Of a stretch of DNA of 56,662 nucleotides, positions 1-56,662 are shown piece by piece. The position numbers were made by a program, and so were the translations under genes. The stretch covers positions 1-56,662 of the forward strand of contig JAIEEQ010000007.1 of the NCBI GenBank assembly GCA_029067355.1. Direction: 5' to 3'. How positions within the stretch are numbered: the stretch's first letter is position 1; each line of letters opens with the position of its first letter. The notes beneath the pieces are model-generated. The model was not told where the DNA came from, searched no databases, and saw only the letters and a program-made list of their open reading frames with translations. The stretch is from Anaeroplasmataceae bacterium (GTDB lineage Bacteria > Bacillota_I > Bacilli_A > Acholeplasmatales > Anaeroplasmataceae).

Positions 1-1
1 G

Positions 2-1018
2 AATTATTTTCATATTGATGGCTTTCGTGTGGATGCGGTTAGCAACCTAATATATCATATGGGAAACCCAGAGCGTGGTGTAAACGAGGGGGCTTGTAGC
101 TTTTTAAGAGAGCTTTCAACCCTGATATTTGGTAAAGATGATAGAGTTCTTCTAATGGCAGAGGATTCCTCAAGCTTTCCTAATGTGACAAAGCCTGCTG
201 ATATTGGAGGAATTGGCTTTAATTACAAATGGGATATGGGCTGGATGAATGATACACTTAAGTATTTTAAGTTAGATCCAATTTATAGAAAATATCATCA
301 TCATCAGCTGACCTTTAGTATGGTATATTATTATAATGAGCAATTTGTTTTACCTCTATCACACGATGAGGTAGTTCATATGAAGGGGTCTATCTTGAAT
401 AAGATGCCTGGAGATTATTGGCAGCAGTTTGCAAATTACCGTCTTCTTATGGGCTATATGATGACTCATCCTGGAAAGAAGCTTTTGTTTATGGGAACAG
501 AGCTTGCTCCTTATAGTGAATGGGCCTTTAATAAGAGTCTTGACTGGCATTTGCTTCAATTTCCTAGTCATGATTCTGCGTATCACTATATGATGGATTT
601 GACAAACTTGTATAAAAATTCCAAATGCTTATATGAATTAGATTTTAGTTCAGAGGGCTTCCGCTATATTGATGCAGATAATATGGACCAGTCTTTGTAT
701 ATTTATGCTCGTTTTGCGAAGAATAAGGATGATCATTATTTGATTGTAATGAACTGTACCCCAAATACATATTACAATTACAAAATCGGTGTTCCAGGAA
801 AATATGATTATCAAGAGATTTTAAATAGTGATCGGGATATTTACGGTGGCTCAAATTGTATCAATCCTGTTGTTTGTAAAAGCCAGGAGGAGCTATGGAA
901 GAATGAGAAAAATGTTATATTTTTAAATATTCCACCATTAGGAATTACTATCTTAAAAGCAAAGAAGAAGGTTAAGCCAAGAACGAAACAGCCTAAAATT
1001 TCACCAATTGTGAAATAA
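2..1018 (+). CDS. glgB: 1,4-alpha-glucan branching enzyme, 5' truncated by the window edge
   Basis: The open frame runs in from the left edge (first whole codon at base 2), so this is the catalytic and C-terminal part of a longer protein. GH13 branching-enzyme motifs are present: the nucleophile Asp in FRVDAV (codon 32-34), the acid/base Glu in MAEDSS (161-163), and the transition-state Asp in LSHDEVVH (364-366). A C-terminal beta domain follows and ends in a Lys-rich tail. The enzyme makes alpha-1,6 branches in cytosolic glycogen. Glycogen phosphorylase follows 85 bp downstream with its own promoter, so this is probably the end of a glycogen locus lying mostly outside the window. The family call is firm; the N-terminus is not visible. 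Confidence 0.95.
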   Translation, partial: NYFHIDGFRVDAVSNLIYHMGNPERGVNEGACSFLRELSTLIFGKDDRVLLMAEDSSSFPNVTKPADIGGIGFNYKWDMGWMNDTLKYFKLDPIYRKYHHHQLTFSMVYYYNEQFVLPLSHDEVVHMKGSILNKMPGDYWQQFANYRLLMGYMMTHPGKKLLFMGTELAPYSEWAFNKSLDWHLLQFPSHDSAYHYMMDLTNLYKNSKCLYELDFSSEGFRYIDADNMDQSLYIYARFAKNKDDHYLIVMNCTPNTYYNYKIGVPGKYDYQEILNSDRDIYGGSNCINPVVCKSQEELWKNEKNVIFLNIPPLGITILKAKKKVKPRTKQPKISPIVK

Positions 1019-1042
1019 TGAAACGCTTTCTTGGACTATCTG

Positions 1043-1072
1043 TTGAAACAGTTTTTTTAAATATGGTATAAT
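1043..1072 (+). promoter_or_regulatory. sigma-A type promoter of glgP
   Basis: TTGAAA (1043-1048), 18 nt spacer, TATAAT (1067-1072), with the glgP SD site about 20 nt further on. This implies glgP can be transcribed independently of glgB. Confidence 0.75.
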
Positions 1073-1103
1073 TTACCAGGAATTTGATTTTGGAGGAGAA
1101 TAT

Positions 1104-3527
1104 ATGAATTATCCAAATTTTAAGGATGTAAAAACTTTTAAACAAGCTTTTATTCAAAATGTAGAGAATAAATATGCTGTTAACTTTAATGAGTCTACAA
1201 GCTATCAGCAATATGTTGTATTAGGAGAAATGCTTAGACAATATATTGCTAAGGATTGGCATGCGACCATAGAAAAAACAAAAGAGCGTAAGGCTCGTCA
1301 GGTTTATTATTTTTCTATGGAATTTTTAATGGGTCGTATGATTACAAATAATCTAATGAATGCTGGAGTTTATCCAATTGTAAAAAAGGCCTTTGATGAG
1401 CTGGGAATTGATTTAAATGAGGTAGAGCATCAGGAAACGGATGCAGGCTTAGGAAATGGCGGATTAGGACGCTTAGCGGCCTGCTTTATGGATTCTGTTG
1501 CTTCCTTAGGGCTTCCAGTTCATGGAAATTGTATTCGTTATCGCTATGGCTTTTTTGAGCAGGGAATTAGAAATGGATACCAGGTTGAGCATCCAGACCG
1601 CTGGTTAAAGGACGTTAATGTATGGGAAATTCGTAAGGATGATGAATCTGTTGAAATCCCATTCTATGGCTATATTGAGATTTCTAGTGAAAATGGAAAG
1701 CTTATTGTAAAGCATAGAAATGCTGAATATGTTAAGGCTGTACCTTATGATGTTCCAATCATTGGTGATGGAAACCACATTGTAAATACACTTCGCCTAT
1801 GGAGTGCAGAGCCAGCCTCAGTTTATCCAGATGACGCCTTTGAATATCATAAGAAGCTTAGAGAGATATCTTCTATGCTATATCCAAATGATGATACAGA
1901 GGAAGGAAAATTATTACGCTTAAAGCAACAATATTTCTTCGTCTCTGCTGGAGTTAAATCTGCAATTAAGCGCCATAAGAGCATTTTTAAGACTTGCAAG
2001 AATTTAGATAAGAAGCTTTGCTTCCATATCAATGATACTCACCCAGCCTTGATTGTACCTGAGCTAATGCGTATTTTAGTTGATGAAGAGGGAATTGAAT
2101 GGGATGAGGCATGGAGAATCACAAAGCATTGCTGTGCTTATACAAACCATACCATTCTTGCTGAGGCATTAGAAAAGTGGCCAGTTCATTTGTTTAAGAA
2201 ATTATTACCAAGAATATTTACGATTACAGAAGAGATTAATCGTCGTCTATTAATAGAGATTGCCCAAAGATATGGGGAGAATGCACCTGAAATTTACCAG
2301 ATGGCTATTGTTAAGGATAACACAATTCATATGGCTAATATGGCTATTGCAGGCTCCTTTAGCGTCAATGGAGTTGCAGCTTTACATACAGAAATCTTGA
2401 AAAATATTGAGATGAAGGTATTTAATGATTATTATCCTGGAAAGTTTAATAACAAGACAAATGGTATTACTCATCGTCGCTGGTGTCTTCATATTAATCC
2501 TGAATTGGTACAAATCCTCAATGAATATTGCGGAGAAGAGTGGGTGAAGAATCCAGATTTATTAGAAAAGCTTCTCCCTTATGCAGATGATCCAAAGCTT
2601 CAAGATAAGTTTATTAAGATGAAGCGTGCTCGTAAGGAAGCCTTGGCAAATATGATTTATAAATCTCAGGGCGTAAGCTTAGATACAAATTCTATTTTTG
2701 ATGTGCAGGTAAAACGTCTTCATGAATATAAGCGTCAGCTGATGAATGCCCTTCATGTGATGTATGTATATAATCGCTTAAAGCATGATATGGAATATCG
2801 AAAGAACTATCATCCTCACACCTTTATCTTTGGTGCAAAGAGTGCTCCTGGATATGCCTTCGCAAAGAAGATTATTAAGCTAATTAATACAATTGCAGAT
2901 AAGGTAAACAATGATTATGAAACAAACTCCTATTTAAAGGTTGTGTTTGTTGTGAACTATAATGTTACCTATGCAGAAACTATTATGCCAGCAGCAAATG
3001 TTTCTGAGCAGATTTCAACAGCATCTAAGGAAGCTTCAGGAACTGGAAATATGAAGTTTATGATGAATGGTGCAATTACCTGTGGTACTTTAGATGGTGC
3101 TAATGTCGAGATTGGAGATTTGGTGGGAGAAGATAACATTGTAATTTTTGGTATGAATGCCAAAGAGGTTACGGATTTATACGCCCACGGAAATTATAAT
3201 CCAATGGAAATTTATGAAAATAATCCAGTGTTACATGAGGTTATTGATCAGTTGACAAATGGCTTTTTTGAGAATGTTTCTCCTGATGAATTTAAGGATA
3301 TTCGTGATAATCTTCTTTATCGTGATCCATACCTTACCTTAAAGGATTTTGATTCCTATGTGAAAGCACAGGAAAAAATTAATGATTTGTATAAGGATGT
3401 TAAAAAATGGACTCATATGGCTATTGTCAATGTAGCTAAATCAGGCTTCTTTACAACAGATCGTACAATGCGTCAATATAATGCAGATATCTGGAAGGTA
3501 GAGCCTATTTCTATGGAGGAAGAATAA
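1104..3527 (+). CDS. glgP: Glycogen/maltodextrin phosphorylase
   Basis: An 807-residue GT35 phosphorylase that releases glucose-1-phosphate from alpha-1,4-glucans in the cytosol. The PLP-binding lysine is K651 in EASGTGNMKFMMNGA. The N-terminal DAGLGNGGLGRLAACF and central FDVQVKRLHEYKRQ motifs are typical, and the length is normal for the family. ATG 1104 is preceded by GGAGGAG at a good distance. It follows glgB, so branch formation and phosphorolysis are encoded together. No allosteric N-terminal extension is seen, as expected for bacterial enzymes. Substrate preference (glycogen or maltodextrin) cannot be read from the sequence. Confidence 0.97.
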   Translation: MNYPNFKDVKTFKQAFIQNVENKYAVNFNESTSYQQYVVLGEMLRQYIAKDWHATIEKTKERKARQVYYFSMEFLMGRMITNNLMNAGVYPIVKKAFDELGIDLNEVEHQETDAGLGNGGLGRLAACFMDSVASLGLPVHGNCIRYRYGFFEQGIRNGYQVEHPDRWLKDVNVWEIRKDDESVEIPFYGYIEISSENGKLIVKHRNAEYVKAVPYDVPIIGDGNHIVNTLRLWSAEPASVYPDDAFEYHKKLREISSMLYPNDDTEEGKLLRLKQQYFFVSAGVKSAIKRHKSIFKTCKNLDKKLCFHINDTHPALIVPELMRILVDEEGIEWDEAWRITKHCCAYTNHTILAEALEKWPVHLFKKLLPRIFTITEEINRRLLIEIAQRYGENAPEIYQMAIVKDNTIHMANMAIAGSFSVNGVAALHTEILKNIEMKVFNDYYPGKFNNKTNGITHRRWCLHINPELVQILNEYCGEEWVKNPDLLEKLLPYADDPKLQDKFIKMKRARKEALANMIYKSQGVSLDTNSIFDVQVKRLHEYKRQLMNALHVMYVYNRLKHDMEYRKNYHPHTFIFGAKSAPGYAFAKKIIKLINTIADKVNNDYETNSYLKVVFVVNYNVTYAETIMPAANVSEQISTASKEASGTGNMKFMMNGAITCGTLDGANVEIGDLVGEDNIVIFGMNAKEVTDLYAHGNYNPMEIYENNPVLHEVIDQLTNGFFENVSPDEFKDIRDNLLYRDPYLTLKDFDSYVKAQEKINDLYKDVKKWTHMAIVNVAKSGFFTTDRTMRQYNADIWKVEPISMEEE

Positions 3528-3549
3528 GGGATGAAAATTCCCTTTTTTT
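3526..3549 (+). terminator. Rho-independent terminator after glgP
   Basis: A short 6-bp stem, AAGGGA/TCCCTT, with a 7-nt loop runs into a T-rich tract. It overlaps the glgP stop codon. Confidence 0.65.
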
Positions 3550-3574
3550 CTTAAATCAAATCCTTGATTTTAGG

Positions 3575-3603
3575 TTGACATTTTGAGGTTTAATTTTTAT
3601 AAT
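3575..3603 (+). promoter_or_regulatory. Strong consensus promoter for the MutS-like gene
   Basis: TTGACA (3575-3580), 17 nt spacer, TATAAT (3598-3603). Both hexamers match the sigma-A consensus exactly. The start codon is 38 nt further on. Confidence 0.8.
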
Positions 3604-3641
3604 TATAAAAAGCTTATCAATAAGAAGCTTTGGAGGTATAT

Positions 3642-5366
3642 ATGATTGATTTAAGTAAAGCCCAACAGCTTAAGGAAGAAATAGATAAAATCACAAAAAT
3701 AACAAAAAGAATCTCATTTCTTCGGTTTTGTATTTTTGTATGTATTGTTATATTTGTAGTCTGCTTTATAACCTTAGATCAGTTTATCCTGTATTTGAGC
3801 TTAAGCCTTTTAAGTATTTTTTGCTTTATCGCTTGTGTTATTTTCACAAGTCCACTTTATCATAAGCTCAAGCTGTTAACCAATCTATCTTTCGTTTACA
3901 AGAAGCATGAGAACCGACGAAATTTAAGCTATCACAGCTTCACTCCAGATGGAAGAGAACTAATCGATTATAAGGATTATAAGGAATTGGATTTAGACTT
4001 GTTAGGACCAAGATCCTTGTATCAATACCTCTGTGTTGCAAAATCTAAGGAGGGAAGAAGTAAGCTTGCAAAGCAACTTTCTTTTCCAGAACAAAAATCA
4101 GAGCAATTTACAGCCTGTGTTGCAAGTCTATCAAAGGATGAGGCAGTCTTGAGACTAGAGGCTTCCATTTCCTTAATTGGAGCAGATGCAAAGGATTGTG
4201 ATGAAAAGGAAATGCTTGGAATTACCAAAACAAAAATTAAGATTCCTTGGTATGGCTTTTTGTTATGTGCTCTATCCTATGGAATTTTAGCTGTCTTTCT
4301 CACAATTTTATTAATTCATCACATTGACCCTTATTTCCTATTCTTATTTATCCCAATTAATTTTTTGATTGCAAAAAGATGTATTCAATCTGAAGTATTT
4401 GTGTTTCCTTCTACTAAATATGCCAATTTGCTTTCTGCTTATAAAAGACTAGCAAAGGATGTTTTAGAAATAGAACTAGATGACCCCTATTATAAAAATC
4501 TTCAAAAAACAATAGAAGCACAATATAATTCATTAGTGAAGCTGAGCCGTATTTTTGAAATGCTTTCCTATCGGAAAAATATTATTTTATCAATTGTTGG
4601 AAATGGTTTATTTTATTTAGACTATATTCTAGCTGGCTTTTTTAACTCCTTTACAAAGCATTTAGATTCCATTGAGGAGTGCTTAGATGCATTATCTGAA
4701 TTAGAACTATTATTGTCATTAGCAACCATCGGAATTGATCAGGAAACCTATTGTATACCTCAAAAAACAGGTGGCTTTACCATAGTTGATGGATATCATC
4801 CTTTGGTTAAATCCTGTGTAGCAAATTCCTTTCATTTTAGCGGAGGAATTATTTTAACGGGCAGCAATATGTCTGGAAAGACTACGTTTATGAGAATGCT
4901 AGGAGTAAATCAGATTTTAGCAAATGCAGGTGGTATTGTGTGTGCAAAGGAATTTTGCACAGGAACGTATCAGGTCGTTACCTCCCTTCGGGCAAACGAT
5001 ATGTTACAGGAGGGAATATCAACCTTTTATGCAGAAGTTCATCGTATGAAGCAAATTATGGAATGTAGTCATTCTAGGGATACGCTTGTTTTAGTGGATG
5101 AAATTTTTAAGGGTACAAATGCAAAGGACAGAATTTATGCTGCAAAGGAAATCATTCATAAGCTTTCTAAGATGGGAGTATATTTCTTGATTACAACTCA
5201 TGATTTTGAGCTTTGTGATGTTGAAGAAATTAAAAACTACCATTTTGATGAGGAATACGTTGGAGATCAAATTACGTTTGATTATAAAATAAAAGATGGC
5301 AAATGCCAAAAGACAAATGCCATCTATTTACTTAAGCTTGCTGGTGTTTTAGATACGAAAGAATAA
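3642..5366 (+). CDS. Membrane-anchored MutS-family ATPase
   Basis: A 574-residue protein with a MutS-type C-terminal ATPase: Walker A GSNMSGKT (residues 407-414) and a LVDEIFKGTNAKDR Walker B/signature region. It lacks the mismatch-recognition domain of MutS and the Smr nuclease domain of MutS2. Instead it has two hydrophobic pairs (about residues 24-70 and 199-244) that look like four membrane helices. Similar MutS-related membrane proteins are annotated in other Firmicutes, but I know of no defined function. ATG 3642 is chosen over an in-frame TTG 12 nt upstream because GGAGGT overlaps that TTG and is correctly spaced for the ATG. The 3' end overlaps the convergent HAD gene by 35 bp. True mutS2 is a separate gene at 28959. 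Confidence 0.85.
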   Translation: MIDLSKAQQLKEEIDKITKITKRISFLRFCIFVCIVIFVVCFITLDQFILYLSLSLLSIFCFIACVIFTSPLYHKLKLLTNLSFVYKKHENRRNLSYHSFTPDGRELIDYKDYKELDLDLLGPRSLYQYLCVAKSKEGRSKLAKQLSFPEQKSEQFTACVASLSKDEAVLRLEASISLIGADAKDCDEKEMLGITKTKIKIPWYGFLLCALSYGILAVFLTILLIHHIDPYFLFLFIPINFLIAKRCIQSEVFVFPSTKYANLLSAYKRLAKDVLEIELDDPYYKNLQKTIEAQYNSLVKLSRIFEMLSYRKNIILSIVGNGLFYLDYILAGFFNSFTKHLDSIEECLDALSELELLLSLATIGIDQETYCIPQKTGGFTIVDGYHPLVKSCVANSFHFSGGIILTGSNMSGKTTFMRMLGVNQILANAGGIVCAKEFCTGTYQVVTSLRANDMLQEGISTFYAEVHRMKQIMECSHSRDTLVLVDEIFKGTNAKDRIYAAKEIIHKLSKMGVYFLITTHDFELCDVEEIKNYHFDEEYVGDQITFDYKIKDGKCQKTNAIYLLKLAGVLDTKE

Positions 5367-6069
5367 AATCTAGTGCTCCATTTTCCTGATTGGATTTAGG
5401 AGTTTGATACTTGCAGAGTTTTTTTAATTCCTCATCCGCATTTTCCATTGCAACCTGTACCTCACAATGACCAATGAATTCATAATCTGATATAGAATCA
5501 CCAATGCCAATGGCTGGTGATTTTTTTAATTTTTTCAGCCAGGATGCCTTCGTTGATGGATTTTTTGTTATAAGAAGCATCTTTTTTTTAGCATCAGAAG
5601 CTAAGGTCTGAATTGAATAGTTTGTTATTTTATTTAAAAATGAATCCTCTTCCTTTTGGTATAGTACAGCGATAAAGGATGAAATTTCTTTTGGAAACTG
5701 GCTGCAAAGCTTTATTTTTTTTCCTGGATAAAAGTTTTTTAAACGTTCCTGATAGGAAACAACATAGCAGGTATCCTCTAAAACAGCATATAGGGTGTAA
5801 ATTCCTTTAAATGGAGGCAGAAGCATCTGATGGTTTAGTTCTAATGGAGCATAATCATAGGTGTGGTTAGCATAAAGCTTATTTTCCACAGTGGAAACAA
5901 TTTGAATATTAGGAATATCCAAGATATCTCTTATTTCCCATAGCCAAGCAGTTGAAAGAATGGTTATGCTATGACTAAGAGAAAGATCCGTTAAAATCTT
6001 ACGTGCATCCTTTGATAGTGTATTTGCATCATTTAGAAGTGTTTTTTCTAAATCTAAATATATTTCCAT
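5332..6069 (-). CDS. HAD-superfamily hydrolase, Cof-like, with a variant motif I
   Basis: A 245-residue protein with the layout of Cof-type HAD phosphatases: motif I near the N-terminus (YLDLEKTLL, D6), a cap region, and motif IV GIGDSISDYEFI near residue 200 with a following basic/acidic tail. The usual DxDGT is DLEKT here, so the second Asp, the general acid/base, is replaced by Glu. The substrate is probably a small phosphate ester but is unknown. ATG 6069 is preferred over an in-frame GTG at 6078 because AGGTGAT lies just upstream of the ATG. Its tail overlaps the MutS-like gene; its promoter region is shared with the divergent gene at 6176. Confidence 0.8.
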   Translation of the reverse strand: MEIYLDLEKTLLNDANTLSKDARKILTDLSLSHSITILSTAWLWEIRDILDIPNIQIVSTVENKLYANHTYDYAPLELNHQMLLPPFKGIYTLYAVLEDTCYVVSYQERLKNFYPGKKIKLCSQFPKEISSFIAVLYQKEEDSFLNKITNYSIQTLASDAKKKMLLITKNPSTKASWLKKLKKSPAIGIGDSISDYEFIGHCEVQVAMENADEELKKLCKYQTPKSNQENGALDFILSYLKHQQA

Positions 6070-6085
6070 TGAAATCACCTAATTT

Positions 6086-6114
6086 ATTATCGCATTCCTA
6101 AAAGAAAATGTAAA
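6086..6114 (-). promoter_or_regulatory. Promoter of the HAD gene
   Basis: Read on the minus strand: TTTACA (6114-6109), 17 nt spacer, GATAAT (6091-6086). The SD AGGTGA follows within about 6 nt of the -10, so the 5' leader must be very short. Confidence 0.55.
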
Positions 6115-6121
6115 TAAAAAC

Positions 6122-6150
6122 TTTAAAAAATGCTTTGTTTATTATATAAT
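6122..6150 (+). promoter_or_regulatory. Promoter of the ftsK-lepB-rbgA-rnhB operon
   Basis: A consensus TATAAT (6145-6150) with a weak TTTAAA at -35 (6122-6127), 17 nt spacing. It lies back to back with the HAD promoter. Confidence 0.5.
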
Positions 6151-6175
6151 AATAAAGAAAGTATGGTGATTGAAA

Positions 6176-7093
6176 ATGGAACTGATCATTTTAATTGATT
6201 TAGGTATTATTAAAATTGATTTTTCAACAATCATTAGCTTTTTGCTTGGCGCTGTGATGGGCTTTATTATACTTTTACTTGTATATGCTCTTGCGGTAAT
6301 ATCAAGCATAAGAACAAAGAATTTTATTACAAAGACAGAAGCAGACGATTTGACGACTCAAGAGGTTAAGGATATGGTTTTGCAAACTCAGAAATCCTTT
6401 AAGGATAAAACGCTTCGTAAGGATGTTTCTAGGATTAGCCATTGTTATAGCTTAAGTCGTGATTTGGCCTATGGAATTGCTGTTCGGTTTTATCCTGATA
6501 GCAATCATCCATTTTTGGAATTATCCATAAATGAAATTACTCTTTTAACAGGATATATCACCTCTCGTGTTGATGAGCTTTTGAATCACAGAGGCATCCG
6601 AATGCTACGTAAGCTAAAGATTTCAACGATTGTAAATTTATCTTCAAAAACGAAGGACATTGAGGAATCAAAGGCCTTTCAAACAACAAAGACAATCAGT
6701 GAAAATTTGAATAAGGCAAAATATGTGCTAGATATCATTAATCCCTTGAAATGGGGAAGAAAGCTAATTGTGGATCGAATCATCAATTTGATAGTGAATC
6801 AAATCTGCTTGGTCATCATTTCTATTGTGGGAGAGGAAACCTATAAGATTTATTCTAAGAAGGTTTTCAATAAGGATGTTGAATTAGATACAGGAACAGA
6901 AGATTTATTGGATGCTATGTCAGATTCTTTAAAAAATGCTGTAATGGAGATGGAAGGAGAACTTCCATCAGAGCAGGTTTTACCTAAACAGCGTCTTAAA
7001 ACAAAGGTTTATTCTAAACAGCTTGAAAAAGAAAATTGGATAACCTTTAATCCAATATATCCAATGAAAAGAAAAATGGAGGTTGAACAATGA
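6176..7093 (+). CDS. Single-span membrane protein of unknown function, coupled to ftsK
   Basis: 305 residues. A strongly hydrophobic helix lies at about residues 15-40, followed by a soluble, charged region and a second, weaker hydrophobic stretch (around residues 200-220). I do not recognise a family. ATG 6176 has GGTGAT directly upstream; a TTG 6 nt earlier would sit inside that SD. The stop overlaps the ftsK start (ATGA, 7090-7093), so the two are translationally coupled. The ftsK product downstream has no membrane segments, so this protein could be its membrane partner, but that is inference from position only. Confidence 0.7.
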   Translation: MELIILIDLGIIKIDFSTIISFLLGAVMGFIILLLVYALAVISSIRTKNFITKTEADDLTTQEVKDMVLQTQKSFKDKTLRKDVSRISHCYSLSRDLAYGIAVRFYPDSNHPFLELSINEITLLTGYITSRVDELLNHRGIRMLRKLKISTIVNLSSKTKDIEESKAFQTTKTISENLNKAKYVLDIINPLKWGRKLIVDRIINLIVNQICLVIISIVGEETYKIYSKKVFNKDVELDTGTEDLLDAMSDSLKNAVMEMEGELPSEQVLPKQRLKTKVYSKQLEKENWITFNPIYPMKRKMEVEQ

Positions 7094-9393
7094 GAAAAAA
7101 GAAAAATAATCTAGAAACCATAGAATTAGATGAGAAATTTAGTATCCCCCAGATTAGTTATACCTTAGAAGGCTTGATTAAAGGAAAAACAAAATTTCAA
7201 AGAAGCCAAATTGTTTCTCCAATGCATGGAACTCATGTAGTAGACCGTATGCATTATGTGGACAATAGTGGAAAGATTGATGTAGATTATGGCTATGATT
7301 ATATTAGAGATGAGAAGCATATTTCTGATGAGGAATTAATTGCTCGTCATGGAACAAAGTATTATGAGTTTAGTTATGTGAATAAGCAGTTGACTGAAGA
7401 GGAAAAGCGAGGAACAGATTATACGAAAAAAGTAGAGCAGGTTGCTTCAGAGCCCATCAAGGAGAATAAAACCTTAAGCACCTTCTTTACCACAGGAGAG
7501 GATCTTAAAAATATAGATGAGCCTATTATTTCAGAGTCGCCTGTATTTGAGGAAGTTCCTCTAGAACAGCCTTTTTCTTATTTGGATGAGGATACAGAGT
7601 TTAAGATTCATATATCTGTTGCGGATGAAGAGGAGGATGAACCTTATGAGTACAATAGCTTTGATGCGAAGCTTCCACGTCCAGAGCCTACTCCAATTCA
7701 TAACTATGAGTATCAGAGAATGGAGCCTAAGCCTCAGCAGCCGTTACCTAAGGAGCCTAAAATCATTCAGCAAGAGGCTAAGCCAATAGAAAAAATTGAA
7801 GAGATTTCAATTTCTCCTAAGGAAGAATATATTGCGAAAGAGATTGATGAGGCAGTACTTGAAGAGCGTGTGGCAGAGGAGGTAAGAAAACCAGAGCCAG
7901 TAGCTCAGCCTTCTAAGCCAGTTGAGCAACCAAAAAAGCCAAAATATGATACATACCATATCCCGTATAAGGAGCTTTTTCCAAAGAGCGATGGTTCCTT
8001 AGATGAGATGCCAGCATGGCTAGAAGAAAAGAAGGAAATCATCAATCAACAGCTTCAGGCCTTTGGAATTGATGGTGAGGTCATTACATATACAAAGGGA
8101 CCTGCCTTTACGCGTTATGAAATTATGCTAGCTCAGAATGTTAATGTAAAAAAGATTAACAGCATTTATGATAATATTCAAATGGCATTAAAAGCGAAAT
8201 CTATGCGTATTCAAGCCCCAATTCCTGGGAAAAATACAGTTGGTATTGAAGTTCCAAATGAACAAGCGGATATGGTGGCCTATGGAGATATTTTGACAGA
8301 CGATTATATTCAAAGTAAGAAGAACTTGTTAATTGCGATGGGAAAGGATATTGATGGCACACCTGTTTTCCAAAACATTATTGATATGCCACATGCATTA
8401 ATTGCAGGAGCAACTAAATCTGGAAAATCAGTATGTATCAATACACTTCTAGTTTCTCTTTTAATTAAGAATTCCCCAGATCAATTAAAGTTAATTTTAG
8501 TTGATCCAAAGAAGGTTGAGCTTTCATTCTATAATAACCTTCCTCATTTAGCTACGCCAGTCATAGATGATCCTGTGATTGCGACAGAAGCATTAAAATG
8601 GGCTGTTGCAGAAATGGAAAGAAGATATGAGCTTTTGGCTATTTCTAGAGTGAGAAATATTGAGGATTATAATAGAAAAAGAGAAATGAAGCCAGAAATG
8701 GAAAATCTTCCATTTATTGTTATAGTGGTTGACGAGTTTAATGATTTAATTATGCAATGTGGTGTAGAAGCAAACGATGCTATTGTTCGTTTGGCTCAAA
8801 AGGCCAGAGCGGCAGGAATTCATATTATTTTGGCTACTCAGCGTCCAACAGTAAATGTGGTTAGTGGTACAATTAAGGCAAACATTACCTGTCGTATTGC
8901 CTTTAGAGTTGCGACAGATGCAGATTCTCGTATTATCTTAGATGAGCAGGGAGCAGAGAGTCTGTTAGGTCGTGGAGATATGCTTATCAAGAACAATGGA
9001 CTACCAGAGCGTGTTCAAGGAGCATACATCTCAGATGATGAAATTGGATCAATCTGCGATTATATTTGTGAGCATTTTGAACCAGATTTCCTATTTACTC
9101 ATGAGGAGTTAAGAAAGAAGGCCTCAGGTGGTGCAGGTGCATCAGGAAATGGTAGAGATTCTATTCAAGAATCTGAAGACCTTCTATATCAAATTGCATT
9201 ATATTGTATTGAATCTGGAATGTGCTCTATAAATTCTATTCAGAACAGCTTTGGTCTAGGATTTAATAGAGCGTCTAGAATTGTAGCTATTCTAGAAGAA
9301 AGAGGTATCGTATCTCCTAAAAATGGTACAAAGGGTAGAGAGATTTTAGTCGATTCCTACCGTTTAAAGGAAATGTTTGACGATGTACTTTAA
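7090..9393 (+). CDS. ftsK: FtsK/SpoIIIE DNA translocase lacking N-terminal membrane helices
   Basis: 767 residues. The N-terminal 290 or so are acidic and Pro/Glu-rich with no hydrophobic segment. Then come the alpha/beta motor (Walker A GATKSGKS at 440-447, Walker B FIVIVVDEFND) and, after a Gly/Ser linker, a gamma winged-helix domain (about 695-765, with the NRASRIVAILEERGIV core) that in FtsK reads polar DNA signals and contacts XerD. Usual FtsK proteins carry four TM helices at the N-terminus; none is present here. The start overlaps the preceding membrane-protein gene by 4 nt. The role is chromosome segregation and dimer resolution at division, and xerD lies at 53342. The motor assignment is certain; how it reaches the septum is not. 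Confidence 0.93.
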   Translation: MRKKKNNLETIELDEKFSIPQISYTLEGLIKGKTKFQRSQIVSPMHGTHVVDRMHYVDNSGKIDVDYGYDYIRDEKHISDEELIARHGTKYYEFSYVNKQLTEEEKRGTDYTKKVEQVASEPIKENKTLSTFFTTGEDLKNIDEPIISESPVFEEVPLEQPFSYLDEDTEFKIHISVADEEEDEPYEYNSFDAKLPRPEPTPIHNYEYQRMEPKPQQPLPKEPKIIQQEAKPIEKIEEISISPKEEYIAKEIDEAVLEERVAEEVRKPEPVAQPSKPVEQPKKPKYDTYHIPYKELFPKSDGSLDEMPAWLEEKKEIINQQLQAFGIDGEVITYTKGPAFTRYEIMLAQNVNVKKINSIYDNIQMALKAKSMRIQAPIPGKNTVGIEVPNEQADMVAYGDILTDDYIQSKKNLLIAMGKDIDGTPVFQNIIDMPHALIAGATKSGKSVCINTLLVSLLIKNSPDQLKLILVDPKKVELSFYNNLPHLATPVIDDPVIATEALKWAVAEMERRYELLAISRVRNIEDYNRKREMKPEMENLPFIVIVVDEFNDLIMQCGVEANDAIVRLAQKARAAGIHIILATQRPTVNVVSGTIKANITCRIAFRVATDADSRIILDEQGAESLLGRGDMLIKNNGLPERVQGAYISDDEIGSICDYICEHFEPDFLFTHEELRKKASGGAGASGNGRDSIQESEDLLYQIALYCIESGMCSINSIQNSFGLGFNRASRIVAILEERGIVSPKNGTKGREILVDSYRLKEMFDDVL

Positions 9394-9410
9394 AAAGGAA
9401 AAGGGTATAA

Positions 9411-10325
9411 ATGAACAGAAGGCAAAAGAAAAAATTGAAGTCAGAGATGTCTCATGAGATTTATGTAGAGGAAAATAATGAGCTCATATTTAAAAAGTTA
9501 ATCTATAATCCTATATTAAGAGTCTTTGGAATGCTGATTCTTTTGATTTTTTCTTTAGTAAATCATAATCGGATAACAAAGCTTGCAGCACTCACCTCAA
9601 ATGCTATTTTTTCATCTGAGAAGATTTTAGGGCATATTACTTATTACATCATTTTAGGTACTACAATTGGAATTTGTGTAGTGATTTCTTTAGGCTCATT
9701 CATCTTTAAATCCAGTGCTAGCTTAACAGATATTAAAACCTTAAGAAGGGCTTACCAAATTTATTCCGTTTACGATTTTGTTGTTTTTGTATTATCAACC
9801 TTCGTGTGTTTATTTTTCATTATAATGATTCTAATCACACCCTGTAATATTGCTGGAAACTCTATGGAAAATACCTATCATGATGGAGATCGTGTACTTC
9901 TTTGGAATATAGGATATTCTCCAAAGGATGGAGATGTAATTGTCTTTGATTCTGCAAAATATGTAGATCAAACTTCTAAGGAATCAAGATTTTTCATTAA
10001 GCGTATTGTAGCAAAGGAAAATGATGCTGTTACCTATGTGGTTGAAACGATGACAACAGGCAGTCTTTATGTGAATAATGAATATGTAGAAACAATTAGC
10101 AGAAGCCAGTATAATATTTTGTTACGTTCCTTAGAATTAGATTATCGGTTATATTTTACTGTTCCAAAGGATAAGATTATGGTTTTTGGAGACAACCGGA
10201 CACCTGGTGGAAGCTATGATTCAAGAGCCTTCGGATTTATTGATGAAAGTGAAGTAATTGGGAAAGTCTTATTCCGTTTCTACCCATTTACAAAAATTGG
10301 TAATCCAGAACCAAATTATAGATAG
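9411..10325 (+). CDS. lepB: Signal peptidase I with an extended membrane N-terminus
   Basis: 304 residues. After a basic N-terminus there are three hydrophobic segments (about 38-56, 75-100 and 118-142), then the S26 catalytic domain. The nucleophile is S151 in GNSMENTY and the general base K197 in FFIKRIVA; the later GDNRTPGGSYDSR box is also present. It cleaves signal peptides at the outer face of the membrane. Many Gram-positive signal peptidases have a single TM helix and are shorter, so the 140-residue N-terminal membrane part is unusual. It lies 17 bp after ftsK and 9 bp before rbgA in one operon. Confidence 0.93.
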   Translation: MNRRQKKKLKSEMSHEIYVEENNELIFKKLIYNPILRVFGMLILLIFSLVNHNRITKLAALTSNAIFSSEKILGHITYYIILGTTIGICVVISLGSFIFKSSASLTDIKTLRRAYQIYSVYDFVVFVLSTFVCLFFIIMILITPCNIAGNSMENTYHDGDRVLLWNIGYSPKDGDVIVFDSAKYVDQTSKESRFFIKRIVAKENDAVTYVVETMTTGSLYVNNEYVETISRSQYNILLRSLELDYRLYFTVPKDKIMVFGDNRTPGGSYDSRAFGFIDESEVIGKVLFRFYPFTKIGNPEPNYR

Positions 10326-10334
10326 GGTGATAGT

Positions 10335-11180
10335 ATGCAAACCATTCAGTGGTTTCCAGGCCATATGGCCAAAGCCAGAAGAGAGATAAGTGAAAAGATA
10401 AAATTGGTTGATTTAGTGATTGAATTAAAGGACGCTAGAATTCCTTTTTCTTCAACAAACCCAATGATTTCTGAAATTGTTGGAAATAAACCCCGATTGA
10501 TTTTGTTATGCAAAAGCAGTCTAGCAGACCCCATGGTTACAAAAAAATGGATGGATTTTTATGCTCAAAAGGGAATTATTTCTTTAGATATTGATTCAAT
10601 TACAGGATATCATATAAAGGAAATTCTTCGGTCTGCTAATTTGGCATTGAAGGATGTTTTTGAAAAAAGAAGGGCTAAGGGGATTGCCTCTAAATCTATC
10701 AAGGCCATGATTTTAGGTATTCCTAATGTTGGAAAATCCACATTGATTAATACAATGGCAAAGCGTAAGGCAACAACAGTAGGAGATCGTCCAGGAGTAA
10801 CGAAGAATCAAACCTGGATTAAGATTACAGAGGATTTATATTTTTTAGATACACCAGGTATTTTATGGCCAAAATTTGAAGATCAAATGGTTGGCTTAAA
10901 ACTGGCTATGTGTGGCTCAATTAAGGATGAAATCCTTGATTTAAATGCTTTAGTGCTGGCAAGCCTAGAATATATTTCGTTTCATTATCCTTCCCTGTTA
11001 GAAAAACGCTATAAAATTACCATAGGTACACCTTCAGAAATGCAGGAGAATATTGGTAGAAATCGAGGATTTTTATCCAAGGGAGGAATGGTGGATATAG
11101 AGCGTACGAACCGAATGTTTTTAAATGAACTTAGAGGAATGAAGATAGGAGCGATGAGCTATGAGCAACCACAAGATTAA
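10335..11180 (+). CDS. rbgA: Ribosome biogenesis GTPase RbgA (YlqF) with a degenerate G4 motif
   Basis: 281 residues with the circularly permuted GTPase order of RbgA. The N-terminus IQWFPGHMAKARREI matches the family closely. G1 is GIPNVGKST, G3 is DTPGILWPKFE, and the C-terminal domain is conserved. The G4 position, normally NKxD (LLNKADKAD in Bacillus), reads C59-K60-S61-S62 in LLCKSSLAD, so the Asn and Asp that contact guanine are both absent. RbgA acts late in 50S assembly. The gene overlaps rnhB by 20 bp, an arrangement also seen as neighbours in Bacillus. Confidence 0.93.
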   Translation: MQTIQWFPGHMAKARREISEKIKLVDLVIELKDARIPFSSTNPMISEIVGNKPRLILLCKSSLADPMVTKKWMDFYAQKGIISLDIDSITGYHIKEILRSANLALKDVFEKRRAKGIASKSIKAMILGIPNVGKSTLINTMAKRKATTVGDRPGVTKNQTWIKITEDLYFLDTPGILWPKFEDQMVGLKLAMCGSIKDEILDLNALVLASLEYISFHYPSLLEKRYKITIGTPSEMQENIGRNRGFLSKGGMVDIERTNRMFLNELRGMKIGAMSYEQPQD

Positions 11181-11814
11181 TTTATATGAATTTGAAGAAA
11201 AGCTATACGATGAGGGATATCATATGATCTGTGGGGTTGACGAGGCTGGACGTGGACCTCTTGCAGGACCTGTTGTTGTTGCCTCCTGTATTCTTCCCCC
11301 TTTTCTACGTATAGAAGGAATCAATGATTCTAAGCAGTTGTCAGCTAAAAAAAGAGCAGAGCTTTACAAGGTGATTGTTAAAAATGCAATTGATTATAAA
11401 ATTGTTTTTATTAGTGAAAAGGAGATTGATTCACTAAATATTTATCAGGCAACCAAGAAAGGAATGCTTGAGGCTATCCAAGGTTTAAAGAATGCTCCTG
11501 ACTATGCTTTAATTGATGCAATGCCTTTGGGTGAACTAAAGATACCGCACAATTCAATTATTCATGGAGATGCCAGATGTGCAAGCGTTGCAGCAGCAAG
11601 TATTTTAGCTAAGGTAACAAGAGATGAGTTTATGGAAAAGATGGATGTAAAGTATCCAAATTATGGGTTTAAGAAGCATAAGGGCTATGGAACAAAGACA
11701 CATTTAGAGGCCTTAGAGAAGTATGGTCCTTGTGCGATTCATAGAAAAACCTATGCTCCAGTTTCTAAATATTTTTCAAAGCAAATGTCTTTCCAATTTG
11801 ATGAAACAGAGTAA
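11161..11814 (+). CDS. rnhB: Ribonuclease HII
   Basis: 217 residues. It contains the RNase HII motif GVDEAGRGPLAGPVV with the catalytic Asp-Glu pair, then YALIDAMPLG and SVAAASILAKVTRD, which carry the remaining acidic residues. It cuts RNA in RNA-DNA hybrids and at single ribonucleotides in DNA. ATG 11161 lies inside rbgA and is served by an AGGAG about 9 nt upstream. It is the last gene of the operon before a terminator. Confidence 0.95.
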   Translation: MSNHKINLYEFEEKLYDEGYHMICGVDEAGRGPLAGPVVVASCILPPFLRIEGINDSKQLSAKKRAELYKVIVKNAIDYKIVFISEKEIDSLNIYQATKKGMLEAIQGLKNAPDYALIDAMPLGELKIPHNSIIHGDARCASVAAASILAKVTRDEFMEKMDVKYPNYGFKKHKGYGTKTHLEALEKYGPCAIHRKTYAPVSKYFSKQMSFQFDETE

Positions 11815-11815
11815 G

Positions 11816-11856
11816 AGCCTTAATCTTTTAGAAAAGAAGATTAGGCTTTTCTTTTT
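11816..11856 (+). terminator. Terminator after rnhB
   Basis: The arms AGCCTTAATCTT and AAGATTAGGCT pair with one bulged base, followed by a T-rich run. Confidence 0.75.
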
Positions 11857-11901
11857 ATATAAAAAGAGGCTGTGCATTTTTTTGGAAATGAAAAAAATCT
11901 A

Positions 11902-11930
11902 TTGACAATCCATTCATTTTGAACTAAACT
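11902..11930 (+). promoter_or_regulatory. Promoter of topA
   Basis: TTGACA (11902-11907), 17 nt, TAAACT (11925-11930), immediately upstream of the topA SD. Confidence 0.65.
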
Positions 11931-11955
11931 TTAAAATTGTAAGGACGTGATATCA

Positions 11956-14169
11956 TTGCAAAATGTTATTATTGTAGAATCTCCAAGTAAGTCTAAAACC
12001 ATAGGCTCTTATGTCGGAAAGGGATATTTGGTACTTTCCTCAAAGGGGCATATATGTGATCTTGCTACAACAGGCAAGGACGGACTTGGAATAGATATTG
12101 AACAGGGCTTTAAGCCAAATTACAAAATTTTAAAGGAAAAGGAAGACCTTGTTGAATTTCTAAAAAATAGCTGTAAGGATAAGAAAGTATATCTTGCAAC
12201 CGACCCTGACCGTGAAGGAGAGGCAATCGCTTATCATCTTGCGAAAGCCTTGGATTTGGATTTGGAGGATTTAAATCGAATTGAATTCCATGAAATCACA
12301 AAAACAGCAGTTAGAAACGCACTTGAAAATCCTCATCAAATTGATTTAAAAATGGTTGATTCTCAGGAATGTAGACGTATGATAGATCGTATTTTAGGAT
12401 TTAAGCTTTCTAAGCTTCTTCATAAAAAGATTGGGTCAAAGAGTGCTGGTCGAGTTCAAAGTGTTGTTTTAAAGCTAATTGTAGATCTTGAAAAGGAAAT
12501 ACAGGCCTTTGTATCTGTACCATATTATGAAATGGAGGCCATCTTTAAAACCTTTAAGCTGAAGCTAGTAGAATTAAATGGAGCTCCTGTTGATTCTAAG
12601 AATCGAATTTTGAATCGAAAGGATTTAGAGGTATTACAGCCTAAGCTAATGAGCTTTATTGTAAGCAACATAGCAAATAAGCTGGTTCATAGAAATAGTT
12701 ACCCTGCTTTTACAACCTCAACCTTACAGCAGGACGCATCCAATAAGCTTGGCTTTTCTCCAAGCAAAACAATGAGAATTGCACAAGGATTATATGAAGG
12801 AAAGACGATTCAAAATGAGGAAGTCGGATTGATTACCTATATGCGTACAGATTCAACTCGTCTTGCAGATCAGTTTGTTGACCATGCTCATCAGTATATT
12901 CGCCAAAACTATGGGGATAAATATTTAGGAGCCGTGAAAATTAAGACAGCTAAGAATATGCAGGATGCCCATGAGGCCATTCGTCCTACTTCAGTAGAAC
13001 GTACTCCAGAAATGATTCAGCCCTATGTTACAGAAGAAGAATATCAGCTTTATCGTTTAATTTATAGTCGGTCTATTGCTTCTTTAATGGCACCAGCACG
13101 ATTTAATTCTGTACGTGTGGAATTTACAAATACAAATTCTCTTTGGGCAATAACAGGACAGACTATGGAATTTGATGGATATTTAAAGGCCTATGGCAAA
13201 ACAGAAGAGGATGAAAACACCCTCTTACCTAATTTCACTTTAGGAGCTGGATTTAATGCAGAGGACATTATCATTTTAGATAAGGAAACTCAGCCTAAGT
13301 CAAGATATACAGAAGCAACTATTATAAAAGAGATGGAGGCTTTAGGAATAGGAAGACCATCAACATATGCTCAAACTATTCTTACCCTTCGAGAAAGAGA
13401 TTATATTAAGCTTGAGAAGAAGAGTCTTATTCCTACGGAACAAGGAATTCTTACAACTGAAAAGCTAGATCAGTTTTTCAGTTCTATTATTAATGTATCC
13501 TATACTGCGGATATGGAAACCTACTTAGATGAGGTAGCAAAGGGGGAAAAGGATAGACTTTCTGAGCTAGAATCCTTTTATCAAGAGTTTATTCCGCTTT
13601 ATGATGTTGCTATGGATAAGATGGAAGCCATCTATCCCATTCCAACAGATCAAATTTGTCCTGAATGTGGAAATATTCTTGTAATTCGTAAGTCTAAGTT
13701 TGGGGAATTTGTATCTTGTAGTAATTATCCAAATTGCCGATATGTTCAAAAGGAAGAACAGGATCAGGAGCCTATTGATACTGGAATTATTTGTCCTGAA
13801 TGTAAGGAAGGACATATAGTAGAGCGTATTGCAAGAACAGGCAAGAATAAAGGAAGCATATTTTATGCCTGCAATCATTATCCAACCTGTAAGATGATTT
13901 TTAATGATCCTCCAACAAACCATCATTGTCCAAAGTGTGGAAGCATTATGCTAGAGGATAAGGATGGGACATTATATTGCTCAAAGCATTGTGATAAGAA
14001 AGAGGAAGCTTTAGAAGAAAGCATTCTTTGTCCAAAATGTGGAAAGGGACATATGGTTAAGCGTGTAGCTACAAAGGGAAAAAACAAAGGAAATACCTTT
14101 TATGGCTGTTCTAACTATCCAAGATGTAAGAATATAATGAGTGAAGAAGAAATTGAAAAGATTAAATAA
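11956..14169 (+). CDS. topA: DNA topoisomerase I (type IA) with four zinc ribbons
   Basis: 737 residues. The N-terminal Toprim domain has VIIVESPSKSKTI and ATDPDREGEAIAYH. The catalytic Tyr is Y295 in GLITYMRTDSTR. The C-terminus has four Cys4 elements (about residues 565-735), each starting CPEC or CPKC. It relaxes negative supercoils. The TTG at 11956 is chosen as start: it gives the usual MQNVIIVESP N-terminus and has AAGGACGTGAT upstream, whereas the GTG at 11947 lies within that SD. It has its own promoter and terminator, so it is probably monocistronic. Confidence 0.96.
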   Translation: MQNVIIVESPSKSKTIGSYVGKGYLVLSSKGHICDLATTGKDGLGIDIEQGFKPNYKILKEKEDLVEFLKNSCKDKKVYLATDPDREGEAIAYHLAKALDLDLEDLNRIEFHEITKTAVRNALENPHQIDLKMVDSQECRRMIDRILGFKLSKLLHKKIGSKSAGRVQSVVLKLIVDLEKEIQAFVSVPYYEMEAIFKTFKLKLVELNGAPVDSKNRILNRKDLEVLQPKLMSFIVSNIANKLVHRNSYPAFTTSTLQQDASNKLGFSPSKTMRIAQGLYEGKTIQNEEVGLITYMRTDSTRLADQFVDHAHQYIRQNYGDKYLGAVKIKTAKNMQDAHEAIRPTSVERTPEMIQPYVTEEEYQLYRLIYSRSIASLMAPARFNSVRVEFTNTNSLWAITGQTMEFDGYLKAYGKTEEDENTLLPNFTLGAGFNAEDIIILDKETQPKSRYTEATIIKEMEALGIGRPSTYAQTILTLRERDYIKLEKKSLIPTEQGILTTEKLDQFFSSIINVSYTADMETYLDEVAKGEKDRLSELESFYQEFIPLYDVAMDKMEAIYPIPTDQICPECGNILVIRKSKFGEFVSCSNYPNCRYVQKEEQDQEPIDTGIICPECKEGHIVERIARTGKNKGSIFYACNHYPTCKMIFNDPPTNHHCPKCGSIMLEDKDGTLYCSKHCDKKEEALEESILCPKCGKGHMVKRVATKGKNKGNTFYGCSNYPRCKNIMSEEEIEKIK

Positions 14170-14170
14170 T

Positions 14171-14208
14171 AGCTGTTGAAGAAATTTTCTTCACAGCTTT
14201 TCTTTTTT
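14171..14208 (+). terminator. Terminator after topA
   Basis: AGCTGTTGAAGAAA pairs with TTCTTCACAGCT (one bulge) and is followed by a T-rich tract. Confidence 0.8.
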
Positions 14209-14218
14209 ATGGAAAAAG

Positions 14219-14254
14219 AAGCCTACTTGTAGTAAAATGAGAGTAAGCAGGCTT
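14219..14254. repeat. Operator-like inverted repeat before the AAA ATPase gene
   Basis: The arms AAGCCTACTT (14219-14228) and AAGCAGGCTT (14245-14254) match at 9 of 10 positions around a 16-nt centre that contains TAAAAT (14233-14238), a possible -10. The SD of the next gene follows at once. It could be an operator or an RNA hairpin. Confidence 0.45.
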
Positions 14255-14266
14255 GAGGTGATTTTT

Positions 14267-15373
14267 ATGTTTTTAAAGAGTGCTTACTTTCCTGGATTTT
14301 CCTATTTTACTAAAAAAACCTGTATTCATAATTATTATCCTGCAAAGGTATTATCTAAACTGAATATTGAAGAGATGGATTTTTCAAATATTACAATTTT
14401 TTATGGAAATAATGGGAGTGGAAAATCCACACTTTTAAACTTACTTGCAGAAAAAATTTCTTGTGAAAGAAGGACTAGATTCTTTAAGGATGAGGAGTGG
14501 GTTGTTGGTCCAAATGGTGGATCCCTACATAAGCTCTTTGATGAATGTGTGGAAACGATCAATTTGACCATGGAACTAGATGAAAATGGAAAGCCTTTAG
14601 CCCTTCCTTTCCATCGCAAGCTAATTACCAGTGATGATATATTTAAATCTTTAGATTCAAAAAAGGAATTCAATCTAAGTGTTTTATCAAAAACACAAGA
14701 GGTTAAGGCAGCAGGAGAAGAGCTTTTAAAGGAAGGCTATTATTACAGAAGTATGCAGGATTTTGAGCGTTTAAAGGATTACAATTTGATGCGTTCTTCT
14801 AAAAAGCGTTTTATTGAAAGTAAGGTTTCTAAAAAAAAGAGTCAGTATTCTAATGGGGAAACAGCCATTCAGTATTATACCGATCAAATAGAAAATGATG
14901 GAATATATCTCTTAGATGAGCCTGAAAACTGTCTTTCTCCTTTGTTTCAAATTGAATTAAGAAACCTAATTCTATCCTCTTACCAGTATTGTAATTGTCA
15001 ATTTATTATTGCAACGCACTCTCCATTTTTCTTGAGCTTAGAAGGAGCAAGGGTATATAATTTAGATGAAATACCAGTTAAACAGCAGGAATGGTATACC
15101 TTAGAGAATTCTATTGTGTGGTATAGCTTTTTTAAGCAGTATAAGGATTTATTTGAAGATCAAAGAGAGCCTATTCCTTCTAATTTAGCTTATCTTTCAG
15201 ATGAGGAGTTTGATTGGCTAATTGCGTTTTTAGAGAAGAGGAAATGTTCTTTTGCTTTTATTCAGTATCTTCGTGGGAATGAAGAACAGCTATCCAAGGC
15301 ATATTATTTATGCAGGAAGTATCCAGATTTAGAGGAACAGGATTTAAAATTTGAATTGGGTTTATTAAAATAG
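14267..15373 (+). CDS. Orphan AAA/ABC-type ATPase of unknown role
   Basis: A 368-residue soluble protein with a SMC/ABC-like nucleotide-binding fold: Walker A GNNGSGKST starting at residue 47, Walker B YLLDEPEN (D217-E218), and the switch histidine in IIATHSPFF. A short insert separates the two halves; there is no long coiled coil and no TM segment. Such predicted ATPases occur alone or with nucleases such as OLD, but no partner gene lies beside this one. ATG 14267 follows GAGGTGAT with correct spacing; in-frame starts further upstream have no SD and fall inside the inverted repeat. The physiological role is unknown. Confidence 0.75.
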   Translation: MFLKSAYFPGFSYFTKKTCIHNYYPAKVLSKLNIEEMDFSNITIFYGNNGSGKSTLLNLLAEKISCERRTRFFKDEEWVVGPNGGSLHKLFDECVETINLTMELDENGKPLALPFHRKLITSDDIFKSLDSKKEFNLSVLSKTQEVKAAGEELLKEGYYYRSMQDFERLKDYNLMRSSKKRFIESKVSKKKSQYSNGETAIQYYTDQIENDGIYLLDEPENCLSPLFQIELRNLILSSYQYCNCQFIIATHSPFFLSLEGARVYNLDEIPVKQQEWYTLENSIVWYSFFKQYKDLFEDQREPIPSNLAYLSDEEFDWLIAFLEKRKCSFAFIQYLRGNEEQLSKAYYLCRKYPDLEEQDLKFELGLLK

Positions 15374-15405
15374 CAGGTGTTTCTTTATTTTGAGGGTTGT
15401 ATTTC

Positions 15406-15435
15406 TTGAAAAACTATACTTGATTATGATATAAT
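15406..15435 (+). promoter_or_regulatory. Promoter of ftsY-ylxM-ffh
   Basis: TTGAAA (15406-15411), 18 nt, TATAAT (15430-15435), 25 nt before the ftsY ATG. Confidence 0.75.
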
Positions 15436-15460
15436 TCATAAAGGATATGGAGTTGATTTT

Positions 15461-16429
15461 ATGGGTTTCTTTGATTTATTTAAAAGAAAAGACAAGGAAA
15501 AAAGTAAAAAATATAAACTAGGCTTGCATAAGACAAGAGAGGGTGCTTTAGCAGGTCTTAGGGAAATCCTATCTAAAAGCACAAAAATTGATGATGAACT
15601 TTTTGATGAGCTAGAAGAAGTCTTTATTATGGCAGATATTGGAGTTGATACTGTCGTTGATTTTATTGAGGAATTAAGAGAAGAGGTTTATCATAAGAAA
15701 ATAGAGGATCCGCTATTACTCCAAGAAATGATTATGGATAAAATGTTTGAAATTTATCTGAATGGAGAAATTGTTAATGCGAATTTGAAGCTTAAAAAGG
15801 ATGACCTATCTGTTGTTCTTTTTGTGGGAGTTAATGGAGTAGGAAAGACGACCTCCATTGCAAAAATAGCCTATGCCTATAAAAAGCAAGGAAAGAAGGT
15901 TTTGCTTGCGGCAGGGGATACATTCAGGGCTGGTGCCATTGAACAGCTCTGTGTTTGGGCAAAGCGTATTGGTGTTGATATTGTTACGAAGGAGGCAGGT
16001 GCTGATCCTTCAAGTGTTATTTTTGAAGCCTGCAAAAAGGCTAAAAATGAAAAATATGATTTACTGCTTTGTGATACAGCAGGTCGTCTGCAAAACAAGG
16101 TAAATCTTATGAATGAGCTTGCAAAAATGAAGCGAGTGATAGAAAATGTCTGTCCACAAGCTCCAGATGAAACGCTACTTGTTATAGATGCAACGACGGG
16201 ACAAAATGGTATGTCCCAAGCCAAAGCCTTCAAGGAAGCCACAGATGTAACAGGTGTGATTCTTACTAAGCTTGATGGTACCTCTAAGGGAGGTATTGTT
16301 CTTGCTATTCGTCATGAAATGGGAATTCCAATCAAATATATTGGCTTAGGAGAAACAGTAGAGGATCTTGAGGTTTTTGATATTGAACAGTATCTATATG
16401 GACTATTTGCTGATTTCTTTGAGGAATAG
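15461..16429 (+). CDS. ftsY: Signal recognition particle receptor FtsY
   Basis: 322 residues: a short Lys-rich N-terminus, the N domain, then the SRP GTPase G domain with GVNGVGKTT, DTAGRLQNK and TKLDGTSKGG. The long acidic A domain of E. coli FtsY is missing, as is usual in Gram-positives. It docks ribosome-SRP complexes at the membrane and pairs with Ffh, encoded two genes downstream. First gene of a three-gene SRP operon; ylxM starts 4 bp after its stop. Confidence 0.96.
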   Translation: MGFFDLFKRKDKEKSKKYKLGLHKTREGALAGLREILSKSTKIDDELFDELEEVFIMADIGVDTVVDFIEELREEVYHKKIEDPLLLQEMIMDKMFEIYLNGEIVNANLKLKKDDLSVVLFVGVNGVGKTTSIAKIAYAYKKQGKKVLLAAGDTFRAGAIEQLCVWAKRIGVDIVTKEAGADPSSVIFEACKKAKNEKYDLLLCDTAGRLQNKVNLMNELAKMKRVIENVCPQAPDETLLVIDATTGQNGMSQAKAFKEATDVTGVILTKLDGTSKGGIVLAIRHEMGIPIKYIGLGETVEDLEVFDIEQYLYGLFADFFEE

Positions 16430-16433
16430 AGCG

Positions 16434-16730
16434 ATGACTATTGAGAAGCGTGAAGAAATCATAGGATTTTATGATACCTATGGTGTTCTACTTACAGAAA
16501 AGCAAAGACAATACTTTGAGAATTATTATTTTGAGGATTTATCAATTTCTGAGATAGCTCTTAATTTTGATGTTTCTAGAAATGCTGTTTTTGATCAAAT
16601 AAAAAGAGTGAATCAGATTTTAGTGGAATATGAGGAAAAGCTTCATATTGTTAAAAAAATTCAAAGGATTGAGCAAGTGAAGATGTCCTTAGATTTAAAA
16701 GAAGAAATAAGAATGATATTGAAGGAGTGA
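16434..16730 (+). CDS. ylxM: YlxM-family SRP accessory helix-turn-helix protein
   Basis: 98 residues, all helical, with a sigma-70 region-4-like HTH (YFEDLSISEIALNFDVSRNAV) and a following charged helix. YlxM proteins are encoded next to ffh across Firmicutes and have been linked to SRP function. ATG 16434 is chosen because GAGGAA (16421-16426) is spaced for it; the longer open frame extends uselessly into ftsY. Four bases separate it from ffh. Confidence 0.93.
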   Translation: MTIEKREEIIGFYDTYGVLLTEKQRQYFENYYFEDLSISEIALNFDVSRNAVFDQIKRVNQILVEYEEKLHIVKKIQRIEQVKMSLDLKEEIRMILKE

Positions 16731-16734
16731 TCGT

Positions 16735-18153
16735 ATGGCATTTGATAATTTAAGCTCACGATTGCAGATGGGCTTACGCCGATTGACGGGTAAGGGTAAA
16801 TTAAATGAAAATGATATTGATGAAATGCTTAGAGAGGTACGCCTTTCTTTACTAGAGGCTGATGTGAACTATAAGGTTGTCAAGAAATTTTTGGCAAACA
16901 TCAAGGAGCAGGCTCTTGGGGAAAACATTCTTAAGGGATTAAACCCTGGACAGCAGGTAGTTAAGATTGTTCGTGAGGAGCTAAAAAAGACTCTTGGAGA
17001 TGAGGCTGTGGAGCTATCCTTTGCCTCTAGTGGTATGACTGTGGTTATGGCTGTTGGTCTTCAGGGTGCTGGTAAAACAACAGCTGTTGGAAAAATGGCA
17101 TTGTTTTATCGGAAGAAATTAAAGAAAAAGCCAATGTTGATTGCTGCTGACATTTATCGTCCTGCGGCTGTGGATCAGTTAGTTACCTTAGGAAAGCAAA
17201 TTGATGTCCCTGTTTTTGAAATGGGAACCAAGGTTTCTGCTCAAAAAATTGTAACGGAGGGCTTGAAGAAGGCTAAGGATGAGGGATACAATCTCATATT
17301 TATTGATACAGCAGGTCGACTAGAAATCAATGAAGAGTTAATGGATGAGCTAAAGGATATTGAAAAAATAGCAAATCCGCATGAAATACTTTTAACCGTA
17401 GATGCTATGGCAGGTCAGAATGCTGTAAATGTAGCTTTAGCCTTTCATGAAAAGCTTCATATTACAGGTTGTATTTTGACGAAGCTTGATGGTGATACTC
17501 GTGGTGGTGCTGCTTTGTCTATAAAGGAAATGACGGGGATACCTATCAAGATTATGTCAACTGGTGAGAAGCTTGATGCTATGGAGATTTTTTATCCAGA
17601 TCGTTTAGCGGATCGTATTTTAGGTATGGGAGATGTTTTGTCCTTAATTGATACAGTTACAGAAAATATTGATGAGGATGAAATGAAGTCGATGGCTGAA
17701 AAGATGATGAGCAATTCATTCAATTATAATGATATGCTCAAGCAGTTTAAGATGATTAAGCGTATGGGGTCATTGTCCAAAATTTTAGGCTTTCTTCCTG
17801 GTATGAGAAATATGAAGCAGGCTATATCAAATATTGATGATCATGCACTTGATAAAATTGAATGCATTATTTTTTCTATGACAGAAAAGGAAAGAGCTCA
17901 TCCTGAGCTTATTGATAAAGATTATAAGCGTAGAGAACGCATTGCCAAGGGTTCTGGAAGAACGATTCAAGAGGTGAATCAGCTGAGAAATTCCTTAGAA
18001 CAGATGAAAAAAACTATGAAGCAGATGAATCATATGTCTGAAGCTGATGCTAAACGGATGCAATCTCAAATGAAAAACGGGAACTATTCTGGTATGGCTC
18101 AGCCAAAAGCCTATAAGGGAAAGGGCAAAGGAAAGGGTAACTTTAGATATTAA
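16735..18153 (+). CDS. ffh: Signal recognition particle protein Ffh
   Basis: 472 residues with an N domain, a G domain (GLQGAGKTT, DTAGRLEIN, TKLDGDTRGG) and a Met-rich M domain that binds 4.5S/6S RNA and signal peptides. A KGKGKGKGN tail ends the protein. It recognises nascent membrane proteins and delivers them to FtsY. It is the last gene of the ftsY operon, with a strong terminator right after the stop. No SRP RNA gene was recognised in this window. Confidence 0.97.
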   Translation: MAFDNLSSRLQMGLRRLTGKGKLNENDIDEMLREVRLSLLEADVNYKVVKKFLANIKEQALGENILKGLNPGQQVVKIVREELKKTLGDEAVELSFASSGMTVVMAVGLQGAGKTTAVGKMALFYRKKLKKKPMLIAADIYRPAAVDQLVTLGKQIDVPVFEMGTKVSAQKIVTEGLKKAKDEGYNLIFIDTAGRLEINEELMDELKDIEKIANPHEILLTVDAMAGQNAVNVALAFHEKLHITGCILTKLDGDTRGGAALSIKEMTGIPIKIMSTGEKLDAMEIFYPDRLADRILGMGDVLSLIDTVTENIDEDEMKSMAEKMMSNSFNYNDMLKQFKMIKRMGSLSKILGFLPGMRNMKQAISNIDDHALDKIECIIFSMTEKERAHPELIDKDYKRRERIAKGSGRTIQEVNQLRNSLEQMKKTMKQMNHMSEADAKRMQSQMKNGNYSGMAQPKAYKGKGKGKGNFRY

Positions 18154-18159
18154 AAAAAT

Positions 18160-18182
18160 ACCATGAGAATCTCATGGTTTTT
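18160..18182 (+). terminator. Terminator after ffh
   Basis: A perfect 8-bp stem, ACCATGAG/CTCATGGT, with a 3-nt loop lies between an A-run and a T-run. Confidence 0.85.
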
Positions 18183-18203
18183 GACATTTATGTGGAGGAT
18201 TAT

Positions 18204-18731
18204 ATGAAGATTGCGATTATAGGCTTTTCAGGCAGTGGAAAATCAACCCTAGCAAGAAGGCTATCTGAGTTTTATGGAATTGATGTGTTATATTTAGATA
18301 CTGTTCAGTTTAAGCCAAACTGGGTGAAGCGTAAAGATGAAGAAATGACCGCTATTGTCTCCTCCTTTTTAGAAAATCATGAGGCTTGGATTATAGAGGG
18401 GAATTATTTAAGAATCTGTGAGGAACGTTTTTTAGAAGCTGATGTTGTAATTGATTTGGTTTTAAATCGGTTTGTTTGTCTTAAAAATGTAGTTCACAGA
18501 TATCATACTTTCAAGCATAAGACACGCCCAGATATGGCAGATGGTTGTATGGAAAAGCTAGATTTAGAATTTTTAAAGTGGGTTTTTTTCAAGGGCAGAA
18601 CAAGACAAAAAAAGAAGAAGCATAAGCAAATTATAGCTTCTGCAAAATCTGGATATCGGTTTACAAAGCGAAAGCAGGTAAATGAGTATCTCAAGGAATT
18701 AGGAGTTGAAATGAATGAGGCTAGTATGTAG
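18204..18731 (+). CDS. P-loop nucleotide kinase-like ATPase (FlaR/topology-modulation type)
   Basis: 175 residues. The N-terminal Walker A GFSGSGKST (7-15) is followed by FYGIDVLYLDTVQF, WIIEGNY and a Lys/Arg-rich lid, the pattern of small adenylate-kinase-like proteins annotated as DNA topology modulation protein FlaR. The real substrate is unknown. ATG 18204 has TGGAGG upstream; an earlier in-frame start falls in the ffh terminator. It overlaps the next gene by 17 nt, which ties it to the U32 pair. No clear promoter is visible; transcription may read through from ffh. Confidence 0.75.
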   Translation: MKIAIIGFSGSGKSTLARRLSEFYGIDVLYLDTVQFKPNWVKRKDEEMTAIVSSFLENHEAWIIEGNYLRICEERFLEADVVIDLVLNRFVCLKNVVHRYHTFKHKTRPDMADGCMEKLDLEFLKWVFFKGRTRQKKKKHKQIIASAKSGYRFTKRKQVNEYLKELGVEMNEASM

Positions 18732-19545
18732 ACTTTCTGATATAGGCAAGCTTAATGAGGTGGCTTCTTATGTAGATGCAATACTATTAGATGATGGTGT
18801 AACCATAGAAAAGGATATTGCTTTAGTAGCTGAGCTTGGCTTGCTTCCTATCTATAATCTTTGTGAGATGATTTTTCCCTCTATGCTAAAGGAATATAAA
18901 AGCAAAATTATGCGTACAAGGGATCTAGGCTGCTATTATTATATTACTGATATAGGACTTGCACATATTCTAAAGGCAATGGGACTGATTGAACGTACCA
19001 TTTACGACCCGATAACAATGATTACGAATCGACTAGATGCGAAAATATATCAGGAGTATGGCTTTGCTTCTATTGGATTAAGTAATGAAATAACACTTGC
19101 GGATACAAGACAAATGATTGTCTCAGCTGAAATAAAAGCATTCTTGCAGGTGTTTGGATATAGAGGAATGCTTCATACCAGAAGAAGGCTTGTTACACTA
19201 TATCAAAATAAAATAGAAGCCTCCTTTCCTATGAATCATTTGACAATTGAAGAGGCAACAAGAAAGGATACCTTCCCTATTGTAGAAAATAGCTTAGGAA
19301 CTAAAATTTATAGAAGTCATATCATCTGCCTATTAAATGAACTGAATAAAATAAATTTAGAGTATGCATACATGGATGGTTTTGGTATCCAAGATGAGAC
19401 GTTTATTGAGGTTTTAAGGCTATTTGATGCAGTTCGTAAAGGAAAAAATAAGAAAACAGCAGTAGAAGCCTTGGACTCCTTAAATCTTCCTGTTCATGAT
19501 GGCTTTGCTTATCAAGATAGCATCTATGTAAAGGAGGAATTTTAA
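18715..19545 (+). CDS. trhP1: Peptidase U32-family protein, TrhP1-like (tRNA hydroxylation)
   Basis: 276 residues resembling the shorter of the two U32 proteins encoded side by side in Bacillus (YrrN/YrrO, renamed TrhP1/TrhP2), needed with prephenate for 5-hydroxyuridine at tRNA position 34. The TIM-barrel-like half is present; the Cys cluster of the larger partner is not. The gene abuts the partner directly, and no yrrM/trmR methyltransferase gene is beside it, unlike Bacillus. Family membership rests on motif reading and the paired arrangement; the exact role is inferred. Confidence 0.8.
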   Translation: MRLVCRLSDIGKLNEVASYVDAILLDDGVTIEKDIALVAELGLLPIYNLCEMIFPSMLKEYKSKIMRTRDLGCYYYITDIGLAHILKAMGLIERTIYDPITMITNRLDAKIYQEYGFASIGLSNEITLADTRQMIVSAEIKAFLQVFGYRGMLHTRRRLVTLYQNKIEASFPMNHLTIEEATRKDTFPIVENSLGTKIYRSHIICLLNELNKINLEYAYMDGFGIQDETFIEVLRLFDAVRKGKNKKTAVEALDSLNLPVHDGFAYQDSIYVKEEF

Positions 19546-20724
19546 ATGGTTGAATTACTTGCTCCAGCAGGGGATCTAGAAAAATTAAAGATTGCAGTAT
19601 TATATGGAGCAAATGCTGTATTTATTGGAGGTCTTAAATTTTCCCTACGATCTAGAGCGTCTAATTTCTCTATAAATGATATTAAAGAGGGCTGTTTATT
19701 TGCTCATCAGCATCACGCAAAGGTCCATGTTACCTGTAATATTGTTATGCATGAGCAGGATACAGAACAAATTTTAGAATATCTTAAGGCTTTAGAGGCT
19801 GCTGGAGTTGATGCGGTGATTGCCTCCTCCATTCATATCCTAAAGCTTGTTGTAGAGCATACCTCTATGGAGGCTCATGTTTCTACTCAGACCTCCTGCT
19901 TAAACCAAGAGGCAGTTGCCTTTTACCAAGAGCTTGGAGTTCATCGTGTTGTTTTAGGACGTGAATTAACCTTAGAAGAAATTGAACTTGTGAAAAAGGA
20001 CACACAGCTTGATTTAGAGGTCTTCATTCATGGCGGGATGTGTGTTTCCTATTCTGGCAGATGTATGCTTTCTAACAATATGACTAATCGAGATGCAAAC
20101 CGGGGAGGCTGTGCTCATAGTTGTAGATGGAATTATAATCTTTATCAAGAAAACATCAAGAAAAATCCAGATGGAGATTATTTTGCGATGAGCAGCAAGG
20201 ATTTATGTGCAATTCGGGCCATTCCAAAGCTTATGGAATTAGGAATTCATTCCTTCAAGATTGAGGGGAGAATGAAGAGCTTGCATTATATCGCAACGAT
20301 TGTTAAGACCTATCGAATGCTCATTGATGACATTACAAATCATTCGCTTAAGGAATTTAGCTTTTACGAGTCCTTAATCAATAAGGCTGAAAACAGACTT
20401 ACCTCTACGGGATTTTTATTTGGTATTCCTACAATAGAACAGCAGCTCTATGACCTAGATGCCTCTATTCCAAATAAGGATTTTGTGGGGATTGTTTTAG
20501 ATTATGATAAAACTACAAAAAAGGCTACCATAGAACAAAGAAACTACTTTATTCCTCATAGTAGCCTTGAAGTATTTGGACCGCATCATAATGATGTTAT
20601 CCAAATCAAAGAAATATTTGACAAGGATTATCAAAGCCTAGATGCAGCAAGACATCCTAGACAGATTATTTATGTATATACAGAATATCCTTTAGAAAAG
20701 AATGACCTCTTACGACTGAATTAA
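19546..20724 (+). CDS. trhP2: Peptidase U32-family protein, TrhP2-like (tRNA 5-hydroxyuridine synthesis)
   Basis: 392 residues with the U32 signature: N-terminal VELLAPAGDLEKLKIAVLYG, HVSTQTSCLN, and the conserved region EVFIHGGMCVSYSGRC followed by GGCAHSCRW, which supplies the cysteines of the family's iron-sulfur site. The C-terminal beta domain is short, so the protein is slightly smaller than typical. It starts directly after the trhP1 stop, with AAGGAGG inside the preceding gene. Its 3' end overlaps the convergent small gene at 20710 by 15 bp. The protease name is historical; tRNA modification is the known function of this pair. Confidence 0.88.
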   Translation: MVELLAPAGDLEKLKIAVLYGANAVFIGGLKFSLRSRASNFSINDIKEGCLFAHQHHAKVHVTCNIVMHEQDTEQILEYLKALEAAGVDAVIASSIHILKLVVEHTSMEAHVSTQTSCLNQEAVAFYQELGVHRVVLGRELTLEEIELVKKDTQLDLEVFIHGGMCVSYSGRCMLSNNMTNRDANRGGCAHSCRWNYNLYQENIKKNPDGDYFAMSSKDLCAIRAIPKLMELGIHSFKIEGRMKSLHYIATIVKTYRMLIDDITNHSLKEFSFYESLINKAENRLTSTGFLFGIPTIEQQLYDLDASIPNKDFVGIVLDYDKTTKKATIEQRNYFIPHSSLEVFGPHHNDVIQIKEIFDKDYQSLDAARHPRQIIYVYTEYPLEKNDLLRLN

Positions 20725-21027
20725 GCTTCTTACCTTTAAATAGGCAGTGGAGAGCTTTGTATAGTCAATGTCTTCAATGAAATTTGCAATATCGCAAGCA
20801 TCTAAATTGCATTCAAGAAGAGGAATTGAATTGTTGTTTTCCTCCTTTAAGCAGGCAGGATACATCGTAAAATTTAAAAGCTTGTTAATTCCAAAGTATA
20901 ATCTACCTTTGTTTCCATATTGGTAAGCTTTGTAAACGAGTTCCTTTTCAAAGTTACGCTTTGAGCCGTATGCATTATTTAAGGACTGCATAAATACCTC
21001 TGAAATAGTTGTGTTTGTTGTAAGCAT
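20710..21027 (-). CDS. Small soluble protein of unknown function
   Basis: 105 residues, no TM segment, mixed charge, three Cys (in YPACLK and LLECNLDACDI). I recognise no family. It is treated as real because AAAGGAG lies 8 nt before its ATG, no long ORF competes on the other strand, and it fills the whole gap between two recognised genes. Its start is only 29 bp from the divergent start of the DUF45 gene, and its 3' end overlaps trhP2. Its promoter must lie over the start of the divergent gene. Confidence 0.6.
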   Translation of the reverse strand: MLTTNTTISEVFMQSLNNAYGSKRNFEKELVYKAYQYGNKGRLYFGINKLLNFTMYPACLKEENNNSIPLLECNLDACDIANFIEDIDYTKLSTAYLKVRSLIQS

Positions 21028-21056
21028 CTGCTTGGCTCCTTTCTGGTGGTGATTTA

Positions 21057-21725
21057 ATGATAATTGTAGAAGTGAATCAGCATAATTTTAAGGTTGAAGT
21101 ATCCTATAAACGGATGAATCGTAAAATATATATGCGGATTCGAGAGGGTGTGATTTACATTACCACACCTGTAAAGCTATCCTCAAAAAAGATAGAGGAT
21201 ATGATTTTGAAAAACTATAACTACATAATGAAATATATGATGGAATCTAAGAAAATAGACAATCAAATTCACTATTTAGGAAAATCCTATTCTTTACTCA
21301 TTTTAGATTCCTCTTCAGAATCTATTTACATTAAAGATGATGAAATTGTAGTTATGTGTAATCATCCTCTAGCTGTTCAAAGGCTAGTAGAAGTATTATA
21401 TACAAATACGCTCAAGAAGGTTGTCGAAACCTATTCAAGTGATATTTTAGCTAAATTTCAGATAGAAGACTCTGTTGAATTTTCTTATAAACGGGTGAAA
21501 GGATATTATGGAGAATGCTTCCCTAAAAGAAGGAAAATTATTCTTTCTACTCGTCTTGCTAAATATGATCTTAAATATATTCTTTCAGTAATATATCATG
21601 AATGTGCACATTTCAAATATCAAAATCATCAGAAGGAATTTTATGATTATTTAGAAGAACGATACCCAAAGTATAGAAGTGTACAAAAGGAATTGAGGAA
21701 AATTAAGTATAACGAAAAATATTAA
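21057..21725 (+). CDS. DUF45/YgjP-like zinc metallopeptidase
   Basis: 222 residues. The zinc motif HECAH (181-185, HExxH form) is followed by a downstream His in YQNHQKEF, as in the YgjP/DUF45 family. An upstream FSYKRVKGYYGECFPKRRKI segment resembles the strand region that precedes the active site in that family. The N-terminal half is beta-rich. No signal peptide, so it acts in the cytosol; substrate unknown. ATG 21057 follows GGTGGTGAT. Confidence 0.85.
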   Translation: MIIVEVNQHNFKVEVSYKRMNRKIYMRIREGVIYITTPVKLSSKKIEDMILKNYNYIMKYMMESKKIDNQIHYLGKSYSLLILDSSSESIYIKDDEIVVMCNHPLAVQRLVEVLYTNTLKKVVETYSSDILAKFQIEDSVEFSYKRVKGYYGECFPKRRKIILSTRLAKYDLKYILSVIYHECAHFKYQNHQKEFYDYLEERYPKYRSVQKELRKIKYNEKY

Positions 21726-21747
21726 GGGCGTAGTTTTAAAAAATTTC

Positions 21748-21776
21748 TTGATTTTTGGTCCGAGTTTAGGTATAAT
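21748..21776 (+). promoter_or_regulatory. Promoter of greA
   Basis: TTGATT (21748-21753), 17 nt, TATAAT (21771-21776). Confidence 0.75.
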
Positions 21777-21807
21777 AATTAAGCATAATTAATGGAGGTA
21801 TCCGAAA

Positions 21808-22254
21808 ATGAATAAAGATGAAGTATATGAGTTATCCCATGCAGGTGCGAAGGCCCTACAAGAGGAATTAGAAAAATTAAAAACAGTTGACCGTATTCAA
21901 ATCCGTGAAGCCATCAAGGAAGCCCGTGAGCAGGGAGATTTATCTGAGAATGCTGACTATTCCTCAGCTCGTGAACAGCAGGCTAATATTGAAGCTCGTA
22001 TTTTAGAGATTGAAAATATTTTAAAGCATGCAAAAATTATGGATGTAAATACAGTTACAGTAGAATATGTGGATTTAAAGCGTATTTCAACCTTTCAGAT
22101 TGTTGGTACGATTGAGGCTGACCCATTTGCTGGCAAGATTTCAAATGATTCACCCCTTGGAAAAGCTGTATTAGGACATAAGGTTGGAGATGTTTTCCAT
22201 ATATCTACGGAGAATGGTAAGGAATTAAAAGTAAAGCTGATTGAAAGAAAATAA
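21808..22254 (+). CDS. greA: Transcription elongation factor GreA
   Basis: 148 residues. The N-terminal coiled coil carries the acidic tip GDLSENADYSSARE, whose Asp and Glu stimulate RNA cleavage by polymerase. The C-terminal FKBP-like domain ends with SPLGKAVLGHKVGDVFHI. It rescues backtracked RNA polymerase. GGAGG precedes the ATG. Monocistronic, with its own promoter and a terminator whose stem also covers the stop codon of the convergent sigma gene. Confidence 0.96.
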   Translation: MNKDEVYELSHAGAKALQEELEKLKTVDRIQIREAIKEAREQGDLSENADYSSAREQQANIEARILEIENILKHAKIMDVNTVTVEYVDLKRISTFQIVGTIEADPFAGKISNDSPLGKAVLGHKVGDVFHISTENGKELKVKLIERK

Positions 22255-22255
22255 G

Positions 22256-22282
22256 TAGGACACTTTTAGGTGTCCTATTTTT
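22256..22282 (+). terminator. Terminator of greA, shared with the convergent sigma gene
   Basis: A perfect 8-bp stem, TAGGACAC/GTGTCCTA, with a 6-nt loop, then five or more T on the plus strand. The minus strand lacks a good T-run. Confidence 0.85.
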
Positions 22283-22934
22283 TAAGTAAGAAGTATAGCT
22301 TTAATAAGGCTCGCTTCTCAATTCTAGAAACATAGCTACGAGAGATATTCATATCCTTAGCAATTTCCTTTTGAGTTTGACCCTCTCTGCCAATTCCATA
22401 TCGTCTAGAAATGATTTCGTATTCTCGACTATTTAAGGACTTTAAGGCTTCATTTAAATCCTGATGCATTGCTTTTTTTTCATAGGCAGCCATAATATCA
22501 GTGTTTTTGTCCTCTATTAAATCAAGAAGCTCTACCTCATTTCCGTCTTTATCCATAGCTACTGGAGATTGCAGATAGATAAGATTTCTCTTGTTTTTAT
22601 TTGCCCGAAGATGCATCAGAATTTCATTTTCTATGCAGCGGGCAGCGTAAGTTGCAAGCTTATTGCTTGCAGTGATCTGATAGGAATCTACGGCCTTCAT
22701 TAGCCCAAGAATTCCTATTGATAAAATATCGTCCTTATCCTCCTGAGTATTTTCATACTTTTTAGCGATATGAGCGACTAATCTTAAATTGTGCTCAATG
22801 AGCTTAGCTCTTGCTGTTTCATCTTTTGTTTGGGCATATTGCATCAGATACATCCTTTCCTCCTCGTCTGAAAGCTTTTGTGGATAGGACTCACTCTTGA
22901 TGGCTCCAAAAAGTGGTAGCAAGAAAAACAACAT
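22275..22934 (-). CDS. SigK/SigE-like sporulation-type sigma-70 factor
   Basis: 219 residues. A short hydrophobic N-terminus (MLFFLLPLFGAI) precedes region 2 (LIEHNLRLVAHIAKKYENT, then KLATYAARCIENEILMHLR) and region 4 with the HTH QKEIAKDMNISRSYVSRIEKRAL. These blocks are very close to Bacillus sigma-K, including the hydrophobic start that forms the pro-sequence there. The gene is intact with no skin-like insertion. No other sporulation gene is visible nearby, and the organism looks reduced, so this may be a retained factor with another job. AAAGGAG precedes the ATG. Confidence 0.88.
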   Translation of the reverse strand: MLFFLLPLFGAIKSESYPQKLSDEEERMYLMQYAQTKDETARAKLIEHNLRLVAHIAKKYENTQEDKDDILSIGILGLMKAVDSYQITASNKLATYAARCIENEILMHLRANKNKRNLIYLQSPVAMDKDGNEVELLDLIEDKNTDIMAAYEKKAMHQDLNEALKSLNSREYEIISRRYGIGREGQTQKEIAKDMNISRSYVSRIEKRALLKLYFLLKK

Positions 22935-22949
22935 TTTAAAACTCCTTTA

Positions 22950-22978
22950 TTTAAAAGATTATGGAAATAGGATATAAT
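22950..22978 (+). promoter_or_regulatory. Promoter of the yqeG-yqeH-yqeK-rsfS cluster
   Basis: TATAAT (22973-22978) with a weak TTTAAA (22950-22955), 17 nt apart, in the 64-bp divergent gap beside the sigma gene. Confidence 0.5.
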
Positions 22979-22998
22979 ATAAGAAGAGGTAAATAAAA

Positions 22999-23556
22999 AT
23001 GCTAAAAAAATTGATTCCAGATGATTACTATAAAACGATAGAAGATATTCCATACAGTAAACTTTATGCGGATGGAATTAGACTTATTCTTACAGATTTA
23101 GACAATACGTTAATTTCTTATTTGGAAAATGAACCAACAGAAGCCCTTTTTGTATGGAAAAACAAAATAAAGGAAATGGGCTTTGAAATCATTGTTGTTT
23201 CAAATTCAAGAAAGGATCGGGTAGAGCATTTTGCAAATTTGTTGGATGTTCCTTTTATTAAATTTGCTAAAAAGCCTTTGCTTTTTGGAATGAGAAAGGC
23301 TGTAAAGCTAGCTAGCAGGGAATACAAAAAAGAAGAAATTGTAGAGATCGGAGATCAGCTGATGACAGATGTGTTTGCCTCAAAGCGGTTTGGCGTCCAC
23401 ACGATTTTAGTTAAGGCAATTGATAAAAAAACAGAAATTTTCCCTACAAAAATCAATCGGAAACTAGAAAAATTCTTTTTGACACAAATTGAAAGAAGAC
23501 ATCCAAGATTATATCAGCAACATCTTGATCAGTATGTGGTGGACAAAGATGAGTAG
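22999..23556 (+). CDS. yqeG: YqeG-family HAD phosphatase
   Basis: 185 residues. HAD motif I is LTDLDNTLI, motif II IVVSNSRKDR, and motif IV VEIGDQLMTDVFASKRFG, which is the YqeG/type-IIIA phosphatase pattern. In Bacillus yqeG begins the same cluster. The substrate is not settled; some members are phosphatidylglycerophosphate phosphatases. It overlaps yqeH by 8 nt. Confidence 0.92.
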   Translation: MLKKLIPDDYYKTIEDIPYSKLYADGIRLILTDLDNTLISYLENEPTEALFVWKNKIKEMGFEIIVVSNSRKDRVEHFANLLDVPFIKFAKKPLLFGMRKAVKLASREYKKEEIVEIGDQLMTDVFASKRFGVHTILVKAIDKKTEIFPTKINRKLEKFFLTQIERRHPRLYQQHLDQYVVDKDE

Positions 23557-24643
23557 AATATGTAAGGGCTGTGGGGCAATATTGCAGACACAGGATAAAG
23601 AAAAGGCTGGATTTGTTCCTGTTTTAACAGAGGATATGAAAATTTGTAAGCGGTGCTTTCGGATGATGCATTATAATGAGCTTCCTAAAATTGTTGCTAG
23701 TAGGCAGGAATATGAAGAGGTTATCAATGAGGTTGTAAAAAAGAAAGCTCTGATGGTTTTTATTGTGGATATCTTTTCTTTTAAATCTACCTTTCATCCA
23801 TTAATGATTGAACGATTAAGAAAAAAGGATGTCATTGTTGTTGCAAATAAGGTGGATTTGCTTCCAAAAAGCTCAAATCTTTCTAAGGTTGTAGAATGGA
23901 TGAATAGAGAATGTCAAAGGAAAGAGCTCTATCCGCTTGCCATTGGTATAGCCTCTGCTAAAAATGGGGCTTATATAGATGAGTTAGTTGCTACAATAGA
24001 TTTAGCAAGAAAAGAAAGAGATGTCTATTTTGTTGGTGTTGCAAATGTTGGAAAATCCAGTATTATGAATGCGTTGTTAAAAAGAACAACCAGCCTTACT
24101 GAGGATGTTATTGCAACCTCCTTAATCCCAGGAACAACGTTAAAAGCGATACGAATTCCTTATTTTGAAGATAATTGTGCTTTAATTGATACACCTGGAT
24201 TAATCAATGATAAGGATACGTTAAATCAGCTTTTTCCAGATTCCTATAAAGCCATTGTTCCCAATAAAGAAATTAAGCCCGTTACTTATCAGATTACTGA
24301 TCAAAATAGTATTTTCCTAGGCGGACTTGCTTTTTTGAGCTTTAGCACTTCTAAGCCCTCTGTTTCAGCAACCGTATATGCATCAAGCTTGCTATATCTA
24401 CATAGAACAAAAACAGCTAGACTTGAAGAGCTTTTAAAAAATCAGCTTGGAGTATTGTTAACTCCTCCTTCTTTAGAGGAACTAAAGAATATAGAGTATG
24501 AAACAACAACCTTTCAGATTCATGGAAAAAAGAATATCTGGTTTTCGGGCTTTGGCTTTGTTCAAATTATTGGAGATACAAAGGTGGTTGTAAAGTATAT
24601 AAAAAATACGGAGGTTTATATAACAGATGCTATTTTTGGGTAA
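23549..24643 (+). CDS. yqeH: Ribosome biogenesis GTPase YqeH
   Basis: 364 residues. A zinc-finger-like N-terminus (CKGCG, then CKRCF) precedes a circularly permuted GTPase domain with G4 VVANKVDLL ahead of G1 GVANVGKSS and G3 DTPGLIN. The C-terminal domain is of the RNA-binding type. It is needed for 30S assembly. Unlike RbgA in this window, its NKVD motif is intact. ATG 23549 gives the expected CxxC start; the longer frame lies inside yqeG. It overlaps yqeK by 17 nt. Confidence 0.95.
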   Translation: MSRICKGCGAILQTQDKEKAGFVPVLTEDMKICKRCFRMMHYNELPKIVASRQEYEEVINEVVKKKALMVFIVDIFSFKSTFHPLMIERLRKKDVIVVANKVDLLPKSSNLSKVVEWMNRECQRKELYPLAIGIASAKNGAYIDELVATIDLARKERDVYFVGVANVGKSSIMNALLKRTTSLTEDVIATSLIPGTTLKAIRIPYFEDNCALIDTPGLINDKDTLNQLFPDSYKAIVPNKEIKPVTYQITDQNSIFLGGLAFLSFSTSKPSVSATVYASSLLYLHRTKTARLEELLKNQLGVLLTPPSLEELKNIEYETTTFQIHGKKNIWFSGFGFVQIIGDTKVVVKYIKNTEVYITDAIFG

Positions 24644-25202
24644 AATAAGAAAAATGGTAAAGAAAAAATTTACAGATGCAAATCAGCTAGAGCGATACCA
24701 GCATACGCTTGGTGTTGCAAAGATGGCAAAGGCTTTAGCGAAAAAATATCATGTTTCTGTAAAGAAGGCGATGCTTGCTTCCTACTTACATGATTTTTGT
24801 AAGTATGATTCTAAGGAGCAGGTGGATATGCTTTTAAGAGAGGAGGATAAAGCAGTTTGTCAAAACTATCCTGTACTTTATCATTCCTATGCATCTGCGG
24901 AGTATTATAAGAAGAATATTGGAAATGATGAAGAGGTATATCAGGCGATTAGAAACCACGTATGGGGACGTGTGGGAATGTCAAGGCTGGAAGAAATTAT
25001 TTTAATCAGTGATTACACTGAGGAAAACAGGATGTATCCAAATTGTATTGCCTGCCGAGAAATTTTATTATCTGGAAAATTAAATTCAGCAATTTATTAT
25101 TCTACAAAATATACCATAGAATTTTTGCAAAAACAAAACCTTAAGCCACATCCGATGCAGCTTGAGGTATATCATTATTATGAGAGGCTGTGTGAGGTAT
25201 GA
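24627..25202 (+). CDS. yqeK: YqeK-like HD-domain hydrolase (Ap4A-type)
   Basis: 191 residues with an HD phosphohydrolase fold: a His in ERYQHTLGVAKMA, the HD pair in YLHDFCKYD, His in LYHSYASA, and further His in RNHVWGR, then the late Asp in ILISDYTEENR. YqeK proteins split diadenosine tetraphosphate. The SD GGAGG is 12 nt before ATG 24627, rather far; ATG 24654 is an alternative start. In Bacillus aroE, yqeI and nadD lie between yqeH and yqeK; all three are absent here. Confidence 0.9.
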   Translation: MLFLGKIRKMVKKKFTDANQLERYQHTLGVAKMAKALAKKYHVSVKKAMLASYLHDFCKYDSKEQVDMLLREEDKAVCQNYPVLYHSYASAEYYKKNIGNDEEVYQAIRNHVWGRVGMSRLEEIILISDYTEENRMYPNCIACREILLSGKLNSAIYYSTKYTIEFLQKQNLKPHPMQLEVYHYYERLCEV

Positions 25203-25531
25203 CATTAAATGAGATTATTTATGATTGTCTTGGAAAGGTAAAGGCAAATCATGTTTTAGAATATAATGTAAAGGGGATTTCTCCTTTCTTTGATACAATG
25301 ATTCTATCCAGCGTGGATTCAGAGCGTCAGGCTACGGCAGGTGTTTCCTACATTAAGGAGGAGGCTTTAAAGGCTGGCTATGCAATCAGAGGAGTAGAAG
25401 GAGAAAATACACCTTGGGTATTAATAGATTTAAATGATGTCATTGTTTCTATTTTTACAAAAGAGGAAAGAGAGCGTATTTCCTTAGAAAAGATTTATTT
25501 AGAAATTCCCTGCAAGGAAATCAACTTATAG
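25199..25531 (+). CDS. rsfS: Ribosomal silencing factor RsfS
   Basis: 110 residues with the RsfS/DUF143 pattern: an N-terminal helix, a central FFDTMILSSVDSERQATAGV, then WVLIDLNDVIVSIFTKEERE. It binds uL14 and blocks subunit joining in starvation. It overlaps yqeK by 4 nt. The last codons are part of a 36-bp tandem duplication, so the C-terminal tail is repeated, with its stop codon, just downstream. No yqeM methyltransferase follows, unlike Bacillus. Confidence 0.93.
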   Translation: MTLNEIIYDCLGKVKANHVLEYNVKGISPFFDTMILSSVDSERQATAGVSYIKEEALKAGYAIRGVEGENTPWVLIDLNDVIVSIFTKEERERISLEKIYLEIPCKEINL

Positions 25532-25570
25532 TGTTTAGAAATTCCTTGTCAAGAAATTTACTTATAGTAT
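25499..25570 (+). repeat. 36-bp tandem duplication covering the end of rsfS and its stop codon
   Basis: Copy 1 is 25499-25534 and copy 2 is 25535-25570; they match at 29 of 36 positions. In the rsfS frame they read LEIPCKEINL-stop and LEIPCQEIYL-stop. Four of the seven differences fall on third codon positions. A weaker third copy seems to begin at 25571 and merges into the promoter of the next gene. Confidence 0.85.
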
Positions 25571-25598
25571 TTACAAATTGTAAAATAAGGAATATACT
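25570..25598 (+). promoter_or_regulatory. Promoter of the lipoprotein gene
   Basis: TTTACA (25570-25575), 17 nt, TATACT (25593-25598). The -35 sits at the end of repeat copy 2. Confidence 0.65.
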
Positions 25599-25636
25599 AT
25601 ATAAGTAAATAATTTTTTTTGGGAAGGAGAATAATT

Positions 25637-25984
25637 ATGAAAAGATTTTTCAAATATGCTGGTGCATTTGTTGCTTGCTTAAGCTTATTTCTAATGGTTG
25701 CATGTTCTAATGTGTCACAAAGCTATGCAGACAAGATTAATAATGCTGCAAAAGATGAGCCAATTACTCTTGAACAGGTTCGTAAGGATTTAGGAGATGA
25801 GAGTGTAGAAATCCTTGTTCTTAATAGTGGTGTTATTATCTCTGTTAAGGGCTGTAAGACGATGGATGACTTAAAGAAGAAGTTAGAAGAAGATGACAAT
25901 GTTGAAGGTATTATCGTTACAATTGCGTTAGGCAAGGCAACTCATGCTGAATATCGTAAGATTGATACAAGTGATTTAAAATAA
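25637..25984 (+). CDS. Small secreted lipoprotein of unknown function
   Basis: 115 residues. A lipoprotein signal peptide with a basic start (MKRFFKY), a hydrophobic core and lipobox LMVAC places the lipidated Cys at residue 23. The mature part is about 93 residues, charged, and contains one more Cys in VKGCKTMDD. I recognise no domain. ATG 25637 follows AAGGAG. It is flanked by its own promoter and terminator, so it is a single-gene unit. Confidence 0.8.
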   Translation: MKRFFKYAGAFVACLSLFLMVACSNVSQSYADKINNAAKDEPITLEQVRKDLGDESVEILVLNSGVIISVKGCKTMDDLKKKLEEDDNVEGIIVTIALGKATHAEYRKIDTSDLK

Positions 25985-25990
25985 GTAAAT

Positions 25991-26017
25991 AAGGATATCA
26001 GATGGATATCCTTTTTC
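25991..26017 (+). terminator. Terminator after the lipoprotein gene
   Basis: A perfect 9-bp stem, AAGGATATC/GATATCCTT, with a 5-nt loop and a T-rich tract. Confidence 0.88.
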
Positions 26018-26022
26018 TTTTG

Positions 26023-26051
26023 TTGAAAAAAAAGGATATTTTTTGTATAAT
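26023..26051 (+). promoter_or_regulatory. Promoter of the thyA-folA-plsC run
   Basis: TTGAAA (26023-26028), 17 nt, TATAAT (26046-26051), then the SD AGGTGAT before the thyA ATG. Confidence 0.8.
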
Positions 26052-26070
26052 AGAAACTAGGTGATATTTA

Positions 26071-26937
26071 ATGAAGCAGTATTTAGAACTATGTAAAACA
26101 ATTCTAGAAAAAGGAACGAAAAAGGAAGACAGAACAGGAACAGGAACAATTTCTTATTTTGGTTATCAAATGCGATTTGATTTAAAAGAAGGCTTTCCTC
26201 TTTTAACCACAAAAAGAGTTCACTTGAAAAGTATTATTTATGAACTTTTATGGTTTATTTCAGGAGATACAAATATAAAATATCTAGTAGATCATGATGT
26301 TAGAATTTGGAATGATTGGCCTTATGCCTCCTACCAGAAATCCTTAGATTTCAAGGGTGAAACCATTGAAGAATTTGCACAAAGGATTAAGGAGGATTCC
26401 TCATTTTCAAAGGCTTGGGGGAATTTAGGACCAGTCTATGGAAAACAATGGAGAAACTTTAATGGAGTTGATCAGCTAGAATGGCTAATCAAGGAGATTC
26501 AAAAGAATCCATCCTCTAGACGCTTAATTATTTCTGCTTGGAATCCTGCGGAAATAGAGGATATGGCGTTACCACCATGTCATTGTTTTATGCAGTTTTA
26601 TGTTAATAATCATCAGCTATCTTGTCAACTTTATCAAAGAAGTGCAGATGTTTTTTTAGGAGTCCCCTTTAATATTGCAAGTTATGCCTTATTTACTATG
26701 ATGATTGCACAGGTTTGTGGCTTAGAACTTGGCACATTTGTTCATACTATTGGAGATGCTCATATTTATTTAAATCACCTTGAGCAAATAAACAAGCAGT
26801 TGAAAAGAGAGCCTAGAGCTTTACCAAAAATGAAAATCAATCCAAATGTAAAATCTATCTATGATTTTGTTTATGAGGACTTTGAGCTTGAAGGCTATGA
26901 TCCTCATAAGGGTATCAAGGGAAAGGTTGCGGTGTAA
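26071..26937 (+). CDS. thyA: Thymidylate synthase
   Basis: 288 residues. It converts dUMP to dTMP using methylenetetrahydrofolate, producing dihydrofolate. The folate and dUMP sites are visible: DRTGTGT near the N-terminus, [10 protein letters not shown], and the catalytic C170 in [20 protein letters not shown] near the C-terminus is also typical. The stop overlaps the folA start by one base, so the enzyme that makes dihydrofolate is coupled to the one that reduces it. Confidence 0.98.
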
Positions 26938-27407
26938 TGATACAATTAATATGGGCAATGACAGAAGAGCAAGTCATTGGAAAGGAAAATAGAATCCCTT
27001 GGCATATCAAAGAGGATTTGCTTTATTATAAAGAAAAAACAAAAGGACAGGCTGTATTGATGGGAGAAGCAACCTATCATTCCCTAAAGGGATATTATAA
27101 AAACAGGCCACTTCCCTATGGAAAAATTTATGTTGCCTCTTTAGATTCATCATTTGCTATTGAGGATGGAATCGTTATTCAAGATGTTACATCTTTTCTT
27201 AAGGAAACAAGGGAAGATTTGTGGGTGGTTGGCGGTGCAACCATCTATAAGCTAAGCTTACCCTACGCAGACCAGCTCTATATTTCTTGGATAAAAGAAA
27301 AGTATGATGGTGATGTTTATTTTCCTCCTTTGGATTTGAATTCATACCAACTCATTTGGGAAAAGGAAACAGAGCTTGTTCGATATACGATTTATGAAAG
27401 AGTTTAG
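26937..27407 (+). CDS. folA: Dihydrofolate reductase
   Basis: 156 residues with the DHFR pattern: IWAMTEEQVIGKENRIPWHIKEDL at the start (the folate-site Glu is in WHIKEDL), KGQAVLMGEATYHSL, and LWVVGGATIYKL for the NADPH loop. It regenerates tetrahydrofolate for ThyA, encoded just upstream. Five bases separate it from plsC. Confidence 0.96.
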   Translation: MIQLIWAMTEEQVIGKENRIPWHIKEDLLYYKEKTKGQAVLMGEATYHSLKGYYKNRPLPYGKIYVASLDSSFAIEDGIVIQDVTSFLKETREDLWVVGGATIYKLSLPYADQLYISWIKEKYDGDVYFPPLDLNSYQLIWEKETELVRYTIYERV

Positions 27408-27412
27408 ATAGT

Positions 27413-28222
27413 ATGATTTTATTAAGTATTCTTTTAGTTTTAGCTGCTGGATACAGCTATGCATTTTATTATACAGGACTATCCTTATGGTTCTATTTTT
27501 TATGGGCACCTCTAGGTTTATTGCTATCCTTTTTGACCTTTGCAGGCTTTGTTTTTATTGCCTTTTTGTTTTGGATGAGAACAGATCCTAAGGGAAAGAT
27601 ACGTCATCATATTTTGTATCAGGTCTGTCAGATGGTTATCATTTTATGCAATATTAAAATTAAGGTGATAGGAAAGCAATACATTCCTAAGGAAACCTTT
27701 GTATGCTATGCGAATCATAAATCTGATATTGATCCTGTGGCTCTTTATTGTGCACTTCATAGAACCTGCTCAGCTATTGGGAAAAAGAGTCTGTTTAAAA
27801 TTCCTGTAATAAAGCAATGCCAGAAAGTTTTTGGGGCAATTGCCTTAGATAGGGATAATGATCGTGCAGCAGCAAAAGCAATGATTGAAGCCATTCGAGC
27901 AGTAAAGGCAGGGATGTCTTATATTATCTTTCCTGAGGGAGGAATTAAGACACGAGATACAGAGGAGATGGTGAATTTAAGAGCAGGTGCCTATAAGCTT
28001 GTTATGAAAAGTGGAGCTTTATTACTTCCTGTAACCATCATTGGAAGCTCTAATACAAAGAAAAGAAAAACCCTATTGAAACGAGTTAAAATAACAATTA
28101 TTTTTCATCCAGCAATGAAAGAAGAGGAGTATTCTCTTATGAATACAACGGAATTAGGAAGTAAAATAATGCAGCTTGTAAATGAGGATATAAAGCATTA
28201 TGAAGAGCAGTATCATTGTTAG
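27413..28222 (+). CDS. plsC: 1-acyl-glycerol-3-phosphate acyltransferase (PlsC type)
   Basis: 269 residues. N-terminal hydrophobic segments (about 1-60) precede the acyltransferase core with the HxxxxD motif in ANHKSDIDP and the FPEGGIKTRD block that binds the phosphate of the acceptor. It makes phosphatidic acid at the membrane. It is co-transcribed with thyA-folA and overlaps the next small gene by 23 nt. The acceptor is inferred from the family, not shown. Confidence 0.9.
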   Translation: MILLSILLVLAAGYSYAFYYTGLSLWFYFLWAPLGLLLSFLTFAGFVFIAFLFWMRTDPKGKIRHHILYQVCQMVIILCNIKIKVIGKQYIPKETFVCYANHKSDIDPVALYCALHRTCSAIGKKSLFKIPVIKQCQKVFGAIALDRDNDRAAAKAMIEAIRAVKAGMSYIIFPEGGIKTRDTEEMVNLRAGAYKLVMKSGALLLPVTIIGSSNTKKRKTLLKRVKITIIFHPAMKEEEYSLMNTTELGSKIMQLVNEDIKHYEEQYHC

Positions 28223-28397
28223 TTTGTTTCTGTGCTTTATCTTCTTTTTTATAGGCATTGGAGGTATTATAGGAGCATCTTTATTAAAAAATTATAGCCT
28301 GATGTATGCTGGAATTTCTTTTTTAATTCTAGGTGCAATTGGATATTTGCTGTTATTTATAAAATTTACATGCTGGTATTTTAAGAACAAGAGGTGA
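28200..28397 (+). CDS. Small two-helix membrane protein, unknown
   Basis: 65 residues, nearly all hydrophobic, with two predicted TM helices (about 5-27 and 35-58) and a short basic C-terminal tail. GAGGAT precedes the ATG, which lies within plsC. No family recognised. It lies 4 bp before the next unknown gene and is probably in the same transcript. Confidence 0.6.
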   Translation: MKSSIIVSLFLCFIFFFIGIGGIIGASLLKNYSLMYAGISFLILGAIGYLLLFIKFTCWYFKNKR

Positions 28398-28401
28398 AAT
28401 T

Positions 28402-28938
28402 ATGGAATTATTTTATTGGATATTAGGAGTAATATTTGCTGTTTTGATTGTGATTTTAGTTACAATTTTTGTTAAGAAAAGTCGCATACAGAAGCGAAGA
28501 AATGATATAATTAAGCTTTTTAGCAATGCGTGTAGAGCCAAAGGGATCACAGATTATACAATAGAGTATGTGAAAAAGGATACCCACGACTTTTATTTTG
28601 AGGATGCCAATAGTATCTATTACATAAAAGTGATTCCTAATTTCAGTAATCAAGAAATATGTATTAATAACGCAATCAAATGGCAGCTTCGGAAACTTAG
28701 TGATCGAAATGAAACTATGGTTTTTGTTGAAGGAGTAGAGCCATTAATGCGTCTAGATTTGAATCATGCAAGAAAAAAAGAGCACAAGCTTTTCATCATT
28801 TATCCAAATGTTACTGCTCTTCTTAAGGTGATTAATGAATGTGAAATGGTTTTTGTTTATCCAGATACAGATGTTTATGGGGCTAAGGTAATTTCCTATA
28901 AGCGTCTAGTAGAGGAAATTGAATTATTAGAGATTTAA
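28402..28938 (+). CDS. Single-span membrane protein, unknown
   Basis: 178 residues: a TM helix (about 4-24), a basic stretch, then a soluble cytoplasmic-looking domain. The domain has a FYFEDANSIYYIKVIPN strand and a following INNAIKWQLRKL helix. The Asp...Lys spacing recalls nuclease-like folds, but not enough to assign one. The SD GAGGTGA precedes the ATG. It lies 20 bp before mutS2. Confidence 0.6.
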   Translation: MELFYWILGVIFAVLIVILVTIFVKKSRIQKRRNDIIKLFSNACRAKGITDYTIEYVKKDTHDFYFEDANSIYYIKVIPNFSNQEICINNAIKWQLRKLSDRNETMVFVEGVEPLMRLDLNHARKKEHKLFIIYPNVTALLKVINECEMVFVYPDTDVYGAKVISYKRLVEEIELLEI

Positions 28939-28958
28939 CTAAGAAAGGAGTGAGTAAG

Positions 28959-31283
28959 ATGTCCTATGATTTGGAGGCATTGGAGTTTTTTGAAGTTGTA
29001 GAAAAATTAAAATCATACACAAAAACAAGCTATGCAAAAACAATACTGGATACCTTGGCTCCTACCTTTGATTATGAACAGGTTTTAGAATTAAATCAAG
29101 AAACGAAGGAGGCCTTTGATGCAATTGTCAAGCTTTCTGATATTCCGCTTGGAGGTCTTTATGAGGTTAAAGGTAGCATAGAGCGTGCTACTATTGGTGG
29201 AGTCTTAGAAGCTCATGAGCTTTTAAATGTGGTAGGACTGATTGATTGTACTGCTAATGTTTTACGATATTTTAAGAGCCTAGATGCAGTGAAAATAGAA
29301 GGAACAGCTTTGAAAAAATATAGAGAAGCTTTAGCCCTGCTTCCATCCTTGAAGGCAAGTATAACCCTTGCTATTGACGTAGATGGAAGAATTAATGACA
29401 ATGCATCAAAGGAATTATTTACCATCAGAAGAAGCATTGTTTCTCTTCAAAATCGTCTTAGAAGTAAGTTGCAGGAGCTATTATCCTCTAAAGCATCCAT
29501 GCTTACAGAAAACTTAATTTCAATCAGAAACAATCGGATGTGCTTACCTGTAAAAATCGAATATAAAAATACCTTTAAGGGAATTATACATGACATTTCT
29601 TCTTCTAATACAACCTGCTATATAGAGCCTTCAGCAACAATTGAGTTTGCGAATCAAATTGATAGTTATTTGGCAATGGAGAAAAAAGAAGAGCAAACCA
29701 TTTTAAGAAATCTAAGTCTTCTTGTGGGAGCAGAAGCTGAGATTTTAAGAAAGAATGTAGAGGCTTTAACCAATTTAGATGTTATTTTTGCAAAAGCATT
29801 GATGGCTCGTGAGCTAGAGTATCATCCTGTAAATATTGTTTCAAATCAATATTTTACTATAAAAAAGGCAAAGCATCCTCTATTAGATCCCAAATATGTA
29901 GTTCCCATAGACATTGAGCTTGGAGATAAGTACAACACAATTATTATTACTGGACCTAATACAGGAGGAAAAACGGTAGCCTTAAAAACAGTAGGCTTGC
30001 TTCATGCTATGATGATGTGTGGAATGATGCTTCCTTGTAGCAAAGACTCTACCTTGAGTACATTTTCTGAGATTTTGGTTGATATTGGAGATGAACAATC
30101 CATTGCCCAGTCCCTATCAACCTTTTCTGCCCATATGAAGAAAATGAATGAAATTCTTTCTAAAGCAACTTTTTCCTCTCTTGTGCTTTTAGATGAATTA
30201 GGAAGTGGAACAGATCCTAAGGAAGGAAGCAGTCTTGCGATTGCTATGATTGACTATTTAAAGCGCCGTGGAGCAAGACTTCTGGTAACTACCCATTATA
30301 GCGATTTAAAGGCGTATGCTTATCAAGAACAGGATGTTTTAAATGCATCCGTAGAATTTAATTCAAATACTTTACTTCCAACTTATCGACTATTAATCGG
30401 AGTTCCTGGGAAGTCTAATGCGATAGAAATTGCCAGCAGGCTTGGAATTCCAGAGAAGATTATTTCTGCAAGTAAGAGCTATATTGAAAGCTTAAACCCT
30501 TCCAATTCATCAAAGATGATGGAGTATATGGAGGAAGAAATTACAAAATTAAGGGCTCAAGAGGAGGAACTATCGCATAAAATAGAAATGTACGATAGTT
30601 TAAATCAAAAGCTTTCTTTAGAAAGGCTGCACTTGACAAAGCAAAGAGATAAGATTTTAGAGGCCTCCCATATAGAAGCCAAGCAGATTATTGAAAAAAC
30701 AACAGAGGAAGCTAAAGAAATTCTTAGAGCGCTTAAAGAAAAAACGAATGGTGAATATAAGGATCATGAGCTTGCAAATCTGAAGCATCAGCTAAATAAG
30801 CTAGGCGTTCAAGAAACGAAAGAGGAGCTTTTTGATGAGGTATTGCTAGCTGGAGATTATGTCTTTATAAAGCCCTATGAGCAGTATGGAACAATTGCTA
30901 AGCTAAAAAAGGATCGCTTTACTGTGCAAATGGGACAATTTAGCATGGATTTTGATAAAAAGGATTTGGTCAAGGCGACAAAGCCAAAGGAAAAGCCTCA
31001 AAAAAAGGCAAGGATGAGTGGATATAATCCAGCTTCCCATGCAAGTCTATCCTTAGATTTAAGAGGAAAACGGTATGATGAGGTTAAGGAGCTCATGGAT
31101 TCCTATATGGATCAAGCCATTTTAGGAAACCTAGAATCCGTTTCTATTATTCATGGCTTTGGTACAGGAACGATTCGTAAGGCGGTTTGGGAGTACTTGA
31201 AGCATTGTCCGTATGCTAAGAGTTATCGTTACGGTCAAGAAGGAGAAGGCTTAAATGGTGTAACTGTCGTTAAATTAAAATAA
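28959..31283 (+). CDS. mutS2: MutS2 (RqcU) ribosome-rescue/recombination ATPase-nuclease
   Basis: 774 residues. It has the core and clamp region, a MutS-type ATPase with Walker A TGPNTGGKT and LLDELGSGTDPKEG, a coiled-coil stretch (about 520-600), and a C-terminal Smr domain with LDLRG and HGFGTGTIRK. In Bacillus MutS2 splits collided ribosomes; in other bacteria it has been linked to suppressing recombination. ATG 28959 has AAAGGAG at 28944-28950; the in-frame GTG at 28950 overlaps that SD and is unlikely. A thioredoxin-like gene follows after 12 bp; mutS2-trxA proximity is also known from Bacillus. Confidence 0.96.
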   Translation: MSYDLEALEFFEVVEKLKSYTKTSYAKTILDTLAPTFDYEQVLELNQETKEAFDAIVKLSDIPLGGLYEVKGSIERATIGGVLEAHELLNVVGLIDCTANVLRYFKSLDAVKIEGTALKKYREALALLPSLKASITLAIDVDGRINDNASKELFTIRRSIVSLQNRLRSKLQELLSSKASMLTENLISIRNNRMCLPVKIEYKNTFKGIIHDISSSNTTCYIEPSATIEFANQIDSYLAMEKKEEQTILRNLSLLVGAEAEILRKNVEALTNLDVIFAKALMARELEYHPVNIVSNQYFTIKKAKHPLLDPKYVVPIDIELGDKYNTIIITGPNTGGKTVALKTVGLLHAMMMCGMMLPCSKDSTLSTFSEILVDIGDEQSIAQSLSTFSAHMKKMNEILSKATFSSLVLLDELGSGTDPKEGSSLAIAMIDYLKRRGARLLVTTHYSDLKAYAYQEQDVLNASVEFNSNTLLPTYRLLIGVPGKSNAIEIASRLGIPEKIISASKSYIESLNPSNSSKMMEYMEEEITKLRAQEEELSHKIEMYDSLNQKLSLERLHLTKQRDKILEASHIEAKQIIEKTTEEAKEILRALKEKTNGEYKDHELANLKHQLNKLGVQETKEELFDEVLLAGDYVFIKPYEQYGTIAKLKKDRFTVQMGQFSMDFDKKDLVKATKPKEKPQKKARMSGYNPASHASLSLDLRGKRYDEVKELMDSYMDQAILGNLESVSIIHGFGTGTIRKAVWEYLKHCPYAKSYRYGQEGEGLNGVTVVKLK

Positions 31284-31295
31284 GGACGGATACCA

Positions 31296-31589
31296 TTGAT
31301 TTATGAATATAATGGCTCGAATTTGGCAGATGGCTTATATTATTTTTATGCTTCCTGGAATTCGAGATGCAATATTTTGGCAGATCGACTATTAAAGTTG
31401 AATCTGGATTTTAAAAATTTAACCATATATAAGGTGAATACAACCAAGTATTCACAAATGAAAAAGGATTTTAATGTAGTGAAAATGCCTTCTTACTTGT
31501 TGATTAAAAACCAGCAGGTTATATCAAGGAAGGATGGGAATTTGGACTATTTTTCTTTGAAGAAATGGTTATCAGAAAGGATGGAATAG
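31296..31589 (+). CDS. Thioredoxin-fold protein with only one active-site Cys
   Basis: 97 residues with the thioredoxin layout: YFYASWNSRCNILADRL in place of the WCxxC motif, then VNTTKYSQMKKDFNVVKMPSYLLI with the cis-Pro. The first Cys is Asn (WNSRC), so dithiol exchange is impossible by the usual route. The start is a TTG at 31296, with AAGGA 9 nt upstream, the same arrangement as at topA; no better ATG is in frame. Located between mutS2 and thiN. Function unknown, possibly a monothiol or binding role. Confidence 0.75.
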   Translation: MIYEYNGSNLADGLYYFYASWNSRCNILADRLLKLNLDFKNLTIYKVNTTKYSQMKKDFNVVKMPSYLLIKNQQVISRKDGNLDYFSLKKWLSERME

Positions 31590-31592
31590 GAT

Positions 31593-32201
31593 ATGGAGTA
31601 TGTCTTGATTATTGGACATGATATGGATTTTAGCAAATTTAATTTTAAAGGAAAATACATCATAGGGGTTGACGAGGGGGCCTTGGTAGCTTTAAGAAAT
31701 GGAATTTCTCTTGACGTTGCTATTGGAGATTTTGACTCTGTTGATGAAGAAGATCTAAACTATATTCGTTCTAAAACTCAGGTAATTCAATTACCTGAGC
31801 ATAAGAATGATACAGATACAGGAGCGGCCCTTAAGCTTTGCAAGGATGCAACCAGAATTATTATTTTAGGGGGAATCCAAGGGAAAAGAATTGAGCATTT
31901 TATTGCAAATTTAATGCTGATGGAGACCCACCATAATGTTGAAATGCTAGATAATAATTCCCATATGTATATTATGGATTCTTCCTTCAGTATAAAGAAG
32001 ACAGAATATAAGTTTATTTCCTTTTTTGCTTTGCAGGATACAATGATTTCCTTAGAAGGATTTAGCTATCCTTTAACAAATTACAGCTTAAAAAATACGG
32101 ATCCACTAACTATTTCAAATGAATTAAAGGAAAGTAGAGGAATAGTAACAATTAAGGGAGGCTGTGTCCTTGTAATCCAGTCAAAGGAGGACAGGCGGTA
32201 A
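31593..32201 (+). CDS. thiN: Thiamine pyrophosphokinase
   Basis: 202 residues with the family motifs: GDFDSVDEE, LPEHKNDTDTGAALKL and LGGIQGKRIEHFIANL (usually RxDH, here RIEH). It converts thiamine plus ATP to TPP. The gene is 3 bp after the thioredoxin-like one and abuts the MATE gene. Together with the TPP-controlled thiT at 49425 it points to thiamine uptake and activation instead of synthesis; no thiamine biosynthetic gene is in the window. Confidence 0.93.
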   Translation: MEYVLIIGHDMDFSKFNFKGKYIIGVDEGALVALRNGISLDVAIGDFDSVDEEDLNYIRSKTQVIQLPEHKNDTDTGAALKLCKDATRIIILGGIQGKRIEHFIANLMLMETHHNVEMLDNNSHMYIMDSSFSIKKTEYKFISFFALQDTMISLEGFSYPLTNYSLKNTDPLTISNELKESRGIVTIKGGCVLVIQSKEDRR

Positions 32202-33491
32202 ATGAAAAAGTTTGCAAGCTATTTAGTTCCTTCCTTGATTGCCAGTGTTCTTATGAGTATGTATGCCATTGTTGATGGTATATTTATTGGTCAAAAAATT
32301 GGAGATTCTGGACTTGCAGCAATTAATATTACTTGGCCAGTAACCTCCTTTTTACAATCTATTGGAACTGCAATGGGCCTTGCGGGTGGAATTTTAGTTC
32401 AAAATTTATTGGGTAAAAAAGATGTAGCACATGCCAATCGTATAAAAAGTACAGTGCTTATCATGGTTCTTATTTTAGGAGTAGGATTTGGTATTCTCTT
32501 TTATGCAATAGAAACACCGCTTTTGCATATCCTAGGAACTACTGAGGAGTCATTTTCTTATGCAAAAAGCTATCTGACGATTATCCTTATGGGCTCTGTT
32601 TTTCAAATGCTAGGTATGGCTTTACTGCCTTTACTTAAAAATTCTGGTAAGGTAAAACGGGCTGCCTGTGCCTCCTTATCAGCTGTATTTACAAATTTAA
32701 TTTTGGATTATGTCTTGATTTTTGTTGCAGATATGGATTTAGCTGGTGCGGCCTTAGCCTCTGTACTGGCTCAGGTTGTGTCGTGTTTGATTTGTATGCT
32801 TGCCTACTTTAAGGAACTAAAAAAGCCATTATTTATGAAAAAGGATATTGTAGAGCTATTTAAGACAAGCCTTGCTCCCTTTATTTTAGCTTATTCCTTT
32901 TCTATTGCCATCATTATTACAAACCTTGTTTGTTCCTATTATGGAAGAGATGAGGCAGTTGCTGCCTACACGCTCCTTTCCTATTTGTCCTATATCATCA
33001 TTGCCATTGCTTGTGCAGTTGGAGATTCAATTCAGCCGTTATTTTCCTATAATCAGGCTGTTTCAGATTATAAAAGCAATAAAAGAATGTTAAAGTATTG
33101 TTTAGGTATCAGTTTTGGAATATGTGGAATTTGTGTAGCTTTTATGCTTATTTTTCAAAACCAGCTAGGAGAACTATACAATTTGTCTAATCTTTCAACA
33201 AAGTATTATAAGGATGGACTTATATATTATAGTATTGCTGCTCTTTGTGTCTCTCTTGTTAAGGTGGTATCAAGCTATCTTTATGCCATAAATTCTAAAC
33301 TATATGCTAATATTTTAGTTATGATTGAACCATTTGTTCTAATTCCTTTAGGATTGCTGATATTTTGCTTACCTATGAAGTTATCAGGAGTTTGGGTTTC
33401 TTATTTGTTTACACAAGGTATTTTGGTGGCTTTGGCAGGAGGTCTACTATATCTCCAGCATAAAAAAATATTTCAAAATTCATATAGTTAA
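32202..33491 (+). CDS. MATE-family multidrug/Na+ antiporter
   Basis: 429 residues, about 12 hydrophobic segments in two similar halves, with the MATE-like N-terminal region (ASVLMSMYAIVDGIFIGQKIG and LAAINITWPV). It exports cationic compounds using an ion gradient; the substrate is unknown. ATG 32202 directly follows the thiN stop, with AAAGGAGG inside thiN. Last gene of the run; no clear hairpin terminator is seen after it. Confidence 0.92.
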   Translation: MKKFASYLVPSLIASVLMSMYAIVDGIFIGQKIGDSGLAAINITWPVTSFLQSIGTAMGLAGGILVQNLLGKKDVAHANRIKSTVLIMVLILGVGFGILFYAIETPLLHILGTTEESFSYAKSYLTIILMGSVFQMLGMALLPLLKNSGKVKRAACASLSAVFTNLILDYVLIFVADMDLAGAALASVLAQVVSCLICMLAYFKELKKPLFMKKDIVELFKTSLAPFILAYSFSIAIIITNLVCSYYGRDEAVAAYTLLSYLSYIIIAIACAVGDSIQPLFSYNQAVSDYKSNKRMLKYCLGISFGICGICVAFMLIFQNQLGELYNLSNLSTKYYKDGLIYYSIAALCVSLVKVVSSYLYAINSKLYANILVMIEPFVLIPLGLLIFCLPMKLSGVWVSYLFTQGILVALAGGLLYLQHKKIFQNSYS

Positions 33492-33594
33492 TAAAACTAA
33501 ATGTAATGATATAAATAATTTGTATTTTTGTTAATTTTAATCGTATATTATGGTTTCTGAAACTATTATACAGAAATAATTTTTCAAAACGCAT

Positions 33595-33611
33595 CTAGTT
33601 TTCAAAACTAG
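33595..33611. repeat. Perfect palindrome in the MATE-truB gap
   Basis: CTAGTTTT-C-AAAACTAG, with 8-bp arms. The gap 33492-33707 holds no gene I can support. No T-run follows, so it is not a typical terminator; a weak promoter (TTGTAT 33520, TATATT 33544) lies upstream. Confidence 0.45.
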
Positions 33612-33707
33612 GTATTTGAAATGATAATAGGGGTAGGTTTTTACGAATTGAGAATAAGGAATGTGTGAAATTCATTATCTTGATGTGAGTTAGGAGGTCT
33701 TATAGCT

Positions 33708-34580
33708 ATGAATGGATTTTTTATTATAGATAAGCCTAAAGGAATTACTTCCCAAGGAGTTGTTGCGAAAATAAAGAGGCAATTTCAACTGAAGCGATGT
33801 GGTCATACTGGAACACTAGATCCTGACGCTACGGGAGTACTAGTTGTTGCCTGTGGTGAAGCTACGAAGCTAATTCGCTTGCTTGATGAACAAGAAAAGG
33901 AGTATGAAACAACAATTGTATTTGGAAAGGATTCAAATACTTTAGATTGCTATGGCACAATCACTAAGGAAATTTTGATGGATTTCACCTTGCAAGAGCT
34001 TGAACTAGCGTTAGACAAGCTAAAAAAACAGACTTATCAAATTCCTCCTATGGTTTCTGCAATTAAGGTGGCTGGGAAAAAGCTTTATCAATATGAACGA
34101 GAGCATAAGTCAGTAGAAGTGGCTCCAAGAAGTGTACAGATCAAGAGACTTGAACGGATTTCAAGTCTTGAAAAAGTAGATGGTTTTTTAGAGGTTGATA
34201 TTAGAATTTTATGCTCTAAGGGCTTTTATGTTCGTTCATTTGCCAGAGATTTAGGACAAGCCTTGGGTGGATGTGCTATTATAAAGGAGCTAAGGAGATT
34301 AAAAAGTGGATGCTTTTCTATTGGAACCTCTGTCTTACTAGAGGAAATAACCAAGGAGCATCTTTATTCGATTGAGGATATTTTTAGAGAGTTTGAGTAC
34401 CTAGAGGTTAATGAATTTGTAGCTAGGCTTGTGAAAAATGGCGTAGTTTTAGATGAACGTCAAATAAAAACGACAAAGCCATTTTACATTACCTATAAAG
34501 GTGTTATAATAGCAATATATGAGCCTGTGGCAGAATACCAATATAAGCCCGTAGTGATATTTAAAGAAAGTGAAGGATGA
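33708..34580 (+). CDS. truB: tRNA pseudouridine-55 synthase
   Basis: 290 residues. GFFIIDKPKGITS, then GHTGTLDPDATGVLVV with the catalytic Asp in LDP, and the FYVRSFARDLG motif are all TruB signatures. It makes the pseudouridine of the T-loop. GGAGGT precedes the ATG. Genes truB-ribF-rpsO-pnp follow in the order known from Bacillus. Confidence 0.97.
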   Translation: MNGFFIIDKPKGITSQGVVAKIKRQFQLKRCGHTGTLDPDATGVLVVACGEATKLIRLLDEQEKEYETTIVFGKDSNTLDCYGTITKEILMDFTLQELELALDKLKKQTYQIPPMVSAIKVAGKKLYQYEREHKSVEVAPRSVQIKRLERISSLEKVDGFLEVDIRILCSKGFYVRSFARDLGQALGGCAIIKELRRLKSGCFSIGTSVLLEEITKEHLYSIEDIFREFEYLEVNEFVARLVKNGVVLDERQIKTTKPFYITYKGVIIAIYEPVAEYQYKPVVIFKESEG

Positions 34581-34584
34581 GCTT

Positions 34585-35496
34585 ATGAAAACCATACATA
34601 TTAAAGACAATGATCATGAGTTGATACCAGAGCCTCTTTGTGCCGCTATTGGGAATTTTGATGGTGTACATCTGGGTCATCAAAAATTAATTGAAGAATG
34701 TAAGCGTCACGGATATAAATCAGCGGTTTTAACGTTTTATCCTCACCCCTCTGTATTTCTTAAGAAAATACCTGATTATAAGCTGATTACTCCAATTCAG
34801 CATAAAGCAGATTTGTTTTCTCGTATGGGAATTGATTATTTGATTATTTTTGAATTTAATGAGGATATTGCGAAGCTCAGCAAAGAAACCTTTATCCTTT
34901 GGATGAAACGTCTTAATATTAAATCCTGTGTTTGTGGCTATGATTTTACATTTGCTAGAAAAGCAGAAGGAACCATCTTGGATTTAGCAAAGGAATTTGA
35001 ATTCTATGAGGTGAAGAAGTATATTTTTGATGATGTACGTGTATCTTCAACGTATATTCGAGAGCTTTTATCCTTAGGAAATATATCTAAAGTAAATCGT
35101 ATGCTTGGAAGAACCTTTTCCATTCGTGGCAATGTGATTTATGGTACGCAAAATGGTCGATTAATTGGCTTTCCAACAGCAAATGTTGATTATAAAAATT
35201 ATTATATACCTGCAAATGGAGTTTATTTTGTAACAGTTGAAATCAACCATATCTTTTATTATGGAATGTGCAATATTGGAAATAATCCAACCTTTAATTA
35301 TTCCTTTGAGCGAAAGCTAGAGGTTAATATTTTTGGATTAGATGCAGATATCTATACCATGCAAGTAGAAGTATTTTTTCATGAAAGAATCCGTCCAGAA
35401 GTTGCTTTTTCTTCAAAAAAGGAGCTGATTGAACAATTAAAAAAAGACCGTTCTCAATGTTATCAGCTTTCTTCAAATATGAATTTCACGAAATAA
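34585..35496 (+). CDS. ribF: Bifunctional riboflavin kinase/FAD synthetase
   Basis: 303 residues in two domains: an N-terminal FAD synthetase (AAIGNFDGVHLGHQKLI and VSSTYIRELLSLG) and a C-terminal riboflavin kinase (GRLIGFPTANV, then NGVYFV). It turns riboflavin into FMN and FAD. ATG 34585 follows AAGGA, which overlaps the truB stop region; the in-frame GTG 15 nt upstream is less well placed. Confidence 0.96.
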   Translation: MKTIHIKDNDHELIPEPLCAAIGNFDGVHLGHQKLIEECKRHGYKSAVLTFYPHPSVFLKKIPDYKLITPIQHKADLFSRMGIDYLIIFEFNEDIAKLSKETFILWMKRLNIKSCVCGYDFTFARKAEGTILDLAKEFEFYEVKKYIFDDVRVSSTYIRELLSLGNISKVNRMLGRTFSIRGNVIYGTQNGRLIGFPTANVDYKNYYIPANGVYFVTVEINHIFYYGMCNIGNNPTFNYSFERKLEVNIFGLDADIYTMQVEVFFHERIRPEVAFSSKKELIEQLKKDRSQCYQLSSNMNFTK

Positions 35497-35506
35497 TAAA
35501 AAAAAC

Positions 35507-35534
35507 TTGAAATTTTTTATAATTATGCTATAAT
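35507..35534 (+). promoter_or_regulatory. Promoter of rpsO
   Basis: TTGAAA (35507-35512), 16 nt, TATAAT (35529-35534). Confidence 0.7.
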
Positions 35535-35540
35535 ATTTAA

Positions 35541-35609
35541 GGTCGATTTCTTTGTATATGGAAGTCCTCATTCCTATACTAGGATATTCGCGTATATTCA
35601 AAAAGGAGG
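35541..35609 (+). promoter_or_regulatory. Structured rpsO leader, possible S15 autoregulatory element
   Basis: About 75 nt lie between the expected transcript start and the ATG, which is long for this genome. It can form two hairpins: a TATATGGAA/TTCCTATA arm pair with one bulge, and GGATAT/ATATTC around TCGCGT, ending at the SD AAAAGGAGG. S15 represses its own mRNA in several phyla through such leaders; here it is inferred from structure and position. Confidence 0.45.
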
Positions 35610-35617
35610 AAGAAGCA

Positions 35618-35884
35618 ATGTTAACTAAGGAAAGAAAAGCAGAATTAGTAAAGACTTATGGTAAAAATGCAAAGGACACAGGTTCAACTGAGGTTCAAGT
35701 TGCAATTTTAACTGAGGAGATCAATCTTTTAAATGCTCATTTTGAAAAGCATATCCATGATTTTCATTCTAAACGTGGATTAATGTGTAAGATTGGTCAA
35801 AGAAGAGCTTTATTAGATTATTTAAAGAAAAAAGACTTAAAGGCTTATGAAGAATTAATTAAAAAGCTTGGCTTACGTCGTTAA
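35618..35884 (+). CDS. rpsO: 30S ribosomal protein S15
   Basis: 88 residues, the usual length, with the uS15 pattern: DTGSTEVQVAILTEEI, HDFHSKRGLM and RRALLDYLKKKD. It binds the central domain of 16S rRNA early in assembly. ATG 35618 has a strong AAAAGGAGG; an open frame extending 66 nt upstream covers only the leader and is not used. Confidence 0.98.
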   Translation: MLTKERKAELVKTYGKNAKDTGSTEVQVAILTEEINLLNAHFEKHIHDFHSKRGLMCKIGQRRALLDYLKKKDLKAYEELIKKLGLRR

Positions 35885-35886
35885 TG

Positions 35887-35908
35887 GGTACTGATATAGT
35901 ACCTTTTT
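35887..35908 (+). terminator. Terminator after rpsO
   Basis: A 6-bp stem, GGTACT/AGTACC, with a 5-nt loop and TTTTT. Confidence 0.8.
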
Positions 35909-35933
35909 CTTTTTTGTTTAGGAGGGGGATTTG

Positions 35934-36728
35934 ATGGAGGCTTTACTAGAGCTTGTCATTGAGCTGATTATTGAGCTTTTTGGAGAAATTTTAGCTGAAC
36001 TAATTTCTGCTGCTTTTGCGAATTTTTCTTCTTATATAGAAGCTAATACAAAAGCGAAAAAAATTCTCAAATATTTGCTAGCTACACTGATTTTTTCAGC
36101 AACCTTTGTCTTGCTGGTTATGTCTTTTTGGTTTAAAAAGACACTTTATGTGGGTCTAGTTATAGGTTATTTTATTATATTATTATTGCTTTATATTGTG
36201 AAGTTTTTAAACAGAAACCTTTGGAAGAAATCAAAAGTAGAAAAAAGAATTATCTGGATTAATCGAGGAGTGCATTACCTTTTCCCAATGGTTCTTATCC
36301 TTTTTGCCATAATTCACAGAAATAAGGCAACGCCTGCAATTGTCATTTTGAGTTGTGCTGCTTTGTTCATTTACTTTTTGATTCATTTATATAGACTTCA
36401 AATAAAAAACAAGAAATCTGCCTATATAAGTTTTATAAAAAAATATAGAAAAAAAGCAAAGGAATATCAGTTGAATCCTCAAAAAAGAATCGTATTTTTA
36501 AACTTTTTATCTAAAAATAAGGAGTCTTTTATCATATACATTCAAAAAGATATTACCATAGAAGATTTTAAGCTTCTTAAGGACATTTTAATTGATTTAT
36601 CAGGAAAATATCAGTCTAGGCTTGTTTTAGGACTATTAGAAGAGGCACAAAGCCGATTGAACTATTTTATATTGAATCAAGAGTTAATTGTAGCATATGA
36701 AGGACTTAATTTACAGGGGAAAGATTGA
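35934..36728 (+). CDS. Four-helix membrane protein of unknown function
   Basis: 264 residues. A hydrophobic, Glu-containing N-terminal helix (MEALLELVIELIIELFG) is followed by about four TM helices (residues 40-65, 70-90, 110-128 and 130-152) and a basic, soluble C-terminal half. No family recognised. ATG 35934 is preceded by GGAGGGGG. It sits between rpsO and pnp, which are adjacent in Bacillus, so it is an insertion into a conserved pair. Confidence 0.6.
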   Translation: MEALLELVIELIIELFGEILAELISAAFANFSSYIEANTKAKKILKYLLATLIFSATFVLLVMSFWFKKTLYVGLVIGYFIILLLLYIVKFLNRNLWKKSKVEKRIIWINRGVHYLFPMVLILFAIIHRNKATPAIVILSCAALFIYFLIHLYRLQIKNKKSAYISFIKKYRKKAKEYQLNPQKRIVFLNFLSKNKESFIIYIQKDITIEDFKLLKDILIDLSGKYQSRLVLGLLEEAQSRLNYFILNQELIVAYEGLNLQGKD

Positions 36729-36744
36729 TTTTTAAAATATTTTG

Positions 36745-36772
36745 TTTATTTTAAAACATTTTATGATATAAT
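36745..36772 (+). promoter_or_regulatory. Promoter of pnp
   Basis: Consensus TATAAT (36767-36772) with a poor T-rich -35. The start of pnp is 49 nt downstream. Confidence 0.5.
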
Positions 36773-36820
36773 AGTTTTGTTATGAATAAAAAGAAGAAAG
36801 AATTTTAAGGAGAAATTAAA

Positions 36821-38989
36821 ATGAGTGAAGTAAAACGCTTCGAGTACAACTGGGCAGGACGTCCTCTTGTAGTAGAAATCGGAGAGGTTGCGAAGCAAGC
36901 GAATGGAGCTTGTCTTGTAACTTACGGGGATAGCACGGTTTTATCAGCAGTTTGTTCTAATAATGTAGCATCAACCGCAGACTTTTTCCCATTAATGGTA
37001 TTATACCAAGAAAAATTATATGCAGCTGGAAAAATTCCAGGTGGATTTTTAAGAAGAGAAGGAAGACCTTCTGAGCATGAAACTTTAGTTTCACGTTTAA
37101 TTGACCGTCCAATCAGACCTTTATTTGCTGAGGGGTTTAGAAATGAGGTACAGGTCGTAAACACAGTATTATCTAGTGATCCAGATTGTTCAACAGCTAT
37201 GGCAGCAATGCTTGGATCATCTCTTGCATTAATGATTTCAGATATTCCGTTTGAGGGACCTATTGCAGGTGTTGTAGTGGGGAAGGTTGATGGAAAGCTA
37301 ATCTTGAATCCGACGCCAGAGGAGCTTGAAAAATCAGATATCAATTTGACAGTTGCTGGTACACATACAGCAATCAATATGGTTGAGGCAGGGGCTCGTT
37401 TTGTTAGTGAGGATGATATGTGGGAGGCTTTAAAATTTGGTCATGCTGAAATCCAAAGACTTTGTGATTTCCAAAAGGAGATTGTCAAGGCCTGTGGTAA
37501 AGAAAAGGTTGAAGTAGAGCTATTTGAAGTAAATCCTACGATTATGAAAGAGGTTAAGGGATATGCGGAAAAGCGTTTGGTAGAAGCCATTCGTATAGAA
37601 GATAAGCTTGAGCGTTATGCAGCAATTGACGCAATCAATGAAGAAACACTTGCTCACTTTGATGAAAAGGTATTTATTAAGGAAATTGAAGGAATCAAGG
37701 TCGTAGATGCAGATGAAAAGAAGGAGTATTTGCGTCATGTTCAATATACTTTAGATGAAATTCTTCATACTGAAGTTCGTCGTTTGATTTCTGTGGATAA
37801 GATTCGTCCAGATGGTCGTAAGGTAGATGAAATTCGTCCACTTTCTAGTCGAGTTGATGTTTTACCACGTGTTCATGGTTCTGCATTATTCACAAGAGGT
37901 CAAACTCAAAGTTTAGGAACAGTAACTTTAGGCTCATTGATTGATAGTCAAATTATTGATGGTTTAGGAGAAGAATCAAATAAGAGATTTATGCTTCACT
38001 ATAACTTTCCACAGTTCTCTGTTGGAGAAACAGGTCGCTATGGAGCTCCAGGACGTCGTGAGATTGGACATGGTGCCTTAGGAGAGCGCGCATTATCCTA
38101 TGTCATTCCTAATGAGGATGAGTTTCCTTATACCATTCGTGTCGTTTCTGAAATTTTAGAGTCTAATGGTTCATCCTCTCAAGCAACCATTTGTTCAGGT
38201 ACATTGGCTTTAATGGCTGCTGGTGTTCCAATTAAGGCTCCTGTTGCAGGAATTGCGATGGGATTAATTACCTATGGAGATGATTATACAATTCTGACAG
38301 ATATTCAGGGCTTAGAGGACCATTTAGGAGATATGGACTTTAAGGTTGCAGGTACACGTGAGGGTATTACAGCACTTCAAATGGATATAAAAATTAAAGG
38401 AATTACCTATGAAATTCTAAAGGAAGCTCTATATCAGGCGAAGCAGGGACGTTTAGAAATTCTAGACCATATGAATACAACAATTTCTGAGGTACGTAAG
38501 GAGTTATCTAAATATGCACCTAAGGTTGTTACGGCTAAGATTAATCCAGATAAGATAAAGGATGTCATTGGTGCAGGTGGTAAAACAATTAATGCTACTA
38601 TTGAACGATTTGATAATGTTAAGATTGATCTTGAGCAAGATGGTAGACTATATGTTATGCATGAAAATATGGATACTGCAAAGGCATGTCTGCAATATAT
38701 TTTAGATTCTATTCGAGAAGCTGAGGTAGGAGCAATCTACACGGGTCGAGTTACAAGAATTGAAAAATATGGGGTATTTGTAGAGCTTTGGGAAGGTGCT
38801 GAAGGCTTATGCCATATTTCTAAGCTAGCTTTAGAAAGAGTAGAAAAGCCAGAGGATGTAGTTTCTTTAAATGACGAAATCATTGTAAAATGTATTGGTG
38901 TAAATGAAAAGGGACAAATTGATCTTTCTCGTAAGGATGCTTTAAAAGACGCACAAAAAAGAAATGAGAATAAAAAAACAGGAGAATAG
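36821..38989 (+). CDS. pnp: Polynucleotide phosphorylase
   Basis: 722 residues: two RNase PH domains with a helical linker, then a KH domain ([20 protein letters not shown]) and an S1 domain ([23 protein letters not shown]). [20 protein letters not shown] marks the active RNase PH half. It degrades RNA phosphorolytically as part of the degradosome. AAGGAG precedes the ATG. Confidence 0.98.
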
Positions 38990-39003
38990 TTCTTCTGTAA
39001 AAA

Positions 39004-39034
39004 ATGAGTTCTAAAATGTAGAGCTCATTTTTTT
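39004..39034 (+). terminator. Terminator after pnp
   Basis: A 9-bp stem, ATGAGTTCT/AGAGCTCAT (one G-U pair), 7-nt loop, 7-T run. From here to 39176 I see no gene or clear signal. Confidence 0.8.
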
Positions 39035-39176
39035 AATCTGCTGAGCTCACATTTTAAAGTGTATTGCCTTAAAAAACGAACAGCCTTTACAAAGATGCTT
39101 AAGGAAGAAAAAAGGGTATAGTGAAGTGAAAAGTAAATTTTCTAAATGGAGAAAAATGAAACTATTGATTCTTTCC

Positions 39177-39205
39177 TTGTTTTTTTTTATGAATAGTGCT
39201 ATACT
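39177..39205 (+). promoter_or_regulatory. Promoter of rnpB
   Basis: TTGTTT (39177-39182), 17 nt, TATACT (39200-39205), ending just before the RNA start. Confidence 0.65.
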
Positions 39206-39209
39206 TAAT

Positions 39210-39555
39210 AAGGCAGTTGGGTAACTGAGCCTATCGTAGGTTAGGAAAGTCCATGCTAGCACAATCTGAGAGGATTGTAGTGTTTGTGCTTAGCCAAAAA
39301 ATAAGCTAAGGCATAGAAATATGACGGCGGAAGAGGCCTAAGTCCATTGGATATGGCGTATTCTATAACGTGCCACAGAAACGAGTTCTAGAGAAATTTA
39401 GAAATGAAACGTTGGTAAACCCCTCAAGCTAGAAACCCAAATTTTGGTAGGGGAGCTTTAGGAGGCGAAATGAAGCTATCCTAAGGGCAAAGGAATTTGC
39501 AGATAAATAGTTACCACCTTATAAAGGTACAGAACATGGCTTATAGACTGCTAAA
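39210..39555 (+). ncRNA. rnpB: RNase P RNA, Bacillus (type B) class
   Basis: Conserved RNase P elements are recognisable: GGAAAGTCCATGCTAGCAC near the 5' end, CACAGAAACGAG and GAAACGTTGGTAAACCCCTC in the middle, and ACAGAACATGGCTTATAGAC near the 3' end. The ends pair as P1 (GGCAGT at 39212-39217 with ACTGCT at 39547-39552). About 345 nt is normal for this class. It is the catalytic RNA that matures tRNA 5' ends. The boundaries are set by P1 and the flanking promoter and terminator, good to a few bases. Confidence 0.95.
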
Positions 39556-39557
39556 AA

Positions 39558-39578
39558 AGAGGATTTTTCCTCTTTTTT
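39558..39578 (+). terminator. Terminator of rnpB
   Basis: AGAGGA/TCCTCT stem, 4-T loop, flanked by an A-run and a T-run that lengthen the pairing. Confidence 0.85.
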
Positions 39579-39651
39579 CTTTTTTATTCAACTTTTCTTT
39601 TTATAGGGAGTATGTTATAATTATTTCAATTTATCAAGGAGAAAAGGCAAG

Positions 39652-41679
39652 ATGAATGTTAAAGAAATCGTAGATCATCTATTTCAAAATATTGCATATA
39701 CAAATCAATTTATAGAAATTCGTTCTAGGATTGTAAGCTCGTTAGAGAATGAATATGAAAAAAAACTGGATGAGTACAGAGATGAGCTCTTAGCATATTC
39801 TTATCTGTTGCAGGAATTTTCTACGATTCAGAGTGTTGGACTCTTGGCTGGATACAGCCTTGAGGAGATTGAAACGTGGACACAGAAGGATGGAATTTCA
39901 GATATGAGAACTTTTAAAAAGCATCATATCCTATCAAGAATTCTCATTCTTTTATTTAGTTTTTTTTCTACAATTGCAATTTCTTATTTTGTTTTATTAT
40001 TCTGGGTTTTAGAGCCTGTTTATTTGATTCCTATTGTAATCTGCCTCATCTTTCCTATCTGCTTCATCATTTGGTTTAAGAAATGGTTGATTCGGGATCA
40101 AAAATACTCCTATGAGGTTTGTGAATTTATTATATCTCAATCCTCCTCCTATTTTAAAAAGACAATCAATTCCTTTATTTTGGGGATATTTGCTTTAGCA
40201 ATGGGAATATGTATAATTTTTCTTTCCAATGTTAAAGGAGATGAGGTATTAAGTCAGTTTTTAACTAGCTTGTCTTTAGTTGAAATCCTTATATTTTGTA
40301 TCATAAAGAATATCTGCTATAATTTTTATTACCATTTTTTAATGGGAAATTCTCGTGTGAAGGACTTTAAGAGACATTTGCTTTATATTCTTGGTTTTGC
40401 TTCTTTGTACTGGCTGATTATCGGCTTTGTGATTGGCTGGGTTCGAGGAGATGTGGGAAGTCTTTTACTGATTATTTTTGGTGTTCTTTATTTTGGCCTT
40501 GCTTTATTTTATATTTTAAAATTCAGAAAAAGAATTCCTAATGTGAATTTGAGATTCAATAAGCTTAGAGTTTCTTTTGTGGGAACCATTTCTCTTTTGA
40601 CAATCTGCTATGTATCTATGCGAGGAGATTCTTGGCTCCTTCAGCCGTATATCAATCAGGTTTCAGCAATAGAAGTAACTCCTAAAAAAATTAAGTATGA
40701 TGAGGAAAGTGCTATTTATACCATCACAACCCAAGAAGAAGAATTTAAGCTTCTTCAGCTCACAGATATTCATTTGGGAGGAAGTAATTTTTCTATTCAG
40801 AAGGATACAAAGGCATTACAGGCAGTCTATAAGCTTATAGAATATACAAAGCCTGACCTTGTTATTGTAACTGGGGACTTGGTTTTCCCCTTAGGCATTA
40901 TGTCTTTTTCCTTTAATAATAATGCTCCCATTATGCAATTTGCTTCCTTTATGAGAAATACAGGTATTCCATGGGCGTTTACCTATGGAAATCATGACAC
41001 AGAATCGTTAGCCGTATTATCTGAAAAGGAAGTAGATAAATTGTTTCAGCAATTATCATTTAAAAATTCAAGAAATCTTCTATATCCATATAAGCAGCCA
41101 GATATTTATGGAAGAAATAACCAGATTATTGAGATTCGAGGAAAAAACGATCAGCTAATTCAAGCGTTATTTTTATTGGATTCTAACTCCTATATTGACA
41201 AAGGAATCAATCAATATGATTATATTCATGATGATCAGGTTGACTGGTATAAGAAAGGTATTCAGGATTTATCTGATAAGGAAGGACGCTTAATCTCGTC
41301 TATGGCATTCTTTCACATGCCATTAAATGAATATAAGGAGGCATATACCCTATATAAGCAAAACAGCAAGGAAGTGATTTATCACTTTGGAAAAATTGGC
41401 GAAAAAAATGAGGAGATTTGTGATTCAAAATATCACAGCAAATTATTTGAAATAGCTGTTGAATTAGGAAGTACAAAGGCTATGTTTTGTGGGCATGACC
41501 ACTTAAATAATATTGCCTTATCCTATAAAGGAATTTTCCTTTCCTATGGACTGAGTATTGATTATCTGGCCTACCCAGGAATTGAGAGTAAGACAGAACA
41601 AAGAGGTGCCACTCTCATCACTTTATTTGAGGATGAAACATATAAAGTAGAGCCAATTCATTTAAATAGCATTGTATAA
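39652..41679 (+). CDS. Multi-span membrane protein fused to a calcineurin-like metallophosphoesterase
   Basis: 675 residues. The N-terminal 90 are soluble and charged. About eight hydrophobic segments span residues 100-340. Then follows a metallophosphoesterase domain with TDIHLGG (D372, H374), VIVTGDLVF, TYGNHDTES, AFFHMPLNEY and CGHDHLNN, all metal-binding motifs intact. Given helix count the catalytic domain may face outward, but topology is not certain. The substrate could be a nucleotide, lipid headgroup or wall precursor; nothing here decides. AAGGAG precedes the ATG. A single-gene unit with its own terminator. The fusion of such a long membrane part to this enzyme domain is uncommon. 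Confidence 0.82.
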   Translation: MNVKEIVDHLFQNIAYTNQFIEIRSRIVSSLENEYEKKLDEYRDELLAYSYLLQEFSTIQSVGLLAGYSLEEIETWTQKDGISDMRTFKKHHILSRILILLFSFFSTIAISYFVLLFWVLEPVYLIPIVICLIFPICFIIWFKKWLIRDQKYSYEVCEFIISQSSSYFKKTINSFILGIFALAMGICIIFLSNVKGDEVLSQFLTSLSLVEILIFCIIKNICYNFYYHFLMGNSRVKDFKRHLLYILGFASLYWLIIGFVIGWVRGDVGSLLLIIFGVLYFGLALFYILKFRKRIPNVNLRFNKLRVSFVGTISLLTICYVSMRGDSWLLQPYINQVSAIEVTPKKIKYDEESAIYTITTQEEEFKLLQLTDIHLGGSNFSIQKDTKALQAVYKLIEYTKPDLVIVTGDLVFPLGIMSFSFNNNAPIMQFASFMRNTGIPWAFTYGNHDTESLAVLSEKEVDKLFQQLSFKNSRNLLYPYKQPDIYGRNNQIIEIRGKNDQLIQALFLLDSNSYIDKGINQYDYIHDDQVDWYKKGIQDLSDKEGRLISSMAFFHMPLNEYKEAYTLYKQNSKEVIYHFGKIGEKNEEICDSKYHSKLFEIAVELGSTKAMFCGHDHLNNIALSYKGIFLSYGLSIDYLAYPGIESKTEQRGATLITLFEDETYKVEPIHLNSIV

Positions 41680-41703
41680 ACGCGAAATAGTCTTCGCGTT
41701 TTT
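41679..41703 (+). terminator. Terminator after the phosphoesterase gene
   Basis: A perfect 8-bp stem, AACGCGAA/TTCGCGTT, 6-nt loop, T-run. Confidence 0.88.
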
Positions 41704-41725
41704 ATATTTTTTTTAAAAAAAAGCA

Positions 41726-41754
41726 TTGACATACTATACTATGCATAGTATACT
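41726..41754 (+). promoter_or_regulatory. Promoter of the padR operon
   Basis: TTGACA (41726-41731), 17 nt, TATACT (41749-41754). Operator 1 fills the spacer and runs into the -10. Confidence 0.85.
41735..41752. promoter_or_regulatory. Palindromic operator 1, probable PadR site
   Basis: A perfect 18-bp palindrome, TATACTATGCATAGTATA, placed between -35 and -10, where a bound repressor would block polymerase. Confidence 0.8.
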
Positions 41755-41793
41755 ATAAGTGAAAAAATATTTTTGTATATTTTTTTAGACTTC

Positions 41794-41814
41794 ATACTAT
41801 GCATTACATAGTAT
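41794..41814. promoter_or_regulatory. Palindromic operator 2, probable second PadR site
   Basis: The same half-sites as operator 1, ATACTATG and CATAGTAT, here separated by 5 nt, ending 2 nt before the padR SD. Confidence 0.75.
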
Positions 41815-41828
41815 TTAGGAGGGATGAG

Positions 41829-42140
41829 ATGAATGTTCAGATAAAAAAAGGAATCGTAGAAGTGTGTGTTCTTGCAAGCTTACGTAAGGAACCCTCCTAT
41901 GGTTACAAGATTATCAATGATATTTCTGAGTTAATTGAAATTTCAGAGTCTACCCTATATCCCATTCTTCGAAGATTAGAGGCTCAGGATATGCTTAGAA
42001 CATTTTCAAAGGATTTTAATGGTCGAATTCGGAAGTATTATGAAATAACTCGGCTTGGAGAAAAAAGAATAAAGGAATTTATTGATGAATGGAAGGACAT
42101 GGAAAGAGTTTATGATTTCATCAAGAGGAAGGGGAAGTAA
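41829..42140 (+). CDS. PadR-family transcriptional repressor
   Basis: 103 residues with the PadR winged helix: VEVCVLASLRKEPSYGYKII, then ESTLYPILRRLEAQDML and the wing RKYYEITRLGEKRI. Short, single-domain PadR-s2 type. ATG 41829 follows AGGAGG; the frame extends upstream only through operator 2. The next two genes encode a HAAS/DUF1700-like protein and a DUF4097-like protein, the common companions of this PadR group in Firmicutes. Two operator palindromes upstream suggest autorepression, released by an unknown envelope signal. Confidence 0.92.
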   Translation: MNVQIKKGIVEVCVLASLRKEPSYGYKIINDISELIEISESTLYPILRRLEAQDMLRTFSKDFNGRIRKYYEITRLGEKRIKEFIDEWKDMERVYDFIKRKGK

Positions 42141-42767
42141 ATGAGAAAAAGAGAATTTTTAAGACGTTTGGGAAATGAATTGTCCCATTTGGATCGGGAT
42201 GAGAGAAATGATATATTGGATTATTATGATGAGCTCATAGAAGATACAATAGAAAAGACAGGAAAAACTGAGGGAAATGTCATTTATGATTTAGGTGAAA
42301 TTGAGGATATAGCTAGAAGAGTTGATCCCTCTCATAGAAGAAAAATCCGTTATGAGGAGGAAGATGAGGATAGAACATATCATAAAAGAAGAGAAGAGGA
42401 AAGAAAAACAGATCATAAAAAGAAACGCTCTAGTGGAAAAATTGGAGTTGGCTTAGTTTTGTTGATTTGCTTATTTCCTTTATGGATTACAATCTTTGCC
42501 TTGTTGTTTAGTGGAATCGTTGTTATTGCGAGTGCGGGAATTGGATGCTTTGCGGGCGGTGTTGTCTGTATTTGGCATGGATGCACCTTCTTTGCAAGCT
42601 CTTGGGCTCAAGCATTATTTAAAATTGGAGTAGGAGTTACACTTATTGGAATTGTATTAATCGTAGGACCACTTTTAATGAAGATTATTGTTTTTATAGG
42701 ACATATGATTATATCATTCTTTAAATGGCTGTTTGGTGGAAGGAGGAAAACGACTTATGAAAATTAA
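42141..42767 (+). CDS. HAAS/DUF1700-type membrane protein
   Basis: 208 residues. The N-terminal helical domain (MRKREFLRRLGNELSHLDRDERNDILDYYDE) is the HAAS/DUF1700 pattern found after PadR genes. A highly charged linker (about 70-97) follows, then three hydrophobic segments (about 101-135, 140-160 and 165-195). It starts one base after the padR stop. In this gene arrangement the protein is thought to take part in envelope sensing, but the mechanism is not established. Confidence 0.88.
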   Translation: MRKREFLRRLGNELSHLDRDERNDILDYYDELIEDTIEKTGKTEGNVIYDLGEIEDIARRVDPSHRRKIRYEEEDEDRTYHKRREEERKTDHKKKRSSGKIGVGLVLLICLFPLWITIFALLFSGIVVIASAGIGCFAGGVVCIWHGCTFFASSWAQALFKIGVGVTLIGIVLIVGPLLMKIIVFIGHMIISFFKWLFGGRRKTTYEN

Positions 42768-43626
42768 GGGCTTTCTAATTACAGGAATCATTTTTGCTGT
42801 ATGTGGTATAGGTATGACAGCAGTGGCAAGTACTCAGATTGATTTTAATGAAGAGGTGAATGGTCTTTTTTCTGATCCAACCCTAGAGGAAAAAGAACAA
42901 ACCTTTGGAGAAATTGTTAAGATTCATTATGATGGTGCAGATGAAAATATTGATATTGTTTATCAGGAGGGAGAAAATACCTTTACCTATTATGAGGGAA
43001 AAAGCGTATCCTATGAAATTCAGTATGATGAAGAGCTAAAGGAGCTATCCATTGTGCAAAATCGGTCTCTTACTTTCTTTACTTTCTATATAAATAAGAA
43101 AAAAGCAGTATTATCTATTAATTCCCCTCTTGAAGGTCTTGGAATTAATGCTGCTGCTGGAAATGTTGGTTTAAGAAATTTAACTGTTTCTGAAACTACC
43201 TTAGATGTTAATGCGGGAAATTTAAAAATAGAAAATTCTAATCTTTCAAGCTTAAGCATAAAATCCTCTGCTGGTAATGTAACTATAAATTCAGTTCATA
43301 CAGATATAGGAAAGATTGAAGCTAAGGCAGGAAATCTAAGAATTGAAAATTCAAATATTGATAATGCGACTATTTTAGCAAATGCCGGGAATGTAAGGAT
43401 TTTAGATTCAATATTTACCACGATATATGCAAAGCTTAATGCTGGCAATCTGTCATTAGCAGGAGATATTCTATTCTATGGAGAACTCAAGCTAGATGCT
43501 GGAAATATGAATATGACCTTAGCGAGAAGTAGAAGCCTATATACTATAAATGGTGAGGGTAGTGCAGATACTCAAATTCTATATAAAGTATCAGCTGGAA
43601 ATGTGAAGGTAGGCTTTGGTGAATAG
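42757..43626 (+). CDS. DUF4097-like repeat protein with N-terminal membrane anchor
   Basis: 289 residues. An N-terminal TM or signal helix (about 5-25), a beta-rich middle, then eight AGN-containing repeats from about residue 129 (such as AAAGNVG, NAGNLK, SAGNVT and DAGNMN) typical of the DUF4097 right-handed beta-helix called a putative adhesin. It probably sits outside the membrane. ATG 42757 follows GGAGGAAAA and overlaps the previous gene by 11 nt. Last gene of the padR operon, followed by a terminator. Confidence 0.87.
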   Translation: MKIKGFLITGIIFAVCGIGMTAVASTQIDFNEEVNGLFSDPTLEEKEQTFGEIVKIHYDGADENIDIVYQEGENTFTYYEGKSVSYEIQYDEELKELSIVQNRSLTFFTFYINKKKAVLSINSPLEGLGINAAAGNVGLRNLTVSETTLDVNAGNLKIENSNLSSLSIKSSAGNVTINSVHTDIGKIEAKAGNLRIENSNIDNATILANAGNVRILDSIFTTIYAKLNAGNLSLAGDILFYGELKLDAGNMNMTLARSRSLYTINGEGSADTQILYKVSAGNVKVGFGE

Positions 43627-43639
43627 GCAAATAAGATAG

Positions 43640-43667
43640 AATTCCTCTAATTTTGGAGGAATTTTTC
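43640..43667 (+). terminator. Terminator of the padR operon
   Basis: AATTCCTC/GAGGAATT, 8-bp stem, 8-nt loop, T-run. Confidence 0.85.
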
Positions 43668-43674
43668 TTATTTA

Positions 43675-43703
43675 TTGAAAAAATAACCTATTTTTGATAG
43701 AAT
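43675..43703 (+). promoter_or_regulatory. Promoter of lepA
   Basis: TTGAAA (43675-43680), 17 nt, TAGAAT (43698-43703). Confidence 0.7.
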
Positions 43704-43728
43704 ATATAAAGAGTTAGGAAGTGATGAT

Positions 43729-45552
43729 ATGAAGGATATAGAAAAAATGAAAGAGCGTCAGAAAATGATTCGGAATTTTTGTATTATCGCTCATATTGAT
43801 CATGGAAAATCCACTTTAGCTGATCGAATTCTAGAAATATGTGAATCCGTAGAAAAACGTCAGATGCAGGAGCAAATCTTAGATTCTATGGAATTAGAAC
43901 GCGAACGTGGAATTACCATTAAGCTAAATTCAGTGAGTATGATTTATAAGGCAAATAATGGTTTGGAATATGAGTTTCATTTGATTGATACGCCAGGTCA
44001 TGTTGACTTTACCTATGAGGTTTCTAGAAGTCTTGCGGCATGTGAGGGAGCTATTCTTGTAGTGGATGCCACTCAGGGAGTAGAGGCTCAAACTCTAGCA
44101 AACGTTTATTTGGCATTAGACAATAATCTAGAGATTCTTCCTTTAATTAATAAAATAGATTTGCCCTCTGCTGATCCAGAGCGTGCGAAGCAGGAAATTG
44201 AGGATGTGATTGGAATTCCAGCCTTTGAGGCGGTATTGGCTTCTGCAAAGACGGGTGTTGGAGTTCGTGATATATTAGAACAGGTTGTATCCTATGTTGC
44301 TCCTCCAAAAGGAGATATTTTAGCACCTACCAAGGCTCTTATCTTTGACAGTGCCTTTGATGCCTATCGTGGAGTAGTTGTATTGGTTTGTGTTAAGGAG
44401 GGTATTATCCGAAAGGGAGATACGATAGAGTTTATGTCCTCTAAAGCTAGATATCAGGTAGTAGAATTAGGGGTAAGGACTCCAAAAGAGGTTCAAAGAG
44501 ATTATTTGATGGCTGGTGATGTTGGTTATATAACCGCCTCTATTAAAGATATTTCTGATGTGCGAGTTGGTGACACCATAACCACCTTAAATCAGTTTGC
44601 AGAAGAGCCTCTAGAGGGATATCGTAAATTGAATCCTATGGTGTTTTGTGGATTATATCCTATTGATTCTAAGCAATATAATGATTTAAGGGATGCCTTA
44701 GACAAATTAAAACTTTCTGATGCAGCCTTAGTATTTGAACCAGAAACCTCTCAGGCATTGGGGTTTGGCTTTCGGACGGGATTTTTAGGACTTTTGCATA
44801 TGGATATTATCAAGGAGCGAATTTCTCGTGAATTTGGTATAGAGCTTATTGCGACAGCTCCATCTGTTTCCTACCATGTTTATTTAACAGATGGAAGTAT
44901 GATTGAAATTGATAATCCTAGTGGACTTCCAAGTATACAGACGATTGATAGAATTGAAGAGCCTTTTGTTAAAGCAACAATTATGTCACCAACAGAGTAT
45001 GTTGGTGCTGTAATGGATTTGTGTCAAAAAAAGAGAGGAATCTTCATTGATATGCAATATATTGAAGAAACTAGAGTGGTTATTCATTATAATATCCCTC
45101 TTTTAGAAATTGTCTTTGATTTTTTTGATAAACTCAAAAGCTATACAAAGGGCTATGCCTCCTTTGATTATGAATTAGGTGATTATGAGGCTTCAAAACT
45201 TGTAAAAATGGATATTATGTTAAATGGAGATGTAGTAGATGCACTTTCCACTATTGTTCACAAGGATTTTGCCTATAATCGTGGGAAGGTTATAGTAGAA
45301 AAGCTTAAGGAAATTATTCCTAGACATTTGTTTGAAATCCCAGTTCAGGCAGTGATTAACCACAAGGTCATCGCAAGAAGTGATATTAAAGCATTAAGAA
45401 AGGATGTCCTTGCTAAGTGTTATGGTGGGGATATATCTAGAAAGAAAAAACTATTAGAAAAACAGAAGGAAGGAAAGAAGAAGATGAAGGCAATCGGAAG
45501 TGTTGATGTACCACAGGATGCTTTCTTAGCGATTCTTTCTACGGATGATTAA
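43729..45552 (+). CDS. lepA: Elongation factor 4 (LepA)
   Basis: 607 residues, normal length. GTPase domain with [33 protein letters not shown] and [10 protein letters not shown], then EF-G-like domains II, III and V and the LepA-specific C-terminal domain ([23 protein letters not shown]). It acts on the ribosome, in initiation or back-translocation. The hemW gene often next to lepA lies elsewhere here, at 52219. Confidence 0.98.
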
Positions 45553-45567
45553 GAAAAAAGGAGAAAA

Positions 45568-45996
45568 ATGATGAAAAAAGAAAATTGCCCATATTGTAAT
45601 TATGGAGATCCACTTGCAAAATTTGGATATTTAGCCTTTGAAACAGAGGTTTCTGAGGTAATCGTTTTTAAGGATCAAACGCACAAAGGGCGTATGGTTG
45701 TAGCCTATAAGAAGGACCATGTGGCAGAAATTCAGGATTTGAGTGAAAAGGATAGAAATGCCTTTATGAAGGATGTAGCTGATGTTGCAAAGGCAATCCA
45801 AAAGGCATATCATCCAGATCGAATTAATTATGGTGCTTATGGAGATACCTTAGGACATCTTCATTTTCATCTATGTCCTAAATATGAAGGAGAAGTTGAA
45901 TGGGGTGGTACCTTTATAATGAATACAGGAAATTTGGTTGATGAAAAGGCATGTCAAGAGGTTGCAAAAAAGATTATAGAAAACTATGAAGCATAA
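45568..45996 (+). CDS. HIT-family nucleotide hydrolase
   Basis: 142 residues. The HIT motif is HLHFHL (histidine triad) near residue 95, and CPYC near the N-terminus suggests a zinc site as in HinT-like proteins. It hydrolyses nucleotide phosphoramidates or dinucleotide polyphosphates; the substrate is unknown. It is 15 bp downstream of lepA with the SD GGAG, probably in the same transcript. A weak ACTTAA/TTAAGT hairpin (46017-46033) after it lacks a T-run. Confidence 0.92.
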   Translation: MMKKENCPYCNYGDPLAKFGYLAFETEVSEVIVFKDQTHKGRMVVAYKKDHVAEIQDLSEKDRNAFMKDVADVAKAIQKAYHPDRINYGAYGDTLGHLHFHLCPKYEGEVEWGGTFIMNTGNLVDEKACQEVAKKIIENYEA

Positions 45997-46115
45997 ATGG
46001 ATATATTGCTAAAAGCACTTAATTTTTTTAAGTTTCAACAAATTTTGACATACTTTTTCTTTTGAATGGAGTATAACATTTGCGAGGTGTCATTTTTTAT
46101 TTGGATTTTATCTTC

Positions 46116-46121
46116 TATAAT
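46116..46121 (+). promoter_or_regulatory. Probable -10 of the secreted-protein/ABC locus, plus a 7-G run in the ribosome site
   Basis: TATAAT (46116-46121) with no good -35; a TTGACA at 46045 is too far. The following SD is a run of seven G (46141-46147), a rare tract in this AT-rich sequence. Confidence 0.4.
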
Positions 46122-46154
46122 AGTAGAGTAAAATAAGTAAGGGGGGGAGAAGAT

Positions 46155-47000
46155 ATGATTAAAAAAATAGGGATGATTTGCATTTTGTGTTTATTTTTTA
46201 CAGTAATCTTTATAAACAAAGCTTCAGCAACTGAAACTACTGCTATGTTGAAGGAATTTAAAGTAGAGGGTTTAAAATATGTGAATGATAAAGATGAAAC
46301 GAGCAAAACAATTGCTGGTGAAAAATGGGAATATGGCAATATAGATATGTGGTCAGCTGTATATAAACAGCAAATTGGGAAATCTATGGTTTATTATGTT
46401 TTAACTGAAACATTGGTTAGCTCAAATCTAAATTCATTGAAAGGCGGATATTATAGAATGGTAAACGACTACATGAATCTAGAAATTGAAGGATATATGG
46501 ATGATTCTATGGATAACCTAAGACTTGTGAGGTATGCTCCTGAATCTGATTTTTTTGGAGAAAACACATCATCAGAATCCAAATCTATATCTCTAGGCAT
46601 TGGAGTGAACAAAAGCAAAGATATTAATTTTTCAGTTAATGATATAGAAGTTTCTGTTGGGACTGATTTAGATTTCTCATTTGGTGTTATATGGACTACA
46701 AATTATAGTATAGGAAATGTAAATTATGTAACAAAATCAATAGATAATAAATTAACTTCAAAAATAACTTTTGCAAAACAGGCAGATAAAAAATTGAATA
46801 CTTCATATCCGTATAGAGGAAATTTCATATTGCATACTACTGCGGTTTTTGAATTAGAAAATTATACAGAAAGATTAGAAGAAAAGCTTCATTTTAAAAT
46901 CGAATACACAGGGGCTATAAGAAAATATGCTTGTGTTATTTGGGGATGCAATGGGTGTGAATCCTTAAAGGATACCTATTCAAGAACTTATGATTTGTAA
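46155..47000 (+). CDS. Secreted protein of unknown family, partner of the ABC gene
   Basis: 281 residues. A Sec signal peptide (basic MIKK, hydrophobic core, likely cut after AKS-like KASA near residue 25) and no later TM helix, so exported. The mature part is beta-strand-like and polar, and its only cysteines are C260, C265 and C268 near the C-terminus (YACVIWGCNGC). I recognise no family. The SD is GGGGGAG. It lies 22 bp before the ATPase-permease gene and is probably co-transcribed. All eight or so Arg codons are AGA/AGG, while neighbours lepA and pnp use CGT often, which suggests transfer or low expression. A bacteriocin-like or substrate-binding role is possible but unproven. Confidence 0.75.
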   Translation: MIKKIGMICILCLFFTVIFINKASATETTAMLKEFKVEGLKYVNDKDETSKTIAGEKWEYGNIDMWSAVYKQQIGKSMVYYVLTETLVSSNLNSLKGGYYRMVNDYMNLEIEGYMDDSMDNLRLVRYAPESDFFGENTSSESKSISLGIGVNKSKDINFSVNDIEVSVGTDLDFSFGVIWTTNYSIGNVNYVTKSIDNKLTSKITFAKQADKKLNTSYPYRGNFILHTTAVFELENYTERLEEKLHFKIEYTGAIRKYACVIWGCNGCESLKDTYSRTYDL

Positions 47001-47022
47001 TAGTATTTAAGGGAGATAAACT

Positions 47023-49131
47023 ATGATAGAAGTAAAAAATGCAAAGAAAGTATATAAAAATAAATCAGAGGTGAAATGCGCCTTTGAAGAGATTAATTTA
47101 GAATTCAATTCAGCGGGTCTAGTTGTCATATTGGGATCTTCTGGTAGTGGAAAAACAAGTTTTTTAAATTGTTTATCAGGATTAGATGAATTGACTGAAG
47201 GAAGTATTACTGGTATTGGAAAAAATGATGCCTCTTTTGTATTTCAAGATTATCAGCTTATTGAAGATTTATCTGTTTTAGATAACCTATCCTTGGCAGT
47301 AGCTGTGGATGAAAAGAAAATACAAGACATTCTTGATGAGTTAAATTTAATTGATGTACCTCTTTCAAAAAAGGTTTATAATTTAAGTGGCGGACAAAAG
47401 CAAAGAGTTGCAATTGCTAGAGCTTTGCTACTGGATAAAAAAGTATTATTTGCAGATGAACCAACAGGAAATTTAGATGAAGAAAATTCAGTTTTAGTAG
47501 CCCAGCTATTAAAGAAAATTTCTCAAAGAAAATTAGTTATTGTAGTGTCTCATGAAAAGCAATTGTTTGAGAATATTGCAGATCAAGTGATTTATTTAAA
47601 CCATGGAAGAATTGAAGAAAGCAAAGGAACGACCTTCCAAGGAGAGGAATCAGAGAACACAACGCTAAAGCCTCATCTTTCCTTTAAAACGGCATTATAT
47701 ATTTCATTAAAAAGAATAAAAAAATCATTTGGAAGATTTACACTAAATACCATATTGTTATTTGTTATTTTCTTGACTTTTCTCTTGTGTTTGGCATTTA
47801 TAAGTAATGATTCTTATCAGTCTTATGCAAAAGGCTTTGAAGAAGCTGGACTAGATAATATAGATTTTTTTCCTACTGAAGATTCTTTTATGCAACGAAA
47901 ATCTATTTCTTTAATTGAAGAAGAAACAAATTTTATTAAGGATAAAACTTTAGTTGTGAGAAAACCCTATATGATTTCTAAAGATACAATATTTAGTGAA
48001 CAGCTTAATGGAATTTATGTAACAGATTATTTTTCAAGTGATCAAAGGGGAAATAGTAATTCTATTTATATAAGTTCTTATTTGGCAGAAAAAATTATTT
48101 TTAAAAGGGATATTTCTTTAGAACAATTCGTTGGAATGGATGTTGAAATCAATGATGCTCCATGTCATATTGTTGATATAGTGAAGAGCCCAGTGGTTTA
48201 TAGGGAAGATCAATTAGATTTTGATGAAATCTATTCCAGAATTTATTGTAACACAGAAACTTTTAATCATATTAAAAGGTATGAAAGTCTAAAAAAACAA
48301 AAAATAAATATTGATTGTCGTTTTAATACTAGTACTGGATATACAATTTCAACGCTTCAAATTCATTTAGAAGAAAATCTAAAACAATTATCTAAAAATG
48401 AAATCCTTATCAATCAGTCCTTTTTAGAAAATCATTTCAAAGAAGATTTTTCTAATTCTATTGGAAAAACGATTCAAGTTTTATTTCAAGAAAAAAAAGA
48501 AGAAAGAGAATTTATAATTCGGGGAATAATAACGGATCCAGAAATCGACTTTATCGTTTCTTTAGAGCAATTTGAGGATATCATTGAGTTGAATTTTAAT
48601 CCACAATATGGTATTTCTCTTACTCATCCTAATGCCTCTTTAATTAAAACTCTTGAACAACTGAATTATTTTCATTTTATGACGATTAGTTCAGAGCTTT
48701 ATAGTATGACAGCTATGATGACATTATTCATTGGAATTTTTGTGATAATATTTATCAGCGTATTTATTATTTTAATTTTGTTTGATTTTTCTTTAATTAC
48801 AAATAGCATTTTAATAAAAAGAAGAGAAATTGGAATTCTCAAAGCAATGGGATTAAATAGTAGAAGTATCAGTAAGCTATTCATAGGGGATAATATGCTA
48901 TCTATTTTAATTGCGTTTGTTCTTTCTTTAGTTGGCCTATCTCTATCTTTACTTTATATAAACCATGCTTTTATAGAAAGAAAAATGTGCTCAACAGCGT
49001 ATTTATATTTTAATTATGCTTACGCTTTGTTCATCCTTCTTTTATTAGGAATTTTATTTGGTACATATTTAGGTTTATCTCAATACAAATTATCAAAAAA
49101 ATCAGACATAGAATTAGTATATGAGAAATAA
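47023..49131 (+). CDS. MacB-like ABC transporter, ATPase fused to FtsX-type permease
   Basis: 702 residues. The N-terminal ATPase has Walker A GSSGSGKT (38-45), signature LSGGQ (121-125) and Walker B VLFADEPTGNLDE. After a linker there is one TM helix (about 238-262), a large extracytoplasmic region (about 265-560), and three C-terminal TM helices with the FtsX/MacB loop KRREIGILKAMGLNSRSIS. This is the architecture of MacB-type mechanotransmission or peptide-export proteins, all in one chain. It probably works with the secreted protein encoded just upstream. Arg codons are again mostly AGA. Substrate unknown; peptide export, immunity or lipoprotein handling are options. Confidence 0.88.
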   Translation: MIEVKNAKKVYKNKSEVKCAFEEINLEFNSAGLVVILGSSGSGKTSFLNCLSGLDELTEGSITGIGKNDASFVFQDYQLIEDLSVLDNLSLAVAVDEKKIQDILDELNLIDVPLSKKVYNLSGGQKQRVAIARALLLDKKVLFADEPTGNLDEENSVLVAQLLKKISQRKLVIVVSHEKQLFENIADQVIYLNHGRIEESKGTTFQGEESENTTLKPHLSFKTALYISLKRIKKSFGRFTLNTILLFVIFLTFLLCLAFISNDSYQSYAKGFEEAGLDNIDFFPTEDSFMQRKSISLIEEETNFIKDKTLVVRKPYMISKDTIFSEQLNGIYVTDYFSSDQRGNSNSIYISSYLAEKIIFKRDISLEQFVGMDVEINDAPCHIVDIVKSPVVYREDQLDFDEIYSRIYCNTETFNHIKRYESLKKQKINIDCRFNTSTGYTISTLQIHLEENLKQLSKNEILINQSFLENHFKEDFSNSIGKTIQVLFQEKKEEREFIIRGIITDPEIDFIVSLEQFEDIIELNFNPQYGISLTHPNASLIKTLEQLNYFHFMTISSELYSMTAMMTLFIGIFVIIFISVFIILILFDFSLITNSILIKRREIGILKAMGLNSRSISKLFIGDNMLSILIAFVLSLVGLSLSLLYINHAFIERKMCSTAYLYFNYAYALFILLLLGILFGTYLGLSQYKLSKKSDIELVYEK

Positions 49132-49148
49132 TCAAAACATATTGAATT

Positions 49149-49180
49149 AGATTCTACTGATTATAGTAGAATCTTTTTTT
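49149..49180 (+). terminator. Terminator of the ABC locus
   Basis: A perfect 10-bp stem, AGATTCTACT/AGTAGAATCT, 6-nt loop, 7-T run. Confidence 0.92.
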
Positions 49181-49230
49181 GTAAAGAAAAATAGATATAT
49201 CAATAAATTTAAGAAAAAAATTAATTTTTC

Positions 49231-49259
49231 TTGTTTTATAATAGGAAATAGTGTATACT
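49231..49259 (+). promoter_or_regulatory. Promoter of the thiT riboswitch transcript
   Basis: TTGTTT (49231-49236), 17 nt, TATACT (49254-49259). Transcription would start just before the aptamer. Confidence 0.75.
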
Positions 49260-49267
49260 TAATGTGT

Positions 49268-49351
49268 CATATTAAGGGGAGGCGAAAGCCTGAGAGGATA
49301 AGGATCTACCCTTAACCTGATCTAGGTAATGCTAGCGTAGGGAATAATATG
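49268..49351 (+). promoter_or_regulatory. TPP riboswitch (THI element) upstream of thiT
   Basis: The conserved THI-box parts are all present: AGGGGAG, CTGAGA (49290-49295), ACCC, ACCTGAT (49315-49321), then the TAATG and AGCGTAGGGA segment. P1 is CATATTA (49268-49274) with TAATATG (49345-49351). Thiamine pyrophosphate binding should shut down thiT. The P4/P5 stem is CTAG/CTAG in place of the common CTGG/CCAG, which keeps pairing. Confidence 0.96.
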
Positions 49352-49406
49352 AGGAACATATCTCATTCATATTCTTTTTTATGCTTGTCCTAGCGGACAT
49401 TTTTTT
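49346..49406 (+). terminator. Expression platform with two possible terminators
   Basis: T1: AATATGA (49346-49352) with TCATATT (49367-49373), then TTTTTT (49375-49380). T2: TGTCC/GGACA (49386-49399) around TAGC, then seven T (49400-49406). The T1 5' arm overlaps the 3' strand of aptamer P1. CTAGG in the aptamer (49322-49326) can also pair with CCTAG in T2. Confidence 0.7.
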
Positions 49407-49424
49407 ATTAAAAAGGAGAAAGAA

Positions 49425-50099
49425 ATGAAAAAACAAAAGTTTAGTACTAGAGTGCTTGCAGAGGTTGCAATTTTTGCAGCATTAGCTTTTGCACTCGATG
49501 CTCTTCAGGGTGGAATCTGGAGAGGTGTATTTGCAAGTGGAGGCTCTATTGGTCTTGCGATGCTACCTATATTTTTGATTAGCTATCGTAGAGGCCTACT
49601 GCCAGGGATTCTTTGTGGTCTTATTGTGAGCCTTGTGCAAATGCTTGGAGGTATTTATGTGATTAATGCAGCCTCCTTTGAAAATGGATTCTTGCGGGTA
49701 ATGGGACCATTTTTACAAATTATGCTAGATTATATTTTAGCTTATACTGTTGTAGGCTTTGCAGGCTGTTTTGCAGGGCTATATCATTCTAGTGAAAAAA
49801 GAAGTAGAAAAATACTTTGGATGGTGGTAGGGTGTACAGTTGCAGGCTTGCTTAAGTATGCCTGTCATGTGATTGCTGGAGGTGTTTTTTGGCTAAATCA
49901 GGGGTCAAGCTTTATGAATATTGCAGATACCTCATGGCTATATTCCTTTATTTATAATGGAGCTTATAGCCTTCCAAATATTGTCTTATGTGGAGCAATC
50001 ATGGTGGTTTTAGTGCGATTTTATCCACAATTTATTGAAGTTAATGAGCAATCAAAAAATAAGGAGGTTATAGAGCATGAAGCATCTAAAGAAGAATAG
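49425..50099 (+). CDS. thiT: Thiamine transporter ThiT (ECF S-component)
   Basis: 224 residues with six hydrophobic segments. The ThiT pattern is present: LAEVAIFAALAFALDALQGGIWRGVFASGGSIGLAMLPIF, then GLLPGILCGLIVSLVQMLGG and a late LKYACHVIAGGVFWLNQ. It binds thiamine and works with shared ECF energizing subunits, which are not encoded in the window. The TPP riboswitch directly upstream supports the assignment. AAGGAGAAAG precedes the ATG. Confidence 0.96.
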   Translation: MKKQKFSTRVLAEVAIFAALAFALDALQGGIWRGVFASGGSIGLAMLPIFLISYRRGLLPGILCGLIVSLVQMLGGIYVINAASFENGFLRVMGPFLQIMLDYILAYTVVGFAGCFAGLYHSSEKRSRKILWMVVGCTVAGLLKYACHVIAGGVFWLNQGSSFMNIADTSWLYSFIYNGAYSLPNIVLCGAIMVVLVRFYPQFIEVNEQSKNKEVIEHEASKEE

Positions 50100-50505
50100 T
50101 GAATTCATTAAAAGAAGCCTTATCATTCTTTTTGCAATTATTCTGATTGCTATTTCTATAACTCTGTTTTCCTTAAGTATTGAGCCTTATGAAGGCGGAT
50201 TTGATGCAGATATGGATTCTGTTGTACTTATGTTCTGTGGTCTTGCCTTGCTGATTTATGGAAGTTATAGTGTTTATGCTCTTAAAAGGAATAAGCCTTT
50301 ACAGGTGGCTTATTATGGAACATTTGGAGCTATTTCTGTCCTGATTTCCTTTTATCCATTAGGAGTATTTTTTAAGGCAATAGCCAAAAATAAGCCTTTT
50401 ATTGAAAATCAAGAATACCTTTATGTTGGGATTCTTGGTTTGGTGATGATAGCTTATCTCGTATTTAGTTATATTAGCGAACAAAAGAAGGATGCTCAAG
50501 CGTAA
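50077..50505 (+). CDS. Small multi-span membrane protein, unknown
   Basis: 142 residues with four TM-like segments (about 13-33, 45-66, 78-98 and 113-133). No family recognised. It overlaps thiT by 23 nt and has AAGGAGG inside thiT, so it is under the same riboswitch and may have a transport-related job. Its stop codon is inside the terminator stem. Confidence 0.65.
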   Translation: MKHLKKNSEFIKRSLIILFAIILIAISITLFSLSIEPYEGGFDADMDSVVLMFCGLALLIYGSYSVYALKRNKPLQVAYYGTFGAISVLISFYPLGVFFKAIAKNKPFIENQEYLYVGILGLVMIAYLVFSYISEQKKDAQA

Positions 50506-50520
50506 GGCTTGAGCATTTTT
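50492..50520 (+). terminator. Terminator of the thiT operon
   Basis: A perfect 10-bp stem, ATGCTCAAGC/GCTTGAGCAT, 5-nt loop, T-run. It covers the last codons and stop of the preceding gene. Confidence 0.9.
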
Positions 50521-50527
50521 ATATAAC

Positions 50528-50551
50528 AAAAAAGAAGAGGTTTACTCTTCT
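50528..50551 (-). terminator. Terminator of mscL (minus strand)
   Basis: AGAAGAG/CTCTTCT, 5-nt loop, then a T-run on the minus strand (A-run 50528-50533 on plus). Confidence 0.85.
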
Positions 50552-50555
50552 AATT

Positions 50556-51167
50556 TTATTCAGTGTCTTTTTTTACTGATTTTGATTTAGGTGTTGCCTT
50601 TTTTGGTTTTTCTTCCTTTGCCTTTAAGCTATCTCTAATTTCTTCTAAAAGAAGTACAACAGGATCCTTAACAGGATCAGCAGGTTCCTCAACAGATACA
50701 GAAACCTCTTCAATAATCTCTTCCTTGACTTCCTCAACCTTTTCTTCAGCTTCCTTCTTTGCCTTTAATCCCTCTTCAAATGCTTTTCGTTTTGCACTTA
50801 AGGTAGAAAATACCTTTAGGATAATAAATAAAGTTAATGCAATAAAGAAGAAGTTTAGGATAGATTCAATGAAAGCACTCCAGTCAATATAATTTAAAAC
50901 TGTGTATGACTTTCCGTTAGGGCCTAAAATTACTGCATCAGCAGCAGTAGAAGCATCAGCAAGCTTAGAATTTGGCAGGATTGTGTAAAGTCCAGAGGAC
51001 ATACCAGGAATATGTGATAATCCCCAGTTCACTACTGGCATAAGAATGTTTTTGTTTAACGTTGTAACTATGGTATTAAATGCACCACCAACAATAACAC
51101 CAACAGCCATATCAAGGACGTTACCACGTAAAACAAAAGCTTTAAATTCTTGAACTAGCTTTTTCAT
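50556..51167 (-). CDS. mscL: Large-conductance mechanosensitive channel with an extended charged tail
   Basis: 203 residues. The N-terminus (KKLVQEFKAFVLRGNVLDMAVGVIVGGAFNTIV) contains TM1 and the pore; TM2 lies near residues 98-118 after a Gly/Ser-rich periplasmic loop. It opens under membrane tension to release solutes. MscL is usually 130-150 residues; here about 70 extra C-terminal residues form a Glu-rich, then Lys-rich tail. AGGAGG precedes the ATG. Confidence 0.95.
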   Translation of the reverse strand: MKKLVQEFKAFVLRGNVLDMAVGVIVGGAFNTIVTTLNKNILMPVVNWGLSHIPGMSSGLYTILPNSKLADASTAADAVILGPNGKSYTVLNYIDWSAFIESILNFFFIALTLFIILKVFSTLSAKRKAFEEGLKAKKEAEEKVEEVKEEIIEEVSVSVEEPADPVKDPVVLLLEEIRDSLKAKEEKPKKATPKSKSVKKDTE

Positions 51168-51195
51168 AATTTCCTCCTATTAAAATATCAATACA

Positions 51196-51224
51196 ATTAT
51201 AGACAAAAAAAATATAAAAGTAAA
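51196..51224 (-). promoter_or_regulatory. Promoter of mscL
   Basis: On the minus strand: TTTACT (51224-51219), 17 nt, TATAAT (51201-51196). Confidence 0.65.
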
Positions 51225-51307
51225 TAATAAAGTGCTTTTATATGCTTTTCTTTTAAAAAAAGAAGAAAAAAGAGTTCTATTATGTTATAATAGAAATGGT
51301 GATTTTT

Positions 51308-52219
51308 ATGAAAAAGATTGATGTTCATACGCATTTGATTGGAAATATTTGTGGGATAGGCTCAGAAGGTGAGCTTACACCTATTGGTGGAGGAAAGGCT
51401 ATATATGCAAGTGGCAAGATTATACAATTGATTCCAAGTCAATATGGTGATAAGGAATTAACACCAGAGGTATTAACTCAGGTATTAAAGGAGAATGATG
51501 TAGAGTTTTGTGTATGTCTACAAGGAAATTATGCAGGATTTCAAAATATTTATACCTATGAGGCTTCCTTAAAATATCCAGATTTCATTATTCCAGCTGG
51601 AACCTATGATCCTTTTTTTAGAAACAAGCAGTTAATCATAAAGCATCTTTTTGATGATTTAGGAATAAAGGTTCTAAAAATGGAGGTGTCGAATGGATCT
51701 GGTCTTATGGCAAATCATCCAACAGTTGATTTAAACGGAGAGGTTATGCATGAGGTTTATCAAATGGCAAAGGATCATAATCTCATCTGTTTTATGGATA
51801 TTGGACGCCCGTTTAACAATTGCTATCAGGTCAAGGCATTACGCCAAGCAATCTTAAAGTATCCAGAGGTAACCTTTATTATTTGTCATTTGACTGCTCC
51901 TCAGCATGAGCAAATGGAAATTTTGGAGGAAAACCTTGCTCTTCTCCATTTGGAAAATGTTTATTTTGATATCGCAAGTCTTCCAAATAATACAAAACAG
52001 CCCTATCCTTTTTTAGAGGCACAGGAATATATACGTAAAGCAATTGATGTCGTGGGAGTGGATAAAATTTTATGGGGAAGTGATTTTCCAGCAGCTATGA
52101 ACTATTGTAGCTATGAAGAGGCATATTCCTACATAGAAAACAGCTCTTTATTTACTGATGACGAAAAGGAGCATATTCTGTATAAGAATGCAAAGCATAT
52201 ATTTGGAGGCCTTATTTAA
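51308..52219 (+). CDS. Amidohydrolase-family TIM-barrel metal hydrolase
   Basis: 303 residues. The metal-binding HxH lies in KKIDVHTHLIG at the N-terminus; further motifs are DIGRP, IICHLTAPQHE (His) and LWGSDFPAAM (Asp), the amidohydrolase-2 pattern shared with decarboxylases and lactonases. The substrate is unknown. ATG 51308 follows GGTGAT; an in-frame ATG 12 nt upstream lies ahead of that SD. A TATAAT (51286-51291) without a good -35 may be its promoter. It shares one base with the hemW start. Confidence 0.82.
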   Translation: MKKIDVHTHLIGNICGIGSEGELTPIGGGKAIYASGKIIQLIPSQYGDKELTPEVLTQVLKENDVEFCVCLQGNYAGFQNIYTYEASLKYPDFIIPAGTYDPFFRNKQLIIKHLFDDLGIKVLKMEVSNGSGLMANHPTVDLNGEVMHEVYQMAKDHNLICFMDIGRPFNNCYQVKALRQAILKYPEVTFIICHLTAPQHEQMEILEENLALLHLENVYFDIASLPNNTKQPYPFLEAQEYIRKAIDVVGVDKILWGSDFPAAMNYCSYEEAYSYIENSSLFTDDEKEHILYKNAKHIFGGLI

Positions 52220-53352
52220 TGAATGGAATCTATATTCATATTCCATTTTGTAATAGCATTTGTTCCTATTGTGATTTTCCCAAGCAATTGGCGAAAAGGG
52301 AAACAAAGGAAATCTATATGGAGCATCTTTTAAAGGAACTCTCTAGCTATGAAAAGCAGGATTGGTTCTCTTCTAAATGGGCTTTGAAAACGGAAAGTGT
52401 CTATATTGGAGGAGGAACTCCTAATAGTCTTTCTTTATCCCAATTGGAACGCTTATTTCAGGCATTAAAGCCATATTTATCTAGAAGCAAGGAAAATACC
52501 ATAGAAATCAATCCAGAGCTTTTAACAGAAGAACAGGTATCCCTTTTTAAACGATATGGTATCAACCGGATAAGTATAGGTGTGCAGACCTTAAATCCAA
52601 AACTAATTCAGATTATTCGGCGGAATCATACAGAACAAATTGTCAAAGAAGCAGTAAAGCTTTTAAAAAAATGCGGAATAACAAATATCAATTTAGATAT
52701 GATGTATGGTCTTCCAGGACAGACCTTGAAGGATGTAAAACAAGATGTGAAAAAGATTCTTCATCTAGATGTTCCTCATATCTCATATTATAGTCTGATA
52801 GTAGAAGAAAAAACAATTCTTTCCTATGAACTGAAACATAGTCAAACTCAATTGCCTGATGATGATTCTGTTGTGGATATGGCAAATTATTTGACTAAAA
52901 AACTAAAAAAGAGGCAGTTTATTCACTATGAAATCAGTAATTATGCGAAGAAGGGCTATGAATCGACTCATAATCTTGGCTACTGGAGCTGCTTTGAATA
53001 CCTTGGAATAGGTGCTAGTGCTTGTAGCTATTTTCAGCATAAAAGAATTCAAAATCCAAGCTCTTTGGTGAAATATTATAGGAATGAGGAAAGGATTTGT
53101 ACACCTATTTCCTCTAAAGAGGCAAAAAAAGAGTTTATGATGCTTGGCTTAAGAAAACTAAATGGAATATCTGTGGATGACTATTTTCAACGATTTAAAA
53201 CATATCCAAAAGATGATTTTGACTTAGTTTCTTTGTTTAAAAAAGGGTTGATTGAGGAAAAAAACGGCCTCATTCGGATAAAAGAGGATAAAATATGGTT
53301 AGGCAATTTAGTCTTTGAAGCTTTTGTAGGAGGTGCTGAGGATGAAGAATAG
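52219..53352 (+). CDS. hemW: HemW-like radical SAM protein (heme chaperone)
   Basis: 377 residues. The radical SAM cluster motif CNSICSYC follows YIHIPF. GGGTPNSLS, ISIGVQTLNPKL and LDMMYGLPGQT are shared with HemN/HemW, and the C-terminal winged-helix part is present. HemW-type proteins are often annotated as coproporphyrinogen dehydrogenase; the CxxxCxxC form and length fit HemW better. No heme genes lie in the window. It overlaps the xerD start by 11 nt. Confidence 0.9.
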   Translation: MNGIYIHIPFCNSICSYCDFPKQLAKRETKEIYMEHLLKELSSYEKQDWFSSKWALKTESVYIGGGTPNSLSLSQLERLFQALKPYLSRSKENTIEINPELLTEEQVSLFKRYGINRISIGVQTLNPKLIQIIRRNHTEQIVKEAVKLLKKCGITNINLDMMYGLPGQTLKDVKQDVKKILHLDVPHISYYSLIVEEKTILSYELKHSQTQLPDDDSVVDMANYLTKKLKKRQFIHYEISNYAKKGYESTHNLGYWSCFEYLGIGASACSYFQHKRIQNPSSLVKYYRNEERICTPISSKEAKKEFMMLGLRKLNGISVDDYFQRFKTYPKDDFDLVSLFKKGLIEEKNGLIRIKEDKIWLGNLVFEAFVGGAEDEE

Positions 53353-54271
53353 AGAAGTTAGCTTTTATGAATTTTCAGATTTTAAGTATTACTTGCAGAC
53401 TGACAAACGGCTGAGTCCTAATACAATAGCAGCCTATATGACGGATTTAGAGCTATATGGAGAATTTTTAATAAAATATCAGAATCGCTCAGATATAGCT
53501 ACCGTTACAGAGGAGCACATCAATCGTTATATAGCTTCCTTAAGACGTGCTGAATTTTCTAAACAGACGATTTCAAGAAAAATTATAGCAATAAAGGAAT
53601 TTCACAAGTTTCTGTACTCAGAAAAAATAACGGATGAGGATCCAGCTAAGTTTATTGATTTGCCTAAGCCTTCTAAGCCTTTACCTGTTGTCCTCAGCAA
53701 GGAAGAGATTGCTAAAATGCTTGAATCGATTGAAACGGATACTCCTTTAGGACTTAGAAATAAGGCGATGATAGAAACGCTTTATGCTTCAGGTTTGAGA
53801 ATTAGTGAGTTAGTTCATCTAAGTATTGCAGATATTCATTTGAGAGAAAAATATATAGTGGTAATTGGGAAAGGGAATAAGGAAAGAATGGTACCTCTAG
53901 GTGAAATGGCAGTTATCGCTTTAAGAAACTATATTGAGAAGGGACGACCCTTTTTATCTAAAAAGCCTGGCAACACTTTGTTTTACAATTATCAGGGCAA
54001 TCCGATTTCAAGGCAAGCACTTTATAAATACATTGTAAAGCTGGCGGCAGATAATGGAATTGAAAAGGAAATATCACCTCATACCATTCGCCATAGCTTT
54101 GCAACGCATCTATTAGAGGGAGGAACTGATTTGAGGATTGTTCAGGAGCTTTTAGGCCATGAAGATATTTCAACTACCCAGATTTATACCCATATTGATC
54201 GTTTGAGATTAAAGGAAATGTATGAACATACTCATCCTTTAGCTATAAAAAATAAAAAAGAAGGAGAATAG
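53342..54271 (+). CDS. xerD: Tyrosine recombinase XerD
   Basis: 309 residues: a SAM-like N-terminal core-binding domain, then the catalytic domain with Arg in ASGLRISEL, Lys in VIGKGNKERMV, HTIRHSFATHLL, LLGHEDISTTQIYTH and the nucleophile Tyr in QIYTH. It resolves chromosome dimers with FtsK. xerD followed by deoB matches ripX-drm of Bacillus, which supports XerD over a phage integrase. ATG 53342 follows AGGAGGT. Confidence 0.95.
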   Translation: MKNREVSFYEFSDFKYYLQTDKRLSPNTIAAYMTDLELYGEFLIKYQNRSDIATVTEEHINRYIASLRRAEFSKQTISRKIIAIKEFHKFLYSEKITDEDPAKFIDLPKPSKPLPVVLSKEEIAKMLESIETDTPLGLRNKAMIETLYASGLRISELVHLSIADIHLREKYIVVIGKGNKERMVPLGEMAVIALRNYIEKGRPFLSKKPGNTLFYNYQGNPISRQALYKYIVKLAADNGIEKEISPHTIRHSFATHLLEGGTDLRIVQELLGHEDISTTQIYTHIDRLRLKEMYEHTHPLAIKNKKEGE

Positions 54272-54274
54272 AAC

Positions 54275-55450
54275 ATGTTTAAAAGAGTATTTTTAGTAGT
54301 AATGGACTCTGTTGGGTGCGGAACAGCCCCTCTGAGCCATTTATATGGAGATGATGGTGCAAATACCATTTCTCATATTGCAGAGGCTACAAACGGCATA
54401 AAACTGCCAACCTTGGAGTCCTTTGGTTATGGAAATTTGACAAAGATTATAGGTGTAAAGCCAAATAAAAAGCCCATTGCCTATTATGGAAAGGCAGATG
54501 AGCTTTCAACAGGAAAGGATACAATGACAGGTCATTTTGAGATGGTTGGCATTCATACCACTCAGCCGTTTAAAACCTTTACAGATACAGGCTTTCCTAA
54601 GGAGCTTATTGATTTGCTAGAGGAAAAAACAGGTCATAAAATTATTGGAAATAAGGCAGCCAGTGGCACAGAAATATTAAAGGAATTGGGAGAAGAGCAT
54701 ATTAAAACAGGAGCTATGATTGTATATACCTCTGCAGATAGTGTGCTTCAAATTGCGTGTCATGAAACCTATTTTGGGTTAGAGGAGCTTTATCGCTGCT
54801 GTAAGATAGCAAGAGAAATCTGCTTGGATGAAAAGTATAAGGTGGGAAGAATTATAGCAAGACCATTCCTAGGAGAAAGCAAGGACACCTTTAAGCGTAC
54901 TCCAAATCGTCATGATTATGCATTGTCACCTTCTCATGAAACAACGTTAGATGCTTTAAAACAGGCTAAATTTGACGTTATTTCTATTGGAAAGATTAAT
55001 GATATATTTAATACCTGTGGGATTACAGAAGCTTATAAAACCGTTTCAAATCACAATGGTATGGAGATCCTAAATCAAATAGCAAACAAGGATTTTACTG
55101 GGCTTTGTTTTGTTAATTTGGTTGACTTTGATGCCTTGTATGGACATCGTAGAGATCCTTTAGGATACAAGAGTTGTCTAGAGGAGTTTGACGCTGATTT
55201 AGCTACCTTTTTACCGCTTATGAAGGATGATGACTTATTGATGATTACAGCAGATCATGGAAACGATCCGACTTGGACAGGTACTGACCATACAAGAGAG
55301 TATGTTCCTATTTTTGTTTATGGTAAAAAGCTTAAAGCAGGAGATCTTGGGACTCGTAAAACCTTTGCAGATTTAGGACAGACAATTGCTCAAAATTTTG
55401 GTGTAGAGGACCAACGAATTGGCACTAGCTTTTTAGAGGATTTAAGGTAA
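54275..55450 (+). CDS. deoB: Phosphopentomutase
   Basis: 391 residues of the alkaline-phosphatase-like superfamily. Metal and phosphate-site residues are seen in VVMDSVGCG and TADHGNDPTWTGTDHTRE, and TGKDTMTGHFEMVG is also diagnostic. It interconverts ribose-1-/5-phosphate and the deoxy forms in nucleoside salvage. It lies 3 bp after xerD; its stop overlaps the next start by one base. Confidence 0.97.
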   Translation: MFKRVFLVVMDSVGCGTAPLSHLYGDDGANTISHIAEATNGIKLPTLESFGYGNLTKIIGVKPNKKPIAYYGKADELSTGKDTMTGHFEMVGIHTTQPFKTFTDTGFPKELIDLLEEKTGHKIIGNKAASGTEILKELGEEHIKTGAMIVYTSADSVLQIACHETYFGLEELYRCCKIAREICLDEKYKVGRIIARPFLGESKDTFKRTPNRHDYALSPSHETTLDALKQAKFDVISIGKINDIFNTCGITEAYKTVSNHNGMEILNQIANKDFTGLCFVNLVDFDALYGHRRDPLGYKSCLEEFDADLATFLPLMKDDDLLMITADHGNDPTWTGTDHTREYVPIFVYGKKLKAGDLGTRKTFADLGQTIAQNFGVEDQRIGTSFLEDLR

Positions 55451-56622
55451 TGAATTCCTTTATTTTTCATACTCCAACAAAGGTATTTTTTGGCAAAAAT
55501 GAAGAGCAGAAAATAGGAGAAATTTTAACCAAATTTAATGCGAAAAAAATCCTTTTGCATTATGGAAAAATCTCTATCATAAAAAGTGGACTTTTAGAGA
55601 AAATTAAAACATACTTAGAAAAGGCTGAAATTAAGTATGTGGAGCTTGGTGGGGTTGATCCAAATCCTAAATTATCCTTAGTGGAAAAGGGAGTTGAACT
55701 TGTCAAAAAGGAGCAGGTGGATTTTATATTAGCAATTGGAGGAGGTTCTGTTATAGACTCAGCAAAATCAATTGCTGTTGGAGCGTTTGTAGAGCATTCT
55801 CCATGGCTGTTTTCTACCCATGAAAAGACCCCAAGAAATGCCCTTCCTTTAGGTGTCATTTTGACCCTGGCAGCAAGTGGCTCAGATATGTCAGATTCCT
55901 GTGTGATTACCAACGAAAAAACTAAGGAAAAAAGAGGCTTCAATAGCCCTTTCAATCGACCAAAATTTGCAGTTTTAAATCCTGAATTAACCTATACAGT
56001 TTCAGCCTATCAAACCGCCTGTGGAATTGTGGATATTATGATGCATACCTTAGAGCGATTCATTTCAATTGGAGAGGTAACTGAGCCAACAGATTCCATA
56101 GCAATTGGGTTGTTAAAAGCAGTTTATCAAGCTGGAAAAGTTGCTATCAAGGAACCAAAGAACTATGAAGCAAGAGCAACCCTTCTTTGGGCAAATAGTT
56201 TATCTCACAATGGCTTAACCTCCTGTGGAAGAGCATTTGTAATGTCAGTTCATCAGCTAGAGCATGAGCTCAGTGGGATGTTTGATGAGATTGCTCATGG
56301 TGCAGGATTAGCCATTTTATGGCCTGCATGGGCAAAGCATGCATATCCCTTTGCGAAGGATCGGTTTAAGCGTTTTGTCTATGAGGTTATGGAGATTGCA
56401 CCAAGTGGTAATGAGGATTTAGATATAGAAAAAGGTATCCAAAAATTAAAAGATTTTTTTAAGGAAATAGGGATGCCCGTAACTTTAAAGGAAGTCAATA
56501 TTACAGAAGATGATATCAAAAAACTAGCAGTAAATGTTACATTTCATCATACAAGAATTATACGAGATGTAATAGAAATCGATGAAGCAATGGCATTGAA
56601 AATCTATCGTGAAGCGCTATAA
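55450..56622 (+). CDS. Iron-type alcohol dehydrogenase (butanol dehydrogenase-like)
   Basis: 390 residues. The NAD(P) site is at GGGSVIDSAKSIA; metal ligands are in GIVDIMMHTLE (Asp, His) and HQLEHELSGMFDEIAHGAGLA (two His). The family reduces aldehydes such as butyraldehyde, usually with NADPH, and is the YugJ/BDH group. The metal ion and substrate are not settled by sequence. Last gene in the window, ending in a terminator. Confidence 0.93.
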   Translation: MNSFIFHTPTKVFFGKNEEQKIGEILTKFNAKKILLHYGKISIIKSGLLEKIKTYLEKAEIKYVELGGVDPNPKLSLVEKGVELVKKEQVDFILAIGGGSVIDSAKSIAVGAFVEHSPWLFSTHEKTPRNALPLGVILTLAASGSDMSDSCVITNEKTKEKRGFNSPFNRPKFAVLNPELTYTVSAYQTACGIVDIMMHTLERFISIGEVTEPTDSIAIGLLKAVYQAGKVAIKEPKNYEARATLLWANSLSHNGLTSCGRAFVMSVHQLEHELSGMFDEIAHGAGLAILWPAWAKHAYPFAKDRFKRFVYEVMEIAPSGNEDLDIEKGIQKLKDFFKEIGMPVTLKEVNITEDDIKKLAVNVTFHHTRIIRDVIEIDEAMALKIYREAL

Positions 56623-56636
56623 AATGATGAAACTAG

Positions 56637-56662
56637 GATAGTCCCTTAGGGCTATCTTTTTT
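56637..56662 (+). terminator. Terminator at the right edge
   Basis: GATAG-CCC pairs with GGGCTATC (one bulged T), 3-nt loop, T-run reaching the window end. Confidence 0.85.

What the first reader, a model, noticed from the sequence alone, without database searches (positions are those of the whole stretch)
46116..49180. Isolated secreted protein plus fused ATPase-permease with atypical codon use
A 281-residue exported protein with three C-terminal Cys (C260, C265, C268) is encoded 22 bp before a one-chain MacB-like transporter, closed by a strong terminator. Arg codons are almost only AGA/AGG, unlike lepA upstream. I recognise no family for the secreted protein. It may be a bacteriocin-like system, a self-protection system or a substrate-binding/export pair. 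It is the best candidate here for an undescribed system.
Basis: partly seen in the sequence, partly recalled or inferred. Interest (0 to 1): 0.6.

Follow-up and report, generated by a model that had tools for sequence, protein, structure and literature searches.

The report
Hidden pore-forming toxin plus guardian transporter
A gut mollicute carries a small two-gene insert that appears to encode a secreted pore-forming toxin, distantly related in shape to staphylococcal and clostridial haemolysins, together with a dedicated membrane transporter that probably protects the producer from it; the same pairing recurs, at other places, in a scatter of related bacteria and seems not to have been described.

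Summary
In detail: a Sec-exported 281-aa protein (46155-47000) lies 22 nt before a 702-aa one-chain ABC-FtsX protein (47023-49131), with unusually low GC and almost only AGA/AGG arginine codons. No Pfam, NCBIfam or PADLOC family fits the secreted protein, yet a profile of seven homologues finds NetB (E 7e-6) and NetF (2e-4) in the PDB, and Foldseek on its AlphaFold model returns only leukocidin/haemolysin beta-pore-forming toxins in the top 50 (best 4.9e-10). A second, very divergent subfamily, present in the same genome, gives the same fold independently. All seven subfamily-1 copies sit directly upstream of an ABC-FtsX gene, at different chromosomal sites. Same-genus relatives have the lepA-HIT-thiT locus without the cassette, so it is a 3.1-kb insertion. 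ABC clades track toxin clades; some genomes keep the ABC with the toxin absent or broken; some loci add a ~170-aa lipoprotein. Best reading: a leukocidin-fold toxin with an ABC transporter for self-protection, a bacteriocin-like cassette. The fold is well supported; pore formation, target and the ABC's role (immunity or export) are inferred. Lactococcin 972 membership was tested and not met. Kind: new variant of a known kind.

The parts
45997..49148 (+). Inserted two-gene cassette; left edge at the HIT stop codon, right edge somewhere between the ABC stop and about 49215
   Evidence: Homology to the cassette-free lepA-HIT-thiT locus of same-genus relatives stops at 45995-46015 and resumes at 49215-49265; the hairpin at 49149-49174 resembles the hairpin after HIT in L105/L106. 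Right edge inferred.
46155..47000 (+). Secreted leukocidin-fold protein (281 aa), candidate beta-pore-forming toxin
   Evidence: Profile vs PDB: NetB 7.2e-6, NetF 2e-4; AlphaFold model + Foldseek: all top 50 PDB hits leukocidin/haemolysin
46155..46229 (+). Sec signal peptide, predicted cleavage after ASA (residue 25)
   Evidence: Read from the sequence; helix 2-32 in the model
46554..46715 (+). Residues 134-187, low-confidence segment at the position of the leukocidin pre-stem (membrane-inserting hairpin), shortly after the near-invariant Pro129 (column of residue 129 / codon near 46539)
   Evidence: pLDDT below 50 only here, at 21-25 and at 209-218; the PDB profile match runs through it; P129 is the only residue at 90% or more in 16 homologues. 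Role inferred.
47023..49131 (+). One-chain ABC-FtsX (MacB-type) transporter, 702 aa: ATPase about 1-205, TM about 235-265, extracytoplasmic domain about 266-557, three TMs within 558-688
   Evidence: Pfam ABC_tran and FtsX; motifs and hydropathy
49149..49174 (+). Terminator hairpin ending the transcript; probably the pre-existing terminator of the HIT gene
   Evidence: comparison with L105/L106

Best explanation
The cassette is a toxin/self-protection pair. The first gene encodes a Sec-secreted, divergent member of the leukocidin/haemolysin fold, which would bind a target membrane, oligomerise and insert the segment 134-187 as part of a beta-barrel. The second gene, in the same transcription unit, encodes a MacB-type ABC transporter that would keep the toxin from assembling in the producer's own membrane, which in these wall-less bacteria lies unshielded. 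Shown by computation: fold assignment, signal peptide, intact ABC motifs, conserved pairing, insertion into an otherwise conserved locus, joint descent of ABC and toxin types, ABC genes retained without toxin. Inferred: pore formation, the target (other bacteria more likely than host cells), and the protective role of the ABC.
For: Profile of 7 homologues vs PDB sequences: NetB 7.2e-6, NetF 2e-4, then Epx1 and CytK. A profile without the window protein and its nearest relative still ranks only Epx1, Epx4, NetB and NetF on top, though weakly (E 0.009-0.18). Foldseek top 50 of the window model all leukocidin/haemolysin, best 4.9e-10; the subfamily-2 protein of the same genome, with no significant sequence hit of its own, does the same, best 4.9e-8; the two subfamilies match by hhalign at 9e-7. 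All 7 subfamily-1 toxins directly precede an ABC-FtsX gene (gap 11-39 nt in the six intact ones), at unrelated sites; toxin-only searches of subfamily 2 found 6 further loci, 5 of them next to an ABC-FtsX gene. ABC tree: subfamily-1 ABCs and subfamily-2 ABCs in separate supported groups (96/94 each; labels clustered beyond shuffles). ABC without toxin: L075, L076, L077, L078; lipoprotein + ABC without toxin in L081, 81% identical in DNA to L080 over just those two genes; broken toxin with intact ABC in L022. The toxin has its own signal peptide, so it does not need the ABC to cross the membrane. Precedent: Sec-secreted bacteriocins of the lactococcin 972 kind with a downstream ABC pair proposed as immunity (PMC4055356, PMC11796350).
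Against: The Pfam Leukocidin model finds nothing in ten of these genomes even at E 10. TM-scores are low (about 0.34-0.52), the stem is unresolved in the model, and the alignment is only 7 sequences deep. Toxin-less ABCs may have other functions; ABC-FtsX proteins are abundant in the order. No experiment links these ABCs to protection, and even in lactococcin 972 loci the roles of the B and C genes are stated to be unverified (PMC11796350). One remote homologue sits by another ABC type (L037) and one has no ABC on its contig (L120).
Confidence: 0.55

Rival explanations
1. Same toxin, but the ABC-FtsX protein is an exporter or release factor: it pushes the membrane-associated toxin off the producer after Sec translocation, as MacB-type transporters do with some periplasmic substrates.
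For: MacB topology with a large extracytoplasmic domain; strict order toxin-then-ABC in subfamily 1; ABC and toxin types descend together.
Against: A single-membrane, wall-less cell needs no second export step after Sec; ABCs persist without toxin, which fits protection better than export.
Confidence: 0.2
2. The secreted protein is a leukocidin-fold toxin aimed at host or protozoal cells of the gut, and the ABC serves only indirectly.
For: The characterised leukocidin-fold toxins hit by the searches act on animal cells (established knowledge).
Against: Host-directed leukocidins are not known to need an ABC partner, whereas every subfamily-1 copy has one; scattered occurrence with ABCs outliving toxins looks like bacteriocin/immunity turnover.
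Confidence: 0.15
3. Not a toxin: a beta-sandwich surface or sensing protein that works with the ABC, for example as a ligand-binding partner of a resistance or envelope-stress transporter.
For: Fold does not prove function; the stem is poorly modelled; no family database match.
Against: Specific, unanimous match to pore-forming toxins in two divergent subfamilies, through the membrane-inserting region; no lipobox, anchor or second TM in the window protein.
Confidence: 0.1

Closest known systems
Leukocidin/haemolysin beta-pore-forming toxins (PF07968; NetB, NetF, Epx, alpha-haemolysin, LukD/F)
   Same: Predicted fold, size (about 255 aa mature), signal peptide, conserved Pro shortly before a pre-stem segment
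   Different: Only about 8-15% identity in the structural alignments, Pfam model blind to it, constant ABC-FtsX partner, found in gut mollicutes and other members of the class
Lactococcin 972-type bacteriocin loci (PF09683 + permease + TIGR03608 ATPase)
   Same: Sec-secreted effector followed by an ABC transporter proposed for immunity; TIGR03608 is the best-scoring NCBIfam model for the ATPase
   Different: Effector has a different predicted fold and is about three times larger; PF09683 not met; ATPase and permease fused; TIGR03608 score 140 against a cut-off of 255
MacB / FtsX-type ABC transporters (ABC_tran + FtsX)
   Same: Domain order, four TMs, large extracytoplasmic domain, intact ATPase motifs
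   Different: No MacA-like adaptor gene beside it; MacB_PCD below its cut-off; partner is a leukocidin-fold protein

Membership tests
Leukocidin/haemolysin beta-PFT family | Leukocidin fold (cap sandwich, rim, stem) | tested here: met
   Foldseek top 50 all of this family or, for one hit, the related Vibrio cytolysin, for two independent models; caveat: low TM-scores and unresolved stem
Leukocidin/haemolysin beta-PFT family | Detectable sequence kinship to proven members | tested here: met
   Profile A3: NetB 7.2e-6, NetF 2e-4; the single sequence alone gives none
Leukocidin/haemolysin beta-PFT family | Match to Pfam PF07968 above cut-off | tested here: not met
   No match at E 10 in ten genomes, nor in single-protein scans
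Leukocidin/haemolysin beta-PFT family | Oligomeric membrane pore | not testable with these tools
   Needs purified protein
Lactococcin 972 bacteriocins | PF09683 effector domain | tested here: not met
   No PF09683 hit in G000; five other genomes of the class have real ones
Lactococcin 972 bacteriocins | TIGR03608 ATPase above cut-off with a separate permease | tested here: not met
   140.5 against 254.85 bits, and fused permease
MacB/FtsX-type ABC transporters | ABC_tran plus FtsX permease in one chain, four TMs | tested here: met

The most novel reading that the evidence does not exclude
A so far undescribed class of interbacterial weapons: leukocidin-fold pore-forming toxins, acting on bacteria, that travel as small cassettes with a dedicated ABC-FtsX immunity transporter (and often an accessory lipoprotein) through mollicutes and other members of the class.
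Probability: 0.35. Interest if true: 0.78.

Novelty: new variant of a known kind. Interest (0 to 1): 0.62.

Why it matters
Leukocidin-fold toxins are known as weapons against animal cells. A divergent branch bound to an ABC transporter in gut mollicutes and their relatives would suggest a bacterial-competition branch of that fold, and would give a concrete, testable case of an ABC transporter giving immunity to a protein pore-former. It also offers a likely function for proteins that the family databases searched here leave blank.

Tried and rejected
Lactococcin 972 membership (the motif WxYG...WSxxY looked similar; PF09683 absent; predicted fold different). Pfam LptD_2 (E 0.0019, below cut-off) and AvrBs2 (0.078) hits of the secreted protein: taken as chance. 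Weak A3 hits L042 and L043: a housekeeping ORF and a sortase/pilin locus, chance. Plasmid collection: no match. Viral fold library: one unnamed hit at 9e-6, otherwise nothing below 0.001. A profile of 16 sequences over both subfamilies (A11) is too diluted to find any relative, and subfamily 2 alone finds none by sequence. The three C-terminal cysteines as a defining feature: not conserved. Paper searches for such a toxin/ABC pair, or for pore-forming toxins in Anaeroplasma, found nothing relevant.

Full report
Observation. The codon and base composition claims hold: 7/7 and 17/20 arginine codons are AGA/AGG and GC is 0.297 and 0.277, against 0.343 for the window and 12/28 AGA/AGG in lepA. The three C-terminal cysteines exist but are not conserved in the family.

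Where it sits. In same-genus genomes lepA and the HIT gene are followed by thiT (with its TPP riboswitch, Rfam RF00059 at window 49265-49361) without the cassette: thiT starts about 280-500 bp after HIT in L101, L105 and L106. Homology to these cassette-free loci stops at the HIT stop codon and resumes at about 49215. L105 comes from genome G006, which carries its own copy of the cassette elsewhere (L010). The hairpin at 49149-49174 resembles the hairpin that directly follows HIT in L105 and L106, so the cassette seems to have landed between HIT and its terminator; this is an inference from likeness. G006 corresponds to the record JAMPGQ010000022.1, titled Anaeroplasma bactoclasticum, so the window's genus is Anaeroplasma or close to it, in the Mollicutes; that they lack a cell wall is general knowledge of the class, not tested here.

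Relatives. Searches with the protein, then with a profile, found subfamily-1 homologues in only 6 of 160 genomes of the order, the window's own included: L010 (54% identity), L011, L012, L021, L022 and L023, at 22-25% identity for the remote ones. Every one is followed at once by an ABC-FtsX gene, and the outer neighbours differ each time: a sigma-factor locus and an aminopeptidase, ilvB and nadA, rplQ and a translation-factor gene, a helicase and dinB, a G3E GTPase and an acetyltransferase, efp. L023 has two tandem ABC genes. In L022 the toxin is truncated and its remnant carries stops, while the ABC is intact. One remote homologue lies outside the order, in G199 (E 2.8e-7).

What the secreted protein is. 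Single-sequence family searches find nothing. A profile of the seven homologues (A3) finds NetB at 7.2e-6 and NetF at 2e-4 in the PDB sequences, followed by Epx1 and cytotoxin K, aligned over the strand-Pro-stem region. Leaving out the window protein and L010 (and the broken L022), the same toxins still head the list, at E 0.009-0.18. AlphaFold on A3 gives a beta-rich model (mean pLDDT 67, pTM 0.71) whose main poor segment is 134-187; Foldseek against the PDB returns leukocidin/haemolysin toxins at all of the first 50 ranks, E from 4.9e-10, probability 1.00. TM-scores are modest (about 0.34-0.52), at least in part because the stem is unplaced.

A second subfamily. Reading the neighbours of related ABC-FtsX genes showed further secreted proteins with a P.N.PS....G motif, among them one in the same genome (L080, G000:C36). 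Searches with that profile found more in the order and in other families of the class. They match A3 by hhalign at 9e-7. An independent AlphaFold model of the L080 protein again gives only leukocidin/haemolysin toxins, and at one rank the related Vibrio cholerae cytolysin, in the top 50. Most of these loci add a ~170-aa lipoprotein, in the order lipoprotein-ABC-toxin, toxin-lipoprotein-ABC or lipoprotein-toxin-ABC; the window cassette has none. Counting only loci that were found by the toxin (7 of subfamily 1, 6 of subfamily 2, and G199, so 14), 12 have an ABC-FtsX neighbour, one has another ABC type (L037) and one has none on its short contig (L120).

What the transporter does. The ATPase motifs are intact, four TMs flank an extracytoplasmic domain of about 290 aa, and the domains are ABC_tran and FtsX, a MacB-type layout. 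In a tree of 28 ABC-FtsX proteins those of subfamily-1 loci fall in one supported group (with five toxin-less or unjudged ones) and those of subfamily 2 in another (with one toxin-less), 96/94 each; the labels are clustered far beyond shuffles. ABC genes without a toxin occur beside both: L075, L076, L077, L078, and L081, which is 81% identical in DNA to L080 over just ABC plus lipoprotein while the toxin is missing. L074 ends at a contig edge and cannot be judged. Immunity genes that outlive their toxin are usual for bacteriocin systems; a dedicated exporter should decay with its substrate. The toxin also has its own Sec signal. This favours self-protection over export, but does not prove it. 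In the analogous lactococcin 972 loci the downstream ABC genes are taken as immunity (PMC4055356), and their roles are stated to be experimentally unverified (PMC11796350).

Membership and novelty. By fold and profile the protein belongs with leukocidin-type toxins; by the Pfam definition it is not recognised, and pore formation is untested. It is not a lactococcin 972. The parts are known kinds; the constant pairing of a leukocidin-fold protein with an ABC-FtsX transporter, as a scattered, inserting cassette, was not found in the papers searched, which are open-licence papers only. I therefore call it a new variant of a known kind, with an open chance that it is a distinct class of antibacterial pore-formers.

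Limits. Target, activity and regulation are unknown. Most genomes are draft metagenome assemblies. Structure models rest on 6-7 sequences.

Noticed in passing
G000:C36, L080 287-3724 (same genome, outside the window): Second toxin-type locus of the same genome: ~169-aa lipoprotein, ABC-FtsX and a subfamily-2 leukocidin-fold protein.
   Followed up: yes
window 49265-49361: TPP riboswitch before thiT (Rfam RF00059, 59.3 bits).
   Followed up: yes
window 41799-43626: PadR regulator, HAAS-domain protein and DUF4097 'toastrack' protein in one apparent operon.
   Followed up: partly
L037 4974-11238: Remote toxin homologue followed by a lipoprotein, a 993-aa FG-GAP-like protein, an ABC ATPase and a membrane protein without Pfam match: a different transporter type beside the same kind of secreted protein.
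   Followed up: partly
L023 2485-6705: Two tandem ABC-FtsX genes with near-identical ATPase domains but divergent extracytoplasmic parts behind one toxin gene.
   Followed up: no
L079 1121-3889 and L083 1124-4017: ABC-FtsX genes preceded by short repeat proteins (GGI.G....G....C type) instead of a toxin.
   Followed up: no
L038-L041: Lactococcin 972-type loci in other members of the class, one genome with three.
   Followed up: partly
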